Notes: generated by a model from the sequence alone, not told the origin. A DNA stretch of 64,000 bases from Nitrosomonas oligotropha (GCF_009833085.1 NZ_QRBZ01000011.1:1-64000), one strand, 5' to 3'; counted from the stretch's first letter, positions 1 through 64,000 are shown. Program-made: numbers and translations.

Positions 1-1
1 A

Positions 2-88
2 CAAATCATCACCCGTTACTCCAACCTGACCGATGTGATCTGGAATGGTCAAAGCAAAGAAATTCTGAACAACCGGATCGTTCCTTGA
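2..88 (+). CDS. 3' end of an unidentified gene (partial)
   Basis: The frame starting at base 2 is open to a TGA at 86-88 and gives 28 C-terminal residues ending NNRIVP. The beginning lies outside the window. A strong hairpin starts 20 bases after the stop, which supports a genuine gene end. The fragment has no motif I recognise, so no function is given. Confidence 0.5.
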   Translation, partial: QIITRYSNLTDVIWNGQSKEILNNRIVP

Positions 89-108
89 TCCATTCTCTGT
101 TACTGTAA

Positions 109-146
109 ACTAAACCCGCTGCCTAAACTCTGGCAGTGGGTTTAGT
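109..146 (+). terminator. Rho-independent terminator-like hairpin
   Basis: A 15-bp stem (109-123 with 132-146, one G-U pair) closes an 8-base loop, just after the partial gene that ends at 88. The following bases are only partly T-rich, so termination is likely but not certain. The stem works in either direction; the gene order favours the plus strand. Confidence 0.7.
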
Positions 147-236
147 TCTGTCCATAGTCATCTTTACTCATTTCACGCTGATAAATCTTCCGGTGAGTTT
201 GAATAATTTCATGCGGCATATCTGTATTCTTACATC

Positions 237-674
237 ATGGAAGATTTGACAACCGCCATTCAACAGTGGATCTCGACCGAAACATTGATCGCGCTTTCGA
301 TCGCTTCAATCATTGGCTTCATTGGTTCTCTCATCGCCATTCCATGGATTCTGATCCGGTTGCCGAGTGATTACTTCGATCTGCGCGTTCCCCGTCACTG
401 GATGAGAGCGCATCACCCCGTGTTGAGGGTGATTGGATTAATCATCAAAAATATTGTCGGCGTAGTTTTTCTGATTGCGGGTATCTTAATGCTGTTTTTG
501 CCCGGGCAAGGGATATTGACGATGCTGATCGGTATTTCTTTCATGGATATTCCATACAAGCGTGAGCTTGAAGTCCGGATTGTCGGGCAACCCGCGGTAT
601 TTAACGCCATCAATGCCTTGCGCCATAAATTCAATAAACCGCCACTCACACTGGCTGTATCTTCCAAAAGGTAA
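237..674 (+). CDS. Small inner-membrane protein, PGPGW-like
   Basis: This 145-residue protein has two clear hydrophobic stretches: about residues 18-40, and a longer one at about 69-105. The second contains LPGQGILTMLIGISF, which resembles the proline-glycine motif of PGPGW-type putative transmembrane proteins. The ends are basic (DLRVPRHWMRAHHP in the middle, SSKR at the C-terminus). No catalytic motif is visible and the function is unknown. No convincing ribosome binding site precedes the ATG. It sits alone between a terminator and an acetyltransferase gene, so context gives no role. Confidence 0.75.
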   Translation: MEDLTTAIQQWISTETLIALSIASIIGFIGSLIAIPWILIRLPSDYFDLRVPRHWMRAHHPVLRVIGLIIKNIVGVVFLIAGILMLFLPGQGILTMLIGISFMDIPYKRELEVRIVGQPAVFNAINALRHKFNKPPLTLAVSSKR

Positions 675-745
675 AATATTTAGGGATACTTAGGCCGTCC
701 GATAGCCTGTTCATTACGCTGTAAGCACTGCATTAAACGTTTGAA

Positions 746-1267
746 ATGAGAATTGACAAGAATTACGAGCAACCCGGGATATTGCCCTTGACGGCAGGGG
801 ATGCGGATGCCATTTCAACATTGGCTGAGGCGATCTGGCGGCATCACTATGCTCATATTATTTCATTGGAACAAATCGAATATATGCTGCAGCAGCGGTA
901 TCAGCCGGAATTGATCAAGAATCAACTGTTGAATCCGGCTATTTGGTGGCGCAAGCTGATTTTGAATGAGGCGATTATCGGTTTCTCATGTTGCATGCTT
1001 ACAAATAAGCCGGGTGAGCTTAAAATAGACAAACTCTATATCCATCATGACCATCACCGTCAGGGTTACGGTGCGATGCTGGTTAACAATGCGATTCAAA
1101 TCATGCGGGAAAATAATCTGCAATCGTTGATTCTGACCGTCAACAAAGATAACCGCACCGCGATTTCGGCGTACCGGCATTATGGATTTGAAATTACAGG
1201 TGATAGTATTGTCGATATCGGCAATGGTTTTGTTATGAATGATTATTTGATGACCTGGAAAAATTAA
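746..1267 (+). CDS. GNAT-family N-acetyltransferase
   Basis: A 173-residue single-domain acyl-CoA-dependent acetyltransferase. The acetyl-CoA binding motif A is visible as KLYIHHDHHRQGYGAMLV (about residues 95-112), with the R/Q-x-x-G-x-G/A pyrophosphate loop as RQGYGA. A typical motif B follows (NRTAISAYRHYGFEIT). Length fits the family. The substrate cannot be told from sequence; it may be a small molecule or a protein N-terminus. The gene ends 20 bases before dapF and may be co-transcribed with it. The start has only a weak ribosome binding site, so the first residues are uncertain. Confidence 0.85.
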   Translation: MRIDKNYEQPGILPLTAGDADAISTLAEAIWRHHYAHIISLEQIEYMLQQRYQPELIKNQLLNPAIWWRKLILNEAIIGFSCCMLTNKPGELKIDKLYIHHDHHRQGYGAMLVNNAIQIMRENNLQSLILTVNKDNRTAISAYRHYGFEITGDSIVDIGNGFVMNDYLMTWKN

Positions 1268-1287
1268 ACCGCTTGGCGGACTGAACG

Positions 1288-2115
1288 ATGAAACTGAAAT
1301 TCACCAAAATGCAGGGCCTGGGTAACGACTTTGTCGTTCTGGATGGCATCAATCAGACCATAGCGCTCGACCGGGAGCAAATCCGCAAATTGGCGGATCG
1401 CCATTTCGGCATCGGTTGCGATCAGATATTGCTGGTTGAAAAAGCCGAAGGTCAGGCAGATTTCCGCTATCGCATCTTCAACGCCGATGGCGGAGAAGTG
1501 GAGCAATGCGGCAACGGTGCGCGCTGCTTCGTGCGCTATGTGCATGATCATGGCCTGACACAAAAAAATGAAATTCGCATCGAAACCCTCAGTGGCGTAA
1601 TATCGCCACACTTGGAAGTCAACGGCAATGTGACCGTCAACATGGGAAAACCCATTTTTGAACCGGAAGCAATCCCTTTCGCCGCTGAGAAACGTGCTTT
1701 AACTTACCCGCTTGAATTACAAGGCCAACCGGTTACAATCAGTGCGGTGTCGATGGGCAATCCGCATGCCGTGCGTGTGGTGCCGGATGTGGACAATGCG
1801 CCGGTCGATACGGAAGGCGCGCTGATCGAATCGCATCCCCGTTTTCCCAAACGGGTGAATGTCGGTTATCTGCAAGTCATGGATCGCACCCATATCAAGC
1901 TGCGTGTTTTTGAGCGTGGCGCGGGTGAAACGCTGGCGTGCGGAACGGGTGCTTGTGCCGCGGTTGTTGCGGGTATCAATCTGGGACTGTTGGATCGTCG
2001 GGTTAAAGTCAGCACACGCGGGGGTGAATTGACGATCAGCTGGCAGGGGAATGACGAACCGGTCTGGATGACCGGTCCTGCCGTCACCGTATTTGAAGGC
2101 GAAATAAATTTGTAA
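1288..2115 (+). CDS. dapF: Diaminopimelate epimerase
   Basis: Converts LL- to meso-diaminopimelate without a cofactor, for lysine and peptidoglycan synthesis. The 275-residue length is typical. Both catalytic cysteines are present in family motifs: C74 in [10 protein letters not shown] and C218 in [11 protein letters not shown]. The N-terminus [17 protein letters not shown] is the usual start of the family. The DUF484 gene follows after 14 bases and xerC overlaps that gene. This dapF-DUF484-xerC order is common in proteobacteria and implies one transcript. Confidence 0.97.
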
Positions 2116-2129
2116 TCAATCAAGGAATT

Positions 2130-2840
2130 ATGATGAAACCGGAAGAAATCGCGCAGTATTTGCAGGAACATCCGCAATTCTTCAATGAATACGCTGACTT
2201 ACTGGCGGATATTCAAATTTCCCATCCGCAGGATGATAAAGTCATTTCATTGAATGAACGGCAAATCTTGTCATTGCGGGAAAGAAATCGCGTATTGCAG
2301 GATAAATTGCTGGAGTTGATCAGCTTTGGCGAAGAGAACGATGCCATCGGTGAAAAAATGCACCGCTTGGCCATTTCAATGCTCTCCGTTTCCAGCTTGG
2401 ACGAGCTTTTTAATGCGCTGTATTTCAGCCTGAAAGAAGATTTTGCCGTTCCGCTGGTGGCCATACGGTTGTGGAATATTGCCAATAGCGCCGCACCGGC
2501 CGTTGAATTTACGCCGGTCAGCGACGATATGCGCACCATCGCGGAAAGTCTGCCGCAGCCGTATTGCGGTAATCACGTGGCGGACGAAATCAAGCAATGG
2601 TTTGGCGAGGGTGCCGAACACCTGCATTCATTTGCGATGATTCCGATGAAAACAACGCAAACCATCGGTTTGCTGGTCCTCGGCAGCCCCGATGCCGAAC
2701 GGTTTTACCCAGAAATGGGCACGTTGCATTTAAAGCGGCTGGGTGAGCTGGTGTGTACGACGATAACCCGTTATGACCACGCCGAAGCCGTTGGCGCTAT
2801 CGCATCTCAAGATCACGCCGCCCATGAGCAGCAAACCTGA
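2130..2840 (+). CDS. DUF484 family protein (GAF-like)
   Basis: This 236-residue protein begins with the DUF484 signature of an acidic helix and the phrase EHPQFFNEYADLL (about residues 14-26). A coiled region (about 45-70) and a GAF-like alpha/beta domain (about 80-225) follow. The family has no proven enzymatic activity and lies almost always between dapF and xerC, as here. Its 3' end overlaps the start of xerC by 17 bases, suggesting translational coupling. The start is preceded by AAGGAATT, an acceptable ribosome binding site. Confidence 0.88.
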   Translation: MMKPEEIAQYLQEHPQFFNEYADLLADIQISHPQDDKVISLNERQILSLRERNRVLQDKLLELISFGEENDAIGEKMHRLAISMLSVSSLDELFNALYFSLKEDFAVPLVAIRLWNIANSAAPAVEFTPVSDDMRTIAESLPQPYCGNHVADEIKQWFGEGAEHLHSFAMIPMKTTQTIGLLVLGSPDAERFYPEMGTLHLKRLGELVCTTITRYDHAEAVGAIASQDHAAHEQQT

Positions 2841-3717
2841 GTCACTGGCCGCTGCATTTATTCATCACCTCACGCATGAGCGGCGATTGTCGCCGCTGAC
2901 CGCCAGCAGTTATGCCAGGGATATTCGTCTATTACTCAGTCATCTGAATCAAGATGACTTGGCGCAGGTGCAATCGCCGAATATCCGCCAAGTTATTGCG
3001 CAACTGCATGGCAAGGGCTTGTCGGGCAGAAGTCTGGCGCGCATGTTATCGGCCTGGCGCAGCTTTTACCGCTATTTGATCCGAAGTCACGGTTATCAGC
3101 ATAATCCCTGCATTGGCTTGCGGGTTCCCAAGTCACCGCAAAAATTACCCAATGCGCTGTCTCCCGATGAAACTGTCCGGCTGCTGACATTTTCCGCCGA
3201 TCATATCTTGGCGGTGCGCGATAGTGCGATGTTCGAATTGTTTTATTCCTCCGGTCTGAGATTGGCGGAATTGGCGCAACTTAAGCTGGCGGCTATAGAT
3301 TTTGCCGAAGGAACGGTCAAAGTGCGCGGTAAAGGCGGGAAGGAGCGCATTGTTCCCGTCGGTGATTTTGCCCTGCAAGCATTAAAAGCATGGCTTGTGC
3401 AACGCGCGCAGATCGTCAAACCGGGTGTAACCGCGCTTTTCTTATCGCAGCATGGCGATGCGATCAGTACCCGCACCATCAGTCATCGCCTCAAGGGTAG
3501 GGCCAGGCAGCAAGGAATAAACCAGAACGTGCATCCGCATATTTTGCGGCACTCCTTTGCTTCTCATTTATTGCAATCCAGCGGCGATCTGCGCGCCGTG
3601 CAGGAAATGCTGGGGCATGCGCATATCACCTCTACACAGGTTTACACCCATCTCGATTTTCAACATCTGACCAAAGTTTACGATACGGCGCATCCGCGCG
3701 CAAAAAAACGGAATTGA
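2824..3717 (+). CDS. xerC: Tyrosine recombinase XerC
   Basis: Site-specific recombinase that acts with XerD at dif to resolve chromosome dimers. The start at 2824 (MSSKPESLAAAF) gives 297 residues, the normal family size. A longer reading from 2773 adds 17 residues unlike the family. An N-terminal SAM-like core-binding domain spans about residues 5-90. All catalytic residues are present: R146 (SGLRLAEL), K170 (VRGKGGKER), H239 and R242 (HILRHSF), H265 (LGHAHI) and the nucleophile Y274 (TQVYTHLD). XerD would be encoded elsewhere. Overlap with DUF484 suggests coupled translation. Confidence 0.95.
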   Translation: MSSKPESLAAAFIHHLTHERRLSPLTASSYARDIRLLLSHLNQDDLAQVQSPNIRQVIAQLHGKGLSGRSLARMLSAWRSFYRYLIRSHGYQHNPCIGLRVPKSPQKLPNALSPDETVRLLTFSADHILAVRDSAMFELFYSSGLRLAELAQLKLAAIDFAEGTVKVRGKGGKERIVPVGDFALQALKAWLVQRAQIVKPGVTALFLSQHGDAISTRTISHRLKGRARQQGINQNVHPHILRHSFASHLLQSSGDLRAVQEMLGHAHITSTQVYTHLDFQHLTKVYDTAHPRAKKRN

Positions 3718-3748
3718 CTTCTACCGGAATCAGCCCGGTTTTATACGT

Positions 3749-3754
3749 TATAAT
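3749..3754 (+). promoter_or_regulatory. Possible -10 box for hslVU
   Basis: A perfect TATAAT lies 30 bases upstream of the hslV start, in the gap between xerC and hslV. No good -35 lies at the usual distance; a TTGACT at 3714-3719 is 29 bases away, which is too far. No sigma-32 heat-shock pattern was found. A weak ACCGG/CCGGT hairpin (3723-3740) just upstream may end the xerC transcript. Confidence 0.35.
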
Positions 3755-3783
3755 GCGATTTTGTAACGAATTAAACGAATTCC

Positions 3784-4305
3784 ATGACAACAATTGTTTC
3801 AGTAAGGCACGGACGGCAAGTGGCCCTCGGAGGAGATGGCCAGGTGACGTTGGGTGCGGTAGTGGCCAAATCCAGCGCGCGTAAAGTGCGCAGACTCTAT
3901 CACGACAAAATTCTGGCGGGATTTGCCGGCGGCACTGCGGATGCGTTCACATTGTTTGAGCGCTTTGAAGGCAAATTGGAAGCGCATCATGGACATATCA
4001 TGCGTGCCGCGGTTGAGCTCGCCAAGGATTGGCGCACCGACCGGATTTTACGCCGGTTAGAAGCCATGCTGGTGGTTGCCAACGAAGATGCTACACTGAT
4101 TGTAACCGGTGCCGGCGATATTATTGAGCCGGAGCTGGGAATTGCCGCCATAGGAAGCGGTGGGTCCTATGCGTTGGCAGCAGCGCGCGCGCTTTTGGAA
4201 AATACCGATTTACCGTCGAAGGATATTGTGAAAAAAGCCCTCACCATCGCGGGCGATATCTGCATTTATACCAACCAGGATCATATTATCGAGACCATTG
4301 ATTGA
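3784..4305 (+). CDS. hslV: ATP-dependent protease subunit HslV
   Basis: Proteolytic subunit of the HslUV (ClpQY) protease in the cytoplasm, a threonine peptidase built as a double hexameric ring. The sequence begins [20 protein letters not shown]. The predicted mature nucleophile is the threonine directly after Met1, with no longer propeptide. The GGDGQVTLG motif and 173-residue length are typical. The ATPase partner hslU follows after 91 bases. The two genes are almost always paired. Confidence 0.97.
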
Positions 4306-4396
4306 TATCCGGTAATCGCGCGATACCGTTGTAAGAATTCGCACCTGAACGGTATTTGAATACTCTATTGACACACCTATCACAGAATTTAAAACC

Positions 4397-5731
4397 ATGT
4401 CGCAAATGACCCCGCAGGAAATTGTCCATGAGCTGGACAAACATATTATCGGCCAGGATGCAGCCAAGCGTGCCGTGGCCATTGCCTTGAGAAACCGCTG
4501 GCGCAGGCAGCAGGTTGCCGATCCGCTGCGGCAGGAAATCACGCCGAAAAATATTCTAATGATCGGTCCGACCGGGGTCGGCAAAACCGAGATTGCGCGG
4601 CGTCTGGCAAAGCTCGCAAATGCACCTTTTATCAAAATTGAAGCGACCAAATTTACCGAAGTCGGCTATGTCGGGCGCGATGTCGATTCGATCATCCGCG
4701 ATCTGGCGGAAACCGCTGTTAAGGAGTCGCGCGAAAATGAAACCCGCAAAAAGCAGCCGCTGGCTGAAGACCGGGCGGAAGACCGTATCCTTGATGCTTT
4801 ATTGCCCGTTGCCAGGGATTTCGATGTGCACCACACGATCACCGAAGACCGGGATAGCACGACACGGCAGAAATTCCGCAAGAAATTACGCGAAGGTGAG
4901 CTGGACGATAAAGAGATTGAGATTGAAGTAGCCGCGCCGCGCGCCAACATGGAAATCTTCGCGCCGCCGGGAATGGAAGACTTGACCTCGCAAATTCAAG
5001 GCATGTTCCAGAATATGACCGGGGAACGCAAGAAAACCCGGAAATTGACAATCCGTGAAGCGAGGAAAATTCTTCTCGAAGAAGAAGCGGCTAAAATGGT
5101 GAACGACGAAGAGTTGAAGCTGACAGCGATCCAGAATGTGGAACAGAACGGCATTGTGTTTCTCGATGAAATAGACAAAATTGCCAGCCGGGCAGGGCAT
5201 ACCGGCGGCGATGTTTCCCGCCAGGGGGTGCAACGCGATTTGCTGCCTCTGGTTGAAGGTACAACCGTTTCGACCAAATACGGCATGATTAAAACCGACC
5301 ATATCCTGTTTGTGGCCAGCGGCGCATTTCATATGTCCAAACCTTCCGATTTGATCCCGGAGTTGCAAGGGCGTTTTCCGATTCGCGTTGAGTTGACCAG
5401 TCTGAGCGTCAGTGATTTTGAGCAGATACTCACCAATACCGATGCCTGTCTGACCCGTCAATACGAAGCACTCTTAGCCACGGAAGGGGTTAAATTGCAA
5501 TTCGGCGATGATGCAATCAAACGCTTGGCTGAAATTGCCTTTTCAGTGAATAGCAAAACGGAAAACATCGGCGCCAGACGGTTGCATACGGTGATGGAAA
5601 AGCTGCTGGAAGATATCTCATACGATGCACCAAAACACAGCGGAAAGACGATTGTGATCGATGCAGCGTATGTTGATCAGCGCCTTAAAGACTTATCGCA
5701 AAGCGAAGACTTGGCGCGCTACGTGTTGTAA
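4397..5731 (+). CDS. hslU: ATP-dependent protease ATPase subunit HslU
   Basis: AAA+ unfoldase that feeds substrates to HslV. At 444 residues it is full length. The Walker A motif GPTGVGKT lies at residues 57-64, and Walker B appears as [12 protein letters not shown] near residue 255. The family-specific I domain lies between them. The sensor-2 region [20 protein letters not shown] and the C-terminal tail LARYVL, which inserts into HslV, are intact. It ends 10 bases before the stop of a convergent PEP-CTERM gene, with no obvious terminator in the gap. Confidence 0.97.
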
Positions 5732-5740
5732 TTACTATGC

Positions 5741-6427
5741 TTATCGTGTTTTTCTGCGGTATGCCATAAAACCGAGCAACCCGAATCCGGCGAGCAACAT
5801 GCTGTAGATTTCGGGCTCGGGTACCGGTGATAGCAGACTGACATTATCCAGCGCAATGACTTCCATCACCGGTGTAAAGTGCTCGGCATTGATCCAAAGC
5901 GCGTTCAGGTTGGAAAGCACAGCGAGCAATTGCGCATCGGTGGCAAAAGCGCCGGAAAAAGTATCGGCAACCCGCCAAGTACCGGCCACGAGCGCGGCAT
6001 CGAAATGCGTCCAAGCGGCTGGCAAGCTGTTGGTGGCTTCATAAACCAGCGTCAGCCCGGCACCTTTTAAGACAATCTCGGCTTCATTGGCGTAACTTGT
6101 TCCCGCAACCACGTACCGGCTATCGAATTGAAGGTTGCCGCCAAAAGCAGCGCTTTGATCGCCGAGGAATTTGCCGGGAGCGCTAAAATATGTCCATTGC
6201 GAATCAGGATCGGCGAGCGTAATGGATCCTGCGGGTACGCCATCCGCACTATGCGTGGGCGTTAAACCGCCGGTGATGATCGACCAGCCAGAAGAACCGT
6301 CCGTTGTGAGTCCGCTCCAGCCGTCGGCATCGCTGTCGAAAGTGCTGGATACGAGCGAACTGGCGGCAATCGTGGAATAACTCAGAATAGTGAAGCAGCA
6401 TGCAACAGAAATGGCAGAGCGGATCAT
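5741..6427 (-). CDS. PEP-CTERM sorting domain protein
   Basis: A 228-residue exported protein with an N-terminal signal peptide (about residues 1-22, ending STIAAS). At its C-terminus is a PEP-CTERM tripartite signal: VPEPEIYSML, a hydrophobic helix (LAGFGLLGFMAY) and basic RRKTR. Such proteins are processed by exosortase and usually sent to the cell surface or extracellular matrix. The body is rich in Gly, Ser and Asp (DSDADGWSGL) and has no recognised enzymatic domain. A strong ribosome site (AAGGAG at 6435-6440, minus strand) fixes the start. PEPEIY differs from the PEPETY of the three other copies in the window. Confidence 0.88.
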   Translation of the reverse strand: MIRSAISVACCFTILSYSTIAASSLVSSTFDSDADGWSGLTTDGSSGWSIITGGLTPTHSADGVPAGSITLADPDSQWTYFSAPGKFLGDQSAAFGGNLQFDSRYVVAGTSYANEAEIVLKGAGLTLVYEATNSLPAAWTHFDAALVAGTWRVADTFSGAFATDAQLLAVLSNLNALWINAEHFTPVMEVIALDNVSLLSPVPEPEIYSMLLAGFGLLGFMAYRRKTR

Positions 6428-6626
6428 GAATATTCTCCTTGAGTAGGGTTTTGAAGCTGGAAGTGTTTAAACACTGTAGTGAATATAGTTTGAATTCTCT
6501 TGTTTTGTCAAATAGATAAAGTCATCATTGTAGAATCGGCTTGGACAATTGCTTTGACTCTGCTGTATGTTGAGAAGTACGAATACCGGGGCAGCAGGGA
6601 TGCCTATCCAACAGGAACGGTTAAGG

Positions 6627-6632
6627 TATAAT
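6627..6632 (+). promoter_or_regulatory. Possible -10 box for the FmdB-type gene
   Basis: A perfect TATAAT is found 36 bases before the start codon at 6669. The region at the -35 distance does not resemble TTGACA, so this is a weak prediction. It lies in the gap divergent from the PEP-CTERM gene that starts at 6427. Confidence 0.35.
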
Positions 6633-6668
6633 ACCCGGTTTCTCAATATTGGATTGTTGGAGGTCTCT

Positions 6669-6986
6669 ATGCCTATTTATGAATATCTATGCAATTCATG
6701 CGGTGCCGAGAAAGAACATTTGCAAAAAATTAACGATGCACCCATTGCGGTTTGTCCTGTCTGTGGTAGCAGCAATTATGTGAAACGTATTTCCGCGGCT
6801 GGATTTCAGTTAAAAGGAAGCGGCTGGTATGTCACTGACTTTAAGAATAATAAAACACAGAAAACGGAATCCAAAGCCAGCGCCAGCGCCAGCGCAAAAG
6901 ACAATACACAACCTGCGGCATCTGCCGCTGCGGATTCACCGGCAACGACCGAAAGCAGTTCCGCTCCCACGGCAGCTGCAGATTAA
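6669..6986 (+). CDS. FmdB-type zinc-ribbon protein
   Basis: The start MPIYEYLCNSCGAEKEH is the hallmark of the FmdB/CxxC-CxxC regulatory family. The ATG at 6669 has a strong GGAGG site at 6659-6663, so the longer reading from 6567 is rejected. Two zinc-binding pairs are visible: CNSC near residue 8 and CPVC near residue 31. After residue 55 the protein becomes a low-complexity Ala/Ser/Thr tail. Total length is 105 residues. The precise role is unknown; members are often annotated as putative regulators. In many proteobacteria it lies directly before aspS, as here. Confidence 0.9.
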   Translation: MPIYEYLCNSCGAEKEHLQKINDAPIAVCPVCGSSNYVKRISAAGFQLKGSGWYVTDFKNNKTQKTESKASASASAKDNTQPAASAAADSPATTESSSAPTAAAD

Positions 6987-7088
6987 CGGATCCGCAATAT
7001 CCGAATACAATGCGATATATGTACTTGGCTACTGCCGGTAATACCGAAAAAATCACTCATCTCATCACTCTGACTACTGAATAGAATT

Positions 7089-8870
7089 ATGCGTACAAAC
7101 TACTGTGGCGCCATTAACACCGGATATCTTGGTCAAACCGTAACTCTTTTTGGCTGGGTGCACCGGCGCAGGGATCATGGTGGTGTGATCTTTATTGATT
7201 TGCGCGATCGTGAAGGATTGGTACAGATCGTATGCGATCCGGATAACGTGGAAACATTCCAGGTTGCAGAAAAAATTCGCAATGAATATGTGCTGAAAAT
7301 TACCGGTAAAGTGAGAAAACGCCCCGAAGGAACGATCAATACCGCGTTGGTCAGCGGTGAAATTGAAATTCTGGTGGCCTCCATTGAGGTATTGAATCCG
7401 TCACTGACGCCGCCGTTCCTGATGGATGATGACAATATCAGTGAAGCGGTGCGGCTGGAACATCGTTATCTGGATTTGCGCCGTCCGGCGATGCAATCGA
7501 ATCTGCGCCTGCGGCATAGAGTGGCGATGGCGGTGCGTGTGTTTTTGGATCAACATGGATTTCTCGACATCGAAACGCCGATGCTGACCAAATCCACACC
7601 GGAAGGGGCGCGGGATTATCTGGTGCCGTCACGGGTGAATGCCGGTCACTTCTTTGCTTTGCCGCAGTCACCGCAATTGTTCAAGCAGCTTCTGATGGTA
7701 TCCGGGTTCGACCGGTATTATCAGATCACGCGCTGTTTCCGCGATGAAGATTTACGCGCAGACCGGCAACCCGAATTCACGCAAATCGATATTGAAACCT
7801 CGTTTCTGTCGGCGGATGAAATCATGTCGCTGATGGAAGAAATGATTCGCGGTTTGTTCAAAACCGTGAGCAATGTCGATTTGCCGGATCCTTTCCCGCG
7901 CCTGACTTATGCCGATGCCATGCACAAATACGGTTCGGACAAACCCGATTTGCGTGTCCCGCTGGAATTCACCGAATTAACCGACATTATGAAAGATGTG
8001 CCGTTCAAGGTATTCCGTGAAGCCGCGGAAAAACCCGATGGCCGTGTTGCGGCGCTATGCGTGCCCAGGGGCGGGGAATTGTCACGCAAGGAAATCGACG
8101 ATTACACCAGCTTTGTCGCGATTTACGGCGCCAAAGGTTTAGCGTACATCAAAGTCAATAACCTGGCCGACGGCGTGGAAGGATTGCAATCGCCGATTTT
8201 GAAATTCCTACCGGAAGAAACGATTAAAACCATTCTGGCGCGCACCCGGGCACAGAATGGCGATTTGATTTTCTTCGGCGCAGACAAAACCAAAGTCGTC
8301 AACGAATCGCTGGGTGCGCTGCGCATCAAGATCGGACATCAGCACGGACACGCTGAATCCGGCTGGAAACCGCTATGGGTTGTCGATTTTCCGATGTTTG
8401 AACGGGACGAGGAAGAAAATCGCTGGCAAGCATTGCACCATCCGTTTACATCCCCGGCTGACGGGCACGAGGACTTGCTCGAAACCGATCCGGGTAAAGC
8501 GCTTTCCAAAGCTTACGATATGGTGCTGAATGGCTCCGAAATCGGCGGCGGATCGGTGCGGATACATCGCCAGGAAGTGCAATCCAAGGTGTTCCGCGCA
8601 CTCAATATTTCCGAGCAGGAAGCGCAGGAAAAATTCGGTTTCTTGCTGGAAGCGCTGCAATACGGCGCGCCGCCGCACGGTGGGATTGCATTTGGCCTGG
8701 ATCGTATTCTGACGATGATGACCGGTTCGGAATCGATCCGGGACGTGATCGCGTTCCCTAAAACGCAGCGTGCGCAGTGCTTGTTAACGCATGCGCCCAG
8801 CACCGTGGATGAAAAACAATTGCGGGAATTGAACATCCGTCTGCGGCAGGTTGAAACCAAGCCCAGTTAA
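7089..8870 (+). CDS. aspS: Aspartyl-tRNA synthetase
   Basis: Charges tRNA-Asp (and perhaps tRNA-Asn, since non-discriminating forms are common in bacteria lacking AsnRS). The 593 residues show an OB-fold anticodon-binding domain (about 1-110) and a class II catalytic core with motif 2 at [24 protein letters not shown] insertion lies at about 290-420, and motif 3 is [14 protein letters not shown] near the end. Length matches bacterial AspRS. nudB follows after 21 bases and is probably on the same transcript. Confidence 0.97.
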
Positions 8871-8891
8871 CGGGCAACCGGATGTTGGCTG

Positions 8892-9335
8892 ATGTACAAA
8901 ATACCGGTTTCTGTGTTAGTGGTGATTCATACCGCCGATTTGCAGGTTTTATTGCTGGAGCGCGCCGATCACCCCGGCTACTGGCAATCGGTGACTGGAA
9001 GCCAGGATTCTGGTGAAACACTGATACAGACAGCAACACGGGAAGTTTTTGAAGAAACCGGTTTGAACGTTGCCGATTATGCGCTGACTGATTGGCAAAC
9101 TGAAAATCGCTATGAAATTTACGAAGAGTGGCGCTGGCGCTATGGACCGGATGTCCGGTTCAATACCGAGCATGTGTTTGGGTTACGCTTACCCGGCATT
9201 GTGCCCGTCCGGATTGCCGCCCGAGAACATTTAAACTTCATGTGGCTGCCATGGCAACAAGCAGCCAGTAAGGTTTTTTCAAGCAGCAACGCGGAAGCTA
9301 TTCTCAAACTGCCGGAGCATTCGCAACCCGGATGA
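8892..9335 (+). CDS. nudB: Dihydroneopterin triphosphate diphosphatase (Nudix)
   Basis: A 147-residue Nudix hydrolase that removes pyrophosphate from dihydroneopterin triphosphate in folate synthesis. The Nudix box fits G-x5-E-x7-REUxEExGU exactly, starting GSQDSGE and ending REVFEETGL (about residues 37-59). The N-terminal KIPVSVLVVIHT and WQSVTGSQ are typical of NudB. The aspS-nudB neighbourhood supports the assignment. It could be another Nudix enzyme, but the context makes NudB most likely. Confidence 0.88.
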   Translation: MYKIPVSVLVVIHTADLQVLLLERADHPGYWQSVTGSQDSGETLIQTATREVFEETGLNVADYALTDWQTENRYEIYEEWRWRYGPDVRFNTEHVFGLRLPGIVPVRIAAREHLNFMWLPWQQAASKVFSSSNAEAILKLPEHSQPG

Positions 9336-9342
9336 AAATTCG

Positions 9343-10610
9343 CTAATTTGCGCCGCCTTTGTCGGCAAATCGTTCCAAATATTTTTTGATAATGGTTCTG
9401 ATTTTAAGATCATCAACATGACGCAGCACAATCAGATTGATGACGCCATGCATTGCCAGCGCCAGCAGCAAGCCTTCAAAAATGCCGAGCCGGTAGACCA
9501 GCAACGCGCACACTATCGCTAGTAATAATGCATATTGTCCTTGATGCGCCACGTGCCATAATCCCAGGATCATTTTCCAGCCGGTAAAAATCATGATCAC
9601 GGCCAGGGAAAATTTGGGCATGTATTCGAGATACTGGGTGTTCAGTGCGAAGAATAAAACCACCAATCCGATCACTAATACCGAGAATTTAGTATAAGCG
9701 CCAGCGAGTTTGTTAGTCGTGCTTTTGGCCAGACCGTCCAGATTGGTCATGCCGCCAAAAAAACTGGCGCTCATGTTGGCGATCCAGATAGCCAGTAAAC
9801 TATTATTGGTATTGCATTTGCGCTGTAACGGGTCGATTTTCTGAATGGCGGCGTTACTCATGACTTGTTCAATGACATCAATCGTAGCTAGCATCGCGGC
9901 AAAACCGATGACATACAACCAAATCAATGGACTATCAAAGTGTGGCAGCGGTAGCGATAAAACAATCGGCACATCTTCGACATGCAGCATCGGCATAGCC
10001 ATTAGCTGTGCCAGCAATGCACCGGCAATCATCAAGAAAAAATACGGAATGGCCGGTTGAGTTGCCTGGAATTTTGCAAATAAATATAAGAACGCGGCAA
10101 ACCCCGCTGACGATATTAAAACCATCTGAATGCGCGCACCATTCCAGAATACTTCAGTGATCATGCTTTCCGGTATTTCATAAGTCATTGTGAGAAAGTT
10201 GAGCGCGATTTTCAAACCTACGCAGCCAGCAGTCCTTCCACCAGATATTCGGGCACAGCCAATAGAATGTATTTTTGTAGATTGAATTTCCAGATGACCG
10301 CTTGCATGAAGGCCGTCAGAAAAATAACAAACGCCATATTTTCCATACCAAAGCTTGTTACGCCCAGTGCAAGAACCGGCGCGAGCCCAGCAGCAACGCC
10401 GGGAGCTCCGATATAGTTTCCTGGCCTGATCCAGGCATTGATCCAACCGATGAAGCAGGCGCAAACGACAGTTGCTAATGCAACTTTGATGGGATAGTCA
10501 GACATCAACGCAATACCTGCGGATAAGGGAATTGCCATTGCGCCGGTAATGATCCCGGCTTGCAGATCGCGTGTAAGAAATTTGGCTTGGAATGCTGCGG
10601 AATTATGCAT
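9343..10610 (-). pseudogene. SulP-family anion transporter, one-base frameshift
   Basis: Two adjoining frames together make one SulP permease of about 420 residues. The N-terminal part (10218-10610) runs from MHNSAAFQAKFLTRDLQAG to EYLVEGLLAA and then stops. The remainder continues in another frame as VGLKIALNFL down to 9343. Inserting one G at about 10217-10219 would restore LLAAVGLKIAL, so a single base has been lost or mis-sequenced. About ten membrane segments are visible. The C-terminal STAS domain usual in SulP proteins is absent. SulP members carry sulfate or bicarbonate; the nearby DAB locus favours bicarbonate, but this is inference. Confidence 0.85.
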
Positions 10611-10851
10611 GTACCGTTAACCAGGTAACTGATTCTTGTGAGAACTTAAATGGTATGAGCATCACATCACTGTTGATTATTAAATCAATACGGAATCGGG
10701 CGGCGATCACGTATGTCTATTTTAAAGTGTTGAATGTGAAAATATTGCAGGAAAATAATTCCTGCATGTGTAGTTATAAGATTTTTACTGTTTGATTTTC
10801 GTAATCGTATGCTACTGCACGAAATGTGTTTTTATATCAAACATAATAGAG

Positions 10852-11085
10852 TTATTTGAGGCTTACTTCTTGAGGTTCGTCGTTATTATGCAATACATCC
10901 GCTTCGCTACTTGCTTGAATCTCGGATTCAACGCTTCCCGGCTCGATTACAGATACATCTCGCAGTGTTGAATCGCTGCCAGCCTGATCTTTATTATCAT
11001 CACTTTCTATGTTGTTCTCGTTTGTTTTATTCTCTTCATCGTTTTTAGAACTGAAAAGACTTGTCAACCAATCAGATAAACCCAT
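10852..11085 (-). CDS. Small acidic hypothetical protein
   Basis: The start at 11085 (MGLSDWLTSLFSSKND) has a good AGGAGA site eight bases upstream on the minus strand. The reading from 11142 adds 19 residues with no support. The 77-residue product has a short amphipathic start (GLSDWLTSLF) and then a highly acidic, Asn/Asp/Glu/Ser-rich and probably disordered tail. I do not recognise it. It lies between the carbonic anhydrase gene and the SulP gene, all on the same strand, so a link with carbon uptake is possible but unproven. Confidence 0.6.
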   Translation of the reverse strand: MGLSDWLTSLFSSKNDEENKTNENNIESDDNKDQAGSDSTLRDVSVIEPGSVESEIQASSEADVLHNNDEPQEVSLK

Positions 11086-11233
11086 AGCACTTCTCCTTTT
11101 GTTGGAACAGCGATAAATTGTAAATCTAAGGGATATATGCACATAACATTGATTTTTGTAATCTAAGCTATGACGAAAAAATAAGTAGTTATCTCCTATC
11201 TAAAATTGATCAAATTGCGGTAATACATAAAAG

Positions 11234-11282
11234 AAATGGCCAAAACAAATTAGTTTATGAAACTAATCTGTAATGACCATTT
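11234..11282 (-). terminator. Hairpin, probable end of the DAB operon transcript
   Basis: An inner perfect 8-bp stem (ATTAGTTT at 11049+200=11249-11256 with AAACTAAT at 11260-11267, loop of 3) sits inside a wider AAATGG/CCATTT pairing (11234-11239 with 11277-11282). On the minus strand the inner stem is followed by TTGTTTT. It lies about 105 bases after the carbonic anhydrase stop codon and is the only such structure in the gap of about 300 bases (11086-11386). The stem is AT-rich, so it may be leaky. Confidence 0.5.
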
Positions 11283-11386
11283 ATTATAGGAGTAATCATA
11301 TTTTTGTTTTTTAGACAATCCAGCATGCTTATCTGCGAGTGGCATTGAGAAGCGCGCATCGGGTAATTACTCATTGTTATCCCGCT

Positions 11387-12436
11387 TTACCCAACCCTTT
11401 CAATGACCTCAAACTTCCTGGTATTTAAATCGGTACACCCAGACAGTATTTGCAAATGCGGCGCTAAATCCGGAACTTTATCCTTGATGATATTGAGTGC
11501 AAATTTACCGAGAAACGTTGCTTTTTCTTTCGATAAAAGATATTCAGGACCAGCTTCATCTCGATATACTCCGGAAGTCATCAGTACAACGCCATCCGGA
11601 TTAATTCGACCTTCATCAATATTGTTTTTCAGTAATTTTGCTGCAGTTTCAATCGCAACAGAAAGATTCGGATCAAAAGGACCAACGATAAACGCTGTAT
11701 TAATTACATGCAGCCAGTCAAATCCACGCCCAACGCCGATTACCCATTCTTTGTGTTCAGCTTCTTCGATGGGCCGATTGGTAGAGCGGATTTCAGCAAT
11801 ATGCCGGATATTTCCCCGCACCAGCGGCATCAAGTCCCGGATAACCCTTTCAGGCATCGTGGGGTAGAGTGAACGCAGCATTTCTTCAAGCTCGAGTTGC
11901 GATGATTCTTTCGCATTGGCTAAATCAACTGAGCGGCCGTCTTCTCCATGAAGAACCAGAGCATCCAAGTCGGTCTCAATGCCGCAAACGATAGGTACTA
12001 CCGCACCATTTTTGCCATAGACTGACTGAAACTGGGTTTTTAGCTTAACGGCTGCCGCTTTTGCAGCTTCCGTATCGTAATGGAATCCCCGGCAACCACG
12101 GTGAGTATCGCCGCGTGCAAAGTGATAGGTCACAAAAACCAAACAGTGCCTGCCACGGCTGATGGAATAGTCTACCCATTGATCAATCGCTGCTTGAAAG
12201 AATGGCCAGCCTAAATCAAAAATACCACCCAAGTTACGGAATGGTTGAATGATCCCAAGCGCAGTCTGTGTCATGACCGGTAGATGCAATCGGCCATCCA
12301 TACATTTTAGCGCGGCTATTTCGGTAGGATGCTCTCCGCGGTATCTGCGGCGTTCTGTGGCCAAATCCATGAAAGCTTGCGAATGTCTTGTATTTAAATC
12401 GAGTAAATAATCGATTCCAGTATTCGAATTGTTCAT
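11387..12436 (-). CDS. CsoSCA-like carbonic anhydrase
   Basis: About 349 residues. The ATG at 12434-12436 is preferred because an AGGAG lies just before it; a longer start at 12460 is possible. The sequence resembles the catalytic and C-terminal parts of the carboxysomal carbonic anhydrase CsoSCA. It contains RRRYRGEHPTEIAALKCMDGR with the Cys-x-Asp-x-Arg triad (C45, D47, R49), then YHFARGD (H105) and HRGCRGFHYD (C115) as the other probable zinc ligands. The N-terminal helical domain of CsoSCA is missing and no shell genes are nearby. It should interconvert CO2 and bicarbonate. As last gene of the DAB operon (46 bases after a NuoM-like gene) it probably serves carbon uptake or supply to RuBisCO. 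Confidence 0.75.
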   Translation of the reverse strand: MNNSNTGIDYLLDLNTRHSQAFMDLATERRRYRGEHPTEIAALKCMDGRLHLPVMTQTALGIIQPFRNLGGIFDLGWPFFQAAIDQWVDYSISRGRHCLVFVTYHFARGDTHRGCRGFHYDTEAAKAAAVKLKTQFQSVYGKNGAVVPIVCGIETDLDALVLHGEDGRSVDLANAKESSQLELEEMLRSLYPTMPERVIRDLMPLVRGNIRHIAEIRSTNRPIEEAEHKEWVIGVGRGFDWLHVINTAFIVGPFDPNLSVAIETAAKLLKNNIDEGRINPDGVVLMTSGVYRDEAGPEYLLSKEKATFLGKFALNIIKDKVPDLAPHLQILSGCTDLNTRKFEVIERVG

Positions 12437-12482
12437 CATTCTCCTAAAAAAATTTAGCATATTATGAATTATGAGTTTATAA

Positions 12483-13988
12483 CTAGTGGGTTGTTAAGGT
12501 TAATCGAGAGAGCCATTCTTCTGAAGCGATTTGATTTATATTAAGAATGTAATCAGGATAAAAACCTAGCGCTAATATTAGCAGTGCGGGAATGAGTAGT
12601 AAAATCATTTCGCGTGATTGCAGATCAACCACTTGCTTTACATCTTGGTGGGTGATCGGCCCCAAGAAAGTCCGGCGTATATAGGAGAGCATATAAGCGG
12701 CGCCCAGTATCGCACCGGATAGTGCAGCAACGCCTAAAACGGAATGCGCACTGATGGCGCCCATGATCATCAGCAATTCGGCCGGGAAACCGCTGGTGCC
12801 GGGTACACCGATACTGGCTAATGTAAATAAAAAGAAAAAAGCCGTCAGTTTTGGCATAACTTTAGCAAGCCCGCCCAAATGAATGGCTTCGGTGCTGCCG
12901 AGCCGATGTTGAATAAAACCGGCAATAAGCATCAGTGAGCTGGCCACCAAAGTAAAATTCAACAGTTGAAAGATTGCACCCTGGAATCCTTGTATGTTGA
13001 GCGACGCGATCCCCACCATAACTAATCCGACGTGACTGACACTGGCATAGGCAAGCAAGCGGCGTAAATTTGTTTGCTGCAGCGCGATCAAAGCACCATA
13101 GATGAGCGTAAAAGCGCCTACCACGCTCAAAATCCAGCTATATTCCATCGCGGCAGTGGGCGCTAACGGCATCGCAAAACGTAAAATGCCATAAATACCT
13201 AATTTTAGCCCGACGAGAATGGCGACAATATGCGTCGGTCCTTCGGTGGCCACTGTGGGTAACCAGGTGTGCAGCGGAACCAGCGGGGATTTGACAGCGA
13301 AACCGAAGAGTAATAATAGAAAGACAAGTTCCTGCAACTCATGCGGTAATGTCGTATTCAATAAAACAGGCAGACTGAAAGACAAATCATTGGGTATTTG
13401 CCCTCCCGATTGAATCGCATGGTTTGTCGCCAATACGATAATCGCAAGTAACAAAGTGACACCGCCGGAGAGCATAAACAATGTGTATTTCATGGCTGCG
13501 CTACGCCGTTGCGAACCTATACCCCATAAGCCGATCAAGAAAAAGAACGGCGGTAATGTCAGTTCCCAAAAGAGGAAAAACAGCACCGTATCGAGCGCGC
13601 AAAATATGCCGATACTGACGCCTTCGAGCGCGAGTAATAACGAGAAATGAAAGCGCGAGGAATGGGAAATCGTATTCCATGAGGCCAGCATCGTGATCAA
13701 AGTCAGCAATGCCGTCATCGGGAGAAATAATACCGAGATACCATCAACGCCAATCAAATATTCAATATTTAAAATTGAAATCCAAGAGTAGCGTTCAACT
13801 AACTGAAACTCACCTTTACTAGCGTCAAATAAAATGAGAACACAGATCGTCAGAAGTAGCGATAATACAGCGACAAAAAAGGCGACTTGCTTCGAGAAAT
13901 CGATATTGCGTATTGATCCAGCTAATATAGCCCCCAATAAGGGGACAATCATCGTAAGGCTGAGCAGCGGGAAATCAGCTTCAATCAT
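12483..13988 (-). CDS. NuoM-like proton-conducting membrane subunit
   Basis: A 501-residue polytopic protein (about 14 helices) of the complex I/Mrp antiporter family. Conserved ion-path residues are visible: Glu in FLFWELTLPPFF (TM5), Lys in GFAVKSPLVPLHTWLP (TM7), Lys in LVGLKLGIYGI (TM8), His in YASVSHVGLV and Glu in GFPAELLMI (TM12). The gene starts 1 base after the stop of the preceding NuoM-like gene. It is thus an intact antiporter-type subunit in an operon with dabA and dabB, not part of a complete nuo operon. It probably moves protons or sodium to drive DabA. Confidence 0.88.
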   Translation of the reverse strand: MIEADFPLLSLTMIVPLLGAILAGSIRNIDFSKQVAFFVAVLSLLLTICVLILFDASKGEFQLVERYSWISILNIEYLIGVDGISVLFLPMTALLTLITMLASWNTISHSSRFHFSLLLALEGVSIGIFCALDTVLFFLFWELTLPPFFFLIGLWGIGSQRRSAAMKYTLFMLSGGVTLLLAIIVLATNHAIQSGGQIPNDLSFSLPVLLNTTLPHELQELVFLLLLFGFAVKSPLVPLHTWLPTVATEGPTHIVAILVGLKLGIYGILRFAMPLAPTAAMEYSWILSVVGAFTLIYGALIALQQTNLRRLLAYASVSHVGLVMVGIASLNIQGFQGAIFQLLNFTLVASSLMLIAGFIQHRLGSTEAIHLGGLAKVMPKLTAFFFLFTLASIGVPGTSGFPAELLMIMGAISAHSVLGVAALSGAILGAAYMLSYIRRTFLGPITHQDVKQVVDLQSREMILLLIPALLILALGFYPDYILNINQIASEEWLSRLTLTTH

Positions 13989-13989
13989 T

Positions 13990-15579
13990 CTAATTATCCT
14001 TTGTAATAATATACTGTGTAGTCAATAACTTGTCAGTATTATGCGCATCGATGTTGTTATGCGAGTTGCTGCCAGTAGTGTGAATGTTCTGATCGATGAT
14101 ATCCAGCCAGGGCGATGAATTAAGTCCGGTAGCAATGAGCGAACCGCAGATTGCAATAGTTATAATCCATTCGTTCCTGGGAGATGGCGGAGAGCTGGCG
14201 TGATGAATATTCACGAAAGGTCCTTGGAAGCGCTTTGGCGCAGCAATGAATATTTGCTGGAAAGCACGTAACAGCAAACCGACCGTCAAAACGTTACCGA
14301 ATAGAATTGCGATGGCGATGAGCCATCCCTGACCTTGGATAGTGCCATCGATTAATAAGTGGATGCCATCGAAACCGGGAGTCCCCGGCATTCCCATCGT
14401 ACTCAAGGCGCAGATCACAAACAAAACGGCAATGGCTGAATTGGTGTCAAACATACCGCCCAGGCGTGGAATGAATGCTGTATGCGTGCGTTTGTATATC
14501 ATGCCGAGACTCAGCAATATGCCAGCTGTCGCCATACCGAACGATATCGCCAGAACGATACCGCCTTCCATGCCGTGTGTACTGAAATCAAATAAGCCGA
14601 TGGTAATTAGGCCCGTTTGGCTGATGATGGCAAAAGCGATTAACCGGCGGAAGTTGATTTGCATGAACGCCAGCAATGCACCGTAAAAAATTCCGATCAA
14701 ACCCAGCATCGTGACGAACCATGCCCACTGTTCGGCAACTTCAGGCAACAGGGGAATCAAATAGCGTACGATGGCATAAATACCGAGTTTCAGGCTGACT
14801 AGAAAAATGCCGACACTCGCGATGGTTCCATGTTCAGCGACGACCGGCAACCATGCATGAAATGGAAACAATGGCATGCGAATGGCAAAACCGAATAGCA
14901 ATAAGAAAAAAATCAGCGTCGGATATTCATGCGTGACGTTGCTTTCCTTCAGAACTAGCCAATCGAACGATAAAACATCGGTGGTTAACATGATGCCGAA
15001 TCCAAGCATCACGAAACCGGCTAAAGCCATCAATAATCCGCTGCTAAAGTGCTGCAGCACTAATGCGACAACCCAGCGCCGGTTCTGACTGGATCCCGAT
15101 CGTAATGTCATCAAGACAATAGGGATCATTTCAAGAAAACACCATAACCAGAACTGCATGGCATTCAGTGCCGCAAAAGCGCCGATGAGAATGGCTTCAT
15201 AACCCAATAGTGAAGCAATATGAGTCTTGTCTGACACATGCCGCGCCGTGAGGGTATAAATGAGTGTCAGCAGTGCCAGAGTGGTTGTCAGCAGTATGAA
15301 TAAAATATTAGTGCCATCGACGCCGACAGTATAGGTTACGCCTAAACCCTGATAGCGCTCATAAAGTTGTATACCCGCCAGATCCGCATTAAAAATGGAT
15401 AACAGATATACGCTCAGCAAGAATGTCGACACCGTTCCGGCAAAACCGAGACGCAAGGCGGCAACGGGCGAAGATGTCAAGATTACCGCGACCATCGCCG
15501 CCAAAGGTATGAGCGTCAGTACTGATAAAATTGGAAATGAAACTGTTTCCGACCAATTAGTAATATGTGTAATATCCAT
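13990..15579 (-). CDS. Divergent NuoM-like membrane subunit
   Basis: A 529-residue protein with about 14 helices. The ATG at 15579 has a GAGG site and is preferred over a TTG at 15603. Compared with the two other NuoM-like proteins here, key ionisable positions have changed. The TM7 Lys is Arg (GFAIRMPLFPFHAWLP), the SVSH His is Gln (AIISQTGLITIG) and the TM12 Glu is lost (GFDGIHLL). The TM5 Glu (FLEMIPIV) and TM8 Lys (SLKLGIYAIVRY) remain. It may be a structural or one-way channel subunit. The C-terminus has an extra Asn/His-rich tail. DabB ends 7 bases upstream. Confidence 0.85.
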   Translation of the reverse strand: MDITHITNWSETVSFPILSVLTLIPLAAMVAVILTSSPVAALRLGFAGTVSTFLLSVYLLSIFNADLAGIQLYERYQGLGVTYTVGVDGTNILFILLTTTLALLTLIYTLTARHVSDKTHIASLLGYEAILIGAFAALNAMQFWLWCFLEMIPIVLMTLRSGSSQNRRWVVALVLQHFSSGLLMALAGFVMLGFGIMLTTDVLSFDWLVLKESNVTHEYPTLIFFLLLFGFAIRMPLFPFHAWLPVVAEHGTIASVGIFLVSLKLGIYAIVRYLIPLLPEVAEQWAWFVTMLGLIGIFYGALLAFMQINFRRLIAFAIISQTGLITIGLFDFSTHGMEGGIVLAISFGMATAGILLSLGMIYKRTHTAFIPRLGGMFDTNSAIAVLFVICALSTMGMPGTPGFDGIHLLIDGTIQGQGWLIAIAILFGNVLTVGLLLRAFQQIFIAAPKRFQGPFVNIHHASSPPSPRNEWIITIAICGSLIATGLNSSPWLDIIDQNIHTTGSNSHNNIDAHNTDKLLTTQYIITKDN

Positions 15580-15586
15580 CGAAACC

Positions 15587-17155
15587 TCAAATTGAAGCAG
15601 CAATCATTAAGACAATGAATACAAATAGGACCAAATAGCGCGGTTTGAGAATAAGTTGTTCAAAAGTATTCGCAATTTGTCCAAGTTTCCTGCCAATATC
15701 GACTGTATCCATACCAATACCACGCAAAACCAGGCGATCTTCAAACCAGCTCATGATATTTGCTATCCATTCAAAGAATTTACCGACTATGCCGCTGCCA
15801 CGGACAAATTCAATGTGTATGCCATCGCGGATATCTTTATCCATGTTTTTTTCCAATTGCGTTAGCGATGAAATGGTGTAGTTTGAAGAAACGGGAGCAC
15901 CCATGGCCCGATCGATGATGTTTTTATCGAATCGATCCAAGTCATGCCCCAAACCGTAAATAGGCCGGACCAATGTCCTGTCCGCAATTGGGTCAAGCCA
16001 GAAACGCTGCAATGAGGCGATATACAACCAGCGCTTATCGGCGATTGCGGATGCTACCGGCTTCATCGGATTGCCGTAGACATAGCGTAATAAGGAAGGT
16101 GCTGTTAATACCTGATAATTTCTCACCATGGCATGGGCGCAGAGGTGCCAGCTTGCCAATTCCCACAATCCCAGCCCGCACTCCAGGAACATGAGACCGA
16201 GTTGCCCCGAAATGGCAAAGCATAATGAGCTTTTGGTGTCTGTTTGTGTTAATCCGACAATAATGCTATACACAGCCGTGAAAAATCCAATGACTACCAG
16301 CACGGCCATGGTTAGCGGTGCGAGCTCAATAATCGGACGAAGCAAGATCACTAAGAAAATGCCTGCGTGTATCATGACAGCGCCATAAAACACTGCACTT
16401 GAAGGCGTGGGCCCTTCCATTGCTCTTGCTAACCAGGGTGTGAATGGGAGTTGCGCCGATTTGGCAATGGCGGCAACCACAAAACATAAGCTGATTACGG
16501 TCGCGGTAGGCGTAGGGAGGTTTGTAGCGATTTCATTCAGACTGAGCCAATTGGTTGTGCCGGCATAATAAAAGGAAAGCGCAATCCCCAGGATAAAGCC
16601 GGCGTCACCGATCCGGTTGGTGACGAATACCCGGGTGGCGTTGATGGCGGCTGTGGGGCGATCGTAGGCGAAAGATATCAATAAATAGGAGCATAACCCG
16701 GCGATCTCCCAGCCGATAAAAGTACTGATCGCGTTACCCGATAAAATCAGCAGTAACATTCCCGACGAGAACAGGCATAAAACGAAAAAGAACCGGTGAA
16801 AGCCAGACTCCGCGTGAATGTAATTGATTGAAAAGCGGGCTATGATGACCAAAATAATTGAAAATAGGGCGGCTACAATGACACTAAAACCGGTAGTGAT
16901 GAAGTTGAGTTCAACCACAAAATTTCCGCTATCGAGCCATTTTCCTAGCGTAATGTAGTTCGGGTTTATTCCATACAAATCAGTGCCGAATAAGCCTAGC
17001 GCGATCAAACATGACAATGTTATGGCATTTTTAGCCACATTGGCGCTGATGGGTTCATCTTTCTTTCCATTGATACGGTTGAATAAAATACCGAAACCGA
17101 TGATTGCCGCAGCAATGAGTGGCAGTAGCGGTATTAAGAAGACCAGATAATCCAT
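15587..17155 (-). CDS. dabB: DabB-type NuoL-like membrane subunit
   Basis: A 522-residue NuoL-family protein, shorter than complex I NuoL (about 610) and without its long lateral helix. Ion-path residues are present: E150 (FIGWEIAGLCSYLL), D184 (NRIGDAGF), K232 (AIAKSAQLPF) and H263 (VMIHAGIF). DabB is the membrane partner of DabA in the energy-coupled CO2-hydrating DAC/DAB system described in Halothiobacillus neapolitanus. The gene starts one base after dabA ends, which makes the pairing firm. The C-terminal 150 residues are more hydrophilic and may contact DabA. Confidence 0.9.
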   Translation of the reverse strand: MDYLVFLIPLLPLIAAAIIGFGILFNRINGKKDEPISANVAKNAITLSCLIALGLFGTDLYGINPNYITLGKWLDSGNFVVELNFITTGFSVIVAALFSIILVIIARFSINYIHAESGFHRFFFVLCLFSSGMLLLILSGNAISTFIGWEIAGLCSYLLISFAYDRPTAAINATRVFVTNRIGDAGFILGIALSFYYAGTTNWLSLNEIATNLPTPTATVISLCFVVAAIAKSAQLPFTPWLARAMEGPTPSSAVFYGAVMIHAGIFLVILLRPIIELAPLTMAVLVVIGFFTAVYSIIVGLTQTDTKSSLCFAISGQLGLMFLECGLGLWELASWHLCAHAMVRNYQVLTAPSLLRYVYGNPMKPVASAIADKRWLYIASLQRFWLDPIADRTLVRPIYGLGHDLDRFDKNIIDRAMGAPVSSNYTISSLTQLEKNMDKDIRDGIHIEFVRGSGIVGKFFEWIANIMSWFEDRLVLRGIGMDTVDIGRKLGQIANTFEQLILKPRYLVLFVFIVLMIAASI

Positions 17156-17156
17156 G

Positions 17157-20100
17157 TCAAGCTCCTGTCACATGAGGTTGCTTAATTAAAACGGGGGGCA
17201 ATGGCACATTGATATCCTGATAATATGCAACAGATGATTCATACACAGGCACGTGCTTTTTCTCTGGCTGCCAAGGAACAAATCCAACGCCGCGCTCAAA
17301 TACTGAAATTTCAGCCGTATCGGGATCGATTGCACTAAGCAAAATCCAACCGCCACCCACCAGCTCACGAATACTGGCCTGACGTTCATAAATCTGTCCC
17401 AGTATTTCGGTTTTGGCTTCAACCAGCACCTGTAACCGTAACGGTTCATGAATTTCGATCATCTGCTTGGTTAATCCGGTGCGTAAATCGCTGCTCGTGC
17501 CTTCGAGTACACCGAACATGCCGGTAATGTTATGTGTGACTTTGGAACCGGAACCGAAATAATCGTTATTGACCGTGGAAAAGTAATATTCCAGGTTAAT
17601 ACCGGCGCCCACCGGGCCGACCGCTAGCAATAGGTTTTCCAGCAACTTACCGTCGGCATCCTGCGTGGGATCGTATGAAATGAGAAAAACACGCCGGTCC
17701 AGGAACGTTCCTTGCGATACGGATCGCCGTCCGACAATGGCCGCGGCGATCGTGGCATGATTGAATTCCGGAAATGCTTGAGAAAAATCATTGGCCCGTA
17801 AAACCACGTGCTCCTTGCCAACTTCTGGAGAGCGGGGATTATTGGCCGAAACAAAGCGGCGGCAGCGTTCGTGTGCCGTAGCTTTACTCGCTTTGATCAG
17901 ATCATTCCTGAATGCTTCAAAAGCGGGTAATGCGCTTGGTGGAATATCCTCAAGATCGTACCAATAGTATTCGTCGCTACAGGTGTCGTGTTCGGCGCCG
18001 ACAAACCAGGTGTCATCGGGAATGTGAATGCCGCGTTCGGCGAGTAATTTTCTAACTTCCGGACGATTCGCCATGGCGGCAAAAAGCCGCGCATTCGGTC
18101 CACCGCGCTTGCCGCTACAGGCGCCGCAGTTGTAACCAAACTCATGCGGATTATTGAGGTTGGTGGATCCATGGCCGGTTAAGCAAACAATTGGGGCAAA
18201 ACCGTACGATAAGCCGGTTGTGCGCATGAAAACCGTTAGCCGGTCGGCTTGCTCCGTATCGGTAAAGCCTAACCGGGGCTGATCCGGGGTTGCGGGTGTG
18301 TCCGAAGCGGGCGCCTTGAACATCAGCTCGGTCGGGACTTTCTTTTCAATGCTTTGCCGTATTGAAGTATTCAGCGCTAAAAAATACTTAGGCAAAAATA
18401 CCCGGCCTAATAAACCGGTAAACACAACCGGCGCCAATGCATCAATGACTGCATGCGAGAAAATAAGGCTGCGCCGCAGCGACTGATTCATCAAATAAGC
18501 CAGCTTTTTATAGAAGCGATACCCTTTGAAATGTTCTTGCAGTACCGGCTCCGCGCCTTTTCGCGGCACTTCATTGACATCATTGGCCGGCCGCACGACC
18601 ACAGGGCATTGCATCTTAGTTTCAATGTCGTCAATCCCTTTATAATTCATGGGTACACCGAAAAATCCTGCTGCGCCGATCGTCTCGATAGCGGGATTGA
18701 TTTCTTCCAGTTGACGGCGCAGGCTTTCCTCGCGGTCATCCATGCAGGTGACGATTTGCGCTTGCGCCCGCTGGGTACGTTTGGCCCAGCGTCCGCGGCC
18801 GGTATTGGCGCGCAAAGTTTGAAAAAAATCTTCCCGGTAATGATATTCGTAAGCATATAGCCATATTTTGCTGCGCTCGGGTGCGCTAAATTCGTCGAGA
18901 ACCTTTAGCAATTGCAGCAGATCGCTTTTTTGCATGCCATCGATATCCGTAGCGGTGAGTCCCAGATGCTGGGACAAGCGGAAGAGCCGCCAGCCGCTGT
19001 TAAAAGCCGCATGCTCAAAATCATTTTTTACCAACGGGCTGAACTGCCAAGTCCAGGCTAAATCAGCCAATGATTGCCATTCTTCCCGTCTTTCGCGTTC
19101 GGAACCGGCGCGCATGATCAAATCCTTGGCAAGATTGGTCAGATATTCCGGTAAATGACCATCATACAATTGCTTCCTGACCATGAACTCGGATAAATTT
19201 CTGCGAAAATAATAGCCGATCGTTCCCAGCTTGGCCTCAATCTTCCAGGTGTCTTTACACGCCTGATTGAGCCATAATCGATCCAATGTCAGACGGATAG
19301 CCAGATAATCCGCCAAATGCAATCTGGCATCATTTTCGGTATGGTAATCTGGATTATGCTGACGCCAATTGATCATTCCCGACCAGCCCGGCAGCTCAAG
19401 CGCCAGCTGTTGTATATAGCTTTCCCATTTTTCTTGCGGAATTTCCAGGTTGGTTAACTGCAGAATAATGCAGTCGACCGGATCTTCCGGTGTTTCATCG
19501 ACAATACTTTGCCAGTCGGGCAGATCATGCAGAAACGGGTTGACATCGAAATGGGCTGTCGACCGCCAGGCGGCATACAAGCCTAATTTGCTGCGCTCGG
19601 GTAATTGCCAGGCAGCGACGCCTTCATCGAGCGCCGAGGCGCAGATCCGGATGATCTGCGGCCGGATGGAATACAGAATGTCAACACCGCTTAATGCCAG
19701 AACAAAGCTGCGCAATGTAATTTTGTCACCGATCTGTGCCAGCATGTCATTGAGCTCGGCTTCGGCATCCATTCTCATTTTCTGGTGCACTGGAATGCCT
19801 TCACCGTCGGCCAGTGTTACTGTGATTTTTTCCAGCCACTCTTTTGCCTGTTCCTCCGAGAGATCCAGCATGTTTTCCGGATGCAAGTCGGTGAGCTCAA
19901 TGCCGAGTTTGCTCAGAATGCTTTCCCAGAGATGTTTAACGACGACACTGGGATCGGAAATGCAACTGAGCATCCGTGCGCGGGCTTCTTTGGAGACATC
20001 CGGTTGAATGGTATGCAACACATTCAGCTCTTCGATCTGCCAGTTCAATTGACTGATCGACAGAGTCGGCAGCTCGTGCAGTAAGGCAACTTGATAAATA

Positions 20101-20429
20101 TCCCTGCGCCGGATTGTCAGATCGTTGGCATGAAATACAACCTGCTCGGACTGCAGGCTTTTGCTATGCTCGAACGCAGCGGAAAGATCGGCATCGGTAA
20201 TCCGTCCTTGCTGATATAGTTCGCGGTTTTTGGAATCCGGCAGATAACCATAAACACCGGTCAATTTTTCATACTCTGCCAAGCCTTCTTCAAACGGGAG
20301 GTGTTGAAAGCCATGAATCGTGTTGTGATGCACAAATTTATGCAGCGGACGTTGCCCTGGAAGAATGTGATCCAGATGATTAATGGTTTCAATTACATGG
20401 CTACGTAAATCATGAGATTCGTTTGTCAT
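17157..20429 (-). CDS. dabA: DabA, CO2-hydrating subunit (DUF2309), extra-long
   Basis: A 1090-residue cytoplasmic protein of the DUF2309 family. DabA is a beta-carbonic-anhydrase-like zinc protein that hydrates CO2 when energised by DabB. Predicted zinc and active-site residues are C562 and D564 (VTCMDDREES), then H753 (TGHGSTNLNN) and C768 (FGYNCGACSG). The His-to-Cys spacing of 15 equals that in the characterised enzyme. The protein is about 260 residues longer than the H. neapolitanus form (about 830), mainly before the zinc site. AGGATATTG precedes the start. The NuoM-like gene ends 9 bases upstream and dabB follows 1 base downstream. Confidence 0.93.
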   Translation of the reverse strand: MTNESHDLRSHVIETINHLDHILPGQRPLHKFVHHNTIHGFQHLPFEEGLAEYEKLTGVYGYLPDSKNRELYQQGRITDADLSAAFEHSKSLQSEQVVFHANDLTIRRRDIYQVALLHELPTLSISQLNWQIEELNVLHTIQPDVSKEARARMLSCISDPSVVVKHLWESILSKLGIELTDLHPENMLDLSEEQAKEWLEKITVTLADGEGIPVHQKMRMDAEAELNDMLAQIGDKITLRSFVLALSGVDILYSIRPQIIRICASALDEGVAAWQLPERSKLGLYAAWRSTAHFDVNPFLHDLPDWQSIVDETPEDPVDCIILQLTNLEIPQEKWESYIQQLALELPGWSGMINWRQHNPDYHTENDARLHLADYLAIRLTLDRLWLNQACKDTWKIEAKLGTIGYYFRRNLSEFMVRKQLYDGHLPEYLTNLAKDLIMRAGSERERREEWQSLADLAWTWQFSPLVKNDFEHAAFNSGWRLFRLSQHLGLTATDIDGMQKSDLLQLLKVLDEFSAPERSKIWLYAYEYHYREDFFQTLRANTGRGRWAKRTQRAQAQIVTCMDDREESLRRQLEEINPAIETIGAAGFFGVPMNYKGIDDIETKMQCPVVVRPANDVNEVPRKGAEPVLQEHFKGYRFYKKLAYLMNQSLRRSLIFSHAVIDALAPVVFTGLLGRVFLPKYFLALNTSIRQSIEKKVPTELMFKAPASDTPATPDQPRLGFTDTEQADRLTVFMRTTGLSYGFAPIVCLTGHGSTNLNNPHEFGYNCGACSGKRGGPNARLFAAMANRPEVRKLLAERGIHIPDDTWFVGAEHDTCSDEYYWYDLEDIPPSALPAFEAFRNDLIKASKATAHERCRRFVSANNPRSPEVGKEHVVLRANDFSQAFPEFNHATIAAAIVGRRSVSQGTFLDRRVFLISYDPTQDADGKLLENLLLAVGPVGAGINLEYYFSTVNNDYFGSGSKVTHNITGMFGVLEGTSSDLRTGLTKQMIEIHEPLRLQVLVEAKTEILGQIYERQASIRELVGGGWILLSAIDPDTAEISVFERGVGFVPWQPEKKHVPVYESSVAYYQDINVPLPPVLIKQPHVTGA

Positions 20430-20438
20430 ATCAATATC

Positions 20439-21911
20439 CTATTGAATACTTTGCATGATGGTGCCATTCATTTGGTTCATGGTCGCCATTGAAAGGTCAA
20501 TCAAAGGCGCTGGCCACAAACCGAACATGACGATTAATACAACCAAGAAGCCGGCCGCAATGAGCTCGTATAGCTTTAAATCCTCGATATTACGCATCTG
20601 AGGTTTTACGGGACCGGTGAACAACATGCCGATGGTGCGCATGGCATAGGCTGTTCCGATCATGATGCTGACCCCGAGCAGGATCATCAGATTGCCCCAT
20701 TGCTGGAAGCCACCCACAATGGCATGCAGCTCGGCAATGAAGCCGACGGTGCCCGGCAATCCCATGGCCGCAAATAATGTGATCGTCATGAACAAAGCGA
20801 AGCGCGGCATGACTCTTACCAAGGAGCTGTAGTCCAGAATATTGCGCGTATGAGTGCGTTCGTACAGCAAACCGACCAGCAAGAACATTGCTCCCGCCAC
20901 CAGGCCATGCGCGGTCATCTGTAAAACAGCGCCAATCAGCCCCGTTTTATTCATGGTGGCAATATCGAGCAGAATGATCCCCATATGACTGACCGAAGAA
21001 TATGCCACCATCGCTTTCATATCCGTTTGCCGCCACGCCAGAACACCGCCATAAATCATTCCGATCAACGCCAGGGCTATTAAGAGTGTTTGCAGCATTT
21101 GCGTGGCTTCCGGCAGCATGACAATCACTCTTATCATGCCGTAAGCGCCCATTTTGAGAAGAATGCCGGATAGCAGGATACTGACCGGACTCGGCGCTTC
21201 AACGTGTGCCAGCGGCAACCAGCCGTGTAATGGGAAAATGGGCATCTTTACGCCAAAGCCGATTAGAAAGCCGATTAAAACCCAGATTTGCTCGTCCCTC
21301 GGCATGCTCTGCGCAGCAACTGTCATCGCAGACATCAGAGTGCCGCCATGCGGCGGCATGTATTGACTGATCGCCAGCAAGCTGATCAGCATGAAAATTG
21401 AGCCGCCCATTGTATAGAGCACAAAATTTAAACTGGCGATGTGGCGGCGTTTGCCTCCCCAGCGATCGATCAGCAGAAACAGCGGCGCTAAGGTCAACTC
21501 CCAGAAAATATAGAATAATGACCAATCTTGCGACAGGAAGACACCCAGCATGCCAAGTTCCAGCAGCAAGATACTGACGTAGTAGCTTTTGATATTACGC
21601 GCAATATTGAAAGAGGCGAGTAGCGCAATTACAGTGAGCAATGCGGCCAATACCACCATGGGCAGTGATAATCCATCGACGCCTAATGCAAGTGCAGTAT
21701 TAAGTTTAGGATTGAAAACAAAATACTCATAGAACTGTATTTGGCCATCCGATCGATCGTAATTAAGAACCAGCCAGAAACTCAAGAGAAACGCCAGGAG
21801 CGCAGTTAGATTAACGGTGAAACGGATTTGGTTTGTGTTCTTACTCGGAATTAACGCAAGTATCAGAATACCTAATACTGGTGTTAGAAGTAATGTACTG
21901 AGTATTCCCAT
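20439..21911 (-). CDS. NuoM-like subunit, first gene of the DAB operon
   Basis: A 490-residue polytopic protein of the NuoM/MrpD type. Ion-path residues are intact: Glu in YIFWELTLAPLF (TM5), Lys in GFGVKMPIFPLHGWLP (TM7), Lys in GILLKMGAYGM (TM8), His in YSSVSHMGIIL and Glu in GFIAELHAIV (TM12). It is the most 5' gene of the five membrane/DabA genes and is followed by dabA after 9 bases. AAGGATAAA precedes the ATG. It probably forms part of the ion-translocating arm that powers DabA. On sequence alone it could belong to an Mrp antiporter. Confidence 0.88.
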   Translation of the reverse strand: MGILSTLLLTPVLGILILALIPSKNTNQIRFTVNLTALLAFLLSFWLVLNYDRSDGQIQFYEYFVFNPKLNTALALGVDGLSLPMVVLAALLTVIALLASFNIARNIKSYYVSILLLELGMLGVFLSQDWSLFYIFWELTLAPLFLLIDRWGGKRRHIASLNFVLYTMGGSIFMLISLLAISQYMPPHGGTLMSAMTVAAQSMPRDEQIWVLIGFLIGFGVKMPIFPLHGWLPLAHVEAPSPVSILLSGILLKMGAYGMIRVIVMLPEATQMLQTLLIALALIGMIYGGVLAWRQTDMKAMVAYSSVSHMGIILLDIATMNKTGLIGAVLQMTAHGLVAGAMFLLVGLLYERTHTRNILDYSSLVRVMPRFALFMTITLFAAMGLPGTVGFIAELHAIVGGFQQWGNLMILLGVSIMIGTAYAMRTIGMLFTGPVKPQMRNIEDLKLYELIAAGFLVVLIVMFGLWPAPLIDLSMATMNQMNGTIMQSIQ

Positions 21912-22114
21912 CGAACGATTTATCCTTTTATTATAAGATTAAGTTTTTATTAGAAATATTTATACATAATTCAACATGTTAGTTTTAAATTTTTAAGTGA
22001 ACCGAAATCTGAAGAAGGGATCGGACCCAAATTGCTTCGATGTCAGAAAAACTGCGCTATCACTATCAGAAATCATTAAGTCCCTGTTGCTGTAAGGGTA
22101 AGCTAACACAATGA

Positions 22115-22154
22115 ATGTGAATAAAAAGTGAAATGGATGTGAATAAAAAGTGAA
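22115..22154. repeat. Two 18-bp direct repeats, 22-bp period
   Basis: The 18-base unit ATGTGAATAAAAAGTGAA occurs identically at 22115-22132 and 22137-22154, separated by TGG plus A. A period of 22 bases is close to two helical turns, so both copies would face the same side of DNA. This suits a pair of binding sites for a regulator, about 200 bases upstream of the DAB operon start. Confidence 0.8.
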
Positions 22155-22378
22155 GATAACGAGGTATGAAAGAACTTTCTCAAACTGCTTGTCCGGTTGC
22201 AGAGAATCGAATTCATGGAGTTCTGACGGTTTTTGATTGAGCGGAATAATGAGTATTTTTTGCGGTGATTTAAAAGTGGAAAAATAGAAATTTTTTCCGC
22301 TTGCAACAAAAAAATGAAAGGATGCTAAATCAGTACTCTAACTGGAATTGATGGGTCGCATTGACTGAAAGATCCATC

Positions 22379-22497
22379 GTGAATTTCACTAAAAGTGAAT
22401 AAGTTGCTGTGAATAAAATTTAATTGATTTTAGATATTCAATTTCGATTAAAAAGATTGTGAATATTTTGTGAGAATGTTGTAAAATTTATGTGAAT
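22379..22497 (+). promoter_or_regulatory. Cluster of GTGAAT motifs
   Basis: GTGAAT occurs at 22379, 22395, 22409, 22459 and 22492, with a variant GTGAGAAT at 22470. All are on one strand, 80-200 bases before the ATG at 22577. With the two copies in the direct repeat, seven exact copies lie within 400 bases, far more than expected by chance. I read it as a probable array of regulator sites; the regulator is unknown. Confidence 0.45.
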
Positions 22498-22576
22498 TTT
22501 GCCGCTTTTGAGATTCTGAATTATTCGGAATGCGTCTGAATAGGCAAATTTTGCAAACTCTTCTATAGGAGGCTTT

Positions 22577-22831
22577 ATGAAAATGAGCCAATTTCTTTTT
22601 GTAATAGCGATAAAAATCTGCTTTGTAGTGTTCGGTATTATTCCATTGGTTAGCGTTATTTTATTTGGCGCTCTCCCGACATTGCCACAAATACACTCTG
22701 TTGTAGGTTGGGTGGGGTTAGAAGTGGCGAGTGGATCAATTCTGTTTCTGAGCTATCTTGCTGTTGCAATGTTGTATATTGTGTCCAAAAATAAAGCGCG
22801 TTTTTCTTCAGTAAAAGTTACAGCAGCTTAA
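22577..22831 (+). CDS. Small two-helix membrane protein
   Basis: An 84-residue protein with two hydrophobic segments (about residues 6-30 and 42-68) and a short basic C-terminus (SKNKARFSSVKV). A strong GGAGG site at 22568-22572 and a clear terminator after the stop support a real gene with its own transcript. I do not recognise a family. It is divergent from the DAB operon across a long region with shared repeats, so common regulation is possible. Function is unknown. Confidence 0.75.
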   Translation: MKMSQFLFVIAIKICFVVFGIIPLVSVILFGALPTLPQIHSVVGWVGLEVASGSILFLSYLAVAMLYIVSKNKARFSSVKVTAA

Positions 22832-22848
22832 ATCCTTATTAGCCTTAT

Positions 22849-22892
22849 AAGGAGTCAATGCTAACAATCCGTCAGTATTGACTCCTTTTTTA
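22849..22892 (+). terminator. Rho-independent terminator
   Basis: A 14-bp stem (22849-22862 with 22874-22887, one G-U pair), loop of 11 bases, followed by a T run (TTTTTTATT). It lies 18 bases after the stop of the 84-residue membrane protein. It also lies beyond the end of the convergent methyltransferase gene, so it may serve both. Confidence 0.9.
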
Positions 22893-22936
22893 TTCCTCTT
22901 CGATTTACTTTCCAATCTGCAAACCCGGCCGGGTGC

Positions 22937-24088
22937 TCAAATCTTTCTAAATTCCGCCAATATTTCAATATGCGGGGTATGCGGAAACAAATCAATCAGT
23001 TGAATCTCGTTTATTTGCCAGTTGTTTTGTTGAAAGAACCAAGCATCGCGCGCAAAAGTTTCCGGGTTACAGGAGATATAAATAATCGTTTCTAACGCAG
23101 CGAAGCAGGAAAAAAAGCCTTGATGCTTTTTCAGTCCGGCGCGTGGCGGGTCCAAAACCAACGTGGTTGCATCGCTTACCGTTTTTTGTATGCTCCTCCA
23201 AATAGATGGACTGAAAAGATCCGCGACTTTGGGAGTCACTTTGGCTAGAGCTTTGCTTTTTAATGATTGAATGGCATCCGGGTCGGATTCGTAAGCGATA
23301 AGTGCAGTGCAGTTCGATTCCGCAATGATTTGCGTGAAATTCCCAGAGCCGCAAAATAATTCCACCGCTTTTCCAACATTAGGGTTACGAGCGAGTGCAT
23401 TCCTTAGCCACTGTTGCATCCATTGATTTTGCTGCGTGTTACCCTGTTTGAACGGGCGTTTCTGGTTTGAACGGATTTCCTCCGGTTGCATGTCGTCATC
23501 CAGCTCGATAAACAGCCAACTGTCTCCGCAGTTTTCCTGCCACGTTTTATTGGGTAACTGCTGAATTGCTGCTTGCAGAAGGTTCCGGCATTGTTCATTG
23601 AGTACCAGACAATCATTCACCGGTGCAATGTGCTGCGAGTTTTCGGATACGAAACCGAGCTTTACTCCGTCCGTTTTAATTTGGCAACGGTTGCGGTAAC
23701 CATATGTTTGCGGTGCTGGCTGAATAGCGTCGACATTCAATTGAGCTGGATCAAAACCGGCTCGCTGCATGGCATAGAGGAAGCGATTTCGTTTTTGCTC
23801 GAGCTGGCTTGTATAATTAGCGATCATCCAGGAGCAACCGGTACAGGCATTTTCTTCCAAACTGACAAAAGGGCATGCGGGTATTTGTCTTTGTGCGGAA
23901 GGTTGCGTGAGCTGTATCAATTTGGCATAAGCAAATTTTTTATTATTCAGCGGTTTGTCAATGGTTTCAAACTCGCCGCTATCTCCTGGCCAAGTGCCAT
24001 AAACAAAATAAGAAATGTTATTCTGGGTGTTTTTGACAACACCCAAGCCCTTTTGCGATAAATGCGTTACCGTCCCTGTGAATTTCAT
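22937..24088 (-). CDS. TrmA/RlmD-family RNA uracil-5 methyltransferase
   Basis: A 383-residue S-adenosylmethionine-dependent enzyme that makes 5-methyluridine in RNA. An N-terminal TRAM-like beta domain (about 1-60) and cysteines C72, C82 and C85 (ACPFV, ACTGC), with C159 as a possible fourth, suggest the iron-sulfur cluster of the RlmC/RlmD subgroup. SAM-binding motif I is AVELFCGSGNFT. The catalytic nucleophile is the Cys in IYISCNPETFARD near the C-terminus. It is shorter than E. coli RlmD (433). Target could be 23S rRNA; which uracil cannot be told. It is convergent with the 84-residue gene and divergent from msrB. Confidence 0.88.
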   Translation of the reverse strand: MKFTGTVTHLSQKGLGVVKNTQNNISYFVYGTWPGDSGEFETIDKPLNNKKFAYAKLIQLTQPSAQRQIPACPFVSLEENACTGCSWMIANYTSQLEQKRNRFLYAMQRAGFDPAQLNVDAIQPAPQTYGYRNRCQIKTDGVKLGFVSENSQHIAPVNDCLVLNEQCRNLLQAAIQQLPNKTWQENCGDSWLFIELDDDMQPEEIRSNQKRPFKQGNTQQNQWMQQWLRNALARNPNVGKAVELFCGSGNFTQIIAESNCTALIAYESDPDAIQSLKSKALAKVTPKVADLFSPSIWRSIQKTVSDATTLVLDPPRAGLKKHQGFFSCFAALETIIYISCNPETFARDAWFFQQNNWQINEIQLIDLFPHTPHIEILAEFRKI

Positions 24089-24129
24089 GATGAATAGTCA
24101 GTTATAGTTATTGAAAAGGAGGATCCGTG

Positions 24130-24597
24130 ATGGTGAATCACTATGAAAATTTTGCTAAAGATCCTGAATTGTTGAAAGCCGATTTGTCACCGTTGCAGTA
24201 TCAGGTGACGCAAAATGCCGGTACCGAACCGCCATTCCAGAATGAATACTGGGATCACAAAGCTGCCGGGATTTATGTTGACATTGTATCGGGTGAGCCG
24301 CTGTTTGCATCAATTCATAAATTTGATTCGGGCACCGGATGGCCCAGTTTTTACCGGCCGATTCACGAGCAGTATATCCGGCTTAAGAGCGATTATGCGA
24401 TGTGGATGCCGTGCACGGAAGCCCGCAGCCGTTATGCGGATAGTCATTTGGGGCACGTGTTCAACGACGGCCCGCCGCCAACCGGCCTGCGTTATTGCAT
24501 CAACTCGGCTGCGTTAAGGTTTGTAAGAAAAGAAGATTTACAAGCGGAAGGGTATGGCGAATTGATTGCATTATTCGCGGATGAAGAAAGAAAATAG
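24130..24597 (+). CDS. msrB: Peptide-methionine (R)-S-oxide reductase
   Basis: Repairs oxidised methionine (R-sulfoxide). ATG at 24130 has a GGAGG at 24118-24122; a GTG three bases earlier is less likely. The 155 residues carry the MsrB motifs [10 protein letters not shown] (about 65-74), the catalytic C123 in [11 protein letters not shown], and [11 protein letters not shown]95 may be the resolving cysteine. The two CxxC zinc pairs of many MsrB proteins are absent (SGEPLFAS), so this is the zinc-free form. The NhaC antiporter gene follows at 24605, giving a probable operon. Confidence 0.94.
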
Positions 24598-24604
24598 GCT
24601 GGCA

Positions 24605-26041
24605 ATGACAGAAACCAACTTACCCATTGAAGAGTTACTGACTACACACCGGCTGCCAACGCTATTGCAAGCGCTGGTTTGCTTTGCCGGTGTGTTTCTG
24701 TTGATTTCGCTGGGTATGTTCGTATTTGCGATCAGCATTCATGCCGTTATTTTTCTGGCATTGATTTGGGTGTGTCTGCAAGCGCGCTGGCTGGGTTATT
24801 CCTTTATCGATATCCGGGGCATGATGGATGATGGCATCATCAAAGCGCTGCCAGCAATCTATATTTTTCTGTTGATCGGCATGGTCATTGCCAGCTTCAT
24901 GCAGAGCGGCACCATCGCCAGCCTGCTGTATTACGGATTGGATTTGTTGAGTCCGGGCACATTCTTGGCAGCAGGACTGATCTTATGCAGTTTCATGTCG
25001 GTTGCTACCGGTACTTCCTGGGGGACGGTTGGAACCATTGGCGTGGTGTTGATTGGCATCGGTGAGGCGATGAGCATTCCGCTGCCGCTCGTGGCCGGTA
25101 TGATCATTTCCGGCGCCACTTTCGGCGATAAATTGTCGCCTATCTCGGATACTACCAATCTGGCGGCCATGAGTGCCGGAACGGGCTTATATCGGCATAT
25201 CGGTTCCATGCTCTACACGACCATACCGACGTTACTGATTGTCCTGGTGATCTTCATTATGATCGGAGAGCACTACAGCGATAATGCCTTGCCGCGAGCG
25301 CATATCGATGAAATCCGCGCCGCTTTGGCAGGTGCTTATCAATTAGATGGCTGGGTGACACTGCTACCGTTGCTGCTGATGTTCGGTTTGAGTATCAAAC
25401 GATACGCCGCCGAAGTGAGCATGTCATGCAGCATCGTGCTGGCCATGCTGATTGCCATCGCTTATCAAGGCAGAGATGGCGTTGATGTGCTCAACGCATT
25501 GTGGGTCAATTCACCGGGCACTACCGGAATTGAGAATATCGACGATCTACTCGGGCGCGGTGGATTGTTCAGCATGGCGTGGACGCTATTGCTATCCATC
25601 ATGGCGCTGGCGCTCGGCGGAATTATGCATCATGCCGGGTTTCTGCAAGTGCTGCTCACGCATGTTATCGCGCGCATTCAGCGCGTCAGCACATTGATCG
25701 CGACCACCATCCTGTCCGGGTTGATCGGTAACATTGCGATGGGTGAAGCATATATCTCGATTATTCTCAATTGCCAGCTGTTCAAGAGCGCCTACCTTGA
25801 AAGGAAGGTCGATAGGGCGGTGCTGTCCCGCTCAGTCGAAGAAGGCGCCACATTGACTACCGGACTCATTCCGTGGACAACGGCGGGTACTTTTTATGTA
25901 GCGACATTGGGTATTCCAACACTGGATTACGCGCCCTATGCTTTGCTGAATTTATTGAATCCTTTCGTTTCCATTGCAATGGCCATCGTTGGCATCGGCT
26001 TGTTGCAGGAAAAAAATACACCGCAACCGCAGAAGGAATAA
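24605..26041 (+). CDS. Na+/H+ antiporter, NhaC family
   Basis: A 478-residue inner-membrane protein with about 12 helices. The ATG at 24605 (MTETNLPIEEL) is chosen because it lies just after the msrB stop; a TTG-initiated longer form from 24566 overlaps msrB. The NhaC signature is clear: ATGTSWGTVGTIGVVLIGIG and SGATFGDKLSPISDTTNLA. It exchanges sodium for protons or acts on related substrates such as malate/lactate. It is followed two bases after its stop by a small membrane protein. A sodium antiporter in the same organism as the NuoM-like cluster fits ion homeostasis. Confidence 0.88.
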   Translation: MTETNLPIEELLTTHRLPTLLQALVCFAGVFLLISLGMFVFAISIHAVIFLALIWVCLQARWLGYSFIDIRGMMDDGIIKALPAIYIFLLIGMVIASFMQSGTIASLLYYGLDLLSPGTFLAAGLILCSFMSVATGTSWGTVGTIGVVLIGIGEAMSIPLPLVAGMIISGATFGDKLSPISDTTNLAAMSAGTGLYRHIGSMLYTTIPTLLIVLVIFIMIGEHYSDNALPRAHIDEIRAALAGAYQLDGWVTLLPLLLMFGLSIKRYAAEVSMSCSIVLAMLIAIAYQGRDGVDVLNALWVNSPGTTGIENIDDLLGRGGLFSMAWTLLLSIMALALGGIMHHAGFLQVLLTHVIARIQRVSTLIATTILSGLIGNIAMGEAYISIILNCQLFKSAYLERKVDRAVLSRSVEEGATLTTGLIPWTTAGTFYVATLGIPTLDYAPYALLNLLNPFVSIAMAIVGIGLLQEKNTPQPQKE

Positions 26042-26043
26042 AG

Positions 26044-26439
26044 ATGAACGAAGTGTCAAATCACCGCAGTCATTGGAAAATTATACTCATTATTTTGACC
26101 GCTCTAGCAGGCGGTTTTTTATTGTCGTTTCTTGGCTTCGTTTTACTGTGGAGCGGTATTCCTTGGCTTGTCCAGTTAATCATGATTTTGCCATTTATGC
26201 TTTTGTCCTATGGCATATTGCGCTGGAGCAGGGGTGCGATAGGGGTGTGTGCTTTTATCGGCATTGGCGCTGCACCGTTAGGGGTATTGATCATGCAGTT
26301 TCGTGATACAAACGGTTCGCACCTAATGCCAATACTGATTGTGACCGGCTGGCTGATCGGAATCTGTGCCGGCTGCTATTGGGGGAGGTTGTCCCGGAAA
26401 TCTTCAGTCAATTCGTCAAAAGATGTTGTTTCATCTTGA
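26044..26439 (+). CDS. Small four-helix membrane protein
   Basis: Starts two bases after the NhaC stop with AAGGA upstream, so it is probably translated from the same transcript. The 131 residues contain about four hydrophobic segments (12-34, 40-60, 66-82 and 93-110) and a Ser-rich C-terminus. No family is recognised. A longer frame from 25873 is rejected because it overlaps NhaC fully. It may assist the antiporter, but this is guesswork. Confidence 0.72.
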   Translation: MNEVSNHRSHWKIILIILTALAGGFLLSFLGFVLLWSGIPWLVQLIMILPFMLLSYGILRWSRGAIGVCAFIGIGAAPLGVLIMQFRDTNGSHLMPILIVTGWLIGICAGCYWGRLSRKSSVNSSKDVVSS

Positions 26440-26706
26440 TTTTCTCTTCTCCAAGAAAGTCGCTTTTTTCTGCTTAAATGGGTTGAGGCAATGACATTCC
26501 CGGGACAGAATTCCTGGTAATCTTAGTCGTAACATACTACTAACTCATTATAAAATAAGGATTAAAAGACTATAGATTTAAGTTATCCCGCAGATTAACA
26601 TGCAATCATCATGAATTCATGTGCTGAATCCACTGAACAAAGTTTGGTAGTGAAATTCAAGCGATCCATTTAATTTTTGCTTTATTAATATTTGCGGGAA
26701 TAAGAA

Positions 26707-27327
26707 ATGAGTAAACGATTTTATCTGCACAATACAATGATTGGGGCGATGCTGCTGATGGCCGGAGGGTCTGCGCACGCTGGACTCTCGTTTGTGGTAA
26801 CCGATACAGCCACTCGAACCGAAGCATTTAACATCGCAGGATTCGCTACACTACCCATTGGCTCAGCTGTTAGCCTTGGTCATCTCGATTACACCGGGCC
26901 AGAGGCGCAAACAGTTACTTATACTTATCTTGGTCAGGAATCCGGTTTTGTTGACAAATTTTATAACACGTTGAGCGGAGCCAAACTGCTGGAATCCAAT
27001 GCGGTTGGAACTTCAATCAGCTCGGTGGTGAGCACGGCCGGGCCGCTGAGCTTCAAATTTGAGGGAGACACCAGTAAATTTGCCATTAATGGTGGTCACT
27101 GGGATAAAGGCACATCGATCGGATTGATTGGCACAAACATGCTGATCGGATCTGCAACCTATGCCTATGTACTTGGCTACAATGACAGTGCGGGAACTAA
27201 GTATCTGGGTGACTGGGACGATTTCGTGATCGGTGTAAGCGCTGTTCCTGAACCGGAGACTTATGCAATGTTGCTGGTCGGACTTGGTTTGGTGGGATTC
27301 TCATTAAGCAAGCAGAGACACAGATAA
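26707..27327 (+). CDS. PEP-CTERM sorting domain protein
   Basis: A 206-residue exported protein: a signal peptide (about 1-25, ending GSAHA), a Gly/Ser/Thr-rich beta-type body and the C-terminal PEP-CTERM signal AVPEPETYAMLLVGLGLVGF plus basic SKQRHR. An exosortase would cleave and sort it to the surface. No enzymatic domain is seen. A gap of 267 bases precedes it (26440-26706) and a LuxR-type regulator gene follows. It shares its C-terminal DNA wording with the copies at 28777 and 29781, which suggests paralogy. Confidence 0.9.
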   Translation: MSKRFYLHNTMIGAMLLMAGGSAHAGLSFVVTDTATRTEAFNIAGFATLPIGSAVSLGHLDYTGPEAQTVTYTYLGQESGFVDKFYNTLSGAKLLESNAVGTSISSVVSTAGPLSFKFEGDTSKFAINGGHWDKGTSIGLIGTNMLIGSATYAYVLGYNDSAGTKYLGDWDDFVIGVSAVPEPETYAMLLVGLGLVGFSLSKQRHR

Positions 27328-27511
27328 AGCATCGACCGCTTGTTTTTTGCTATTTCCAGCGGTAAAAGGCGCTATGGTGAATGTGTCTTTATCTGAACTG
27401 ACTAACTTTAGCGCCTATGCAATACAATGCATAAAAGCTCAGAAAGAAAAAAGCGGTTATAAGAAGCAACGCCCAATTTAATGCGATGAACGATACCGGA
27501 ATCATACGAAA

Positions 27512-28447
27512 TTGAAATCATTTATCGATATTCAATGCTTGAAGGCTGATAAGAAACGGCAGGAGTATTCTGACTCCGCTTCTTTGAATCGGCGTTTGCT
27601 TGACCGGCGGCAGCAACAGTTTGACCGGCGCAATATGTCGGCTTTACGCGGGCAAGCACGCTATGACCGGCGCCGGAATGATCGGCGCGATTTATTCATG
27701 CTGCAGAAGCAGCCGCTCACTATGCGCACGGAATTAGTGAATGCAGGGTTAACACCGTTGTTTTCCACGGCGGCAGGCTATCGCGCTGATTTGCTTCGTA
27801 TATGGGTCATTACCGAGCAAGCGGATTTAAACACTCATCTGCGCAGTTATTCGGATAACTCACCTTATATCTGTATCAATCAATACAACAGCAAAGAAGC
27901 TGAGGCCGCAAGTGCCAAATTAGGAGAAATATATCCGGATGCCATCCTGATCGATATGCGGCTAGCGTCTGACAGAGTGGTCGAGCAGTTGCGGATGATC
28001 AGAAAAAAGATGGCGTCCGCTAAGATAATCCTGCTTTACGAGCAAAACCCACCGGATTTTATCGATGAAATTATCGAGTTTCGCATATCCGGGTTTTTAC
28101 CGGTTGGCGCCGATCATAAAATATTTGAAAAAGCGATACAGGTCATCGTTCACCGGGAAGAGTTGTGGTTTCCTCATCCCGTGGTGCGGCGGATATTCGA
28201 TGCGTTGTCCGGATGGCACAATACTTCTTGTGCGATTCCGCCAAGAGATATTGTGCTGACTAAGAGTGAACAAGGAATCATAAAGCTGGTAACAAAAGGG
28301 TTGACCAACAAGCAGATTGCGCAGCAGCTTACTGTTAGTCCGGAAACAGTGAAAAAACATTTAAAATCGGTTTTTATCAAAACCGGTGTCCGGAATCGCA
28401 GTCAACTAGTATCCGGTTATTTTTTCAAGATAAACGATTCCAATTAA
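27512..28447 (+). CDS. LuxR-type transcriptional regulator with degenerate receiver
   Basis: About 311 residues if the TTG at 27512 is used; no in-frame ATG exists before residue 43. The N-terminus is full of DRR repeats (RRLLDRRQQQFDRRN and YDRRRNDRRD), probably a flexible basic segment. A receiver-like domain spans about 95-220 with the phosphoacceptor position in AILIDMRL, but the usual acidic pocket and switch residues are poorly kept. A C-terminal LuxR helix-turn-helix (about 250-305) reads LTKSEQGIIKLVTKGLTNKQ and onward. Between PEP-CTERM genes, it may regulate them. Confidence 0.8.
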   Translation: MKSFIDIQCLKADKKRQEYSDSASLNRRLLDRRQQQFDRRNMSALRGQARYDRRRNDRRDLFMLQKQPLTMRTELVNAGLTPLFSTAAGYRADLLRIWVITEQADLNTHLRSYSDNSPYICINQYNSKEAEAASAKLGEIYPDAILIDMRLASDRVVEQLRMIRKKMASAKIILLYEQNPPDFIDEIIEFRISGFLPVGADHKIFEKAIQVIVHREELWFPHPVVRRIFDALSGWHNTSCAIPPRDIVLTKSEQGIIKLVTKGLTNKQIAQQLTVSPETVKKHLKSVFIKTGVRNRSQLVSGYFFKINDSN

Positions 28448-28468
28448 TGCCGTGTTCGTCATTAATTG
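28441..28468 (+). terminator. Possible terminator after the LuxR-type gene
   Basis: A perfect 9-bp stem (28441-28449 with 28460-28468) encloses a 10-base loop and overlaps the stop codon at 28445-28447. The stem is AT-rich and only two T follow, so its strength is doubtful. Confidence 0.35.
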
Positions 28469-28776
28469 TTACTAAAGCGATACGTCTGCTCGCTTTGGTT
28501 TCGCAACTGACCATTTGATGCAATATTTTTCTGCTGCGCATGGTACCCATTTAGGGAATATTAATTTTAATCATAGTGTAGGAATATACGAGGGCGGAAA
28601 AGATTTTTCTTAAACTTTGGAAAAATGACTACCGGTGCATAACTGAGAGTGTCAAGTTGACTCTGCAACCTGTGTTAAATGTAAGGCAAAGCGTATTTAT
28701 AAGTAACAGGTAGACAATTTACAGCAAAGCTTAAATTTATCTATCTGAATTTGTAGTTTTAAAAAAGGAGCTTAGA
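28469..28776. other. Non-coding gap before a PEP-CTERM gene
   Basis: About 310 bases without a supported gene. I saw no clear promoter pair, no sigma-54 GG-N10-GC site and no repeat. The last 20 bases hold the AGGAG ribosome site of the next gene. Confidence 0.5.
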
Positions 28777-29469
28777 ATGAAAAAAAAATTAGCAATTATA
28801 ACGGCCTCGATACTGAGTATTGTTGCAGCACCTTTATTTGCTAGTGTCGGCGACACAGCAACTTATAAATTCGACTTGCCCGCCACATCGTCATTTAGCT
28901 CAGGCTATCCTACTGTTGCAGAACTTAAAATTACAGAAACAGCGGCTGGTGTCGTCACATTTGAATTAACTCCGAATTGGGCATCTCCGGGTTTCTCGCA
29001 TAATGATTCGACAGTGAATAGACTCGATTTTGTCTACCAAGGACCGGCGCTTACAAGTGCAAACTTTTCACAACCGGCGATCCATGGAGCTGACATCGAT
29101 AAGTTCACTTACCACAGTGATATTACGATGGACAGTAGCTACAAATCAGATGATCAGCATATCGTGATCGATTGGTTTGCACACAATAAATCCAACCGGT
29201 TTGACGACACACCTTATACCAACAGTATCTGGACAATATCGGGTACGGGTGTAGATATTACGGATTTTACCGGTACAAAGGCTACAACAACGTCGGGTAA
29301 ACCAGAACCTATTTTTGGCATTATATCGGTAGATCCTTATTCGTTGAGAGATCCTCATCCAACACCTTCAAACTGGGTTTCAGCAGTTCCGGAGCCGGAA
29401 ACCTATGCGATGCTGCTGATCGGATTGGGATTGATTGGATTTACACTGCGTCACCAAAGAAGTTTGTGA
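28777..29469 (+). CDS. PEP-CTERM sorting domain protein
   Basis: A 230-residue exported protein with a short basic start (MKKKLAIITASIL), signal peptide to about residue 23 (LFAS), and C-terminal signal AVPEPETYAMLLIGLGLIGF followed by RHQRS. The body contains Ser/Thr/Asp-rich beta-type sequence with no known domain. AGGAG precedes the start. A strong terminator follows at 29537. The gene at 29781 shares the same C-terminal phrase and a nearly identical terminator stem, suggesting an older duplication of the 3' ends. Confidence 0.9.
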   Translation: MKKKLAIITASILSIVAAPLFASVGDTATYKFDLPATSSFSSGYPTVAELKITETAAGVVTFELTPNWASPGFSHNDSTVNRLDFVYQGPALTSANFSQPAIHGADIDKFTYHSDITMDSSYKSDDQHIVIDWFAHNKSNRFDDTPYTNSIWTISGTGVDITDFTGTKATTTSGKPEPIFGIISVDPYSLRDPHPTPSNWVSAVPEPETYAMLLIGLGLIGFTLRHQRSL

Positions 29470-29536
29470 TTGATATCTAATAAAGATAAAAATAACGACT
29501 CTCTTTTTTAGGACAAACTAGAAAAGAAACTTGACG

Positions 29537-29576
29537 AGAGATTCAATGATTCTGATTGAATCTCTTTTATTTTTTA
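29537..29576 (+). terminator. Rho-independent terminator
   Basis: An 11-bp perfect stem AGAGATTCAAT (29537-29547) pairs with 29555-29565 around a 7-base loop and is followed by TTTATTTTTTAT. It ends the PEP-CTERM transcript from 28777. The rest of the 311-base gap (29470-29780) holds no gene that I can see, apart from the AGGAG site at its end. Confidence 0.9.
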
Positions 29577-29780
29577 TGACTGTTAATCACGGTAAAGTTT
29601 TTTCATGTTCTTTCAGTAATGACAAGTGTGAGTTTCTGCTAGGACAAAAGTCATAATAAATCAGGAGGATCGGTCTATTGTATTAGATTACTCCTGAAGT
29701 TATTGTTACTACAAGTGATGGAATTTATTTCTATCTAAAATAAAAAATCAAAATTAAGTATTCTTATAGGAGCATTTAAA

Positions 29781-30509
29781 ATGCGTGTTTTGTCTGTTGC
29801 ATCACTCTTAACCTTGCTAAGCGCCCCAGTAGTTGCGGCGCCTGTAGTCTTCGACTTTGCCAACTTGAAGTATAGTGGCGGCATTAATACCGGTTTTCTG
29901 CCAACGGATGGAATTGCCTGCAGTGGCGGCGATCTATGCAGTTCGAACATTGCATCGTCACTCAGCGGTGATTTAAGTTTCACCAATGGCGGACTTACCG
30001 TGCACGCCCAAGGCTCATTCAATGGTGGCGCTTTTGGTTCCAGAGCAGCTGTTGTCCAAGATCATGAAAATGGCTACAACGGAAAACTTTCTGGAAAAGA
30101 TGCAATCGGCGCCGGTTTAGGTGTTTATCACAAGAAGGATGATACCAGTGACGATAACATCACTGAAAAAGAAGCAATCTGGCTGCATTTCGACCAGAAT
30201 GTTTCATTGTCTTCAGTCGGTTTTCGTGCGGAAGGGCATAATACGACGGGCTGGATCGCTAATGCGACTTTCCAATACAGTTTCGACAATTCAACCTGGA
30301 CTACAGGATTACTACCAAAAGACGTAGGCCAATTTGCTTTGAGTCACACCGGACATGACTTTTACTTCAGATTCGGTGGCGGTAGCAAAGCAGATCAATT
30401 TTATATTAGCTCAATGACGGTATCGGCAGTTCCAGAACCGGAAACTTATGCCATGCTGCTGATTGGATTGGGTTTGGTAGGTTTCTCATTACGCAATAAG
30501 AAAGGATAA
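29781..30509 (+). CDS. PEP-CTERM sorting domain protein
   Basis: A 242-residue exported protein: signal peptide about 1-20 (LLSAPVVAAPVVF), a Gly/Ser-rich body with FDFANLKYSGG and FHFDQNVSLSSVGFRA-like beta strands, and C-terminal AVPEPETYAMLLIGLGLVGF with RNKKG. The body (WLHFDQNVSLSSVGFRAEGHN) recalls proteins that form surface or matrix layers, but no domain can be named safely. A tATAGGAG site precedes the ATG. It has two cysteines near each other (IACSGGDLCSSN), possibly a disulfide. Confidence 0.9.
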   Translation: MRVLSVASLLTLLSAPVVAAPVVFDFANLKYSGGINTGFLPTDGIACSGGDLCSSNIASSLSGDLSFTNGGLTVHAQGSFNGGAFGSRAAVVQDHENGYNGKLSGKDAIGAGLGVYHKKDDTSDDNITEKEAIWLHFDQNVSLSSVGFRAEGHNTTGWIANATFQYSFDNSTWTTGLLPKDVGQFALSHTGHDFYFRFGGGSKADQFYISSMTVSAVPEPETYAMLLIGLGLVGFSLRNKKG

Positions 30510-30575
30510 ACGTCATTAAAATAAAGATAAAGAAATCCGGTTCTTTCTAGCGTAAGCTGAAGAAAGAACATTTAG

Positions 30576-30616
30576 GAGAGATTCAAACGTTTAGAGTTGA
30601 ATCTCTCTTTTTTATT
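30576..30616 (+). terminator. Rho-independent terminator
   Basis: An 11-bp stem (30576-30586 with 30597-30607) around a 10-base loop, followed by TTTTTTATTTT. Its core AGAGATTCAA/TTGAATCTCT is the same as in the terminator at 29537, after the previous PEP-CTERM gene. It closes the gene ending at 30509. Confidence 0.9.
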
Positions 30617-30797
30617 TTGAATTGGGTGATCTTTTATAACCCGAGGCTAGTGTTTTTTAGAAGGCATCAAGCTTTTAATTTGCGTGCTGCTTCGGCAAGC
30701 CGGAGAAGCTTCTGGATTGGCACAAGAATAGACTCAGAGAAAGAAATCCGCTCTCTGATTATGCCAAGATTGTCATTTCGAGCGGCTGTGAGAAATC
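30617..30797. other. Non-coding stretch, possibly a dispersed repeat remnant
   Basis: A short frame (30617-30886) overlaps hemJ and has no family support. The stretch at about 30769-30802, AGATTGTCATTTCGAGC then GAGAAATCTT, recalls the short TGTCATTTCGAGC repeat found scattered in several bacterial genomes. A shadow of an inverted pair (AAGATT with AATCTT) frames it. Confidence 0.35.
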
Positions 30798-31235
30798 TTA
30801 AAGCGCAGAAACTATCGCTAATAAATCCGGTTTTACCACGACCAATATCACCACCGCAAACAGAACCAGCACCGGAAATTCGTTGAACCAGCGGTAAAAC
30901 ACGTGGCCGTGTTGATTGGCATCATTTTTAAACGCTTTGACGTATCTTCCGCAGTAATAATGGTAGTAAATCAATATCAAAACCAGTGCTACTTTGGCAT
31001 ACAGCCAATCGCCGGAAAAGCCATAGCCCATCCACAGCCACACACCGAACACCACAGTCAGCACCGCGCCGGGAGTCATGATGCCGTAATACAGTTTGCG
31101 TTCCATGATCTTGAAGCGTTCCTTACCCGGCGCGTCTTCGCACATGGCGTGATAGACGAATAAGCGCGGCAGGTAGAAAAGCCCAGCAAACCAGGTGACC
31201 ATGAAAATGATGTGCAGTGATTTTATCCAGAGCAT
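30798..31235 (-). CDS. hemJ: HemJ-type protoporphyrinogen oxidase
   Basis: A 145-residue inner-membrane haem protein with four helices that oxidises protoporphyrinogen IX to protoporphyrin IX. The start MLWIKSLHIIFMVTWFAGLFYLPRLFV is diagnostic and H8 is a conserved haem-ligand position. The later KVALVLILIYYHYYCGR contains the conserved Lys. Haem supply matters in a nitrifier rich in cytochromes c, if the organism assignment is right. It is divergent from the M32 carboxypeptidase gene. Confidence 0.93.
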   Translation of the reverse strand: MLWIKSLHIIFMVTWFAGLFYLPRLFVYHAMCEDAPGKERFKIMERKLYYGIMTPGAVLTVVFGVWLWMGYGFSGDWLYAKVALVLILIYYHYYCGRYVKAFKNDANQHGHVFYRWFNEFPVLVLFAVVILVVVKPDLLAIVSAL

Positions 31236-31355
31236 GGCAGTACGATTGACTAGTGTTAAAGTTGGTATGATACTGGGCTTGCGATGTTCGCGCCATCCCT
31301 TGGAATCGATAGAGCGCGTGCACTGTTTAAAATTGAATTAAGAAGCGAGATTACG

Positions 31356-32861
31356 ATGAATCAGCACTATCAGAATTTAGTTCAGAAACTGGAAGAAATC
31401 ACGCACTTGAACGGTGTTATGAGCACGCTGGGCTGGGACCAGGAAGTGATGATGCCGGCCGGTGCCAGCGATGCGCGTGCTAAGCAGATTGCAGCTCTGG
31501 CAGGAGTGATTCATGAACGTATGACCGATCCGGCGCTGGGTGAGTGCTTACACGAGCTCAAGGAAAAGGATTTTGCTGCTTTGGGCGAGATGGAGCGCTG
31601 TAATATTCGCGAGGCGTTGTACAGTTACGAACTGGAAACGAAAGTGCCGAAACGACTGGTGCAGGAGCTGGCCGAGCTGGGATCGCGTGGGCATGGCGTA
31701 TGGGTAACTGCGCGTCAGGAAAATAGATTTGCCGATTTTGCACCGGTGCTGAAGCGATTCTTACAGCTGAAGACCGAGTGGGCGCAGTGTGTGTCACCGG
31801 ATTTAGAGCCTTACGATGCGAGTATCGATTTGTTTGAACGTGGCACGACGATGGACGTGATCACGCCGGTCTTTGAGCGCCTGAAGCAGGAATTGGTACC
31901 ACTGATCGCTGCGATTCAAAGCCATCCGGTTCAGCCGGATACATCGTTCTTGCAGGGCAGGTTTGCGCTGGATAAGCAAGAAGCATTGGCGCGCAAAATC
32001 AGCCAGGACATGGGTTTTAATATTGAGCAGGGACGTATCGATGTATCGGTGCATCCGTTTTGCGGCGGCAGCCATCCGACCGATGTGCGTATTACGACTC
32101 GCTATAAAGACAGTAATTTTGTCGAATCCTTGTATTCGGTGATCCATGAGACCGGTCATGCGCTCTACGAACAGGGGCGTCCGCATGAACTCGGCGATTT
32201 GCCGGTTACGGAATCCTTGACGATGGGCATCCACGAATCTCAGTCGCTGTTCTGGGAACGCATGATCGCGCAAAGCAAGCCCTTCTGCGCGTATTATTTT
32301 GAAACGATTCGCGCGGCGTTTCCGGAGAATCTGCAATCCGCGACTGTGGATTCTTTTTATCGCGCAATCAATACGTGCAAGCCGGATTTTATTCGTGTGG
32401 AAGCGGATGAGCTGACGTATCCGCTGCATGTGATTTTGCGTTATGAAATCGAGAAAGGGCTGTTTGATGGATCGATGAGCGTCGATAATTTGCCGGAAAT
32501 CTGGAATGAATTAATGCAAAAATACTTGGGAATTAAACCGCCGACCGATGCGTTGGGGGTATTGCAGGATTCGCACTGGAGCGGCGGCGCGTTTGGGTAC
32601 TTTCCTTCATACACGCTGGGTGCGATGTATGCGTGCCAGTTCTATAACACGTTGCTGCGCGAGCAACCGGTTACTGAAAGAAACATCGCTACAGGAAATT
32701 TTGCACCTATTAAGAATTGGTTGAACGAAAAAATCCATCGTCAGGGTAAGCTTTATACACCACAACAGCTGGTTGAGCGTGTTACCGGCGAACCGCTGAA
32801 TCCAGATTATTTCGTCGATTATCTGAAGAATAAGTACAGTGAAATTTATCGGTTAGCCTGA
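31356..32861 (+). CDS. M32-family metallocarboxypeptidase
   Basis: A 501-residue zinc carboxypeptidase related to thermostable carboxypeptidase 1 (Taq). The ATG at 31356 (MNQHYQNLVQKLEEITHL) is preferred over the longer frame from 31284, which adds unrelated residues. The zinc-binding motif is H264-E-T-G-H268 and the third ligand is probably E294 in GIHESQS. Other family phrases are GWDQEVMMPAG and SHPTDVRITTRY. It removes C-terminal residues from peptides in the cytoplasm. It ends 14 bases before a convergent peptidase gene. Confidence 0.93.
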   Translation: MNQHYQNLVQKLEEITHLNGVMSTLGWDQEVMMPAGASDARAKQIAALAGVIHERMTDPALGECLHELKEKDFAALGEMERCNIREALYSYELETKVPKRLVQELAELGSRGHGVWVTARQENRFADFAPVLKRFLQLKTEWAQCVSPDLEPYDASIDLFERGTTMDVITPVFERLKQELVPLIAAIQSHPVQPDTSFLQGRFALDKQEALARKISQDMGFNIEQGRIDVSVHPFCGGSHPTDVRITTRYKDSNFVESLYSVIHETGHALYEQGRPHELGDLPVTESLTMGIHESQSLFWERMIAQSKPFCAYYFETIRAAFPENLQSATVDSFYRAINTCKPDFIRVEADELTYPLHVILRYEIEKGLFDGSMSVDNLPEIWNELMQKYLGIKPPTDALGVLQDSHWSGGAFGYFPSYTLGAMYACQFYNTLLREQPVTERNIATGNFAPIKNWLNEKIHRQGKLYTPQQLVERVTGEPLNPDYFVDYLKNKYSEIYRLA

Positions 32862-32874
32862 GCGCGCGCTGATT

Positions 32875-33702
32875 TTATGCTTGACGGCGGCCCTGATTGC
32901 TTTCGATCCATTTTTTGACGCGATTGGCGTCACCAATGCGGGTGTTTTTACCCCAGGAATTGAGCAACACAATCACCATCGGCTGCCCGGAAATTTTCGC
33001 TTGCATCACCAGACAACGTCCGGCTTCACTCAAATAGCCGGTTTTGGAAACATTGATGTCCCAGCCTTGATTACGTACCAGACTGTTGGAATTGACATAC
33101 TGTAATTGACCGCGTTTGTTTCCAGGTGATACGGAATGTTGCGATGTGGTGGAGAATTCACGAATAGCCGCATAGTTATTCGAAGCTGCAACCATTTTGG
33201 CGAGATCGCGTGCAGTTGCAACATTGCCGCTATTCAAGCCGGTAGAGTCGACAAAACGGGAGTTGTTCATGCCCAATTTCTTGGCTTTGGCATTCATGGC
33301 GCTCACAAATGCTTTGGCGCCGCCCGGATAAGTGCGACCAAGCGCTGCTGCGGCGCGATTTTCAGATGACATCAATGCCAATCGCAATAACTCCTGGCGT
33401 GGATATGTGCTGCCAACGGGCAAGCGTGACGATGAGTGTTTCAGCTTATCGACATCGGCGTTCGTGATCGTGATTTTTTCATGCGGCGACAGACGTGCAT
33501 CAAGGGTAACCATAGCGGTCATTAGCTTGGTGATGGAAGCGATGGGCATTACCTTGTCGGCGTTTTTATCGTAGATAACACGATCATTTTGCGCATTAAA
33601 TACGAGTGCGGCTTGAGATTTGATATCCGGGTTGTTTTTCTGCGCTAAAGCGTGGCTGGTTAAAAAGGATAGGACACAAAATAAAAAAAATCCCCATTTC
33701 AT
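32875..33702 (-). CDS. D-alanyl-D-alanine endopeptidase, PBP7-like (S11)
   Basis: A 275-residue periplasmic serine peptidase that cuts peptidoglycan crosslinks. A signal peptide spans about 1-20 (LTSHALA). The three penicillin-binding motifs are S56-I-T-K59 (nucleophile and general base), S113-E-N115 and K220-T-G222. The length and lack of a long C-terminal domain fit PbpG/PBP7 rather than DacA/PBP5. An AGGAGAG site lies upstream on the minus strand. It may be soluble or membrane-associated. Confidence 0.9.
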   Translation of the reverse strand: MKWGFFLFCVLSFLTSHALAQKNNPDIKSQAALVFNAQNDRVIYDKNADKVMPIASITKLMTAMVTLDARLSPHEKITITNADVDKLKHSSSRLPVGSTYPRQELLRLALMSSENRAAAALGRTYPGGAKAFVSAMNAKAKKLGMNNSRFVDSTGLNSGNVATARDLAKMVAASNNYAAIREFSTTSQHSVSPGNKRGQLQYVNSNSLVRNQGWDINVSKTGYLSEAGRCLVMQAKISGQPMVIVLLNSWGKNTRIGDANRVKKWIESNQGRRQA

Positions 33703-34185
33703 TCTTTCTTCTCTCCTGATGACAAAAAAAGCAAGTTCTTATGAATTTACCTAAGTATTTTTATGAATGAGGATGGTGTCAATTTAGAGTTTTTGTATGA
33801 TGCATACTTAATTTTACTATATCTCGATCTATATTTTTATAAAAATTTAAAAATAAATTCTTTATTTGCATAAAGTTAACAGATTCTGTTGATGATGACA
33901 TTACGGGATTCTGTGTAACAGAATGATATTAAAAGCTTAATGCCATTAGCAATTAAAAATAGAGGTGTGTGATATTACAGACTACCCATGAGTGTATGAA
34001 GATTACTGAGGTTTGCGCGTAAAGCAGAAAGGCATTTTATTTTCGAGGGAGATGAGATGATAGGCCAAGTCGATATTTGCTGAATATTTCTCTCAATTCA
34101 ATCTATCTTTAGATCGGATGAAGCAAAAATCAGCCTGTTTATCTAACTTGACCTATTCGCCAGTTACTATAGAACTGACTTATTA
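33703..34185. other. AT-rich gap with two small palindromes
   Basis: No supported gene in about 480 bases. A 13-base palindrome AACAGATTCTGTT lies at 33878-33890 and ATTCTG-TGTAA-CAGAAT at 33908-33924, so ATTCTGT occurs twice 25 bases apart. This could be a regulator operator upstream of the peptidase gene that starts at 33702, about 180 bases away. No terminator-like T run is seen here. Confidence 0.45.
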
Positions 34186-34413
34186 TTACTTGCCAAAATT
34201 TGGTTGTTTGATTTTAGCGGGACAGGTGATCATTTCACCATCGGTGCGATCTCTGGTTTTTTCGCCGTCTTTTTTACCTTCGCAAGCCATTTTATTCAGA
34301 ATATCTTGAGCAGCCATCGGTGGCATTTTAGATTCCTTGTTTCCACTTGCCATGGTCACAGAAGAACCCATCAAAAAAACCAAACCAACTGCAGCGATAA
34401 GAAATTTGTTCAT
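34186..34413 (-). CDS. Small secreted protein with two cysteines
   Basis: A 75-residue protein with signal peptide about 1-22 (LMGSSVTMASG) and a charged mature part with two cysteines (MACEGKKDGEK and ITCPAKIK), which may form a disulfide in the periplasm. AGGAG precedes the ATG. Met- and Lys-rich composition (MPPMAAQ) is notable. I do not recognise a family. It stands alone between AT-rich gaps. Confidence 0.7.
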   Translation of the reverse strand: MNKFLIAAVGLVFLMGSSVTMASGNKESKMPPMAAQDILNKMACEGKKDGEKTRDRTDGEMITCPAKIKQPNFGK

Positions 34414-34613
34414 TTTCCACTCCTATATTAATGTTATGAAGGAAGCCAATTTTAATATACCTGACTTACCAACCATGAATTTATCACAATCATAACTGTC
34501 AGGCCATTTCTTTTTAAAATCTTGTGTATTGAAGAAGCGAATTTTTATATTAACTGTGTCCGATCGAACCAAAATTCAGCGGCGCGAAAGCGATATGTGT
34601 CTTTGTTGTAACG

Positions 34614-34982
34614 CTAAATCAAAAGAGCCGCAGCGACACGACGCCCTTCTTCAACCAGGATATTATAAGTGCGGCAACAAGCTTTTGTATCCATTATCTC
34701 AATTCCGATTCCCAATTTTGTTAGTTGACTGAGCAATGTGTGACTGGGGAATTTATGCTGAGCGCCGGTACCGAGAAGGATGATCTCCGGTGAATGCGGC
34801 AGCAGGCCTTCAAAATGCTGAGCTTGGAGCTCTTGAACAGATAGTGCAGGCCAATTCTCGATCAACTGATCAGGCAGCACAATCAAGTTTTTTTCGTAAC
34901 GCGTGTGATTAATCAATACATATCCTTCACCATAACCCGTGAAAATATATTGCTGTGCGAAATTTGCGAGATGAAGCTTCAC
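34614..34982 (-). CDS. Mth938-like (DUF498) domain protein
   Basis: A 122-residue protein of the Mth938/NDUFAF3-like fold. Family phrases are PEIILLGTGAQHKFP and LGIGIEIMDTKACCRTYNIL with VEEGRRVAAALL at the end. In mitochondria the relative NDUFAF3 helps complex I assembly; the bacterial role is unproven. Start at 34982 is plausible. The acyl carrier gene lies upstream on the same strand (gap of 83 bases). Confidence 0.85.
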   Translation of the reverse strand: MKLHLANFAQQYIFTGYGEGYVLINHTRYEKNLIVLPDQLIENWPALSVQELQAQHFEGLLPHSPEIILLGTGAQHKFPSHTLLSQLTKLGIGIEIMDTKACCRTYNILVEEGRRVAAALLI

Positions 34983-35065
34983 TGATCTGTTTCCTCGTAT
35001 TTGCGAATCTATCGTGAGCGATTATGCATCATTCCGGTCAAAAAACAATTGTTGCCACAAAAGTT

Positions 35066-35344
35066 TTACCCGGATTGTTTGTCATGGTCTGCTATTTTCT
35101 GTTCTACAAAATCAACTAAGGTACCGAGTGTCGCAAATGTTTTTGCACTGATCTCATCATCTTTTATTGCGATGGAGAATTTTTTTTCCAAAGCCAGAAT
35201 GATTGTTACAACTGCGACGGAATCGAGTTCAGGAATATTGCCGAGTAAAATTGTGCCAGGCTCTATTGCATCGATCCGTTTACCCAATCCCAAGGTATCA
35301 GCCAGAATCTTTTTTATTTCAGTGGTATGGCTTGTGTTTGTCAC
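35066..35344 (-). CDS. Acyl carrier protein
   Basis: A 92-residue carrier protein. The phosphopantetheine attachment site is S42 in the family motif ELDSVAVV. A four-helix bundle pattern and acidic composition fit. It is not next to fatty-acid synthesis genes, so it is probably a specialised carrier, for example for lipid or exopolysaccharide modification. The partner enzymes are not in the window. The TTTTTTCC on the minus strand is inside the gene and not a terminator. Confidence 0.85.
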   Translation of the reverse strand: MTNTSHTTEIKKILADTLGLGKRIDAIEPGTILLGNIPELDSVAVVTIILALEKKFSIAIKDDEISAKTFATLGTLVDFVEQKIADHDKQSG

Positions 35345-35487
35345 AATGAGGCGCTTGATTATTATCAGTATTAAAGAAATCCGGCGCTTATTATAAAGCT
35401 GATTGAAGATTATGACTGCGGGATTACGCAGTGCTTGCAGAAAATTCCCGGCGACTGCGGATGTAAAGAGTGCAAATGTTCAATGCG

Positions 35488-36198
35488 TTACGGCTGAATT
35501 TCCACGATTGAATTTGCTCGGGCCAGCCCACTGAGGATCCGGCCCGATTTATTACGAACCTGAATGACTTGTCCTTCCGCTGCGTTGGCCAATGCCTGAC
35601 CTTCCGATCGAATACTGAATCCACGGCCTTGCACCACTAAATTCACTGTCTGACCGCGCACGATCACGTAGGGAGCCCGCAGCATTTGCGGACGTATCGG
35701 TTGACCGGCGGGCAAGTTGGCGGCGGCGACTTTACCGACAATTTGAGCCGCATCGGTGAGTATGCCATCCGGCATCTGCGTCAGATTGACATTCTGCGGC
35801 GCGATATCTTCATAACTCAATGTTTGCCCGGTTGATACGGGTCGTGCGATATGTAAAACATCCGCCATAACATTGATCTCAGTCTGCACATAAATAGTCC
35901 AAGCCGCAAATTCACTGTCACAACGAACGCCAATGGAGGTTTTTCCCCATAAACGTCCGCCTGCCGGCACAAAAGGCTCTAACTGAGGACACTTGGGCAA
36001 TGTTAAATGCTTGTCAATCTGGCCGACATTGATCATCACCAATCCTGGCAGTGAAGCCGTATTGCTGTAGAGAAAATTCTCAATGGCGTTTTTGATCAGA
36101 GGAATTTCTTGATGCGCCACTGCTGCGTTGTGCTGTGAGGCCAGCGCAGAAGAAGCAAGCATTGGCAGACAGAGTATCGTCATTAAGCAACGTATCAT
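35488..36198 (-). CDS. flgA: Flagellar basal-body P-ring assembly chaperone FlgA
   Basis: A 236-residue periplasmic chaperone needed for FlgI to form the P ring. Signal peptide about 1-20 (MLASSALAS). The C-terminal SAF-type domain carries the FlgA signature: PVSTGQTLSYEDI, LPAGQPIRPQML and VVQGRGFSIRSEGQALANA. It is divergent from flgB across 213 bases, the usual arrangement. Confidence 0.93.
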   Translation of the reverse strand: MIRCLMTILCLPMLASSALASQHNAAVAHQEIPLIKNAIENFLYSNTASLPGLVMINVGQIDKHLTLPKCPQLEPFVPAGGRLWGKTSIGVRCDSEFAAWTIYVQTEINVMADVLHIARPVSTGQTLSYEDIAPQNVNLTQMPDGILTDAAQIVGKVAAANLPAGQPIRPQMLRAPYVIVRGQTVNLVVQGRGFSIRSEGQALANAAEGQVIQVRNKSGRILSGLARANSIVEIQP

Positions 36199-36353
36199 AG
36201 ATTGATCTCACCATTCATTTTTGCCGTATCCGGCAATTATTGCCGCTACCCGAAGCTATATTAAACGAGCATGAAAAAATCCAAGTGCAAAGATAGCACC
36301 GCTTTCATGTCTTATTTGCGGATTGGTTGATTAACTTGTGCATATATTATTGC

Positions 36354-36369
36354 TGGCATGCTAAATGCT
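36354..36369 (+). promoter_or_regulatory. Possible sigma-54 promoter of the flg operon
   Basis: TGGCATGCTAAATGCT keeps the GG-N10-GC spacing (GG at 36355-36356, GC at 36367-36368) and most of the TGGCAC-N5-TTGC consensus. It would start transcription near 36380, about 32 bases before flgB. Sigma-70 or FlhDC control is the alternative. Confidence 0.4.
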
Positions 36370-36411
36370 AATAGATGAATAGAAAATAATTTCAATCAGG
36401 TGGTAGAGACG

Positions 36412-36822
36412 ATGATTAACAAACTTGATAAAGAATTAAATTATCACCACAACGCCCTCAGCTTGAGAGTTGGAAGGCAAGAGTTGCTTTCCAGTAATGT
36501 GGCTAATGCCGATACGCCAAATTTCAAGGCGAAGGATATCGATTTTGCCAGCATGCTTCAGGACAGATTGTCATCGGCGCCTAGCCTGAACAAAGTAACC
36601 ATGAATACGACATCATCAATGCATATTAATTCTGCTGGATCTGGAATATTCGGCGATAGCGTTTTATACCGGGTTCCCTTACAACCCAGCGCGGACGGAA
36701 ATACGGTGGACATGGATATGGAGCGGACTCGATTTGCTGATAATGCCATTAAATATGATGCCAGTATTACATTTATTAACAATGAATTTAGAAACTTAAC
36801 ATCGGCAATGATGGAGAGATAG
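36412..36822 (+). CDS. flgB: Flagellar basal-body rod protein FlgB
   Basis: Proximal rod protein. The ATG at 36412 has AGGTGG eight bases upstream, so the GTG at 36400 is not used. The 136 residues contain the rod/hook signature near the start (LLSSNVANADTPNFKAKDIDF). First gene of the rod-hook operon, followed by flgC after 3 bases. The C-terminal helix YDASITFINNEFRNLTSAMM is typical. Confidence 0.95.
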   Translation: MINKLDKELNYHHNALSLRVGRQELLSSNVANADTPNFKAKDIDFASMLQDRLSSAPSLNKVTMNTTSSMHINSAGSGIFGDSVLYRVPLQPSADGNTVDMDMERTRFADNAIKYDASITFINNEFRNLTSAMMER

Positions 36823-36825
36823 AAA

Positions 36826-37230
36826 ATGTCACTATTTAATGTATTTGGTATCGCAAGTTCAGCCATGTCCGCACAATCGCAACGTTTGAATGTGGTTGCC
36901 AGTAATCTTTCCAATGCCGACAGTGTAACCAGCTCTACCGGTGAACCTTATCGTGGCAGACAGGTGGTTTTCAGTACTTTGCAAGCGGATGCGAATGGTG
37001 CCAGTGGCGTCAAGGTTGCGGGTATCGTGCACGATCAATCGCCGATGCGGCAGTTGTTTGAACCTAAACATCCGCTGGCGGATAAAAACGGTTATGTGAC
37101 GATGCCGAATGTCAACGTTGTCGATGAAATGGTGAATATGATGTCAGCGTCGCGTTCATATCAGAACAGCGTCGATATGATGAATACCACCAAGTCCTTG
37201 TTACAAAAAACCCTGACTATTGGTCAATAA
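36826..37230 (+). CDS. flgC: Flagellar basal-body rod protein FlgC
   Basis: A 134-residue proximal rod protein, full length. N-terminal signature LNVVASNLSNADSVTSSTGEPYRGRQVVF and C-terminal coiled region VNVVDEMVNMMSASRSYQNSV fit FlgC. It is exported by the flagellar type III route, with no signal peptide. Starts 3 bases after flgB and is followed by flgD after 11 bases, so one transcript is likely. Confidence 0.95.
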   Translation: MSLFNVFGIASSAMSAQSQRLNVVASNLSNADSVTSSTGEPYRGRQVVFSTLQADANGASGVKVAGIVHDQSPMRQLFEPKHPLADKNGYVTMPNVNVVDEMVNMMSASRSYQNSVDMMNTTKSLLQKTLTIGQ

Positions 37231-37241
37231 AGGAGCGAATA

Positions 37242-37910
37242 ATGGATGCAGTTCAGCAAGCTAGTTCACAAACAGCCGCAACAGGCGCAACTACTGGCAT
37301 CAATAGTAAAAAAGATGCTGAGAATCCACAGGATAGATTTTTGAAGCTGCTAGTCACGCAGATGAAAAATCAAGATCCGCTAAAACCGTTGGATAACGCC
37401 GAAGTTACCAGTCAATTGGCGCAAATTAGTACGGTATCGGGTATTGATAAGCTGAATTCGACGCTACAGCAATTGGTTACCAGCGCTGAAGATAATCGTT
37501 CTGTTGAAGCGATGGGACTGATCGGACATAAAGCATTCGTACCTGGCACGTCGATCAAGTTGAATGGGGATGGTGCTATAGCAGGCATTGAATTGGCGCA
37601 ACCAGTCGATCAGCTCAAAGTCACCATATTGGATAGCGCCGGAATTGCCATTCGCACAATGGAGCTTGGTGCGCAACCGACAGGACTCAGCACGATCGCA
37701 TGGGATGGTAATACTGACAGTGGCACTAAAGCGGTGGACGGAGACTATACCTTTGCGGTAAGCGCGAAACAAGGTGGTAATGACATTAAAGTCGATACCC
37801 TTTCATTTGGAAAGGTAAACAGCGTAATGCCTGGCGAAGGTGGTGCGCACCTGGATATGGGGGACAAATTGGGATTGGTTGGTTTGTCTGACATTAAACA
37901 GGTGTTTTGA
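37242..37910 (+). CDS. flgD: Flagellar hook assembly protein FlgD
   Basis: A 222-residue hook-capping scaffold, removed from the finished hook. N-terminal motif QDRFLKLLVTQMKNQDPLKPLDNAEVTSQL is diagnostic; the C-terminal half holds the FlgD Ig-like/FN3 and Tudor-like domains (residues about 90-220). An AAGGAGCG site precedes ATG. It lies between flgC and flgE, the standard order. Confidence 0.95.
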   Translation: MDAVQQASSQTAATGATTGINSKKDAENPQDRFLKLLVTQMKNQDPLKPLDNAEVTSQLAQISTVSGIDKLNSTLQQLVTSAEDNRSVEAMGLIGHKAFVPGTSIKLNGDGAIAGIELAQPVDQLKVTILDSAGIAIRTMELGAQPTGLSTIAWDGNTDSGTKAVDGDYTFAVSAKQGGNDIKVDTLSFGKVNSVMPGEGGAHLDMGDKLGLVGLSDIKQVF

Positions 37911-37922
37911 TAGGAGATTATT

Positions 37923-39200
37923 ATGACTTTTCAACATGGCTTAAGTGGATTAAATGCGGCGTCAACCAACCTGGATGTGATTGGTAATAACATTTCCAAT
38001 GCGAATACCGCCGGGTTCAAACAGTCCGTTGCGCAATTTTCCGATATTTTTGCAAACTCAATGGAAGGTACCGATACCGCACAAATCGGGATAGGATCGA
38101 AAATATCCGCAATTGCGCAACAATTTGGTCAAGGTACGATTACACCGACCAGTAATCCGTTGGACATTGCGATCAACGGCCAGGGTTTTTTCCGCGTGAG
38201 CGATAACGGTACTGTAAGCTACAGCCGGAACGGTCAATTTCATGTTGACGATTCCGGCTTTATTGTCGATGCATCGGGCGCCAATTTAACGGGTTTTATG
38301 GCAGATGTGAATGGTGATATTAAAGCGAGCGGCGTACCGACAAATTTAAAATTCGGCACTGCCGATCTTGCACCTAAGGCAACCACTACATTTGATCTGG
38401 GATTTAATCTGGATGCGCGTAAAGCGGCGATTGCAACACCCTTTAATGCAACCGATCCGAAGACTTACAACAGCACAACTTCAGGAACAGTAGTGGATAG
38501 TCTTGGGAATTCACATGTTTTGTCTTTATTTTTTCAGAAAGCGACTGCGACTGCCAATACTTGGACTGTCTTCGCTACTGTGGACGGTAAAGTAGACACT
38601 GCCGGGATACCTGTTGGTGTCAAGATAGGCGGAAGTACTTCACAATCAATGGTATTTGACGGGGATGGAAAATTACAGAGTATTGCTGCTGTTCCAGCTG
38701 TTCCATTGGATTTGGCGATAGATTTTAGCGCCATTAACCCAAAGCTTGGCGCAACAACACCGCAGACCGTTCGTCTCGATATGACAACCGCCACTCAATT
38801 TGGCTCTGATTTCGGTGTTAATGCGATTACCCAGGATGGATATACCTCCGGCCGTATGTCGGGCTTTACGATTAGCGCTGATGGCGTGATTCTTGGAAAC
38901 TATAGTAGTGGTCAATCAAAAACATTGGGGCAAATTGTGCTCGCCAATTTTGTCAACCCGCAAGGTCTGGTTCCAGTCGGTGATGGTCACTGGGCAGAAA
39001 CTCCTGGTTCAGGTGAGCCTTTGGTTGGTCCTCCCAAAACCGGAAATCTCGGCGTGCTTCAATCCAATGCCGTCGAAGATTCAAACGTTGATTTGACAGC
39101 GGAATTGGTGAAGCTGATTCAAGCGCAACGCTTGTATCAAGCCAGTGCTAAGCAAATTGAGACACAAGATCAGATTATTCAAACCATCACTCAAATTTAA
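37923..39200 (+). CDS. flgE: Flagellar hook protein FlgE
   Basis: A 425-residue structural protein of the hook. Both conserved ends are present: LDVIGNNISNANTAGFKQS near the start and the C-terminal coil ELVKLIQAQRLYQASAKQI. Length is typical. The middle (about 150-350) is variable and surface-exposed. A GGAG site precedes the ATG. flgF follows after a 49-base gap. Confidence 0.95.
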   Translation: MTFQHGLSGLNAASTNLDVIGNNISNANTAGFKQSVAQFSDIFANSMEGTDTAQIGIGSKISAIAQQFGQGTITPTSNPLDIAINGQGFFRVSDNGTVSYSRNGQFHVDDSGFIVDASGANLTGFMADVNGDIKASGVPTNLKFGTADLAPKATTTFDLGFNLDARKAAIATPFNATDPKTYNSTTSGTVVDSLGNSHVLSLFFQKATATANTWTVFATVDGKVDTAGIPVGVKIGGSTSQSMVFDGDGKLQSIAAVPAVPLDLAIDFSAINPKLGATTPQTVRLDMTTATQFGSDFGVNAITQDGYTSGRMSGFTISADGVILGNYSSGQSKTLGQIVLANFVNPQGLVPVGDGHWAETPGSGEPLVGPPKTGNLGVLQSNAVEDSNVDLTAELVKLIQAQRLYQASAKQIETQDQIIQTITQI

Positions 39201-39249
39201 CCCGGCTTTCATTTTGAAAAATCAAATTTTTATTGGAATTGAGTAGAAA

Positions 39250-39993
39250 ATGGATCGACTAATTTATACATCGATGACCGGAGCCAACCACACGCTGAAT
39301 CAGAAAGCGACCGTTGCTCAGAATCTTGCTAATGCATCAACGACGGGATATCGCGCTGAAAGCAATGCATTTCGTGCAGTTCCGGTATACGGTGATGGTC
39401 TGCCGACACGCGCCTTTGTCGTTGATTCAACAACCGGCGCTGATTTCACCCCCGGTGCGATGCAAACTACCGGCCGCGATCTTGACGTTGCAGTTCGAGG
39501 TTCCGGATGGATTGCGATTCAATTGGATGATGGCAAGGAAGCCTATACCCGTAATGGCAGTTTGCAAGTCAGCCCCAATGGTATTTTGCAGACAAACGGC
39601 GGGCATAAAGTGAAGGGCGATACGGGCATTATTGCCCTGCCACCCGACACTCGCATCACCATCGGGGTGGATGGAACCGTGTCATCCGTGCCGATTACGC
39701 CTCAACCCAATACCGTAGCACAAGTAGGCCGGATCAAACTGGTGAATCCTCCAGAAGATAAGCTTGTAAAAGGCACTGATGGCTTGTTCCGACTTAAGGA
39801 TGGCGGTGAAGCGCCTGTTGATGCGAGAGTTAAGCTAGTTGATGGCACATTGGAAGAAAGCAACGTGAATGTAGTGCATGAAATGGTCAACATGATCGAC
39901 TTGGCCAGGCAATTTGATATGCAAATGAAAATGCTGGATAGCGCGCAAAATAATGCTCAGAAAGCCAGCGAAATCATGGTGGTAAGAGTTTAA
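39250..39993 (+). CDS. flgF: Flagellar basal-body rod protein FlgF
   Basis: A 247-residue proximal rod protein. N-terminal ANHTLNQKATVAQNLANASTTGYRAES and C-terminal LEESNVNVVHEMVNMIDLARQFDM show the family ends. FlgF is shorter than FlgG and has the GTDGLFRLKDGG segment usual here. Part of the flg operon with flgG 30 bases downstream. Confidence 0.94.
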   Translation: MDRLIYTSMTGANHTLNQKATVAQNLANASTTGYRAESNAFRAVPVYGDGLPTRAFVVDSTTGADFTPGAMQTTGRDLDVAVRGSGWIAIQLDDGKEAYTRNGSLQVSPNGILQTNGGHKVKGDTGIIALPPDTRITIGVDGTVSSVPITPQPNTVAQVGRIKLVNPPEDKLVKGTDGLFRLKDGGEAPVDARVKLVDGTLEESNVNVVHEMVNMIDLARQFDMQMKMLDSAQNNAQKASEIMVVRV

Positions 39994-40023
39994 TCCGATA
40001 ATAAATTTTAATAGGTAAAGCAT

Positions 40024-40806
40024 ATGATACGTTCGCTATGGATCGCTAAAACAGGGCTTGATGCGCAACAAACCAAAATGGATGTGATTTCTAATAACTT
40101 AGCGAACGTCAGCACCAATGGATTTAAACGGGCCCGTGCTGTTTTTGAGGATCTGTTATATCAAACGATACGTCAGCCCGGCGCTCAATCATCGCAACAA
40201 ACGCAATTACCCTCCGGATTACAGTTAGGAACGGGTGTTAAGCCAGTTTCTACCGAAAGTATATTTACTCAAGGTGGATTGCAACAAACTGAGAACCAGC
40301 GTGATGTCGCCATACGGGGAGTGGGTTTCTTCCAGGTTTTACTACCGGATGGAACAACGGCTTATACCCGCGATGGGGCATTTCAGTCCGACCTGAATGG
40401 CCAGCTTGTGACTTCCAGCGGTTACGCTGTTCAGCCCGCGATTACCGTTCCACCGAATGCGCTGGGTGTCACGATTGCGCGCGATGGTACGGTATCCGCA
40501 ACAGTTCCGGGAGCGGTCGCGCCCATTCAAGTCGGCAGTATTCAATTGGCAAGCTTTGTTAATCCGGCTGGTTTATTGAAGATGGGTGAGAATCTGTATC
40601 AGGAAACCGCATCGAGCGGAGCTCCCAATCAGAATGCGCCGGGTACCAACGGGTTGGGGTTGCTGGAACAGAATTTTGTGGAAACTTCGAATGTAAACGT
40701 GGTGGAAGAATTGGTGAATATGATTCAAACCCAGCGCGCCTATGAAATGAATTCCAAATCCATAGAAACTTCGGATCAAATGCTGCAACGATTGGCACAA
40801 CTATGA
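40024..40806 (+). CDS. flgG: Flagellar distal rod protein FlgG
   Basis: A 260-residue distal rod protein. The signature [35 protein letters not shown] is diagnostic of FlgG, as is the C-terminal [21 protein letters not shown]. The stop overlaps the possible first flgH start in an ATGA; flgH proper begins slightly later. Confidence 0.96.
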
Positions 40807-40832
40807 TTGATCGGGTTATCGGGAGTAGTGTG

Positions 40833-41549
40833 ATGGCGAATGGCAATCGAGTGATGAACAATTTCAACCGGTATTTTTTTATGCTTGTGCTCGGCGCACT
40901 CGCAACCGGTTGTGCCATGACACCTTCTACCACTACTTACCAGCCCAATACCTTACGTGCTCCGCAACATGCAGCCGCAGTGGCTCAACCCAATGGTTCA
41001 ATTTTGCAAATGGTTCACAGCACAACAGGCGGGGTGCGATATACACCGTTATTTGAAGACCGTCGCGCGAGAAGTATTGGCGATACGATTATTGTCACTT
41101 TAAACGAAACAACCAATGCCAGTAAGAGCTCCGGAAGTAACGCGAGCCGTTCTGGCAGCATTGACTTTTCCGTGCCGAGTTTGCTGGGAATTCCGTTGAG
41201 TTTATTAAAGAAACACGCAACGGTTGAAGCTAAATCAAATAATAAATTTGATGGCAGTGGTGAAAGCTCAAGTAAAAATAATTTTAGAGGAACCATTACT
41301 GTTACGGTTATCGAAGCGCTACCGAATGGAAATCTGGTCGTGAGCGGTGAAAAACAGATCGGTATCAACCAAGGACAGGAATTTATCCGATTGTCCGGGA
41401 TCGTGAATCCGACTCACATCATGGGAAATACGATTTCTTCAACGCAAATTGCCGATGCGCGTGTTGAATATCGCAGCAATGGTTATATTGACGAAGCGCA
41501 AACGATGGGATGGTTGTCGCGCTTCTTTCTTTCGATTACGCCTTTCTAA
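40833..41549 (+). CDS. flgH: Flagellar L-ring lipoprotein FlgH
   Basis: Outer-membrane L-ring lipoprotein. The ATG at 40833 has GGGAG upstream and is preferred to 40803 (ATGA overlap with flgG) and 40854. A lipobox LATGC follows a hydrophobic segment, with C27 as lipidation site. The mature part shows the L-ring motif [20 protein letters not shown] and [19 protein letters not shown]. About 238 residues. It leads to flgI after 51 bases. Confidence 0.92.
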
Positions 41550-41600
41550 GCAGGATATTGCTCAAATTGATGAACACTTCAGAAGTCGGTATTTAAGATT

Positions 41601-42710
41601 ATGAAAATCAGAAACATCATTATTCTTTCTTTGCTTGCGCTGATTTTGCTGCTGCCGGGTATCAGCTTGGCGGATCGCATCAAGGATTTGGCATCGATTC
41701 AAGGTGTTCGCAACAATCAATTGATCGGGTATGGATTGGTGGTGGGTTTAGATGGCAGTGGCGATATGACAACGCAAACGCCATTTACAGTTCAGAGTGT
41801 CATCAATATGCTGGGTCAATTAGGCGTTAATCTACCTCCCGGCACTAACCTGCAATTACGTAATGTTGCCGCTGTCATGGTGACAGCGACCATGCCGGCA
41901 TTTGCCAAACCCGGTCAACATATCGATATCACGGTTTCTTCCATGGGCAACGCCAAAAGCTTAAGAGGTGGAACGCTCTTGCTGACTCCCTTGAAAGGAG
42001 CCGACAATCAAGTATATGCAATGGCTCAAGGAAATATTCTGGTCGGCGGTATCGGAGCCGCAGCGGGCGGCAGCAGTGTGCAGGTGAATCATCTCAGTGT
42101 CGGACGTGTTACAAGTGGCGGTATCGTAGAACGTGAGATTCCAACGACGGTTGGGCAGGGTGATTTTATCAATCTTGAGCTGAATACAACCGATTTCACG
42201 ACCGTAAACCGCATTGTGGATGCGATCAATGGGCTTTATCCTACAGCCGCATCCGCAGTGGATGGCCGGGTAGTGCAAGTGAAAGCGCCAGTGGATAATA
42301 GTCAGCGCATCATGTTTATTTCTCAGATTGAAAGCCTGGATATCAAACCGGCGAGAGCATCGGCAAAAGTAATTGTTAATTCACGTACCGGTTCGGTTGT
42401 CATGAATCAGGCGGTAACACTTGAATCAAGTGCGGTTGCGCATGGCAATCTGTCCATAATCATCAATACCGAACCGGTGATCAGTCAGCCCGGCCCCTTC
42501 GCGCAGCGCGGTGAAACAGTGGTCACACAGCGATCGCAGGTCGAAATCCGTACCGATGAAGGAAATTTAATGTTATTGCCGAATGGTGCGGATCTTGGTG
42601 AAGTTGTGAAAGCTTTAACGGCGATCGGCGCTACCACTCAGGATCTACTATCGATTCTGCAGGCGCTGAAAGCTGCCGGTTCATTGCGCGCTGATTTGGA
42701 AATTATTTAA
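41601..42710 (+). CDS. flgI: Flagellar P-ring protein FlgI
   Basis: A 369-residue periplasmic P-ring protein. Signal peptide about 1-24 (LLPGISLA, then DRIKDLASIQG). The strongly conserved phrase RNNQLIGYGLVVGLDGSGD is present, as are TPFTVQSVINMLGQLGV and the C-terminal LGEVVKALTAIGAT. FlgA, encoded divergently, assists its assembly. Confidence 0.95.
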   Translation: MKIRNIIILSLLALILLLPGISLADRIKDLASIQGVRNNQLIGYGLVVGLDGSGDMTTQTPFTVQSVINMLGQLGVNLPPGTNLQLRNVAAVMVTATMPAFAKPGQHIDITVSSMGNAKSLRGGTLLLTPLKGADNQVYAMAQGNILVGGIGAAAGGSSVQVNHLSVGRVTSGGIVEREIPTTVGQGDFINLELNTTDFTTVNRIVDAINGLYPTAASAVDGRVVQVKAPVDNSQRIMFISQIESLDIKPARASAKVIVNSRTGSVVMNQAVTLESSAVAHGNLSIIINTEPVISQPGPFAQRGETVVTQRSQVEIRTDEGNLMLLPNGADLGEVVKALTAIGATTQDLLSILQALKAAGSLRADLEII

Positions 42711-42727
42711 CTTACTGGATATTAAGA

Positions 42728-43735
42728 ATGGTTATTTCATCGGATATTTCAAGCAAACTTGCCGTTGATGCCAAAAGTGTTGATGACTTGCATTTAATGG
42801 CCAAAAAAAATCCAGACGAAGCGTTACAAAAAGTTGCGCAACAGTTTGAGGCATTATTTATGAATATGCTGCTTAAAAGCATGCGCGAGGCGACTCCTAA
42901 GGATGGGATATTTGATAGTCAGCAAACACAGTTTTTTACCCAGATGTATGACCAGCAGCTTGCGCAAAAGATATCCACCAAAGGAATTGGTATTGCTGAT
43001 ATGATGGTTCAGCAACTATCCCGAAATAATAAATCGATCGAACCACAGACTTCGATCGGGCAGACAAATACCATTCTGTCAGCGATTAACTCCATTCAGC
43101 AAGCGCCATTGGTTGAAGGTATGCATCCGAATGATAAATCGGGGCAACTGTGGTCAGTCCAGCGGACTTCATCCAATGCGGTGATGCCGGCAGGGAAAAT
43201 CGATTCTGTAATTGAGGGACTCACTGCACCGATTCAGACGGATGTACAGAAGAAAGGCGCATCCAGCCAATCGGGAAATTTTATCGATAAACTTTTACCT
43301 CATGCCAAAATCGCATCCGAATCAACCGGTATTCCACCCAATTTCATGCTGGCGCAGGCTGCGCTGGAAAGTGGCTGGGGTAAACATGAGATTCGTCATG
43401 CGGATAATAGTCCAACCTATAATCTATTTGGCATCAAGGCCGGTGCTAATTGGAAAGGGGACATTGTGGAAAAAACAACGACTGAATATATCAATGGTGT
43501 GCCACAGAAAGCGATTGAAAAATTTCGTGCATATAGCTCATATGCTGAAGGATTCAATGATTATGCCAAGTTGCTCATGGATAACCCACGCTATGCCAAA
43601 GTATTGAATTCGACGGATGCCGCGACATTCGCCAATGGCCTTCAGCGTGCAGGGTATGCGACTGATCCTATGTACGCAGAGAAATTAATACGTATTCTGA
43701 ATAGTGAGAAATTGCAGAATCGCGAATTTATTTGA
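42728..43735 (+). CDS. flgJ: Flagellar rod-capping muramidase FlgJ
   Basis: A two-domain protein of 335 residues. The N-terminal rod-scaffold part (about 1-110) contains QQFEALFMNMLLKSMREATP. The C-terminal glucosaminidase (about 180-330) reads FIDKLLPHAKIASESTGIPP with the catalytic Glu in ALESGWGKHEIR. It cuts peptidoglycan to let the rod pass. Dual-domain FlgJ is the gamma/beta-proteobacterial form; the length is a little above the 313 of Salmonella. Confidence 0.95.
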   Translation: MVISSDISSKLAVDAKSVDDLHLMAKKNPDEALQKVAQQFEALFMNMLLKSMREATPKDGIFDSQQTQFFTQMYDQQLAQKISTKGIGIADMMVQQLSRNNKSIEPQTSIGQTNTILSAINSIQQAPLVEGMHPNDKSGQLWSVQRTSSNAVMPAGKIDSVIEGLTAPIQTDVQKKGASSQSGNFIDKLLPHAKIASESTGIPPNFMLAQAALESGWGKHEIRHADNSPTYNLFGIKAGANWKGDIVEKTTTEYINGVPQKAIEKFRAYSSYAEGFNDYAKLLMDNPRYAKVLNSTDAATFANGLQRAGYATDPMYAEKLIRILNSEKLQNREFI

Positions 43736-43749
43736 TGCAGAATTTTTCT

Positions 43750-43776
43750 TTAATTCTTTGGCCGGTATGCCGATAT
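43750..43776 (+). promoter_or_regulatory. Possible sigma-28 (FliA) promoter of flgKL
   Basis: A GCCGATAT element (43769-43776; consensus GCCGATAA) is preceded at the usual 11 bases by TTAATTCT (43750-43757; 5 of 8 to TAAAGTTT). It lies in the 86-base gap between flgJ and flgK, where class III promoters are known in other proteobacteria. Confidence 0.45.
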
Positions 43777-43821
43777 TGCCATTATCGTATATTTTTTAAG
43801 ATCAAGAACTGAAAGAACATT

Positions 43822-45726
43822 ATGGGAAATGGAATTCTTGATATTGCAGTTTCTGGTTTAGCCACTGCGCAAAACCAATTATTGACGGCCAGTCATAATA
43901 TAAGCAATGCCGGTACGCCTGGTTTTAATCGTCAGCAAGTCTTGCTCAGCACAAATACGCCGCAATCTGGCGGTGCAGGGTTTGTCGGGCGTGGCGTTCA
44001 TTCTTCCACAGTGCAACGGATATACAGTCAGTTTCTTACGACCCAGTCGCTACAGATACAAACACAAAGTCAGTCACTAGATAGCAACTACGCTGAGATA
44101 AAACAGCTGGACAATATGTTTGCCGAGGCTACATCCGGGCTTTCACCCACATTGCAAAATTTTTTCAGTGCCATACATGATGTTGCCACAAATCCGGGCG
44201 TCATTCCCTCGCGCCAATCGATGCTGAGCAATGCCGATGCCTTAGTTGCGCGTTTTCATAGTATGGATCAACGCATGTCGCAAATAAGGGAAGGGATTAA
44301 TACACAAGTTACCAGCACGGTGGTTCATATCAATTCACTGGCCAAGCAGATTGGAGAGATTAATAAGCAGATAATATGGGCTGAAGGTTCGGCTGGCGGG
44401 CAGCCTGCTAACGATATGCTGGATCAACGCGATCAACTTATTAATCAATTAAACAAGTTAGTGAATACCGATACAGTGCGTCAAAGCGATGGTACGTTGA
44501 ATGTGTATATCGGTAATGGACAGGCACTGGTGGTTGGTGCGCAAATCCTTTCCCTGGAAGCGATTAAAACACCTGATAGTCCAAATAATTTAACAATTGG
44601 ATTGATTAACGGTAACAGCACTATTCAACTTCCCGAGAACCAGATCACTGGCGGTACTTTAGGCGGTATTTTTGCTTTTCGCAGTAATACGCTTGATAAT
44701 GCACAAAATTCGCTTGGAAGGGTTGCGCTTACATTGGCGCAGACTTTCAATGCGCAACATCAGCTCGGTATGGATTTGAATGGCGCTATGGGAACGAATT
44801 TCTTCGCGTTACCCGTACCTAACGTAATCTCTGCATCTACCAATAGCTTAACATCCAATATCTCGACTGCAATCACTGATTATAGTGCGCTGACAACCAG
44901 TGATTACGAGCTTTCTTACGATGGAACAAACTATACATTGACCCGATTATCCGACAACGTGTCGGCTTTACCATCAAGCAGTTTTCCGCTAACACTGGAC
45001 GGCATATCAGTGACAAACGCCACTATGCTGGCGAGTGAAAGATTCCGCATCCAGCCTACGATCAATGGTGCAAAGGATATTGCAGTCGCTATTAATGACA
45101 CAACAAAGATAGCTGCTGCAGGCCCTAACCGGACCAGTGCCGCATCAACCAACAAAGGTACTGGCACCATCAGTGCCGGAATTGTGAATCCGTTACCGTT
45201 AGATTCCAATCTTCAGCAGCCGGTCACCATTACGTTCCAGTCACCGTATAATGGAAATTTTGATGTGACAGGGACCGGTACTGGATTGCCGGCGACCAAT
45301 CAGCTGTATGCGGCAGGCACTGATATCAGTTTCAATGGTTATACATTTCAAATTAGCGGTAGTCCTGCTGCCGGGGATGTCTTTACAGTCACTCCTAACA
45401 ATAATGGTGTTGCCGATAATCGTAATATGTTGTTGCTGGGTGCATTGCAAGCAACGAATACACTGGAGAACGGTACAGCCAATTATCAGACCGCTTATGG
45501 GCAACTTGTCAGTCAGGTTGGTAACAAAACACGCGAGTTGGAAGTAACGAGTAAAGCGCAAGCCAATTTGCTGGCGCAAACTGAACAATCTATTCAATCG
45601 GTATCCGGTGTGAACCTGGACGAAGAAGCCGCAAATTTGTTGCGCTTCCAACAGGCTTATCAGGCTTCCAGTAAAATCATTGAAATGAGCAGTACTTTAT
45701 TTGACTCAATTCTTCGTTTCGGTTGA
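43822..45726 (+). CDS. flgK: Flagellar hook-associated protein FlgK
   Basis: Hook-filament junction protein HAP1 of 634 residues, a normal size. The N-terminal LLTASHNISNAGTPGFNRQQ and C-terminal LDEEAANLLRFQQAYQASSKIIE are characteristic. The centre (about 330-560) is Thr/Ser/Asn-rich and variable. It lies 86 bases after flgJ with a possible own promoter. flgL follows after 24 bases. Confidence 0.95.
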   Translation: MGNGILDIAVSGLATAQNQLLTASHNISNAGTPGFNRQQVLLSTNTPQSGGAGFVGRGVHSSTVQRIYSQFLTTQSLQIQTQSQSLDSNYAEIKQLDNMFAEATSGLSPTLQNFFSAIHDVATNPGVIPSRQSMLSNADALVARFHSMDQRMSQIREGINTQVTSTVVHINSLAKQIGEINKQIIWAEGSAGGQPANDMLDQRDQLINQLNKLVNTDTVRQSDGTLNVYIGNGQALVVGAQILSLEAIKTPDSPNNLTIGLINGNSTIQLPENQITGGTLGGIFAFRSNTLDNAQNSLGRVALTLAQTFNAQHQLGMDLNGAMGTNFFALPVPNVISASTNSLTSNISTAITDYSALTTSDYELSYDGTNYTLTRLSDNVSALPSSSFPLTLDGISVTNATMLASERFRIQPTINGAKDIAVAINDTTKIAAAGPNRTSAASTNKGTGTISAGIVNPLPLDSNLQQPVTITFQSPYNGNFDVTGTGTGLPATNQLYAAGTDISFNGYTFQISGSPAAGDVFTVTPNNNGVADNRNMLLLGALQATNTLENGTANYQTAYGQLVSQVGNKTRELEVTSKAQANLLAQTEQSIQSVSGVNLDEEAANLLRFQQAYQASSKIIEMSSTLFDSILRFG

Positions 45727-45750
45727 AAAATAGGATAGAGGTAACTTGAT

Positions 45751-46962
45751 ATGCGAGTGAGTACGGGCACAATTTACGAAACTGGAACTAATTTAATGCT
45801 CCAGCAGCAAGAGAAATTGATTAATACGCAGCAACAATTGTCTACCGGACGGCGAATTTTAACACCCTCGGACGATCCAATCTCAGCGGCGCAAGTCTTA
45901 AATATTTCTCAATCGGCAGCACTCAATGAGCAATATTCGGTGAATCGATCCAGTGCGGGTTCCTCGCTTCAACTGGAGGAAAACGTGCTGCGGCAAGTGA
46001 ACGGCATCCTGCAGGATGTGCACAGCTCAACTGTGTATGCGGGAAACGCGACGCTGACCGATGCGGATAGAAAGACACTTGCTACTGAGTTGCGCAGTAA
46101 ACTGGAGTCACTCGTTGGTTTGGCCAATACAACTGATGAAAAAGGGCAATTTTTATTCTCAGGATATCAAGCTAATACCAAACCTTTTGCACAGACAGGA
46201 TTAGCTGTACAGTACGTGGGAGATCAAGGGCAACGCTTGAATCAAGTCGGCCCTGCACGTCAACTGGCAGTCAGTGATTCCGGCACGGATGTTTTTGAGC
46301 GCATTAAAAACGGAAACGGTGTTTTCGCTACCGCCGCTAGTTTGTCAAACATGGGGAGTGGTGTGATTGATGGAGGATCGGTACTCACACCTTCGAGCCT
46401 TACCGGTGGCGATTATGAGATTACATTTGCTGTGTCGGCAACCGGCGTTACAACATACGATATCGTTAACACCACAACAGGATCGACGGTTTCATCGGCT
46501 AATCCTTATGTGAGCAACAATACAGTCAGTTTTGATGGAATGCAATTGAGTATTAAAGGAAATCCGGCTAATGGCGATAAATTTACAGTGTCTCCCAGTA
46601 GCAATCAAAGCATTTTCAAAACGGTGGGAGACTTGATTACTGCATTGGAGACACCATCAAGCGGACAACCTGGCGGCACCCGGCTGGCGAACAATTTAAA
46701 ATCAACCTTACAAAATATCAATAACAGTTTGGAGCATGTGCTGTCGAAACAAGCTTCTATCGGAGCGCGGTTACAAGAGATCGATACTTTGGAAAGTGTT
46801 GGCAGTGATCAAAATATTCAATTTGAGCAAATGCTTTCACAACTGCAAGATGTTGATTTTGCGCAAGCAACGTCCGATTTGCAGCGGCAGCAGCTGTATC
46901 TTCAAGCTGCGCAGCAGTCGTACATCAAAATTTCCGGACTGTCTCTATTTAATTATATCTAG
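45751..46962 (+). CDS. flgL: Flagellar hook-filament junction protein FlgL
   Basis: HAP3 of 403 residues, the second junction protein. N-terminal LSTGRRILTPSDDPISAAQVLNI and C-terminal LQDVDFAQATSDLQRQQLYLQAAQQSYIKISGLSLFNYI match flagellin-fold proteins of the FlgL type. Last gene of the flagellar block; it ends 7 bases before the stop of convergent purD with no obvious terminator. Confidence 0.95.
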   Translation: MRVSTGTIYETGTNLMLQQQEKLINTQQQLSTGRRILTPSDDPISAAQVLNISQSAALNEQYSVNRSSAGSSLQLEENVLRQVNGILQDVHSSTVYAGNATLTDADRKTLATELRSKLESLVGLANTTDEKGQFLFSGYQANTKPFAQTGLAVQYVGDQGQRLNQVGPARQLAVSDSGTDVFERIKNGNGVFATAASLSNMGSGVIDGGSVLTPSSLTGGDYEITFAVSATGVTTYDIVNTTTGSTVSSANPYVSNNTVSFDGMQLSIKGNPANGDKFTVSPSSNQSIFKTVGDLITALETPSSGQPGGTRLANNLKSTLQNINNSLEHVLSKQASIGARLQEIDTLESVGSDQNIQFEQMLSQLQDVDFAQATSDLQRQQLYLQAAQQSYIKISGLSLFNYI

Positions 46963-46968
46963 AGTTAC

Positions 46969-48291
46969 TTAGCCGCGCTTCTCGCTAGTGCCGCGCTGGT
47001 AGTTTATGCCTTGATGGCCGATATCGTGACGAACCTGAGCGCCATCAAAACGGATGCTTTCAACCAGTTTATAAGCCGCCTGTTGCGCCATCTTTACACT
47101 ATCGCCCAATACCGTGACGCATAAAACGCGCCCGCCTGCTGTCACAATTTCATTTCCGTTTTTTCCGCCCAACGACGTTCCAGCATGAAAAATATGAAAG
47201 TTGCCGGTATTTTCCTGTTCCGTGATCAAATCTTGCAAACCGTAAATCACATCATGCTTTCTCGGATTTTCCGGATAACCCTGCGCCGCCATGACAACGC
47301 CGAGCGCGGTACGGCGGTCCCATTCAATATCCGCTTGATCGAGTGTCCCATGAACGGCATGCTCGATAAGCGCTAGTAAATCACTTTTCAACCGCAGCAT
47401 AATCGGCTGTGTTTCCGGATCGCCTAGGCGGCAATTGAATTCCAATACTTTTGCCTGATCTCCGGCTGTGATCATCAAACCGGCATAAAGAAAGCCGGTA
47501 TAGTGAATACCATCTTGTTTTAACCCATTAATGACCGGATCGATAATATTGCGCATGATATGCGCGTGCAGGCTGGGGGAAACAAAAGGAGCGGGTGAGT
47601 AAGCGCCCATTCCGCCGGTATTGGGACCTTGGTCGCCGTCATAAAGCCGTTTATGGTCCTGACTGGTCACTAATGGAACGATATGATTGCCATCGGTTAT
47701 AACGATGAAGCTGACTTCCGTGCCTTGAAGAAATTCTTCGATAATGATTTCCTGTCCCGCGCTGCCAAGGTGCTTCTCCACTAACAACGCATTCACAGCG
47801 GAATGCGCTTCGTCTTGCGATTGTGCGACGACGACGCCTTTTCCGGCTGCCAGACCGTCGGCTTTGATGACAAGCGGGGCCGGGTGCTGTTCGATATAGG
47901 CATGCGCCAATTCCGGATCTGTAAATCTTGCGTAGGCAGCAGTCGGTATGTGGTGCCGTTGCATGAATTCCTTGGCAAAGATTTTTGAAGTTTCAAGCTG
48001 CGCGGCTTGCCGGGTTGGGCCAAAGATTTTCAGACCAGCCGCCCGGAATGCATCCACGATACCGGCGGCCAGTGGAATCTCGGGGCCGACTACGGTGATG
48101 GCAATCGATTCTTTCGTTGCAAACTCGATCAATTCGGAAATGGAAGTTATCGGGATATTTTTCAACCCGGGTTCCAGTGCGGTACCGGCATTGCCGGGCG
48201 CGACAAATACTTTGTGCACGCGTGGTGAAAGGCTTAACTTCCACGCTAAGGCATGTTCTCTGCCACCGCCGCCGATCACTAATAGTTTCAT
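46969..48291 (-). CDS. purD: Phosphoribosylamine-glycine ligase
   Basis: GAR synthetase, second step of purine synthesis, 440 residues. N-terminal MKLLVIGGGGREHALAWKLS and ATP-grasp signatures (VIKADGLAAGKGVVVAQ and DPETQPIMLRLKSDL) are intact. It follows purH after 12 bases on the same strand; purH, fis and dusB precede it. Confidence 0.97.
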   Translation of the reverse strand: MKLLVIGGGGREHALAWKLSLSPRVHKVFVAPGNAGTALEPGLKNIPITSISELIEFATKESIAITVVGPEIPLAAGIVDAFRAAGLKIFGPTRQAAQLETSKIFAKEFMQRHHIPTAAYARFTDPELAHAYIEQHPAPLVIKADGLAAGKGVVVAQSQDEAHSAVNALLVEKHLGSAGQEIIIEEFLQGTEVSFIVITDGNHIVPLVTSQDHKRLYDGDQGPNTGGMGAYSPAPFVSPSLHAHIMRNIIDPVINGLKQDGIHYTGFLYAGLMITAGDQAKVLEFNCRLGDPETQPIMLRLKSDLLALIEHAVHGTLDQADIEWDRRTALGVVMAAQGYPENPRKHDVIYGLQDLITEQENTGNFHIFHAGTSLGGKNGNEIVTAGGRVLCVTVLGDSVKMAQQAAYKLVESIRFDGAQVRHDIGHQGINYQRGTSEKRG

Positions 48292-48303
48292 GATAGCGGG
48301 TAT

Positions 48304-49863
48304 CTAATGCCTGAAATGACGGACACCAGTAAATACCATGGTGACCCCTTGCTCGTCAGCCGCCGCAATCACTTCCTGATCGCGGATACTACCGCCCGGT
48401 TGAATGACCGCTGTAGCGCCGGCTTGAACGACCACATCCAAACCATCGCGGAACGGGAAGAATGCATCCGATGCGACAACGGAACCCGTAAGCGTTAAGC
48501 CTGCTTGCTGTGCTTTTATGGATGCAATGCGTGCGCTATCCACACGGCTCATTTGCCCGGCACCGATGCCCACCGTCTGGCCATTGCGGCAAAAGACAAT
48601 CGCGTTGGATTTAACAAATTTCGCGGCGCGCCAGGCAAATAGCAGATCACCCAGTTGCTGCGGTGTTGGTTTTAATTGCGTGACGACTTTTAAATCGGCA
48701 GCAGTGATGTTTTGAATATCCGGTGTTTGTACCAGAAGACCGCCGCCAATCCGCTTCAGGTCGTACGTATTGTGTCCCGCCTGTAACGGCACAACCAGTA
48801 CCCGGATATTGTTTTTCTGTGCCAGAAGCTGCCGCGCTTCCGGTGTGATTTCAGGTGCGATAATAACTTCAACGAATTGCTTTAGAATCGCTTCAGCGGT
48901 GTCTTTGCCGATGCTCCGGTTAAATGCGATGATGCCGCCGAAGGCAGAAACGGGGTCGGTTGCAAACGCCAGCTGATAAGCGCGCAGCGTGGTTTCCGCA
49001 ATGGCTATGCCGCATGGATTGGCGTGTTTGACGATCACGCAAGCGGGGTTATCGAAAGTCTTGACACATTCCCACGCGGCGTCGGTATCGGCAATATTAT
49101 TGTACGAGAGCTCTTTGCCTTGTAGTTGTTGATAATTCGCCAGACTGCCCGGTGTGATCGTTTCGTCCCGGTAGAAAGCCGCTTTCTGATGCGGGTTTTC
49201 GCCGTACCGTAAAGGCTGTGCAATAGTGAAATTCAAATTCAGTGAATCGGGAAAATCTTTGTGCCGGTAATCGCTGTCCAGTGCGGTTAAATAGTTGCTG
49301 ATGGCGCTGTCGTAAGAAGCGGTGTGCGTAAACGCTTTCTGCGCCAGCTGGAAGCGCGTGGCCAAGCTGATGGAACCCATATTTTCCGCTAGCTCCTGAC
49401 TGAGCGGTAAATAATCCCGGGGATCGGTGACAATGGCAACTTTCCGGTAATTTTTGGCGGCTGCGCGCACCATGGTAGGACCACCGATGTCGATATTTTC
49501 AATGGCATCTTCAAAACTGCAATCCGGGTTTGCGATCGTTTGCTTGAAGGGGTAGAGATTCACGATGACCAATTCGATATCCGGAATCGATGCTTGCTCG
49601 AGTGCCAGCTGATGATCGGGTAAATCGTTACGCGCCAGTATTCCGGCGTGAATTTTCGGGTGCAGTGTTTTGACCCGGCCGTCCAGCATTTCCGGAAAGC
49701 CGGTATAGTCGCCCACCTCGATCACGTTGATTCCCGCTTGTTGCAATAATTTGGCGGTACCGCCCGTGGACAGAATGGTGACGCCATTCTGAATCAATTT
49801 TTGCGCCAGTTCTATAATTCCGGTTTTGTCCGAAACACTGATGAGTGCGTGTTTAATGGTCAT
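48304..49863 (-). CDS. purH: Bifunctional AICAR formyltransferase/IMP cyclohydrolase
   Basis: Last two steps of IMP synthesis, 519 residues. The N-terminal MGS cyclohydrolase domain (about 1-200) holds [14 protein letters not shown] and [12 protein letters not shown]. The C-terminal transformylase has KHANPCGIA with the catalytic Lys/His pair and [14 protein letters not shown]. Its ATG overlaps the fis stop in an ATGA, so the two are coupled. Confidence 0.97.
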
Positions 49864-50102
49864 TTAATTTGATATTGCTTCATTTTTTGACGTAGCGTAT
49901 TGCGGTTTATCCCCAGTAACTCAGCGGCCTGAGTCTGGTTTCCTTTGGTATATTGGATAGCGATTTCAATTAAAGGCTTTTCAACGCTATGCATGACCAT
50001 ATTGTAAATATGGCATGGTTTTTCCCCGTCCAGGTCATTGAGATATCCGCTGATAGCTTTGCGTATGCAAGATGCAATTTCATTTTCCTTGATTGCATTC
50101 AT
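49860..50102 (-). CDS. fis: Fis-family DNA-binding protein
   Basis: An 80-residue Fis-type nucleoid protein. The C-terminal helix-turn-helix (about 53-80) reads [20 protein letters not shown], typical of Fis. It is shorter than E. coli Fis (98) at the N-terminus, as in other betaproteobacteria. Its dusB-fis order is widely conserved. dusB lies 7 bases upstream and purH overlaps downstream. Confidence 0.92.
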
Positions 50103-50109
50103 AAACTGA

Positions 50110-51114
50110 CTACTCCCCCTCTTTGATATAACTCAATCGTTGACCTTTCTCAGCTAATGTAGAGAAAAACTTATTGGTTTCATAAATTTGCTGATCACTG
50201 GTTTGTAACTGATTCATTGACTGACGAAAGCTGGCAGATCCAACGAGTCCCTTGGTATACCAGGAGATATGCTTGCGTGCGATGCGGACACCGGAGTATT
50301 CGCCATAGAATTCATATAAATCACGCAAATGATTAATGAGCACATGGTGAATTTCTGATACTTCGGGTGCTTGTAAATGTTGACCGGTGGCGAGATAGTG
50401 ATTGATTTCACGGAATATCCATGGTCTGCCTTGCGCGGCGCGGCCTATCATAATCGCGTCTGCATTGGTGTAGGCAAGAATATGGCGGGCTTTTTCCGGT
50501 GTTGTGATATCGCCATTGGCGATGACAGGAATTTTAATGGCGGCTTTAACCGCTGCGATGGTGTCGTATTCCGCAGTGCCGGTGTACGCACACGCGCGTG
50601 TGCGGCCATGGATTGCGAGCGCTTGAATACCCGAATTCTCAGCGATATGCGCAATGGAAAGGGCGTTTTTGTGTTGTTTATCCCAGCCGGTGCGTATTTT
50701 GAGCGTTACCGGAATATCCACGGCTTTAACCACGGCATCGAGAATTTTTCCCACTAATTGTTCGTCTTGCAATAAAGCGGAACCGGCCATGACGTTGCAG
50801 ATTTTTTTGGCCGGACAGCCCATGTTGATATCGATGATCTGGGCGCCATTATCCACATTGTAACGCGCCGCCGCCGCTAGCATTTGCGGATCGGCGCCTG
50901 CAATTTGCACGGAAATCGGCGAGACTTCACCTTCATGATCGGCGCGCCGTTGCGTTTTCTTGGAGCCCCACAGCAACGAATTGCTGGACACCATTTCTGA
51001 TACCGCCATGCCTGCACCCATTGTTTTGCATAATTGCCTGAAGGGGCGGTCGGTCACTCCCGCCATCGGCGCGACAATGAGTTTGTTTTTCAGGATGTGT
51101 GTGCCAATTTGCAT
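50110..51114 (-). CDS. dusB: tRNA-dihydrouridine synthase B
   Basis: FMN-dependent enzyme that reduces uridine to dihydrouridine in the tRNA D-loop, 334 residues. The TIM-barrel phrases VAPMAGVTDRPFRQLC, DINMGCPAKKICNVMAGSAL (with the catalytic Cys) and ALAIHGRTRACAYTGTAEYD are clear. It is first in the dusB-fis-purH-purD run. The 151-base gap upstream (51115-51265) has no gene. Confidence 0.96.
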   Translation of the reverse strand: MQIGTHILKNKLIVAPMAGVTDRPFRQLCKTMGAGMAVSEMVSSNSLLWGSKKTQRRADHEGEVSPISVQIAGADPQMLAAAARYNVDNGAQIIDINMGCPAKKICNVMAGSALLQDEQLVGKILDAVVKAVDIPVTLKIRTGWDKQHKNALSIAHIAENSGIQALAIHGRTRACAYTGTAEYDTIAAVKAAIKIPVIANGDITTPEKARHILAYTNADAIMIGRAAQGRPWIFREINHYLATGQHLQAPEVSEIHHVLINHLRDLYEFYGEYSGVRIARKHISWYTKGLVGSASFRQSMNQLQTSDQQIYETNKFFSTLAEKGQRLSYIKEGE

Positions 51115-51265
51115 GTAAGCGGTGTGTGTGGGTTAAATAAGCAGTGATTACCGGGAAGCTTTAATCCAAATGACTGGCGTCAAAATCTCCGCATGGGAAT
51201 ATTCAGCGCATAGTGGCGAATTATAGCTTTAGTTTTGCCGGGCAGATAGTGGATAGAGAATGAAA

Positions 51266-52438
51266 TTATCCGCGCGCGCCGAATATCATGCGGCGGGCGA
51301 CAAATCGTTTCAGTGGCGGGATGCAATCCAGTGTGCTCAAACCGATTCCGCACGCATGTTTGAGTATTCCATTGTCATTGGAAAAAAGTTTAATGAGGGA
51401 ATCGGTAAAAATTCTCCCGCCGCTGCTATCCATTTGTCTTTTTTGCCGGTAGCCGGACAGCATCGCTACTGAGCCGATTTCCCGCGATGCGCTTTGAGTA
51501 TTGATGGCCTCGCAGGCTAATTCGTATGCATCTCTCAGTCCCAGATTAAATCCTTGTCCGGCGACGGGATGCAATGTCTGAGCAGCATTGCCGATCAATG
51601 CCGTGCGTTGCGAAGTAGTGGAAATTGCGTGTTTCAGTGTAAGCGGGAATGCCGATCTTTTGCCGGCGTGCGTGAATTGTCCAAGCCGATCGCCAAAATG
51701 CCGGTGCAAGCGGAGCAGAAAATCACGATCGCTTAACGAGATGATTTCTTGCACTGCTTCGGGGCTTACCGTCCACACCAGTGCGAAATCCTCATCGTTG
51801 GGCAGCAATGCAACGGGGCCATCGGCAGTAAAGCGTTCATATGCAATACCGGTCTGTTTTTTCTGCGCTTTGATATTGGCGACCACAGCGAATTGGTGGT
51901 AGTCATGCGTCTGATAGACGATGTCAGGTAATTGCTGGGCCAGCTTGCCGCCATCGGCCAGAACAAGCAGCTGAGCGGTTACTGTCTGTTCTTTTCCCTG
52001 GTAATTAAAATACACCGTGCCAAGATTTTCAGTGGTTTCTAACCGGGTGACTGCCGCACCGGCAATGTAACCGGCGGTGCTGGCAGTCAAGCGTTGATGC
52101 ATCGAGCAAAAAAGATCGTGATAGTTGACCACGAATCCTAACGCCGGAACACCGGCATCCTCCGGTGTTAAAACTGTTTGACCGAAGCTGCCGCGATTGG
52201 AAATATGAATTGTCGTGATCGGTGTTTTTTTTGCCAGCTTGTTCCATACACCCAAACGATGCAGGATTAAATGGCTGCCATGCGATAATGCCAGCGGGCG
52301 GGGATCTTCATCTTTTTCCGGTACGCCGCGTGCTTCCAGCAGCAAACTTGAAATGCCGGTATCCTGCAGCGCAAGCGCCAAAGCCATGCCCACCGGTCCG
52401 CCGCCAATGATAACGATGTCGTAATGATCGGTGATCAT
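51266..52438 (-). CDS. UbiH/UbiF/COQ6-type FAD hydroxylase
   Basis: A 390-residue flavoprotein monooxygenase of ubiquinone synthesis. The N-terminal FAD site is IIGGGPVGMALALAL, a DG motif-like VLADGG occurs mid-protein, and the C-terminal FAD/ribityl motif is RTALIGNAAQTLHPVAGQGF. It could be UbiH, UbiF/UbiI or VisC; sequence alone does not decide. The start at 52438 has a weak ribosome site. Confidence 0.88.
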   Translation of the reverse strand: MITDHYDIVIIGGGPVGMALALALQDTGISSLLLEARGVPEKDEDPRPLALSHGSHLILHRLGVWNKLAKKTPITTIHISNRGSFGQTVLTPEDAGVPALGFVVNYHDLFCSMHQRLTASTAGYIAGAAVTRLETTENLGTVYFNYQGKEQTVTAQLLVLADGGKLAQQLPDIVYQTHDYHQFAVVANIKAQKKQTGIAYERFTADGPVALLPNDEDFALVWTVSPEAVQEIISLSDRDFLLRLHRHFGDRLGQFTHAGKRSAFPLTLKHAISTTSQRTALIGNAAQTLHPVAGQGFNLGLRDAYELACEAINTQSASREIGSVAMLSGYRQKRQMDSSGGRIFTDSLIKLFSNDNGILKHACGIGLSTLDCIPPLKRFVARRMIFGARG

Positions 52439-52465
52439 AGTGTTTCTTGAAGTTTTCGCAGAATA

Positions 52466-52624
52466 TTAATGTGTAGTTGATGGACCGGATGCCATATTTC
52501 GTCCTAGAACCCCGGCGGCAGCCCATGCATCCCGGTTCGGGTCATGATTGCTGCGTACTGAATACGGCAGGAGAATAGCATATTGCCACGAGTCGTGGAA
52601 TGTGCGGTTGGGCGAGTCCGCCAT
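52466..52624 (-). CDS. Possible short gene or remnant, 52 residues
   Basis: A minus-strand frame runs from ATG 52624 to a stop at 52466 and gives MADSPNRTFHDSWQYAIL and onward, ending SGPSTTH. The frame stays open upstream for some 30 more codons without an ATG. Residue composition looks coding (varied, with Trp, His and Tyr) and it sits 27 bases before the hydroxylase start. It lacks a ribosome site, so it may be a decayed gene end. The plus strand of this 330-base gap has a TATAAT at 52655-52660. Confidence 0.25.
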   Translation of the reverse strand: MADSPNRTFHDSWQYAILLPYSVRSNHDPNRDAWAAAGVLGRNMASGPSTTH

Positions 52625-52768
52625 GATGCGCAGGCAAGAAAGCGGCTTAAACTGTATAATCGCAGCGTTTATTGATTTGAAAGCGGCGAAGCCGGTTTTA
52701 TGAAAGCGATACTGCGGTGATCATTTGAGAATTTTCTGTGTGAATAAGAGGATAGGAAGGAATTTTGC

Positions 52769-53518
52769 ATGATGAGATTTTTTGAAAATAAACTTGCAGG
52801 ATGGATAATTTTTTTACTGGTCATTATTTCCACTGAAGTCTGGTCAGCGAATGTGGATAGCGAATTGGTCAATGCCGCGGACAAGGGCAACTTTCCACTG
52901 GTAAAAAAGATACTGGATTCGCAACGTATTGAACAAGAGGAACTCAATGCCGCTTTTCTGGCAGCGGTTAGAAAAGGTCATGCGACTGTAATCGAGCGAT
53001 TTATACAAGCGGGCGTGGATGTCAATTTAAGAGCGGATGATCAATATACCCCGCTGATGCGCTCAGCTCGCGATGGCCGTGAACAGGCTGTTGAGGTCTT
53101 GCTGGCTGCCGGTGCCGATGTTAATGCGCCTGCTGCGGAAGATGGCACGGCATTAATGATGGCTGCGGAGAAAGACCGTAGAAAAGTCATTGACTTATTG
53201 CTGGCGGCGAAGGCGGATGTGAGCGCAAAGCGCCCTGACGGCATGACCGCGCTTATGCTGGCCGCGCAGCAAGGCTACCGGCAGATCATTCAAACTTTGA
53301 TCAATGCCGGCGCCGATGTCAATTATCAATTGGAAAATGGTGCGACAGCACTCATGCTGGCCGCGCAACATGGTCATCTGAGCGCGACGCATGCGTTATT
53401 GGCGGCAAACGCCAACCCTAATCTGAAAGCAAGCAATGGCACGACTGCATTGTCGTTGGCCAATCGTTACCGCTATCGCGAGGTTATTGAATTATTGGTG
53501 AAAGCTGGTGCAAAATGA
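52769..53518 (+). CDS. Exported ankyrin-repeat protein
   Basis: A 249-residue protein with N-terminal signal/anchor (about 6-26, WIIFLLVIISTEVWSA) and about six ankyrin repeats from residue 30 on (for example PLMRSARDGREQAVEVLLAA and ALMLAAQHGHLSATHALLAA). It probably binds a protein in the periplasm. The partner is unknown. An AAGGAAGG site lies upstream. A Sel1-repeat lipoprotein follows after 56 bases. Confidence 0.88.
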   Translation: MMRFFENKLAGWIIFLLVIISTEVWSANVDSELVNAADKGNFPLVKKILDSQRIEQEELNAAFLAAVRKGHATVIERFIQAGVDVNLRADDQYTPLMRSARDGREQAVEVLLAAGADVNAPAAEDGTALMMAAEKDRRKVIDLLLAAKADVSAKRPDGMTALMLAAQQGYRQIIQTLINAGADVNYQLENGATALMLAAQHGHLSATHALLAANANPNLKASNGTTALSLANRYRYREVIELLVKAGAK

Positions 53519-53574
53519 ATTTGAAAACACATGATGTTGTTATCGTTAAACTACGTGAATAAAGGAAACTACAG

Positions 53575-54249
53575 ATGAAAGTTCTGGTTGTTTTATTATT
53601 GGCTGCGACTGTTGCATCGCTTACTGGTTGCGGTAGTGAACCGAAAGGTGATAAATCAGAAGCGGGCTCAATATCCGCGCCGCTGAATGAGATCACCAAA
53701 CTGGGTGAAATTCCGTCCATCATGAGCGAAGGGCTGACCGAGGAAGAGAAAGCTGAATTAAGAGATCAGATCATGCCTGGCGGTGTCGGTGACGTTAAAG
53801 CCGCCGAAGAGAAATTTAAAGCGTTAATGGCCGATGCCAAAGCAGGTGATCCGGCTGCGCAAAACAGCTTGGGTGTTATGTACTACACCGGGGAAGCGGT
53901 ATCCAAGACCTTATCCGGGCAAGTCTTGAATACTGATCCGGAATTGGCTGCCGGCTGGTTTTTCCGAGCTGCCGAACAAGGCTATGCCGATGCGCAGTTT
54001 AATTTAGGACTGATGTACGCAAACGGCGAAGGTGTGCCGCAAGACATGGAACAGGCTGCTGAACTGTTTAAGAATGCTGCCGAACAAGGTCATGTCGATG
54101 CGCAAAATAACCTCGGGGCGATGTATTTCACCGGGGAGGGCGTGGACAGAGACGAGAAAAAAGCGGTCGAATGGTTTACAAAGGCGGCCGCACAGGGAAA
54201 TGAAGATGCGCAAGCTAATCTCGATGCGATTAAAGCATCCGGAAAATAA
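53575..54249 (+). CDS. Sel1-repeat lipoprotein
   Basis: A 224-residue lipoprotein. The lipobox is SLTGC with the lipidated Cys at residue 20. The mature part contains Sel1/TPR-like repeats at about residues 85-220, e.g. AQNSLGVMYYTGEAV, AQFNLGLMYANGEGV and AQNNLGAMYFTGEGV. Such repeats mediate protein contacts. Its partner is not evident; the preceding ankyrin gene suggests a shared protein-interaction theme. Confidence 0.9.
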   Translation: MKVLVVLLLAATVASLTGCGSEPKGDKSEAGSISAPLNEITKLGEIPSIMSEGLTEEEKAELRDQIMPGGVGDVKAAEEKFKALMADAKAGDPAAQNSLGVMYYTGEAVSKTLSGQVLNTDPELAAGWFFRAAEQGYADAQFNLGLMYANGEGVPQDMEQAAELFKNAAEQGHVDAQNNLGAMYFTGEGVDRDEKKAVEWFTKAAAQGNEDAQANLDAIKASGK

Positions 54250-54263
54250 TGACTCTGTTTTCC

Positions 54264-54289
54264 CGGTCGTGCGCTGTATGGCACGGCCG
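54264..54289. terminator. Hairpin between convergent genes
   Basis: A 9-bp stem (54264-54272 with 54281-54289, one G-U pair) lies between the Sel1 gene and the convergent aldolase. Neither side has a good T run, so it is a weak terminator candidate. Confidence 0.35.
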
Positions 54290-54318
54290 TATGCTGTCTA
54301 ACCGTGATTGCAGCTTGT

Positions 54319-55368
54319 CTAAGCAATGGTGACTTCGTTGGATAAATACACATCCTGAATGGCATGAAGCAGTTTGACGCCTTCGGCAAAAGGTTTCTGA
54401 AATGCCTTGCGCCCGGAGATTAACCCCATCCCGCCCGCCCGTTTGTTGATGACCGCAGTGCGGATCGCCTGCTGTAAATCATCGCTGCCGGACTCACCGC
54501 CGGAATTGATCATGCCGATCCGGCCCATGTAGCAATTGGCAATTTGATACCGCACCAGATCGATCGGGTGCTCCGTTGTCAGCTCACTGTATACCTTAGG
54601 GTGTGTTTTGCCGAATTTAATCGCGTTGTATCCGCCATTATTGGTCGCCATTTTTTGCTTAACGATGTCAGCGCCGATGGTTACCGCCAAATGATTGGCT
54701 TGACCGGTCAAGTCAGCGCTCACGTGATAATCCTTTTCGGCGGTTTTAAACGCAGCGTTACGGGTATAAGCCCATAAAATGGTGACCATGCCCAGGTTAT
54801 GCGCATGTTCAAACGCGGCTGAAACTTCCTCGATCTGACGGCGGGATTCATCCGAACCAAAAAAGACAGTCGCACCCACGGCGCACGCGCCCATGTCAAA
54901 AGCCTGACTGATACTGGCAAAAAGTGTTTGATCGTATTTATTGGGATAAGTCAGCAGCTCATTGTGATTGATTTTAAGAATCATCGGAATTTTGTGCGCA
55001 TAGCGCCGCGCTACGATACCCAGCACACCCAGTGTGGATGCGACACCATTGCAGCCGCCTTCAATCGCCAGATCGACAATGTTCTTGGGATCAAAAAACA
55101 TGGGGTTAGGGGCAAATGAAGCACCGGCCGAGTGTTCGACACCCTGGTCAACGGGGAGCAATGACAAATAACCTGTGCCCGTTAAACGTCCTTGATTGTA
55201 AAACGCTTGCAGATTGCGCAGTACGCTGGGTTTACGGTCGCTCAATGCCATGACGCGATCGACAAAATCGGCGCCGGGCAGCTGCAGGTTTTGCTTCGGT
55301 AGGGTACGGCAGACATGATTGAGCAGTAGTTCGCTTTCATTACCCAGAACAGCGGAAATATTTGTCAT
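54319..55368 (-). CDS. fbaB: Class I fructose-bisphosphate aldolase, FbaB/DhnA type
   Basis: A 349-residue Schiff-base aldolase of the DeoC/LacD/DhnA family. The start at 55368 ([18 protein letters not shown]) has AGGAG upstream; the reading from 55404 adds 12 unsupported residues. Family phrases are [20 protein letters not shown] and [20 protein letters not shown], the Schiff-base region. It could serve the Calvin cycle or gluconeogenesis in an autotroph. Confidence 0.9.
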
Positions 55369-55506
55369 TTTTGCTCCTGATTGAGGGACTATGGCTTGGT
55401 GCAACTTTGACTTGCTTACGGATAAGCCATCTTAATCGATGCGCCGGGTTGAGAAAATAAGCATTATGCTTATTTCCATTGCACGTCAACTAAGTTACGC
55501 TGTCAT

Positions 55507-56154
55507 TTATGTTTGAATGACGTTATTGTTAATCGCCAGGCGAATCAGTTGTGTGGTGTTTTGCAATTGCAATTTTCGCATCAGGTTAACATGATGAACG
55601 CCGACGGTTTTGGGGCTGATGGCGAGTTTCTCCGCGATTTGCGTGCTGGAATTTCCTTCCGCAATCAGTTTGAAGATTTGAAATTCCCGCTTGGTGAGCA
55701 TATCCAGGGGGTTTTCGCAGGTGTCCTTGCGCGTTGCGTTGAGTGCCAGCGTTGCGGCTAACTCCGACTCGATATAAATTCTCCCCGCGTTTACTTGCCG
55801 CACCGCTTGAATCATTTCGCCAATGCCGCTTTGTTTGCTGAGAAATCCGGTGGCTCCGGCTTTCAATGACCGTTGCGCCATGGTGACATTATTCAGCATG
55901 CTGAATACCAGGACGTGTGCTGCGGGATCTCTGGCTTTGATGCGCCGGATAGTTTCCAGTCCGCCAATGCCCGGCATGTTCAAATCCAGAATCGTCACAT
56001 CCGGTTGATATTCCAGGTAGTATTGGTAGCCGGACTCACCGTCGTCGGCTTCCCCGACGACACAGATATCGGGTGTACTTTCCAGCAACCGGCGGTAGCC
56101 GGTGCGCACTACGGGATGATCATCAATCAACAGGATAGAGATTGGTTTCGTCAT
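55507..56154 (-). CDS. NarL/FixJ-type response regulator
   Basis: A 215-residue two-domain regulator. The start at 56154 (MTKPISILLIDDHPVV) is chosen: a longer frame to 56253 adds unrelated residues. Receiver residues D11, D12, the phosphoacceptor D57 (VTILDLNM) and the Lys in GFLSKQSG are present. The LuxR helix-turn-helix follows at the end (LTKREFQIFKLIAEGNSSTQ). The gene overlaps its kinase gene by 32 bases, so the two are coupled. Confidence 0.93.
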   Translation of the reverse strand: MTKPISILLIDDHPVVRTGYRRLLESTPDICVVGEADDGESGYQYYLEYQPDVTILDLNMPGIGGLETIRRIKARDPAAHVLVFSMLNNVTMAQRSLKAGATGFLSKQSGIGEMIQAVRQVNAGRIYIESELAATLALNATRKDTCENPLDMLTKREFQIFKLIAEGNSSTQIAEKLAISPKTVGVHHVNLMRKLQLQNTTQLIRLAINNNVIQT

Positions 56155-57337
56155 AATTTGAGTGTTCAATGGGCAGTTTAATAGTGATTTCCGTGCCTTC
56201 ATTGCATGCGCTGCGCACCGACAATGTGCCGCCCATGGCAATGACGCGCTCACGCATACCGAGTAATCCTAATCCGCGAAATTGTTGATTGATATTATAC
56301 CCTTTGCCGTTGTCTTCGATGGTGAGCAGCAAGCAATCGTCCGTGCACTCCAAATCGCTCTCCCGGCTGAGAGTTACTTGTGCCCAGGTGGCCTCGGAGT
56401 GATTGTAGATATTGTTTAAACCTTCTTGGATGATGCGAAAGATGGCGATATTGATCGATTCATGCAATTTATCCAGTTCGCCGTTGACTTTGAATTCAAG
56501 AATGATCTGCGGGTGGTGCGTGCTCCATTGCCGTTTCAGTTCCAGTAAGGCATCGATCAATCCCAGCGTATCCAGCAATACGGGACGCAATTTGTGCAGC
56601 ATTTCATGAATTACTTCATTCATTTTCTGAGTACAGTCGCGGATAGCGCGCGCACTGGCAGAACTCACCGAATCGGCCGGAGCATTATTCAGGATAACTT
56701 CATTCTCGATGCGTATCACCGTAAGCCATTGGCCTAACTCATCGTGCAGTTCACGTGCGAGCGAACGCCGTTCCTTTTCTTGCACTTGAAACAATTCTTT
56801 CATCAACCGCCTGTTTTCATTTAATAAGTTGCGGTTAAGATTGATGGTTTTCTTGAGCTGGCTGATATCGGACATGATCATGAGGCAAGTGCTGCTATCG
56901 CACATGACTGTGCTTTGCAGCCGGAGATAGTTTAGATGCTCATCCGCGTTCTTGATTTTCAGGTCAACTGTGGTTTTTCCTGTGGTAACGAAAACTTTCT
57001 GTAAATAATCGGTAAAAACTTGCTTGTTGATATCGAAAAAACATTCCATGAAAGATTTGCCGATCAGCGATTCCCGGTCGTTGTTGAGTAATTTCGCACC
57101 CCTGAGATTGAGCGATAAAATATGTCCGGTTTTGTCTAAAGTCAGGTAACCGACCGGTGCATATTCGTAAAGATCTTCAAAGCGGCTGTGAGACTCACTC
57201 AATTGTTGCTGTGTATCTTTGAGCGCCCGGTACTGCATCTCCAGTTCAAAGTGAGAAGTCTGCAACTCGCTCAGCAGCTCGGTTTTGCTGAATTTTATAT
57301 CGTCATCTTTTCTTCTTTGCTCTTCACTTTGCTTCAT
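56123..57337 (-). CDS. PAS-domain sensor histidine kinase (NarX-like class)
   Basis: A 404-residue cytoplasmic kinase, with no evident membrane helix. An N-terminal coiled coil (about 15-55), a PAS domain (about 52-160; FEDLYEYAPVGYLTLD) and a HisKA_3 phosphoacceptor with H198 in RELHDELGQWL are seen. The HATPase lies at the C-terminus (GLGLLGMRERVIAMGGTL). It pairs with the overlapping LuxR-type regulator. The signal is unknown; a PAS domain may bind a redox or small-molecule ligand. Confidence 0.92.
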   Translation of the reverse strand: MKQSEEQRRKDDDIKFSKTELLSELQTSHFELEMQYRALKDTQQQLSESHSRFEDLYEYAPVGYLTLDKTGHILSLNLRGAKLLNNDRESLIGKSFMECFFDINKQVFTDYLQKVFVTTGKTTVDLKIKNADEHLNYLRLQSTVMCDSSTCLMIMSDISQLKKTINLNRNLLNENRRLMKELFQVQEKERRSLARELHDELGQWLTVIRIENEVILNNAPADSVSSASARAIRDCTQKMNEVIHEMLHKLRPVLLDTLGLIDALLELKRQWSTHHPQIILEFKVNGELDKLHESINIAIFRIIQEGLNNIYNHSEATWAQVTLSRESDLECTDDCLLLTIEDNGKGYNINQQFRGLGLLGMRERVIAMGGTLSVRSACNEGTEITIKLPIEHSNYDETNLYPVD

Positions 57338-57575
57338 ACTATCTCCTATTACTCATCCTGCGCGTACGCTGGAGCTGTGTCCGGTGATTCAAGCATAGCT
57401 GTATTTCATCTGCTAAGAATACATAATGTTATAGTACCAAATTATTACAAATCATAACGCTATAATTTTATGAGAAAAATCCTACAAACGAAGGAACTGG
57501 GGATTACAGTAAAAGTTGCGGGTGCCGTACGGGTGTTTTAAGCATTGATTTGCGCGTGATGAAGGTTGAAACGGT

Positions 57576-59969
57576 TTGTCAGTACGATTAAACATTCTGG
57601 CTTTTGTTTTGGGGGTGGGTTTGCTGCAGCAGCAAACTGAATTACCCGCAATCGATTGGGCGTGGGGTTTAATACCGATCCTGGCCGTCAGCGGATGGCT
57701 TGCGAGTTATGCATCGGGCACATTGGTCACATCACGTAGAATATTACTGTGTCTGCTTTTCCTGGGAATCGGGTTTTTCTGGGCTGCGGCTTTGGCGCAG
57801 TGGCGTTTGTCCGATTTCCTGCCGCCAAGCTGGGAACGAAAGGATATACAGATAACCGGTGTAGTGGCGAGTGTGCAGCACAGCAATGAACGCGGCATCC
57901 GCTTCCGTTTCGATGTAGAGCAAGTGATCACGCCCGGTGCGGTTGTACCTCAACATCTTTTATTATCCTGGTTCAACGAGCGGCAAACGGGAATGCGCAA
58001 ATTGGAACTGCCAGTCCTGCATGCGGGGGAACGCTGGTGTATTACCGTGCGGCTCAAGCAGCCGCATGGCAGTATGAATCCGCATGGCTTTGATTATGAA
58101 GTATGGGCATTGGAGCGCAATATCCGTGCAACTGGATACGTGCGCCCATCGGCTGATCATGAGCTTTTGCAGCCGATGGTTTCAAGGCCGGAATACTGGA
58201 TTGAGCATTTTCGCGAGGAGATTCAGCAGCGCTTTGCCGCTCATTTATCCGGCTATCCGTATGCAGGTATATTGCAAGCCCTGGCTATGGGCGATCAACA
58301 CGCTATCCCGCGCGATCAATGGCAAATTTTTACCCGCACCGGCACCAATCATTTGATGGCGATTTCCGGATTGCATATCACGATGATCTCCAGCATGGTC
58401 TTTGCGCTGGTTTTTTGGTTATGGCGCCGGTCGGCTTATTTGACGTTACGTTTACCGGCGCGCCGCGCTGCTGTTGCGGCTGGGCTGGTTGTGGCATTGG
58501 TTTATGCGGTTCTGTCCGGTTTTGCAATTCCCGCGCAGCGGACGCTCTACATGCTCGCCGTTGTGGCAATTGCATTGTGGCGAGGGCGGCAATCTTCCCC
58601 AACCATGGTGCTCGCATGGGCGCTATTTTGGGTGGTTCTGCTCGATCCATGGGCCGTCATGGCACCCGGGTTCTGGCTGTCATTCGGCGCGATCGGACTG
58701 ATTATGCTGATAACGGTGGGGCGGATTGGCAGAGTTCACTGGTTAATCGATTGGCTGCGGGTTCAGTGGGCGATCACTCTGGGGTTAATTCCGTTGTTGC
58801 TGGTTTTCTTTCAGCAAGTACCAATGGTATCGCCGTTTGCCAATGCCATCGCCATTCCGCTGATAAGTCTGGTGGTCGTGCCGCTAACTTTACTGGCGGT
58901 GATACCGCTGTTTGATTTTATTTTGCCGCTGGCGCACGAAGTTTTAAGCTTCGTCATGACGCTATTGCACGCACTGAGTGATTTTCCACAGGCTGTATGG
59001 CAGCAGCATACGCCACCGCTGTGGACAATCCTGGCCGCAATTTGCGGGATTTTGTGGATGCTGTTGCCCGGCAGTTTGGCAAGCGGATTCTTGGCAGGTT
59101 TCCCGGCGCGCTGGCTGGGCATGGTGGCGTTATTGCCGATGTTTTGGGTATTGCCTGTGCAACCCAAAAACGGTGAATTATGGCTGACGATCCTGGATGT
59201 CGGTCAGGGATTGTCCGTTGTGGCGCGGACTGCGCATCATACGGTGTTGTTCGATACCGGACCTGGTTTTGGCGATACCGATAGCGGCAGCCGCATTGTT
59301 GTGCCGTTCTTGCGTGGCGAGGGTATGCGGAAACTGGACGCCATGATCGTATCGCACGCGGATACAGACCATAGCGGCGGCGCATTGTCAGTCATGAATG
59401 AAATACCGGTTGAGTTGTTGTTGTCTTCTTTGAACGATCAGCATCCCATCCGGCGCATTGCAAAGCGTCACGATCATTGCCATGCCGGACAGTCATGGCA
59501 ATGGGACGGCGTGCATTTTGAGTTGTTGCATCCATTGCCGGAGGATTATGCAAATCCACAGCGCAAAATCAATTCAAACAGTTGTGTGCTAAAGATCACA
59601 TCGCTGCATGGCAGCGTGTTATTACCGGCGGATATTGAAGGTAAAGATGAACTGGCGCTGCTTAACCGTGCCAGTGAGAAGCTTCCGGCAACCGTGCTGA
59701 TCGCGCCGCATCATGGCAGCCTATCCTCTTCAACACTGAATTTTGTGCAGCAGGTGAGTCCGGCAGTGACAGTTTTTACGGCGGGCTACCTGAATCGTTA
59801 TGGCCATCCGCGCGAAGAAGTAATGACACGTTATCTCAACTTGAACAGCCGCTTGCTGCGCAGCGATAGGGATGGCGCAATCTTGTTGCGGTTTGCCGGT
59901 AATGGCTGGTCGGTTGAGAGTTGGAGACAATCAAACCGGCGCTACTGGCATCACAGCACAATCGAATAG
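57576..59969 (+). CDS. comEC: DNA internalisation/competence protein ComEC/Rec2
   Basis: A 797-residue inner-membrane channel for DNA uptake. Seen in order: an N-terminal DUF4131-type region with OB-like domain (about 20-180), a competence domain with many helices (about 220-520), and a C-terminal metallo-beta-lactamase-like domain (about 530-790) with VSHADTDHSGG and a later PHHGSLSSS. The start is a TTG at 57576, the only candidate with an AAGG upstream. 238 bases separate it from the divergent kinase gene. Confidence 0.92.
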   Translation: MSVRLNILAFVLGVGLLQQQTELPAIDWAWGLIPILAVSGWLASYASGTLVTSRRILLCLLFLGIGFFWAAALAQWRLSDFLPPSWERKDIQITGVVASVQHSNERGIRFRFDVEQVITPGAVVPQHLLLSWFNERQTGMRKLELPVLHAGERWCITVRLKQPHGSMNPHGFDYEVWALERNIRATGYVRPSADHELLQPMVSRPEYWIEHFREEIQQRFAAHLSGYPYAGILQALAMGDQHAIPRDQWQIFTRTGTNHLMAISGLHITMISSMVFALVFWLWRRSAYLTLRLPARRAAVAAGLVVALVYAVLSGFAIPAQRTLYMLAVVAIALWRGRQSSPTMVLAWALFWVVLLDPWAVMAPGFWLSFGAIGLIMLITVGRIGRVHWLIDWLRVQWAITLGLIPLLLVFFQQVPMVSPFANAIAIPLISLVVVPLTLLAVIPLFDFILPLAHEVLSFVMTLLHALSDFPQAVWQQHTPPLWTILAAICGILWMLLPGSLASGFLAGFPARWLGMVALLPMFWVLPVQPKNGELWLTILDVGQGLSVVARTAHHTVLFDTGPGFGDTDSGSRIVVPFLRGEGMRKLDAMIVSHADTDHSGGALSVMNEIPVELLLSSLNDQHPIRRIAKRHDHCHAGQSWQWDGVHFELLHPLPEDYANPQRKINSNSCVLKITSLHGSVLLPADIEGKDELALLNRASEKLPATVLIAPHHGSLSSSTLNFVQQVSPAVTVFTAGYLNRYGHPREEVMTRYLNLNSRLLRSDRDGAILLRFAGNGWSVESWRQSNRRYWHHSTIE

Positions 59970-60052
59970 ATTGGATTGAGACGGGATAACTGCGATGAGT
60001 AGCAATAGGGGTAGGGTTGGTACCGATAACCGCAGGCCGTCAGAAGTTTCAC

Positions 60053-61486
60053 CTAATGATTGTCATCGGGCAATTCGATATCGTTAAACATAATGGTGAA
60101 CGAAGTGCCCGCACCGGGTTCACTGGTCACTTTGATTTTTAGTTTATTATTTTCTGCCGCGATTCTTACGATGGACAAGCCGATTCCGCTGGTTGCCTTG
60201 TTATGCAACGCCGCTCTGGGTGAATAAAAATATTCGTTGAATATGTTGGGTAAGTCTTTATTCTCTATACCTATGCCGTGATCGGTAATGGTGATGCTAG
60301 CACTTCGATCCCGCTGACTGATGGCGGATGTAATTTCTACCGCTGTACTATCATGCGAATAGGTAATCGCATTGGTAATGATATTTTCCAGAAGTATTTC
60401 CAGTTGATCGGGAATGACCTTGCAATAAAAATTCTCAACCGATAGATTGAATGCAATATGCTTGGCATTGGCAACGGGTGTTAATTTCTCGAGGCATTTT
60501 TGCAGTGTGGTTTGGATGTCAATGGTTTCGAATACTGCGGTATTAAGACAGGTATCTTTCAAACGCTCGAGCCTGAGCAAGTCCAGAATCAAACTCGACA
60601 TGCTTTGCGCGCGGCTATCGATCTTGTCCAGTGCTTCATTAACACCGTCCGAGGCATCACCGCAATATCCTCCCTTGATCAGATTGATCTTGCTGCGGAT
60701 AGCGTCGAGGGGCGATTTAAGCTGATGTGTCATGAGCACGGCGTATTGATCTTTTTCGACTTGCGCCTGATTGATTTGCCTATAAGCATCCAGCAGGTGA
60801 CGTTCATGCGCTCGGACAATCAAGGAAAGTCTCGAAACCACATACCAAACGATAAAAAATAAGATATCGAGAAAAAACATCCATAACATTGCGCCATCTT
60901 TACGCGCATTCTCCGACAGCAGATGATTGTTAACCAGTGTGGACAGTGGTGTTTGCGTGATCAGGAAGTTATCGACAATGATAACTATCGTATCCATGAG
61001 GCACACTAAAATGGTGACATACAAGCTTTCACGGGTGGAAAAAAAGATGCAGGCAAGCGCAATATGCAGCACATAGAAAAATGAAATCGGCGTAGTCGTG
61101 CTGCCAATGTAATGTACGACGACAGATAAACAGATCAAATCAACAATGATCTGTACCCATAAATTGATCGAGGGGGAGTTGTATCTACCCGGTTTGCAAC
61201 GGTCTAACGCAAAGATGTAAGCAATATTAGCGACTACCAGTATGATGATGATGGCAACCGGCCATTTTTGCTGCTCGCTGATGCCAAATTGCGTCAAGAC
61301 ATTCGACGCGGACAGCATCAGGATTTCGAAGAAAACCAATGTGACAACCAATGCCCAGCGGAAAGTAATGAACCAGCGGATATTACTGATTAATACATCG
61401 TCGCTGAGCTTGAGTTTGTCGCCTTTTATTTCAAGCAGAATATTTTGACTATTGGATTTATCCCAGGAAAATTCAGTTGTTGCCAT
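60053..61486 (-). CDS. Membrane sensor histidine kinase
   Basis: A 477-residue kinase. About six helices (residues 40-225) form a membrane input domain, then a short coiled coil and the HisKA box LMTHQLKSPLDAIRSK with H254 of the ATG-started form (61486). The HATPase has N-box ENIITNAITYS and G-boxes DHGIGIENKDLP and SGIGLSIVRIAAE. The receiver-only protein encoded 15 bases upstream is its likely partner. A GTG at 61492 is the alternative start. Confidence 0.92.
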   Translation of the reverse strand: MATTEFSWDKSNSQNILLEIKGDKLKLSDDVLISNIRWFITFRWALVVTLVFFEILMLSASNVLTQFGISEQQKWPVAIIIILVVANIAYIFALDRCKPGRYNSPSINLWVQIIVDLICLSVVVHYIGSTTTPISFFYVLHIALACIFFSTRESLYVTILVCLMDTIVIIVDNFLITQTPLSTLVNNHLLSENARKDGAMLWMFFLDILFFIVWYVVSRLSLIVRAHERHLLDAYRQINQAQVEKDQYAVLMTHQLKSPLDAIRSKINLIKGGYCGDASDGVNEALDKIDSRAQSMSSLILDLLRLERLKDTCLNTAVFETIDIQTTLQKCLEKLTPVANAKHIAFNLSVENFYCKVIPDQLEILLENIITNAITYSHDSTAVEITSAISQRDRSASITITDHGIGIENKDLPNIFNEYFYSPRAALHNKATSGIGLSIVRIAAENNKLKIKVTSEPGAGTSFTIMFNDIELPDDNH

Positions 61487-61501
61487 TTTCACATAATCCA
61501 G

Positions 61502-61894
61502 TTAGGCAGCCTCTCCCGTATGCTTTAACCGATCATTGATCGTTGCCAGTAAACTAATGGGTTCGACAGGTTTTTCCATGATACACACCCATTCGTGCGA
61601 GCCATCCTCAAAATAAGGTCTGATCATATCGCCCAAGGAAGTGAGGAAAATAGTTTGTATTTGTGGAAAGCGCTTGTGGATCTTTGCATAAGTAGTCAAA
61701 CCGGAATCCATGGATTCGACCATTACATCAAGAATTGCCAAATCAGGGCGTTTGCTTTCATCTTCCAGTGAATCGATAAAATCTTGCATGGACAGATAAC
61801 TGCTAACTTCATATCCATTTTTGCAAAGAATCCGTTCAACCGCTTCGCGGATATCGGAATCATCGTCAACATGTGCTATTCGTGGTGCCATCAT
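61502..61894 (-). CDS. Receiver-only response regulator
   Basis: A 130-residue CheY-like receiver with no output domain. D10, D11 and the phosphoacceptor D56 (LAILDVMVES), T85 (FLTSLG) and K108 (EKPVEP) are all kept, so it should be phosphorylatable. AGGAG precedes the ATG. The kinase gene follows after 15 bases. It may control by protein contact or act in a relay. Confidence 0.92.
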   Translation of the reverse strand: MMAPRIAHVDDDSDIREAVERILCKNGYEVSSYLSMQDFIDSLEDESKRPDLAILDVMVESMDSGLTTYAKIHKRFPQIQTIFLTSLGDMIRPYFEDGSHEWVCIMEKPVEPISLLATINDRLKHTGEAA

Positions 61895-62067
61895 AATTCT
61901 CCTAACTTCATCGTGTGAACCCGGGCACGCTTCTTACAAGAAAGAAACCGTTTGCTCACCGGGGATATTCTTGAGCCGATCATATCTTAGCAAATGTGAA
62001 AAATATGTGAAGTACAAGACGGCATATATTGAGCATATCTGAGTTCTAGCAAAATATAAACTGTAAC

Positions 62068-62922
62068 TCAATGAATCGTTGAACCTGCTTCGCGGAATAC
62101 CGCATCAACGGCAATCGCATCCAAGCGGTACTCACGGTTACAGATGTCATCGTTAACGACAACTTCGCCGAATTCTTTCAGAATTGAATCGACTTCCTCG
62201 CGCCCGAGCGAGCGGAGCATGGCGTATATCTTGGCGGGATCTTCCCGGCAACCGTATTGGATGGTTTGCGCATCGAAAATGCGGATGGTTTCTTGATAAA
62301 ACAAACGGGTCAGTATTTCTTCCGTAGTCAAATCGAATAGGGCATGGTCATGCACTGTCGCCGCGAGTGCTTCGGCGCGCGCCCAGCCATCGGGATCTTG
62401 TTGATCGGCATTGGGCAGTTTTTGCAGCAGCAAGCCAAAAATAGCAGTATCCGTGGTAATCAGGAATAAACGCGAAGGCAATTGCTCGGACTGGCGGAAG
62501 TAATGCTCAAAGATTTCGGCGATATTGTTGCCATCAATCGGTACGATGCTTTGATAGCACTCGCGCATCGATGGCATATCCAATGTGATCAACAATTGAC
62601 CGTGACCCAGCTGTCCGGATAGAGGTTGCGCCGCGATGTTTTCTGCATGCTTTGCCATACCGCGAATTTGCAGCGTATCGGTGCAATCGATAACCAGCAT
62701 CGAAACCGGGCCATTGCCGCTCAATTGGATGGTTAACCGGCCGGTTTGCTTGAGGTTTTCACCCAGCAGCAAGGTGACGGCGCTCATCTCGCCTAGCAGC
62801 CGGGTTACCGGTTGCGGATAGTTGCGTCCGGTTAACATCGCCTGCCAGACGGAATCGAGGTGTACTATGGCACCGCGGATATCCAGGTTTTCCAGAAGAA
62901 AGCGTTGTACATAGTTGCTCAT
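62068..62922 (-). CDS. hslO: Hsp33 chaperone HslO, incomplete zinc site
   Basis: A 284-residue redox-regulated holdase. The N-terminal fold is typical (ISGNGPVS-like LSGNGPVSMLVI, RGMAKHAEN). The C-terminal zinc centre normally has CxC and CxxC. Here only one Cys of each pair remains: C225 with E at 227 (YGCREDP), and C261 with D at 258 (NDDICNREY). So zinc binding and redox switching are probably altered or lost. A sequencing error is unlikely since both sites change. hypF lies upstream on the same strand. Confidence 0.93.
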   Translation of the reverse strand: MSNYVQRFLLENLDIRGAIVHLDSVWQAMLTGRNYPQPVTRLLGEMSAVTLLLGENLKQTGRLTIQLSGNGPVSMLVIDCTDTLQIRGMAKHAENIAAQPLSGQLGHGQLLITLDMPSMRECYQSIVPIDGNNIAEIFEHYFRQSEQLPSRLFLITTDTAIFGLLLQKLPNADQQDPDGWARAEALAATVHDHALFDLTTEEILTRLFYQETIRIFDAQTIQYGCREDPAKIYAMLRSLGREEVDSILKEFGEVVVNDDICNREYRLDAIAVDAVFREAGSTIH

Positions 62923-62952
62923 TCTAAAGCCTTCGGTTGTGAGAAACCGTCA

Positions 62953-64000
62953 TTATAACCGGTTGTGCTGCAATGCCACCCATGCCTGGCCTAACGCAAT
63001 CGCGCTGTCGTCCGGCAGCATTTGCCGCGCGCTGAATATTTTCAGAGACGATGCGGTCAAACGGCGGATCAAACCGTGCCGCAGTATCGCGTTATGAAAA
63101 CACCCGCCCCCCAGCGCCACATGCGAAATAGCATGTTGTTCGGCCGCCTGTTCAATCCATGCCGCCAATCCGGCAATCAGAGTGGCATGAAATAGCGCGG
63201 CGGTGTGTGCAACATCGTGTCCGGCATCACGGCAATCGATCAGTGCCGACAGTAACGGTGAGAAATCCAGCCTGTTGTCAGTGCCGATGCGGTAGCCGTC
63301 CATCAGTGCAGCGGTTTTCCCATGTTCTTCAGCAAGTTGCTGCAATTGAATGGCGGCTTGCGCTTCGTGCGATTGAATCGCGTTGACGCCCAGTAATCCG
63401 GCCGCTGCGTCAAATAAACGCCCCATGCTGGAGGTGTGCGGGCAATTCAGGTTTTTTGCCAGCATCGTGGCAACCGTCGCAGCCGCCGGTTGATCCGGGA
63501 AACGCCGGGTAATTTCAGCGCCGCGGTTTAAAAGGTATAACGCCGCCGCAGCTATGCGCCACGGCTCCTGTGCGGCGCGGTCGCCGCCTGGCAGAGCCAA
63601 GGTCGTCAGGTGTCCCAGCCGGTCAAAACGGGCGCCATCGGCCAACAGTAGCTCGCCGCCCCAAGGTGTGTTATCCGTTCCCAGACCGACGCCATCCAAC
63701 GCCAGACCCAATACCGGTTGAGTCAATTGGTGTTCGGCGCAAATGGCGGCGATGTGGGCATGATGGTGTTGCACGGCCAATACGGGAATATGCCGCTGTC
63801 CGGCGTAAGTTTGCGCAAATTGCGTGCTGTAAAAATCCGGGTGCAGGTCGTGCGTGACGATTTCCGGCTGAATGGCATAATCCAGACACAGGCGCTGCAC
63901 GGTTCGATCCAATTGCTCACGAGCCTCCACCGTTGCCAAGTCGCCAATCAGCGGGGAGATATGCGCGCTATTGCCTCGCGTCACACAAATAGTATTTTTC
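62953..64000 (-). CDS. hypF: HypF, carbamoyl-transfer (Kae1-like) domain, partial
   Basis: The C-terminal part of the [NiFe]-hydrogenase maturation protein HypF. The frame stays open to the right edge: the last residues read (K)NTICVTRGNSAHISPLIGD, which is the HypF/Kae1-like domain. Metal- and nucleotide-site phrases are VQHHHAHIAA, SSMGRLFDAAAG and ALGGGCFHNAILR. The N-terminal acylphosphatase, zinc-finger and YrdC domains lie beyond the window. Its presence suggests a [NiFe]-hydrogenase elsewhere, unless the gene is a leftover. Confidence 0.93.
   Translation of the reverse strand, partial: KNTICVTRGNSAHISPLIGDLATVEAREQLDRTVQRLCLDYAIQPEIVTHDLHPDFYSTQFAQTYAGQRHIPVLAVQHHHAHIAAICAEHQLTQPVLGLALDGVGLGTDNTPWGGELLLADGARFDRLGHLTTLALPGGDRAAQEPWRIAAAALYLLNRGAEITRRFPDQPAAATVATMLAKNLNCPHTSSMGRLFDAAAGLLGVNAIQSHEAQAAIQLQQLAEEHGKTAALMDGYRIGTDNRLDFSPLLSALIDCRDAGHDVAHTAALFHATLIAGLAAWIEQAAEQHAISHVALGGGCFHNAILRHGLIRRLTASSLKIFSARQMLPDDSAIALGQAWVALQHNRL

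Follow-up and report, generated by a model that had tools for sequence, protein, structure and literature searches.

What purpose do three additional antiporter-like proteins and a carbonic anhydrase (CA) serve beside a DabA-DabB pair, and do all of these proteins belong to one machine? The question is raised by a locus of Nitrosomonas oligotropha contained in the window, i.e. the whole stretch of 64,000 nucleotides that was analyzed (NZ_QRBZ01000011.1:1-64000). On its minus strand, from 21911 to 11387, six ORFs, all co-oriented, encode M1, DabA, DabB, M2, M3, and CA; a transporter gene lies further downstream:

20439..21911, minus strand: M1, NuoM-like antiporter subunit, 490 aa, first gene (Pfam, residue set)
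17157..20429, minus strand: DabA, long form, 1090 aa (Pfam PF10070, Zn-site residues)
15587..17155, minus strand: DabB, NuoL-like, 522 aa (Pfam, hydropathy, ion-pair residues)
13990..15579, minus strand: M2, degenerate NuoM-like protein (residue pattern, DabB fusion in loci L151/L152)
12483..13988, minus strand: M3, NuoM-like, 501 aa (residue pattern, tree)
11387..12460, minus strand: CsoSCA2-type (epsilon/beta) CA, 357 aa (CsoSCA_cat, invariant residues)
9346..10610, minus strand: SulP/BicA-like transporter, frameshifted (N part 10610-10221, C part 10194-9346)

Gene content and genomic context

Pfam places DabA in PF10070 (E=1.3e-240); four other proteins contain Proton_antipo_M (E=1e-36 to 1e-67), and DabB is the only one that also has Proton_antipo_N, in agreement with the six co-oriented genes and the names assigned to them in a preliminary description of this DNA. 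The match of CA to CsoSCA_cat (PF20686) is weak (22.9 bits at a cut-off of 21.5) and is supported by matches to CsoSCA structures in the PDB. The intergenic distances given previously (9, 1, 7, 1, and 46 nucleotides) are correct with ATG starts at 15579 for M2 and 12436 for CA; if the longest ORFs are taken instead, the first 17 nt of M2 lie within DabB and the distance between M3 and CA shrinks to 22. Residue numbers of M2 run from the alternative TTG start at 15603. Purifying selection acts on each of the six genes (dN/dS 0.02-0.09 vs two close relatives), and order and strand recur in loci down to 42% DabA identity; the arrangement is therefore far beyond chance.

The closest DabA relatives stem from Nitrosomonas isolates (92-97% identity; N. 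oligotropha Nm75, 93%). The genome contains a single DabA, a separate NuoL, M, and N gene set on contig C24, and two RuBisCO large-subunit genes; according to our reading of the translations, CbbQ/CbbO-like genes come after one of them and CbbS/CbbX-like genes after the other. Redox, core NDH, or CupA subunits are not encoded in the operon, nor redox or CupA subunits in its flanks, and the window operon has none of the Mrp small subunits (B, C, E-G type) beside M1 and M3.

The SulP/BicA-like gene, located ~780 bp downstream of the operon, is a loosely associated neighbor. In the window it is split by a frameshift near 10220, while it forms a single frame in 10 relatives, which identifies the frameshift as a single-genome mutation or an assembly error. 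A small acidic ORF lies between the CA and SulP genes (10852-11142, minus strand). The window also encodes four proteins with a PEP-CTERM-like C-terminal sorting signal (PEPE..YAMLL or similar):

5741-6427, minus strand: PEP-CTERM-like protein
26707-27327, plus strand: PEP-CTERM-like protein
28777-29469, plus strand: PEP-CTERM-like protein
29781-30509, plus strand: PEP-CTERM-like protein

Conservation and dispersal of a five-gene unit

The exact order M1-DabA-DabB-M2-M3 on one strand is found in 63 of the 79 loci with a long DabA, and most of the others are truncated at a contig end or interrupted by frame errors. The hosts comprise Nitrosomonas, Nitrosospira, Nitrosovibrio, Nitrotoga, Methylobacter and other methanotrophs, as well as Crenothrix, Thiodiazotropha, Thiolinea, Rhodocyclaceae, and Magnetococcales. 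Apart from SulP in some loci, the five-gene core has no widely shared extra neighbors. Because of the contig ends, we relied on a presence/absence profile across the class instead of a simple neighbor count, based on 369 evenly drawn genomes: each of M1, M2, and M3 occurs in 17 of these, which are essentially the genomes with this DabA. The mismatches are contig-end cases, with an edge inside DabB in genomes G111 and G379 and a contig that starts inside M1 in G293 and inside M2 in G275.

In a few genomes the genes are dispersed. The operon is broken up in G128 and G259, where the gene after DabA encodes DabB and M2 as one protein of ~1050 aa, a fusion seen in one genus (L151/L152), and where M1 and M3 each occur singly, either on another contig or at a distance of 10 kb. 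That M1 and M3 might be dispensable in these two genomes, as their absence beside DabA suggested, was rejected since both are present elsewhere in the same genomes. In G134, DabA is separate from M1-DabB-M2-M3; G389 has M1-DabA on one contig and M2-M3 on another, with no DabB seen beside either. M1-DabA-DabB-M2-M3 is a real conserved unit. Since scattered genomes keep all parts, its function appears to be joint beyond shared transcription, and the DabB-M2 fusion argues for contact between these two proteins. Order, co-occurrence, retention after dispersal, and fusion thus bear out the earlier proposal of an expanded DAB system whose antiporter-like subunits are functionally tied to DabAB.

M2 differs from M1 and M3

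M1 keeps the NuoM pump set (E138, K222, K253, E394) and additionally has H309 and H335; M3 likewise keeps the set (E142, K233, K262, E404). In M2, by contrast, an invariant arginine (Arg242) replaces the TM7 lysine, the TM12 acid is substituted by Ile414 in the window and by a hydrophobic or small residue across the M2 family, and the TM5 glutamate (glutamine in some) is displaced by two residues. A reading of the MAFFT alignment according to which M2 would be devoid of any TM5 acid was rejected, as the Glu or Gln is found two residues further on. The three proteins form separate clades (SH-aLRT 98-100), with M2 and M3 as sisters (99). With the TM12 acid and the TM7 lysine missing from M2, three equal pump subunits are unsupported: Of the "three extra" equivalent ion-translocating subunits postulated before, only M1 and M3 keep the residue set.

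DabA and DabB in comparison to DAB2

DAB2 from Halothiobacillus neapolitanus (PDB 9rd0; PMC13144422) shares with the present system the C-D-R, H, C zinc site, a NuoL-like DabB, and the finger helix region, but consists of two subunits instead of the products of five genes. The DabA zinc ligands C562, H753, and C768 and the Asp-Arg dyad D564-R566 are invariant in 40 homologues. At the position of DAB2 Leu658, which is strictly conserved in 150 DabA2 homologues (PMC13144422), DabA contains His891, and histidine is found there in all 40 homologues; Glu567 occupies the position of Ser356. The DAB2 finger residue Glu444 aligns with Asp663, a position that holds Asp in 16, Asn in 5, and non-acidic residues in the others of the 40 homologues, in a helix alignment that may be off by at least one turn. 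As the finger glutamate, which is essential in DAB2, is not kept, the known proton path may not apply.

DabB has TM1-11 as in NuoL, followed by amphipathic helices and one last TM. DAB2 DabB has 15 TMs (PMC13144422), whereas hydropathy predicts no hydrophobic segment at ~360-500 of the present DabB, where TM12-14 are located in DAB2; the AF2 model shows helices and loops at low confidence in this region. E150, R181, D184, and K232 constitute a complete NuoL ion-pair set, and E150, which corresponds to Ile151 in DAB2, is invariant in 41 DabB sequences. NuoL was the best match in a fold search with the DabB model, and NdhF chains were also among the matches. The AF2 model of DabA has low confidence around the zinc site, and a fold search with it returned noise and no match. 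Overall, the general DAB features are present (PF10070 DabA with C/H/C ligands and Asp-Arg dyad, adjacent NuoL-like DabB), whereas the features of the DAB2 type, that is Leu658, Ser356, Glu444, Ile151, and DabB TM12-14 around the finger, are absent.

In the DabA tree, the family lies inside a larger clade whose tested members all have histidine at the Leu658 position, except for the early-branching L122 with leucine. A second DabA type, present in some Nitrosomonas, also belongs to this clade. In Nitrosomonas mobilis, a second, shorter DabA-DabB pair directly follows the five-gene set (L062:18760-23235), and its DabA has the histidine, too. L005 and L024 (G001:C2) contain tandem copies of a further long DabA type, in which the finger helix is followed by a large insert. 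In L204 (G085:C1:73330-90074), SulP lies upstream of a DabA, and downstream come MbhD/MbhE-, MnhB-, and NuoK-like proteins as well as three proteins with Proton_antipo_M; here DabA is joined to an Mrp/Mbh-like arm, an arrangement that differs from the five-gene system.

The carbonic anhydrase

Residues C53-D55-R57, H113, and C123 of CA are invariant in 21 homologues. The enzyme is a CsoSCA2 and not a carboxysomal CsoSCA: CsoSCA2, for which N. oligotropha serves as an example in its 2022 description, is reported there to be devoid of the RuBisCO-binding N-terminus (PMC9164163). The present CA likewise belongs to the CsoSCA family, has a short N-terminus, and occurs outside carboxysomes; a linkage of CsoSCA2 to a DAB operon is not mentioned in the accessible part of the paper. 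The assignment fits the absence of BMC domains from the genome, as a BMC domain search yielded no shell genes and hence no carboxysome; a carboxysome link of CA was rejected on this ground. A search of the genome for the CsoSCA and Pro_CA types of CA yielded no other enzyme of these two kinds.

The placement of CA was scored in the 56 loci with enough sequence past M3. In 13 of these, from Nitrosomonadaceae and closely related MAGs, CA comes after M3 in the same orientation; 6 others carry it in the opposite orientation (Nitrosospira NpAV, Nitrosovibrio, Thiodiazotropha-type clam symbionts), and the remaining 37 lack it. Consequently, CA as a core subunit was rejected and it is no standing part of the operon, as had been assumed; the six-gene order to be sought in DabA neighborhoods proved to hold for the five core genes but not for CA. 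In L065, a tandem pair of CsoSCA2 genes follows M3 (17800-20230). Given the patchy distribution and a CsoSCA2 type that has no RuBisCO-binding N-terminus (PMC9164163), CA is an add-on and perhaps the general cytosolic CA. As neither BMC genes nor another CsoSCA or Pro_CA-type CA were found, it may simply serve the cytosol of a cell whose RuBisCO is not housed in carboxysomes. This weakens the earlier concern that a free cytosolic enzyme would short-circuit bicarbonate accumulation, and the tethering to RuBisCO considered in that context is unlikely for an enzyme without the corresponding N-terminus.

Proposed mechanism and alternatives

We consider it probable that the five proteins assemble into a single complex that hydrates CO2 and is driven by the PMF, with M1 and M3 as ion channels and M2 as an adaptor. 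Such a membrane complex would be a vectorial carbonic anhydrase in the manner of DAB2: external CO2 would be hydrated at the DabA zinc site, HCO3- would be retained in the cytosol, and an inward flow of ions, assumed to be H+, would drive the process. Its architecture would be closer to the membrane arm of complex I than to DAB2, with DabA carried by DabB, with M2 as a duplicate of M3 that lost its pump residues and adjoins DabB, and with M1 and M3 as intact channels whose ion flow would reach DabB via the conserved NuoL-type ion pairs, so that more than one ion might be used per HCO3- formed. The downstream CsoSCA2 would be a soluble CA gained in Nitrosomonadaceae and not a subunit. We infer the physical complex, its direction, coupling ion, and ratio from the observed gene content, order, co-inheritance, retention after dispersal, fusion, and residues. 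A higher ion:bicarbonate ratio is plausible; its general form, a higher ratio with more subunits, was proposed in a 2017 study (PMC5700660). More tentatively, and with somewhat less than even confidence, the system may represent a separate class of vectorial carbonic anhydrase, a complex-I-like CO2 pump whose single catalytic unit would be driven by a chain of antiporter modules (M1, M3) at more than one ion per bicarbonate, the connection being made by a dead antiporter (M2) in place of the missing DabB TM12-14.

It is also conceivable, albeit rather unlikely, that bicarbonate is made by a core of DabA, DabB, and M2 alone, and that M1 and M3 constitute a cation/H+ antiporter of their own, which would provide or relieve the ion gradient or the cytosolic pH and would be co-transcribed for convenience. 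M1 and M3 could then serve the same physiology outside the complex, and indeed only M2 has a fusion, G128 and G259 keep DabA and DabB-M2 together with M1 and M3 elsewhere, and both proteins have complete NuoM-type residue sets. Against such a division speak the almost invariant operon order, the restriction of the M1 and M3 clades to genomes with this DabA or a cut contig, and the lack of Mrp small subunits in the window operon. Three functionless NuoM copies hitchhiking with an ordinary DabAB are scarcely credible: Minimal DABs do need two genes only (PMC13144422), but the low dN/dS of all genes, their retention after dispersal, and the joint occurrence of M1-M3 across many families already contradict this reading.

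The direction of the process can be judged energetically. By our own estimate, the hydration of ~1 mM CO2 to ~1 mM HCO3- at pH 7.5 releases only ~6.6 kJ/mol, which is too little for exporting several ions against a normal membrane potential and thus favors uptake. This estimate, together with the one-way, PMF-driven operation of the related DAB2 (PMC13144422), makes it improbable that the complex is a reverse machine or valve in which CO2 hydration or dehydration drives ion export for energy conservation or pH control, even though the genes occur in methanotrophs, which release CO2, DabB retains the NuoL glutamate of the closing ion pair, and ion export was proposed for exergonic reactions in 2017 (PMC5700660). 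As methanotrophs carry the five genes, the role of the putative uptake complex need not be autotrophic carbon uptake.

Relation to known systems and implications

Cyanobacterial NDH-1MS also combines CO2 hydration with antiporter subunits of the NuoL and NuoM types. The DabB model matches its NdhF chains, but CupA, redox, and core NDH genes are missing from the present operon. The membrane arm of respiratory complex I (NuoL/M/N) has residue patterns like those of M1, M3, and DabB and provides the best DabB fold match; again, the operon has no redox subunits, and the genome's own NuoL/M/N genes lie apart. The ybcC/nuoL clade C described with COGNAT in 2017 likewise has dabA upstream of a nuoL homologue, extra NuoM genes, and SulP nearby, and that study shares the hypothesis that more membrane subunits translocate more ions, yet it assumes ion export, and its accessible part does not distinguish three kinds of NuoM or resolve the fusion of DabB with M2, the degeneration of M2, or CA (PMC5700660). 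Because both the placement of NuoM next to ybcC/dabA and a higher ion number per turnover were in print there, what is new here is the definition of a set of five subunits that are inherited together, the fused DabB-M2, the loss of pump residues in M2, and the residue changes in DabA and DabB; in the literature searched, which excludes most subscription journals, we found no prior description of the five-gene set.

DabB Glu150, DabA His891, the pump Lys and Glu residues of M1 and M3, and the DabB-M2 fusion offer sites for mutational tests. If the five proteins form one complex, DAB2 with two subunits, the present system with five, and complex I would constitute a natural series that could test how antiporter modules are coupled to non-redox chemistry and whether added modules raise the ion:product ratio, and the complex would define the bicarbonate supply in carboxysome-free ammonia oxidizers and methanotrophs.
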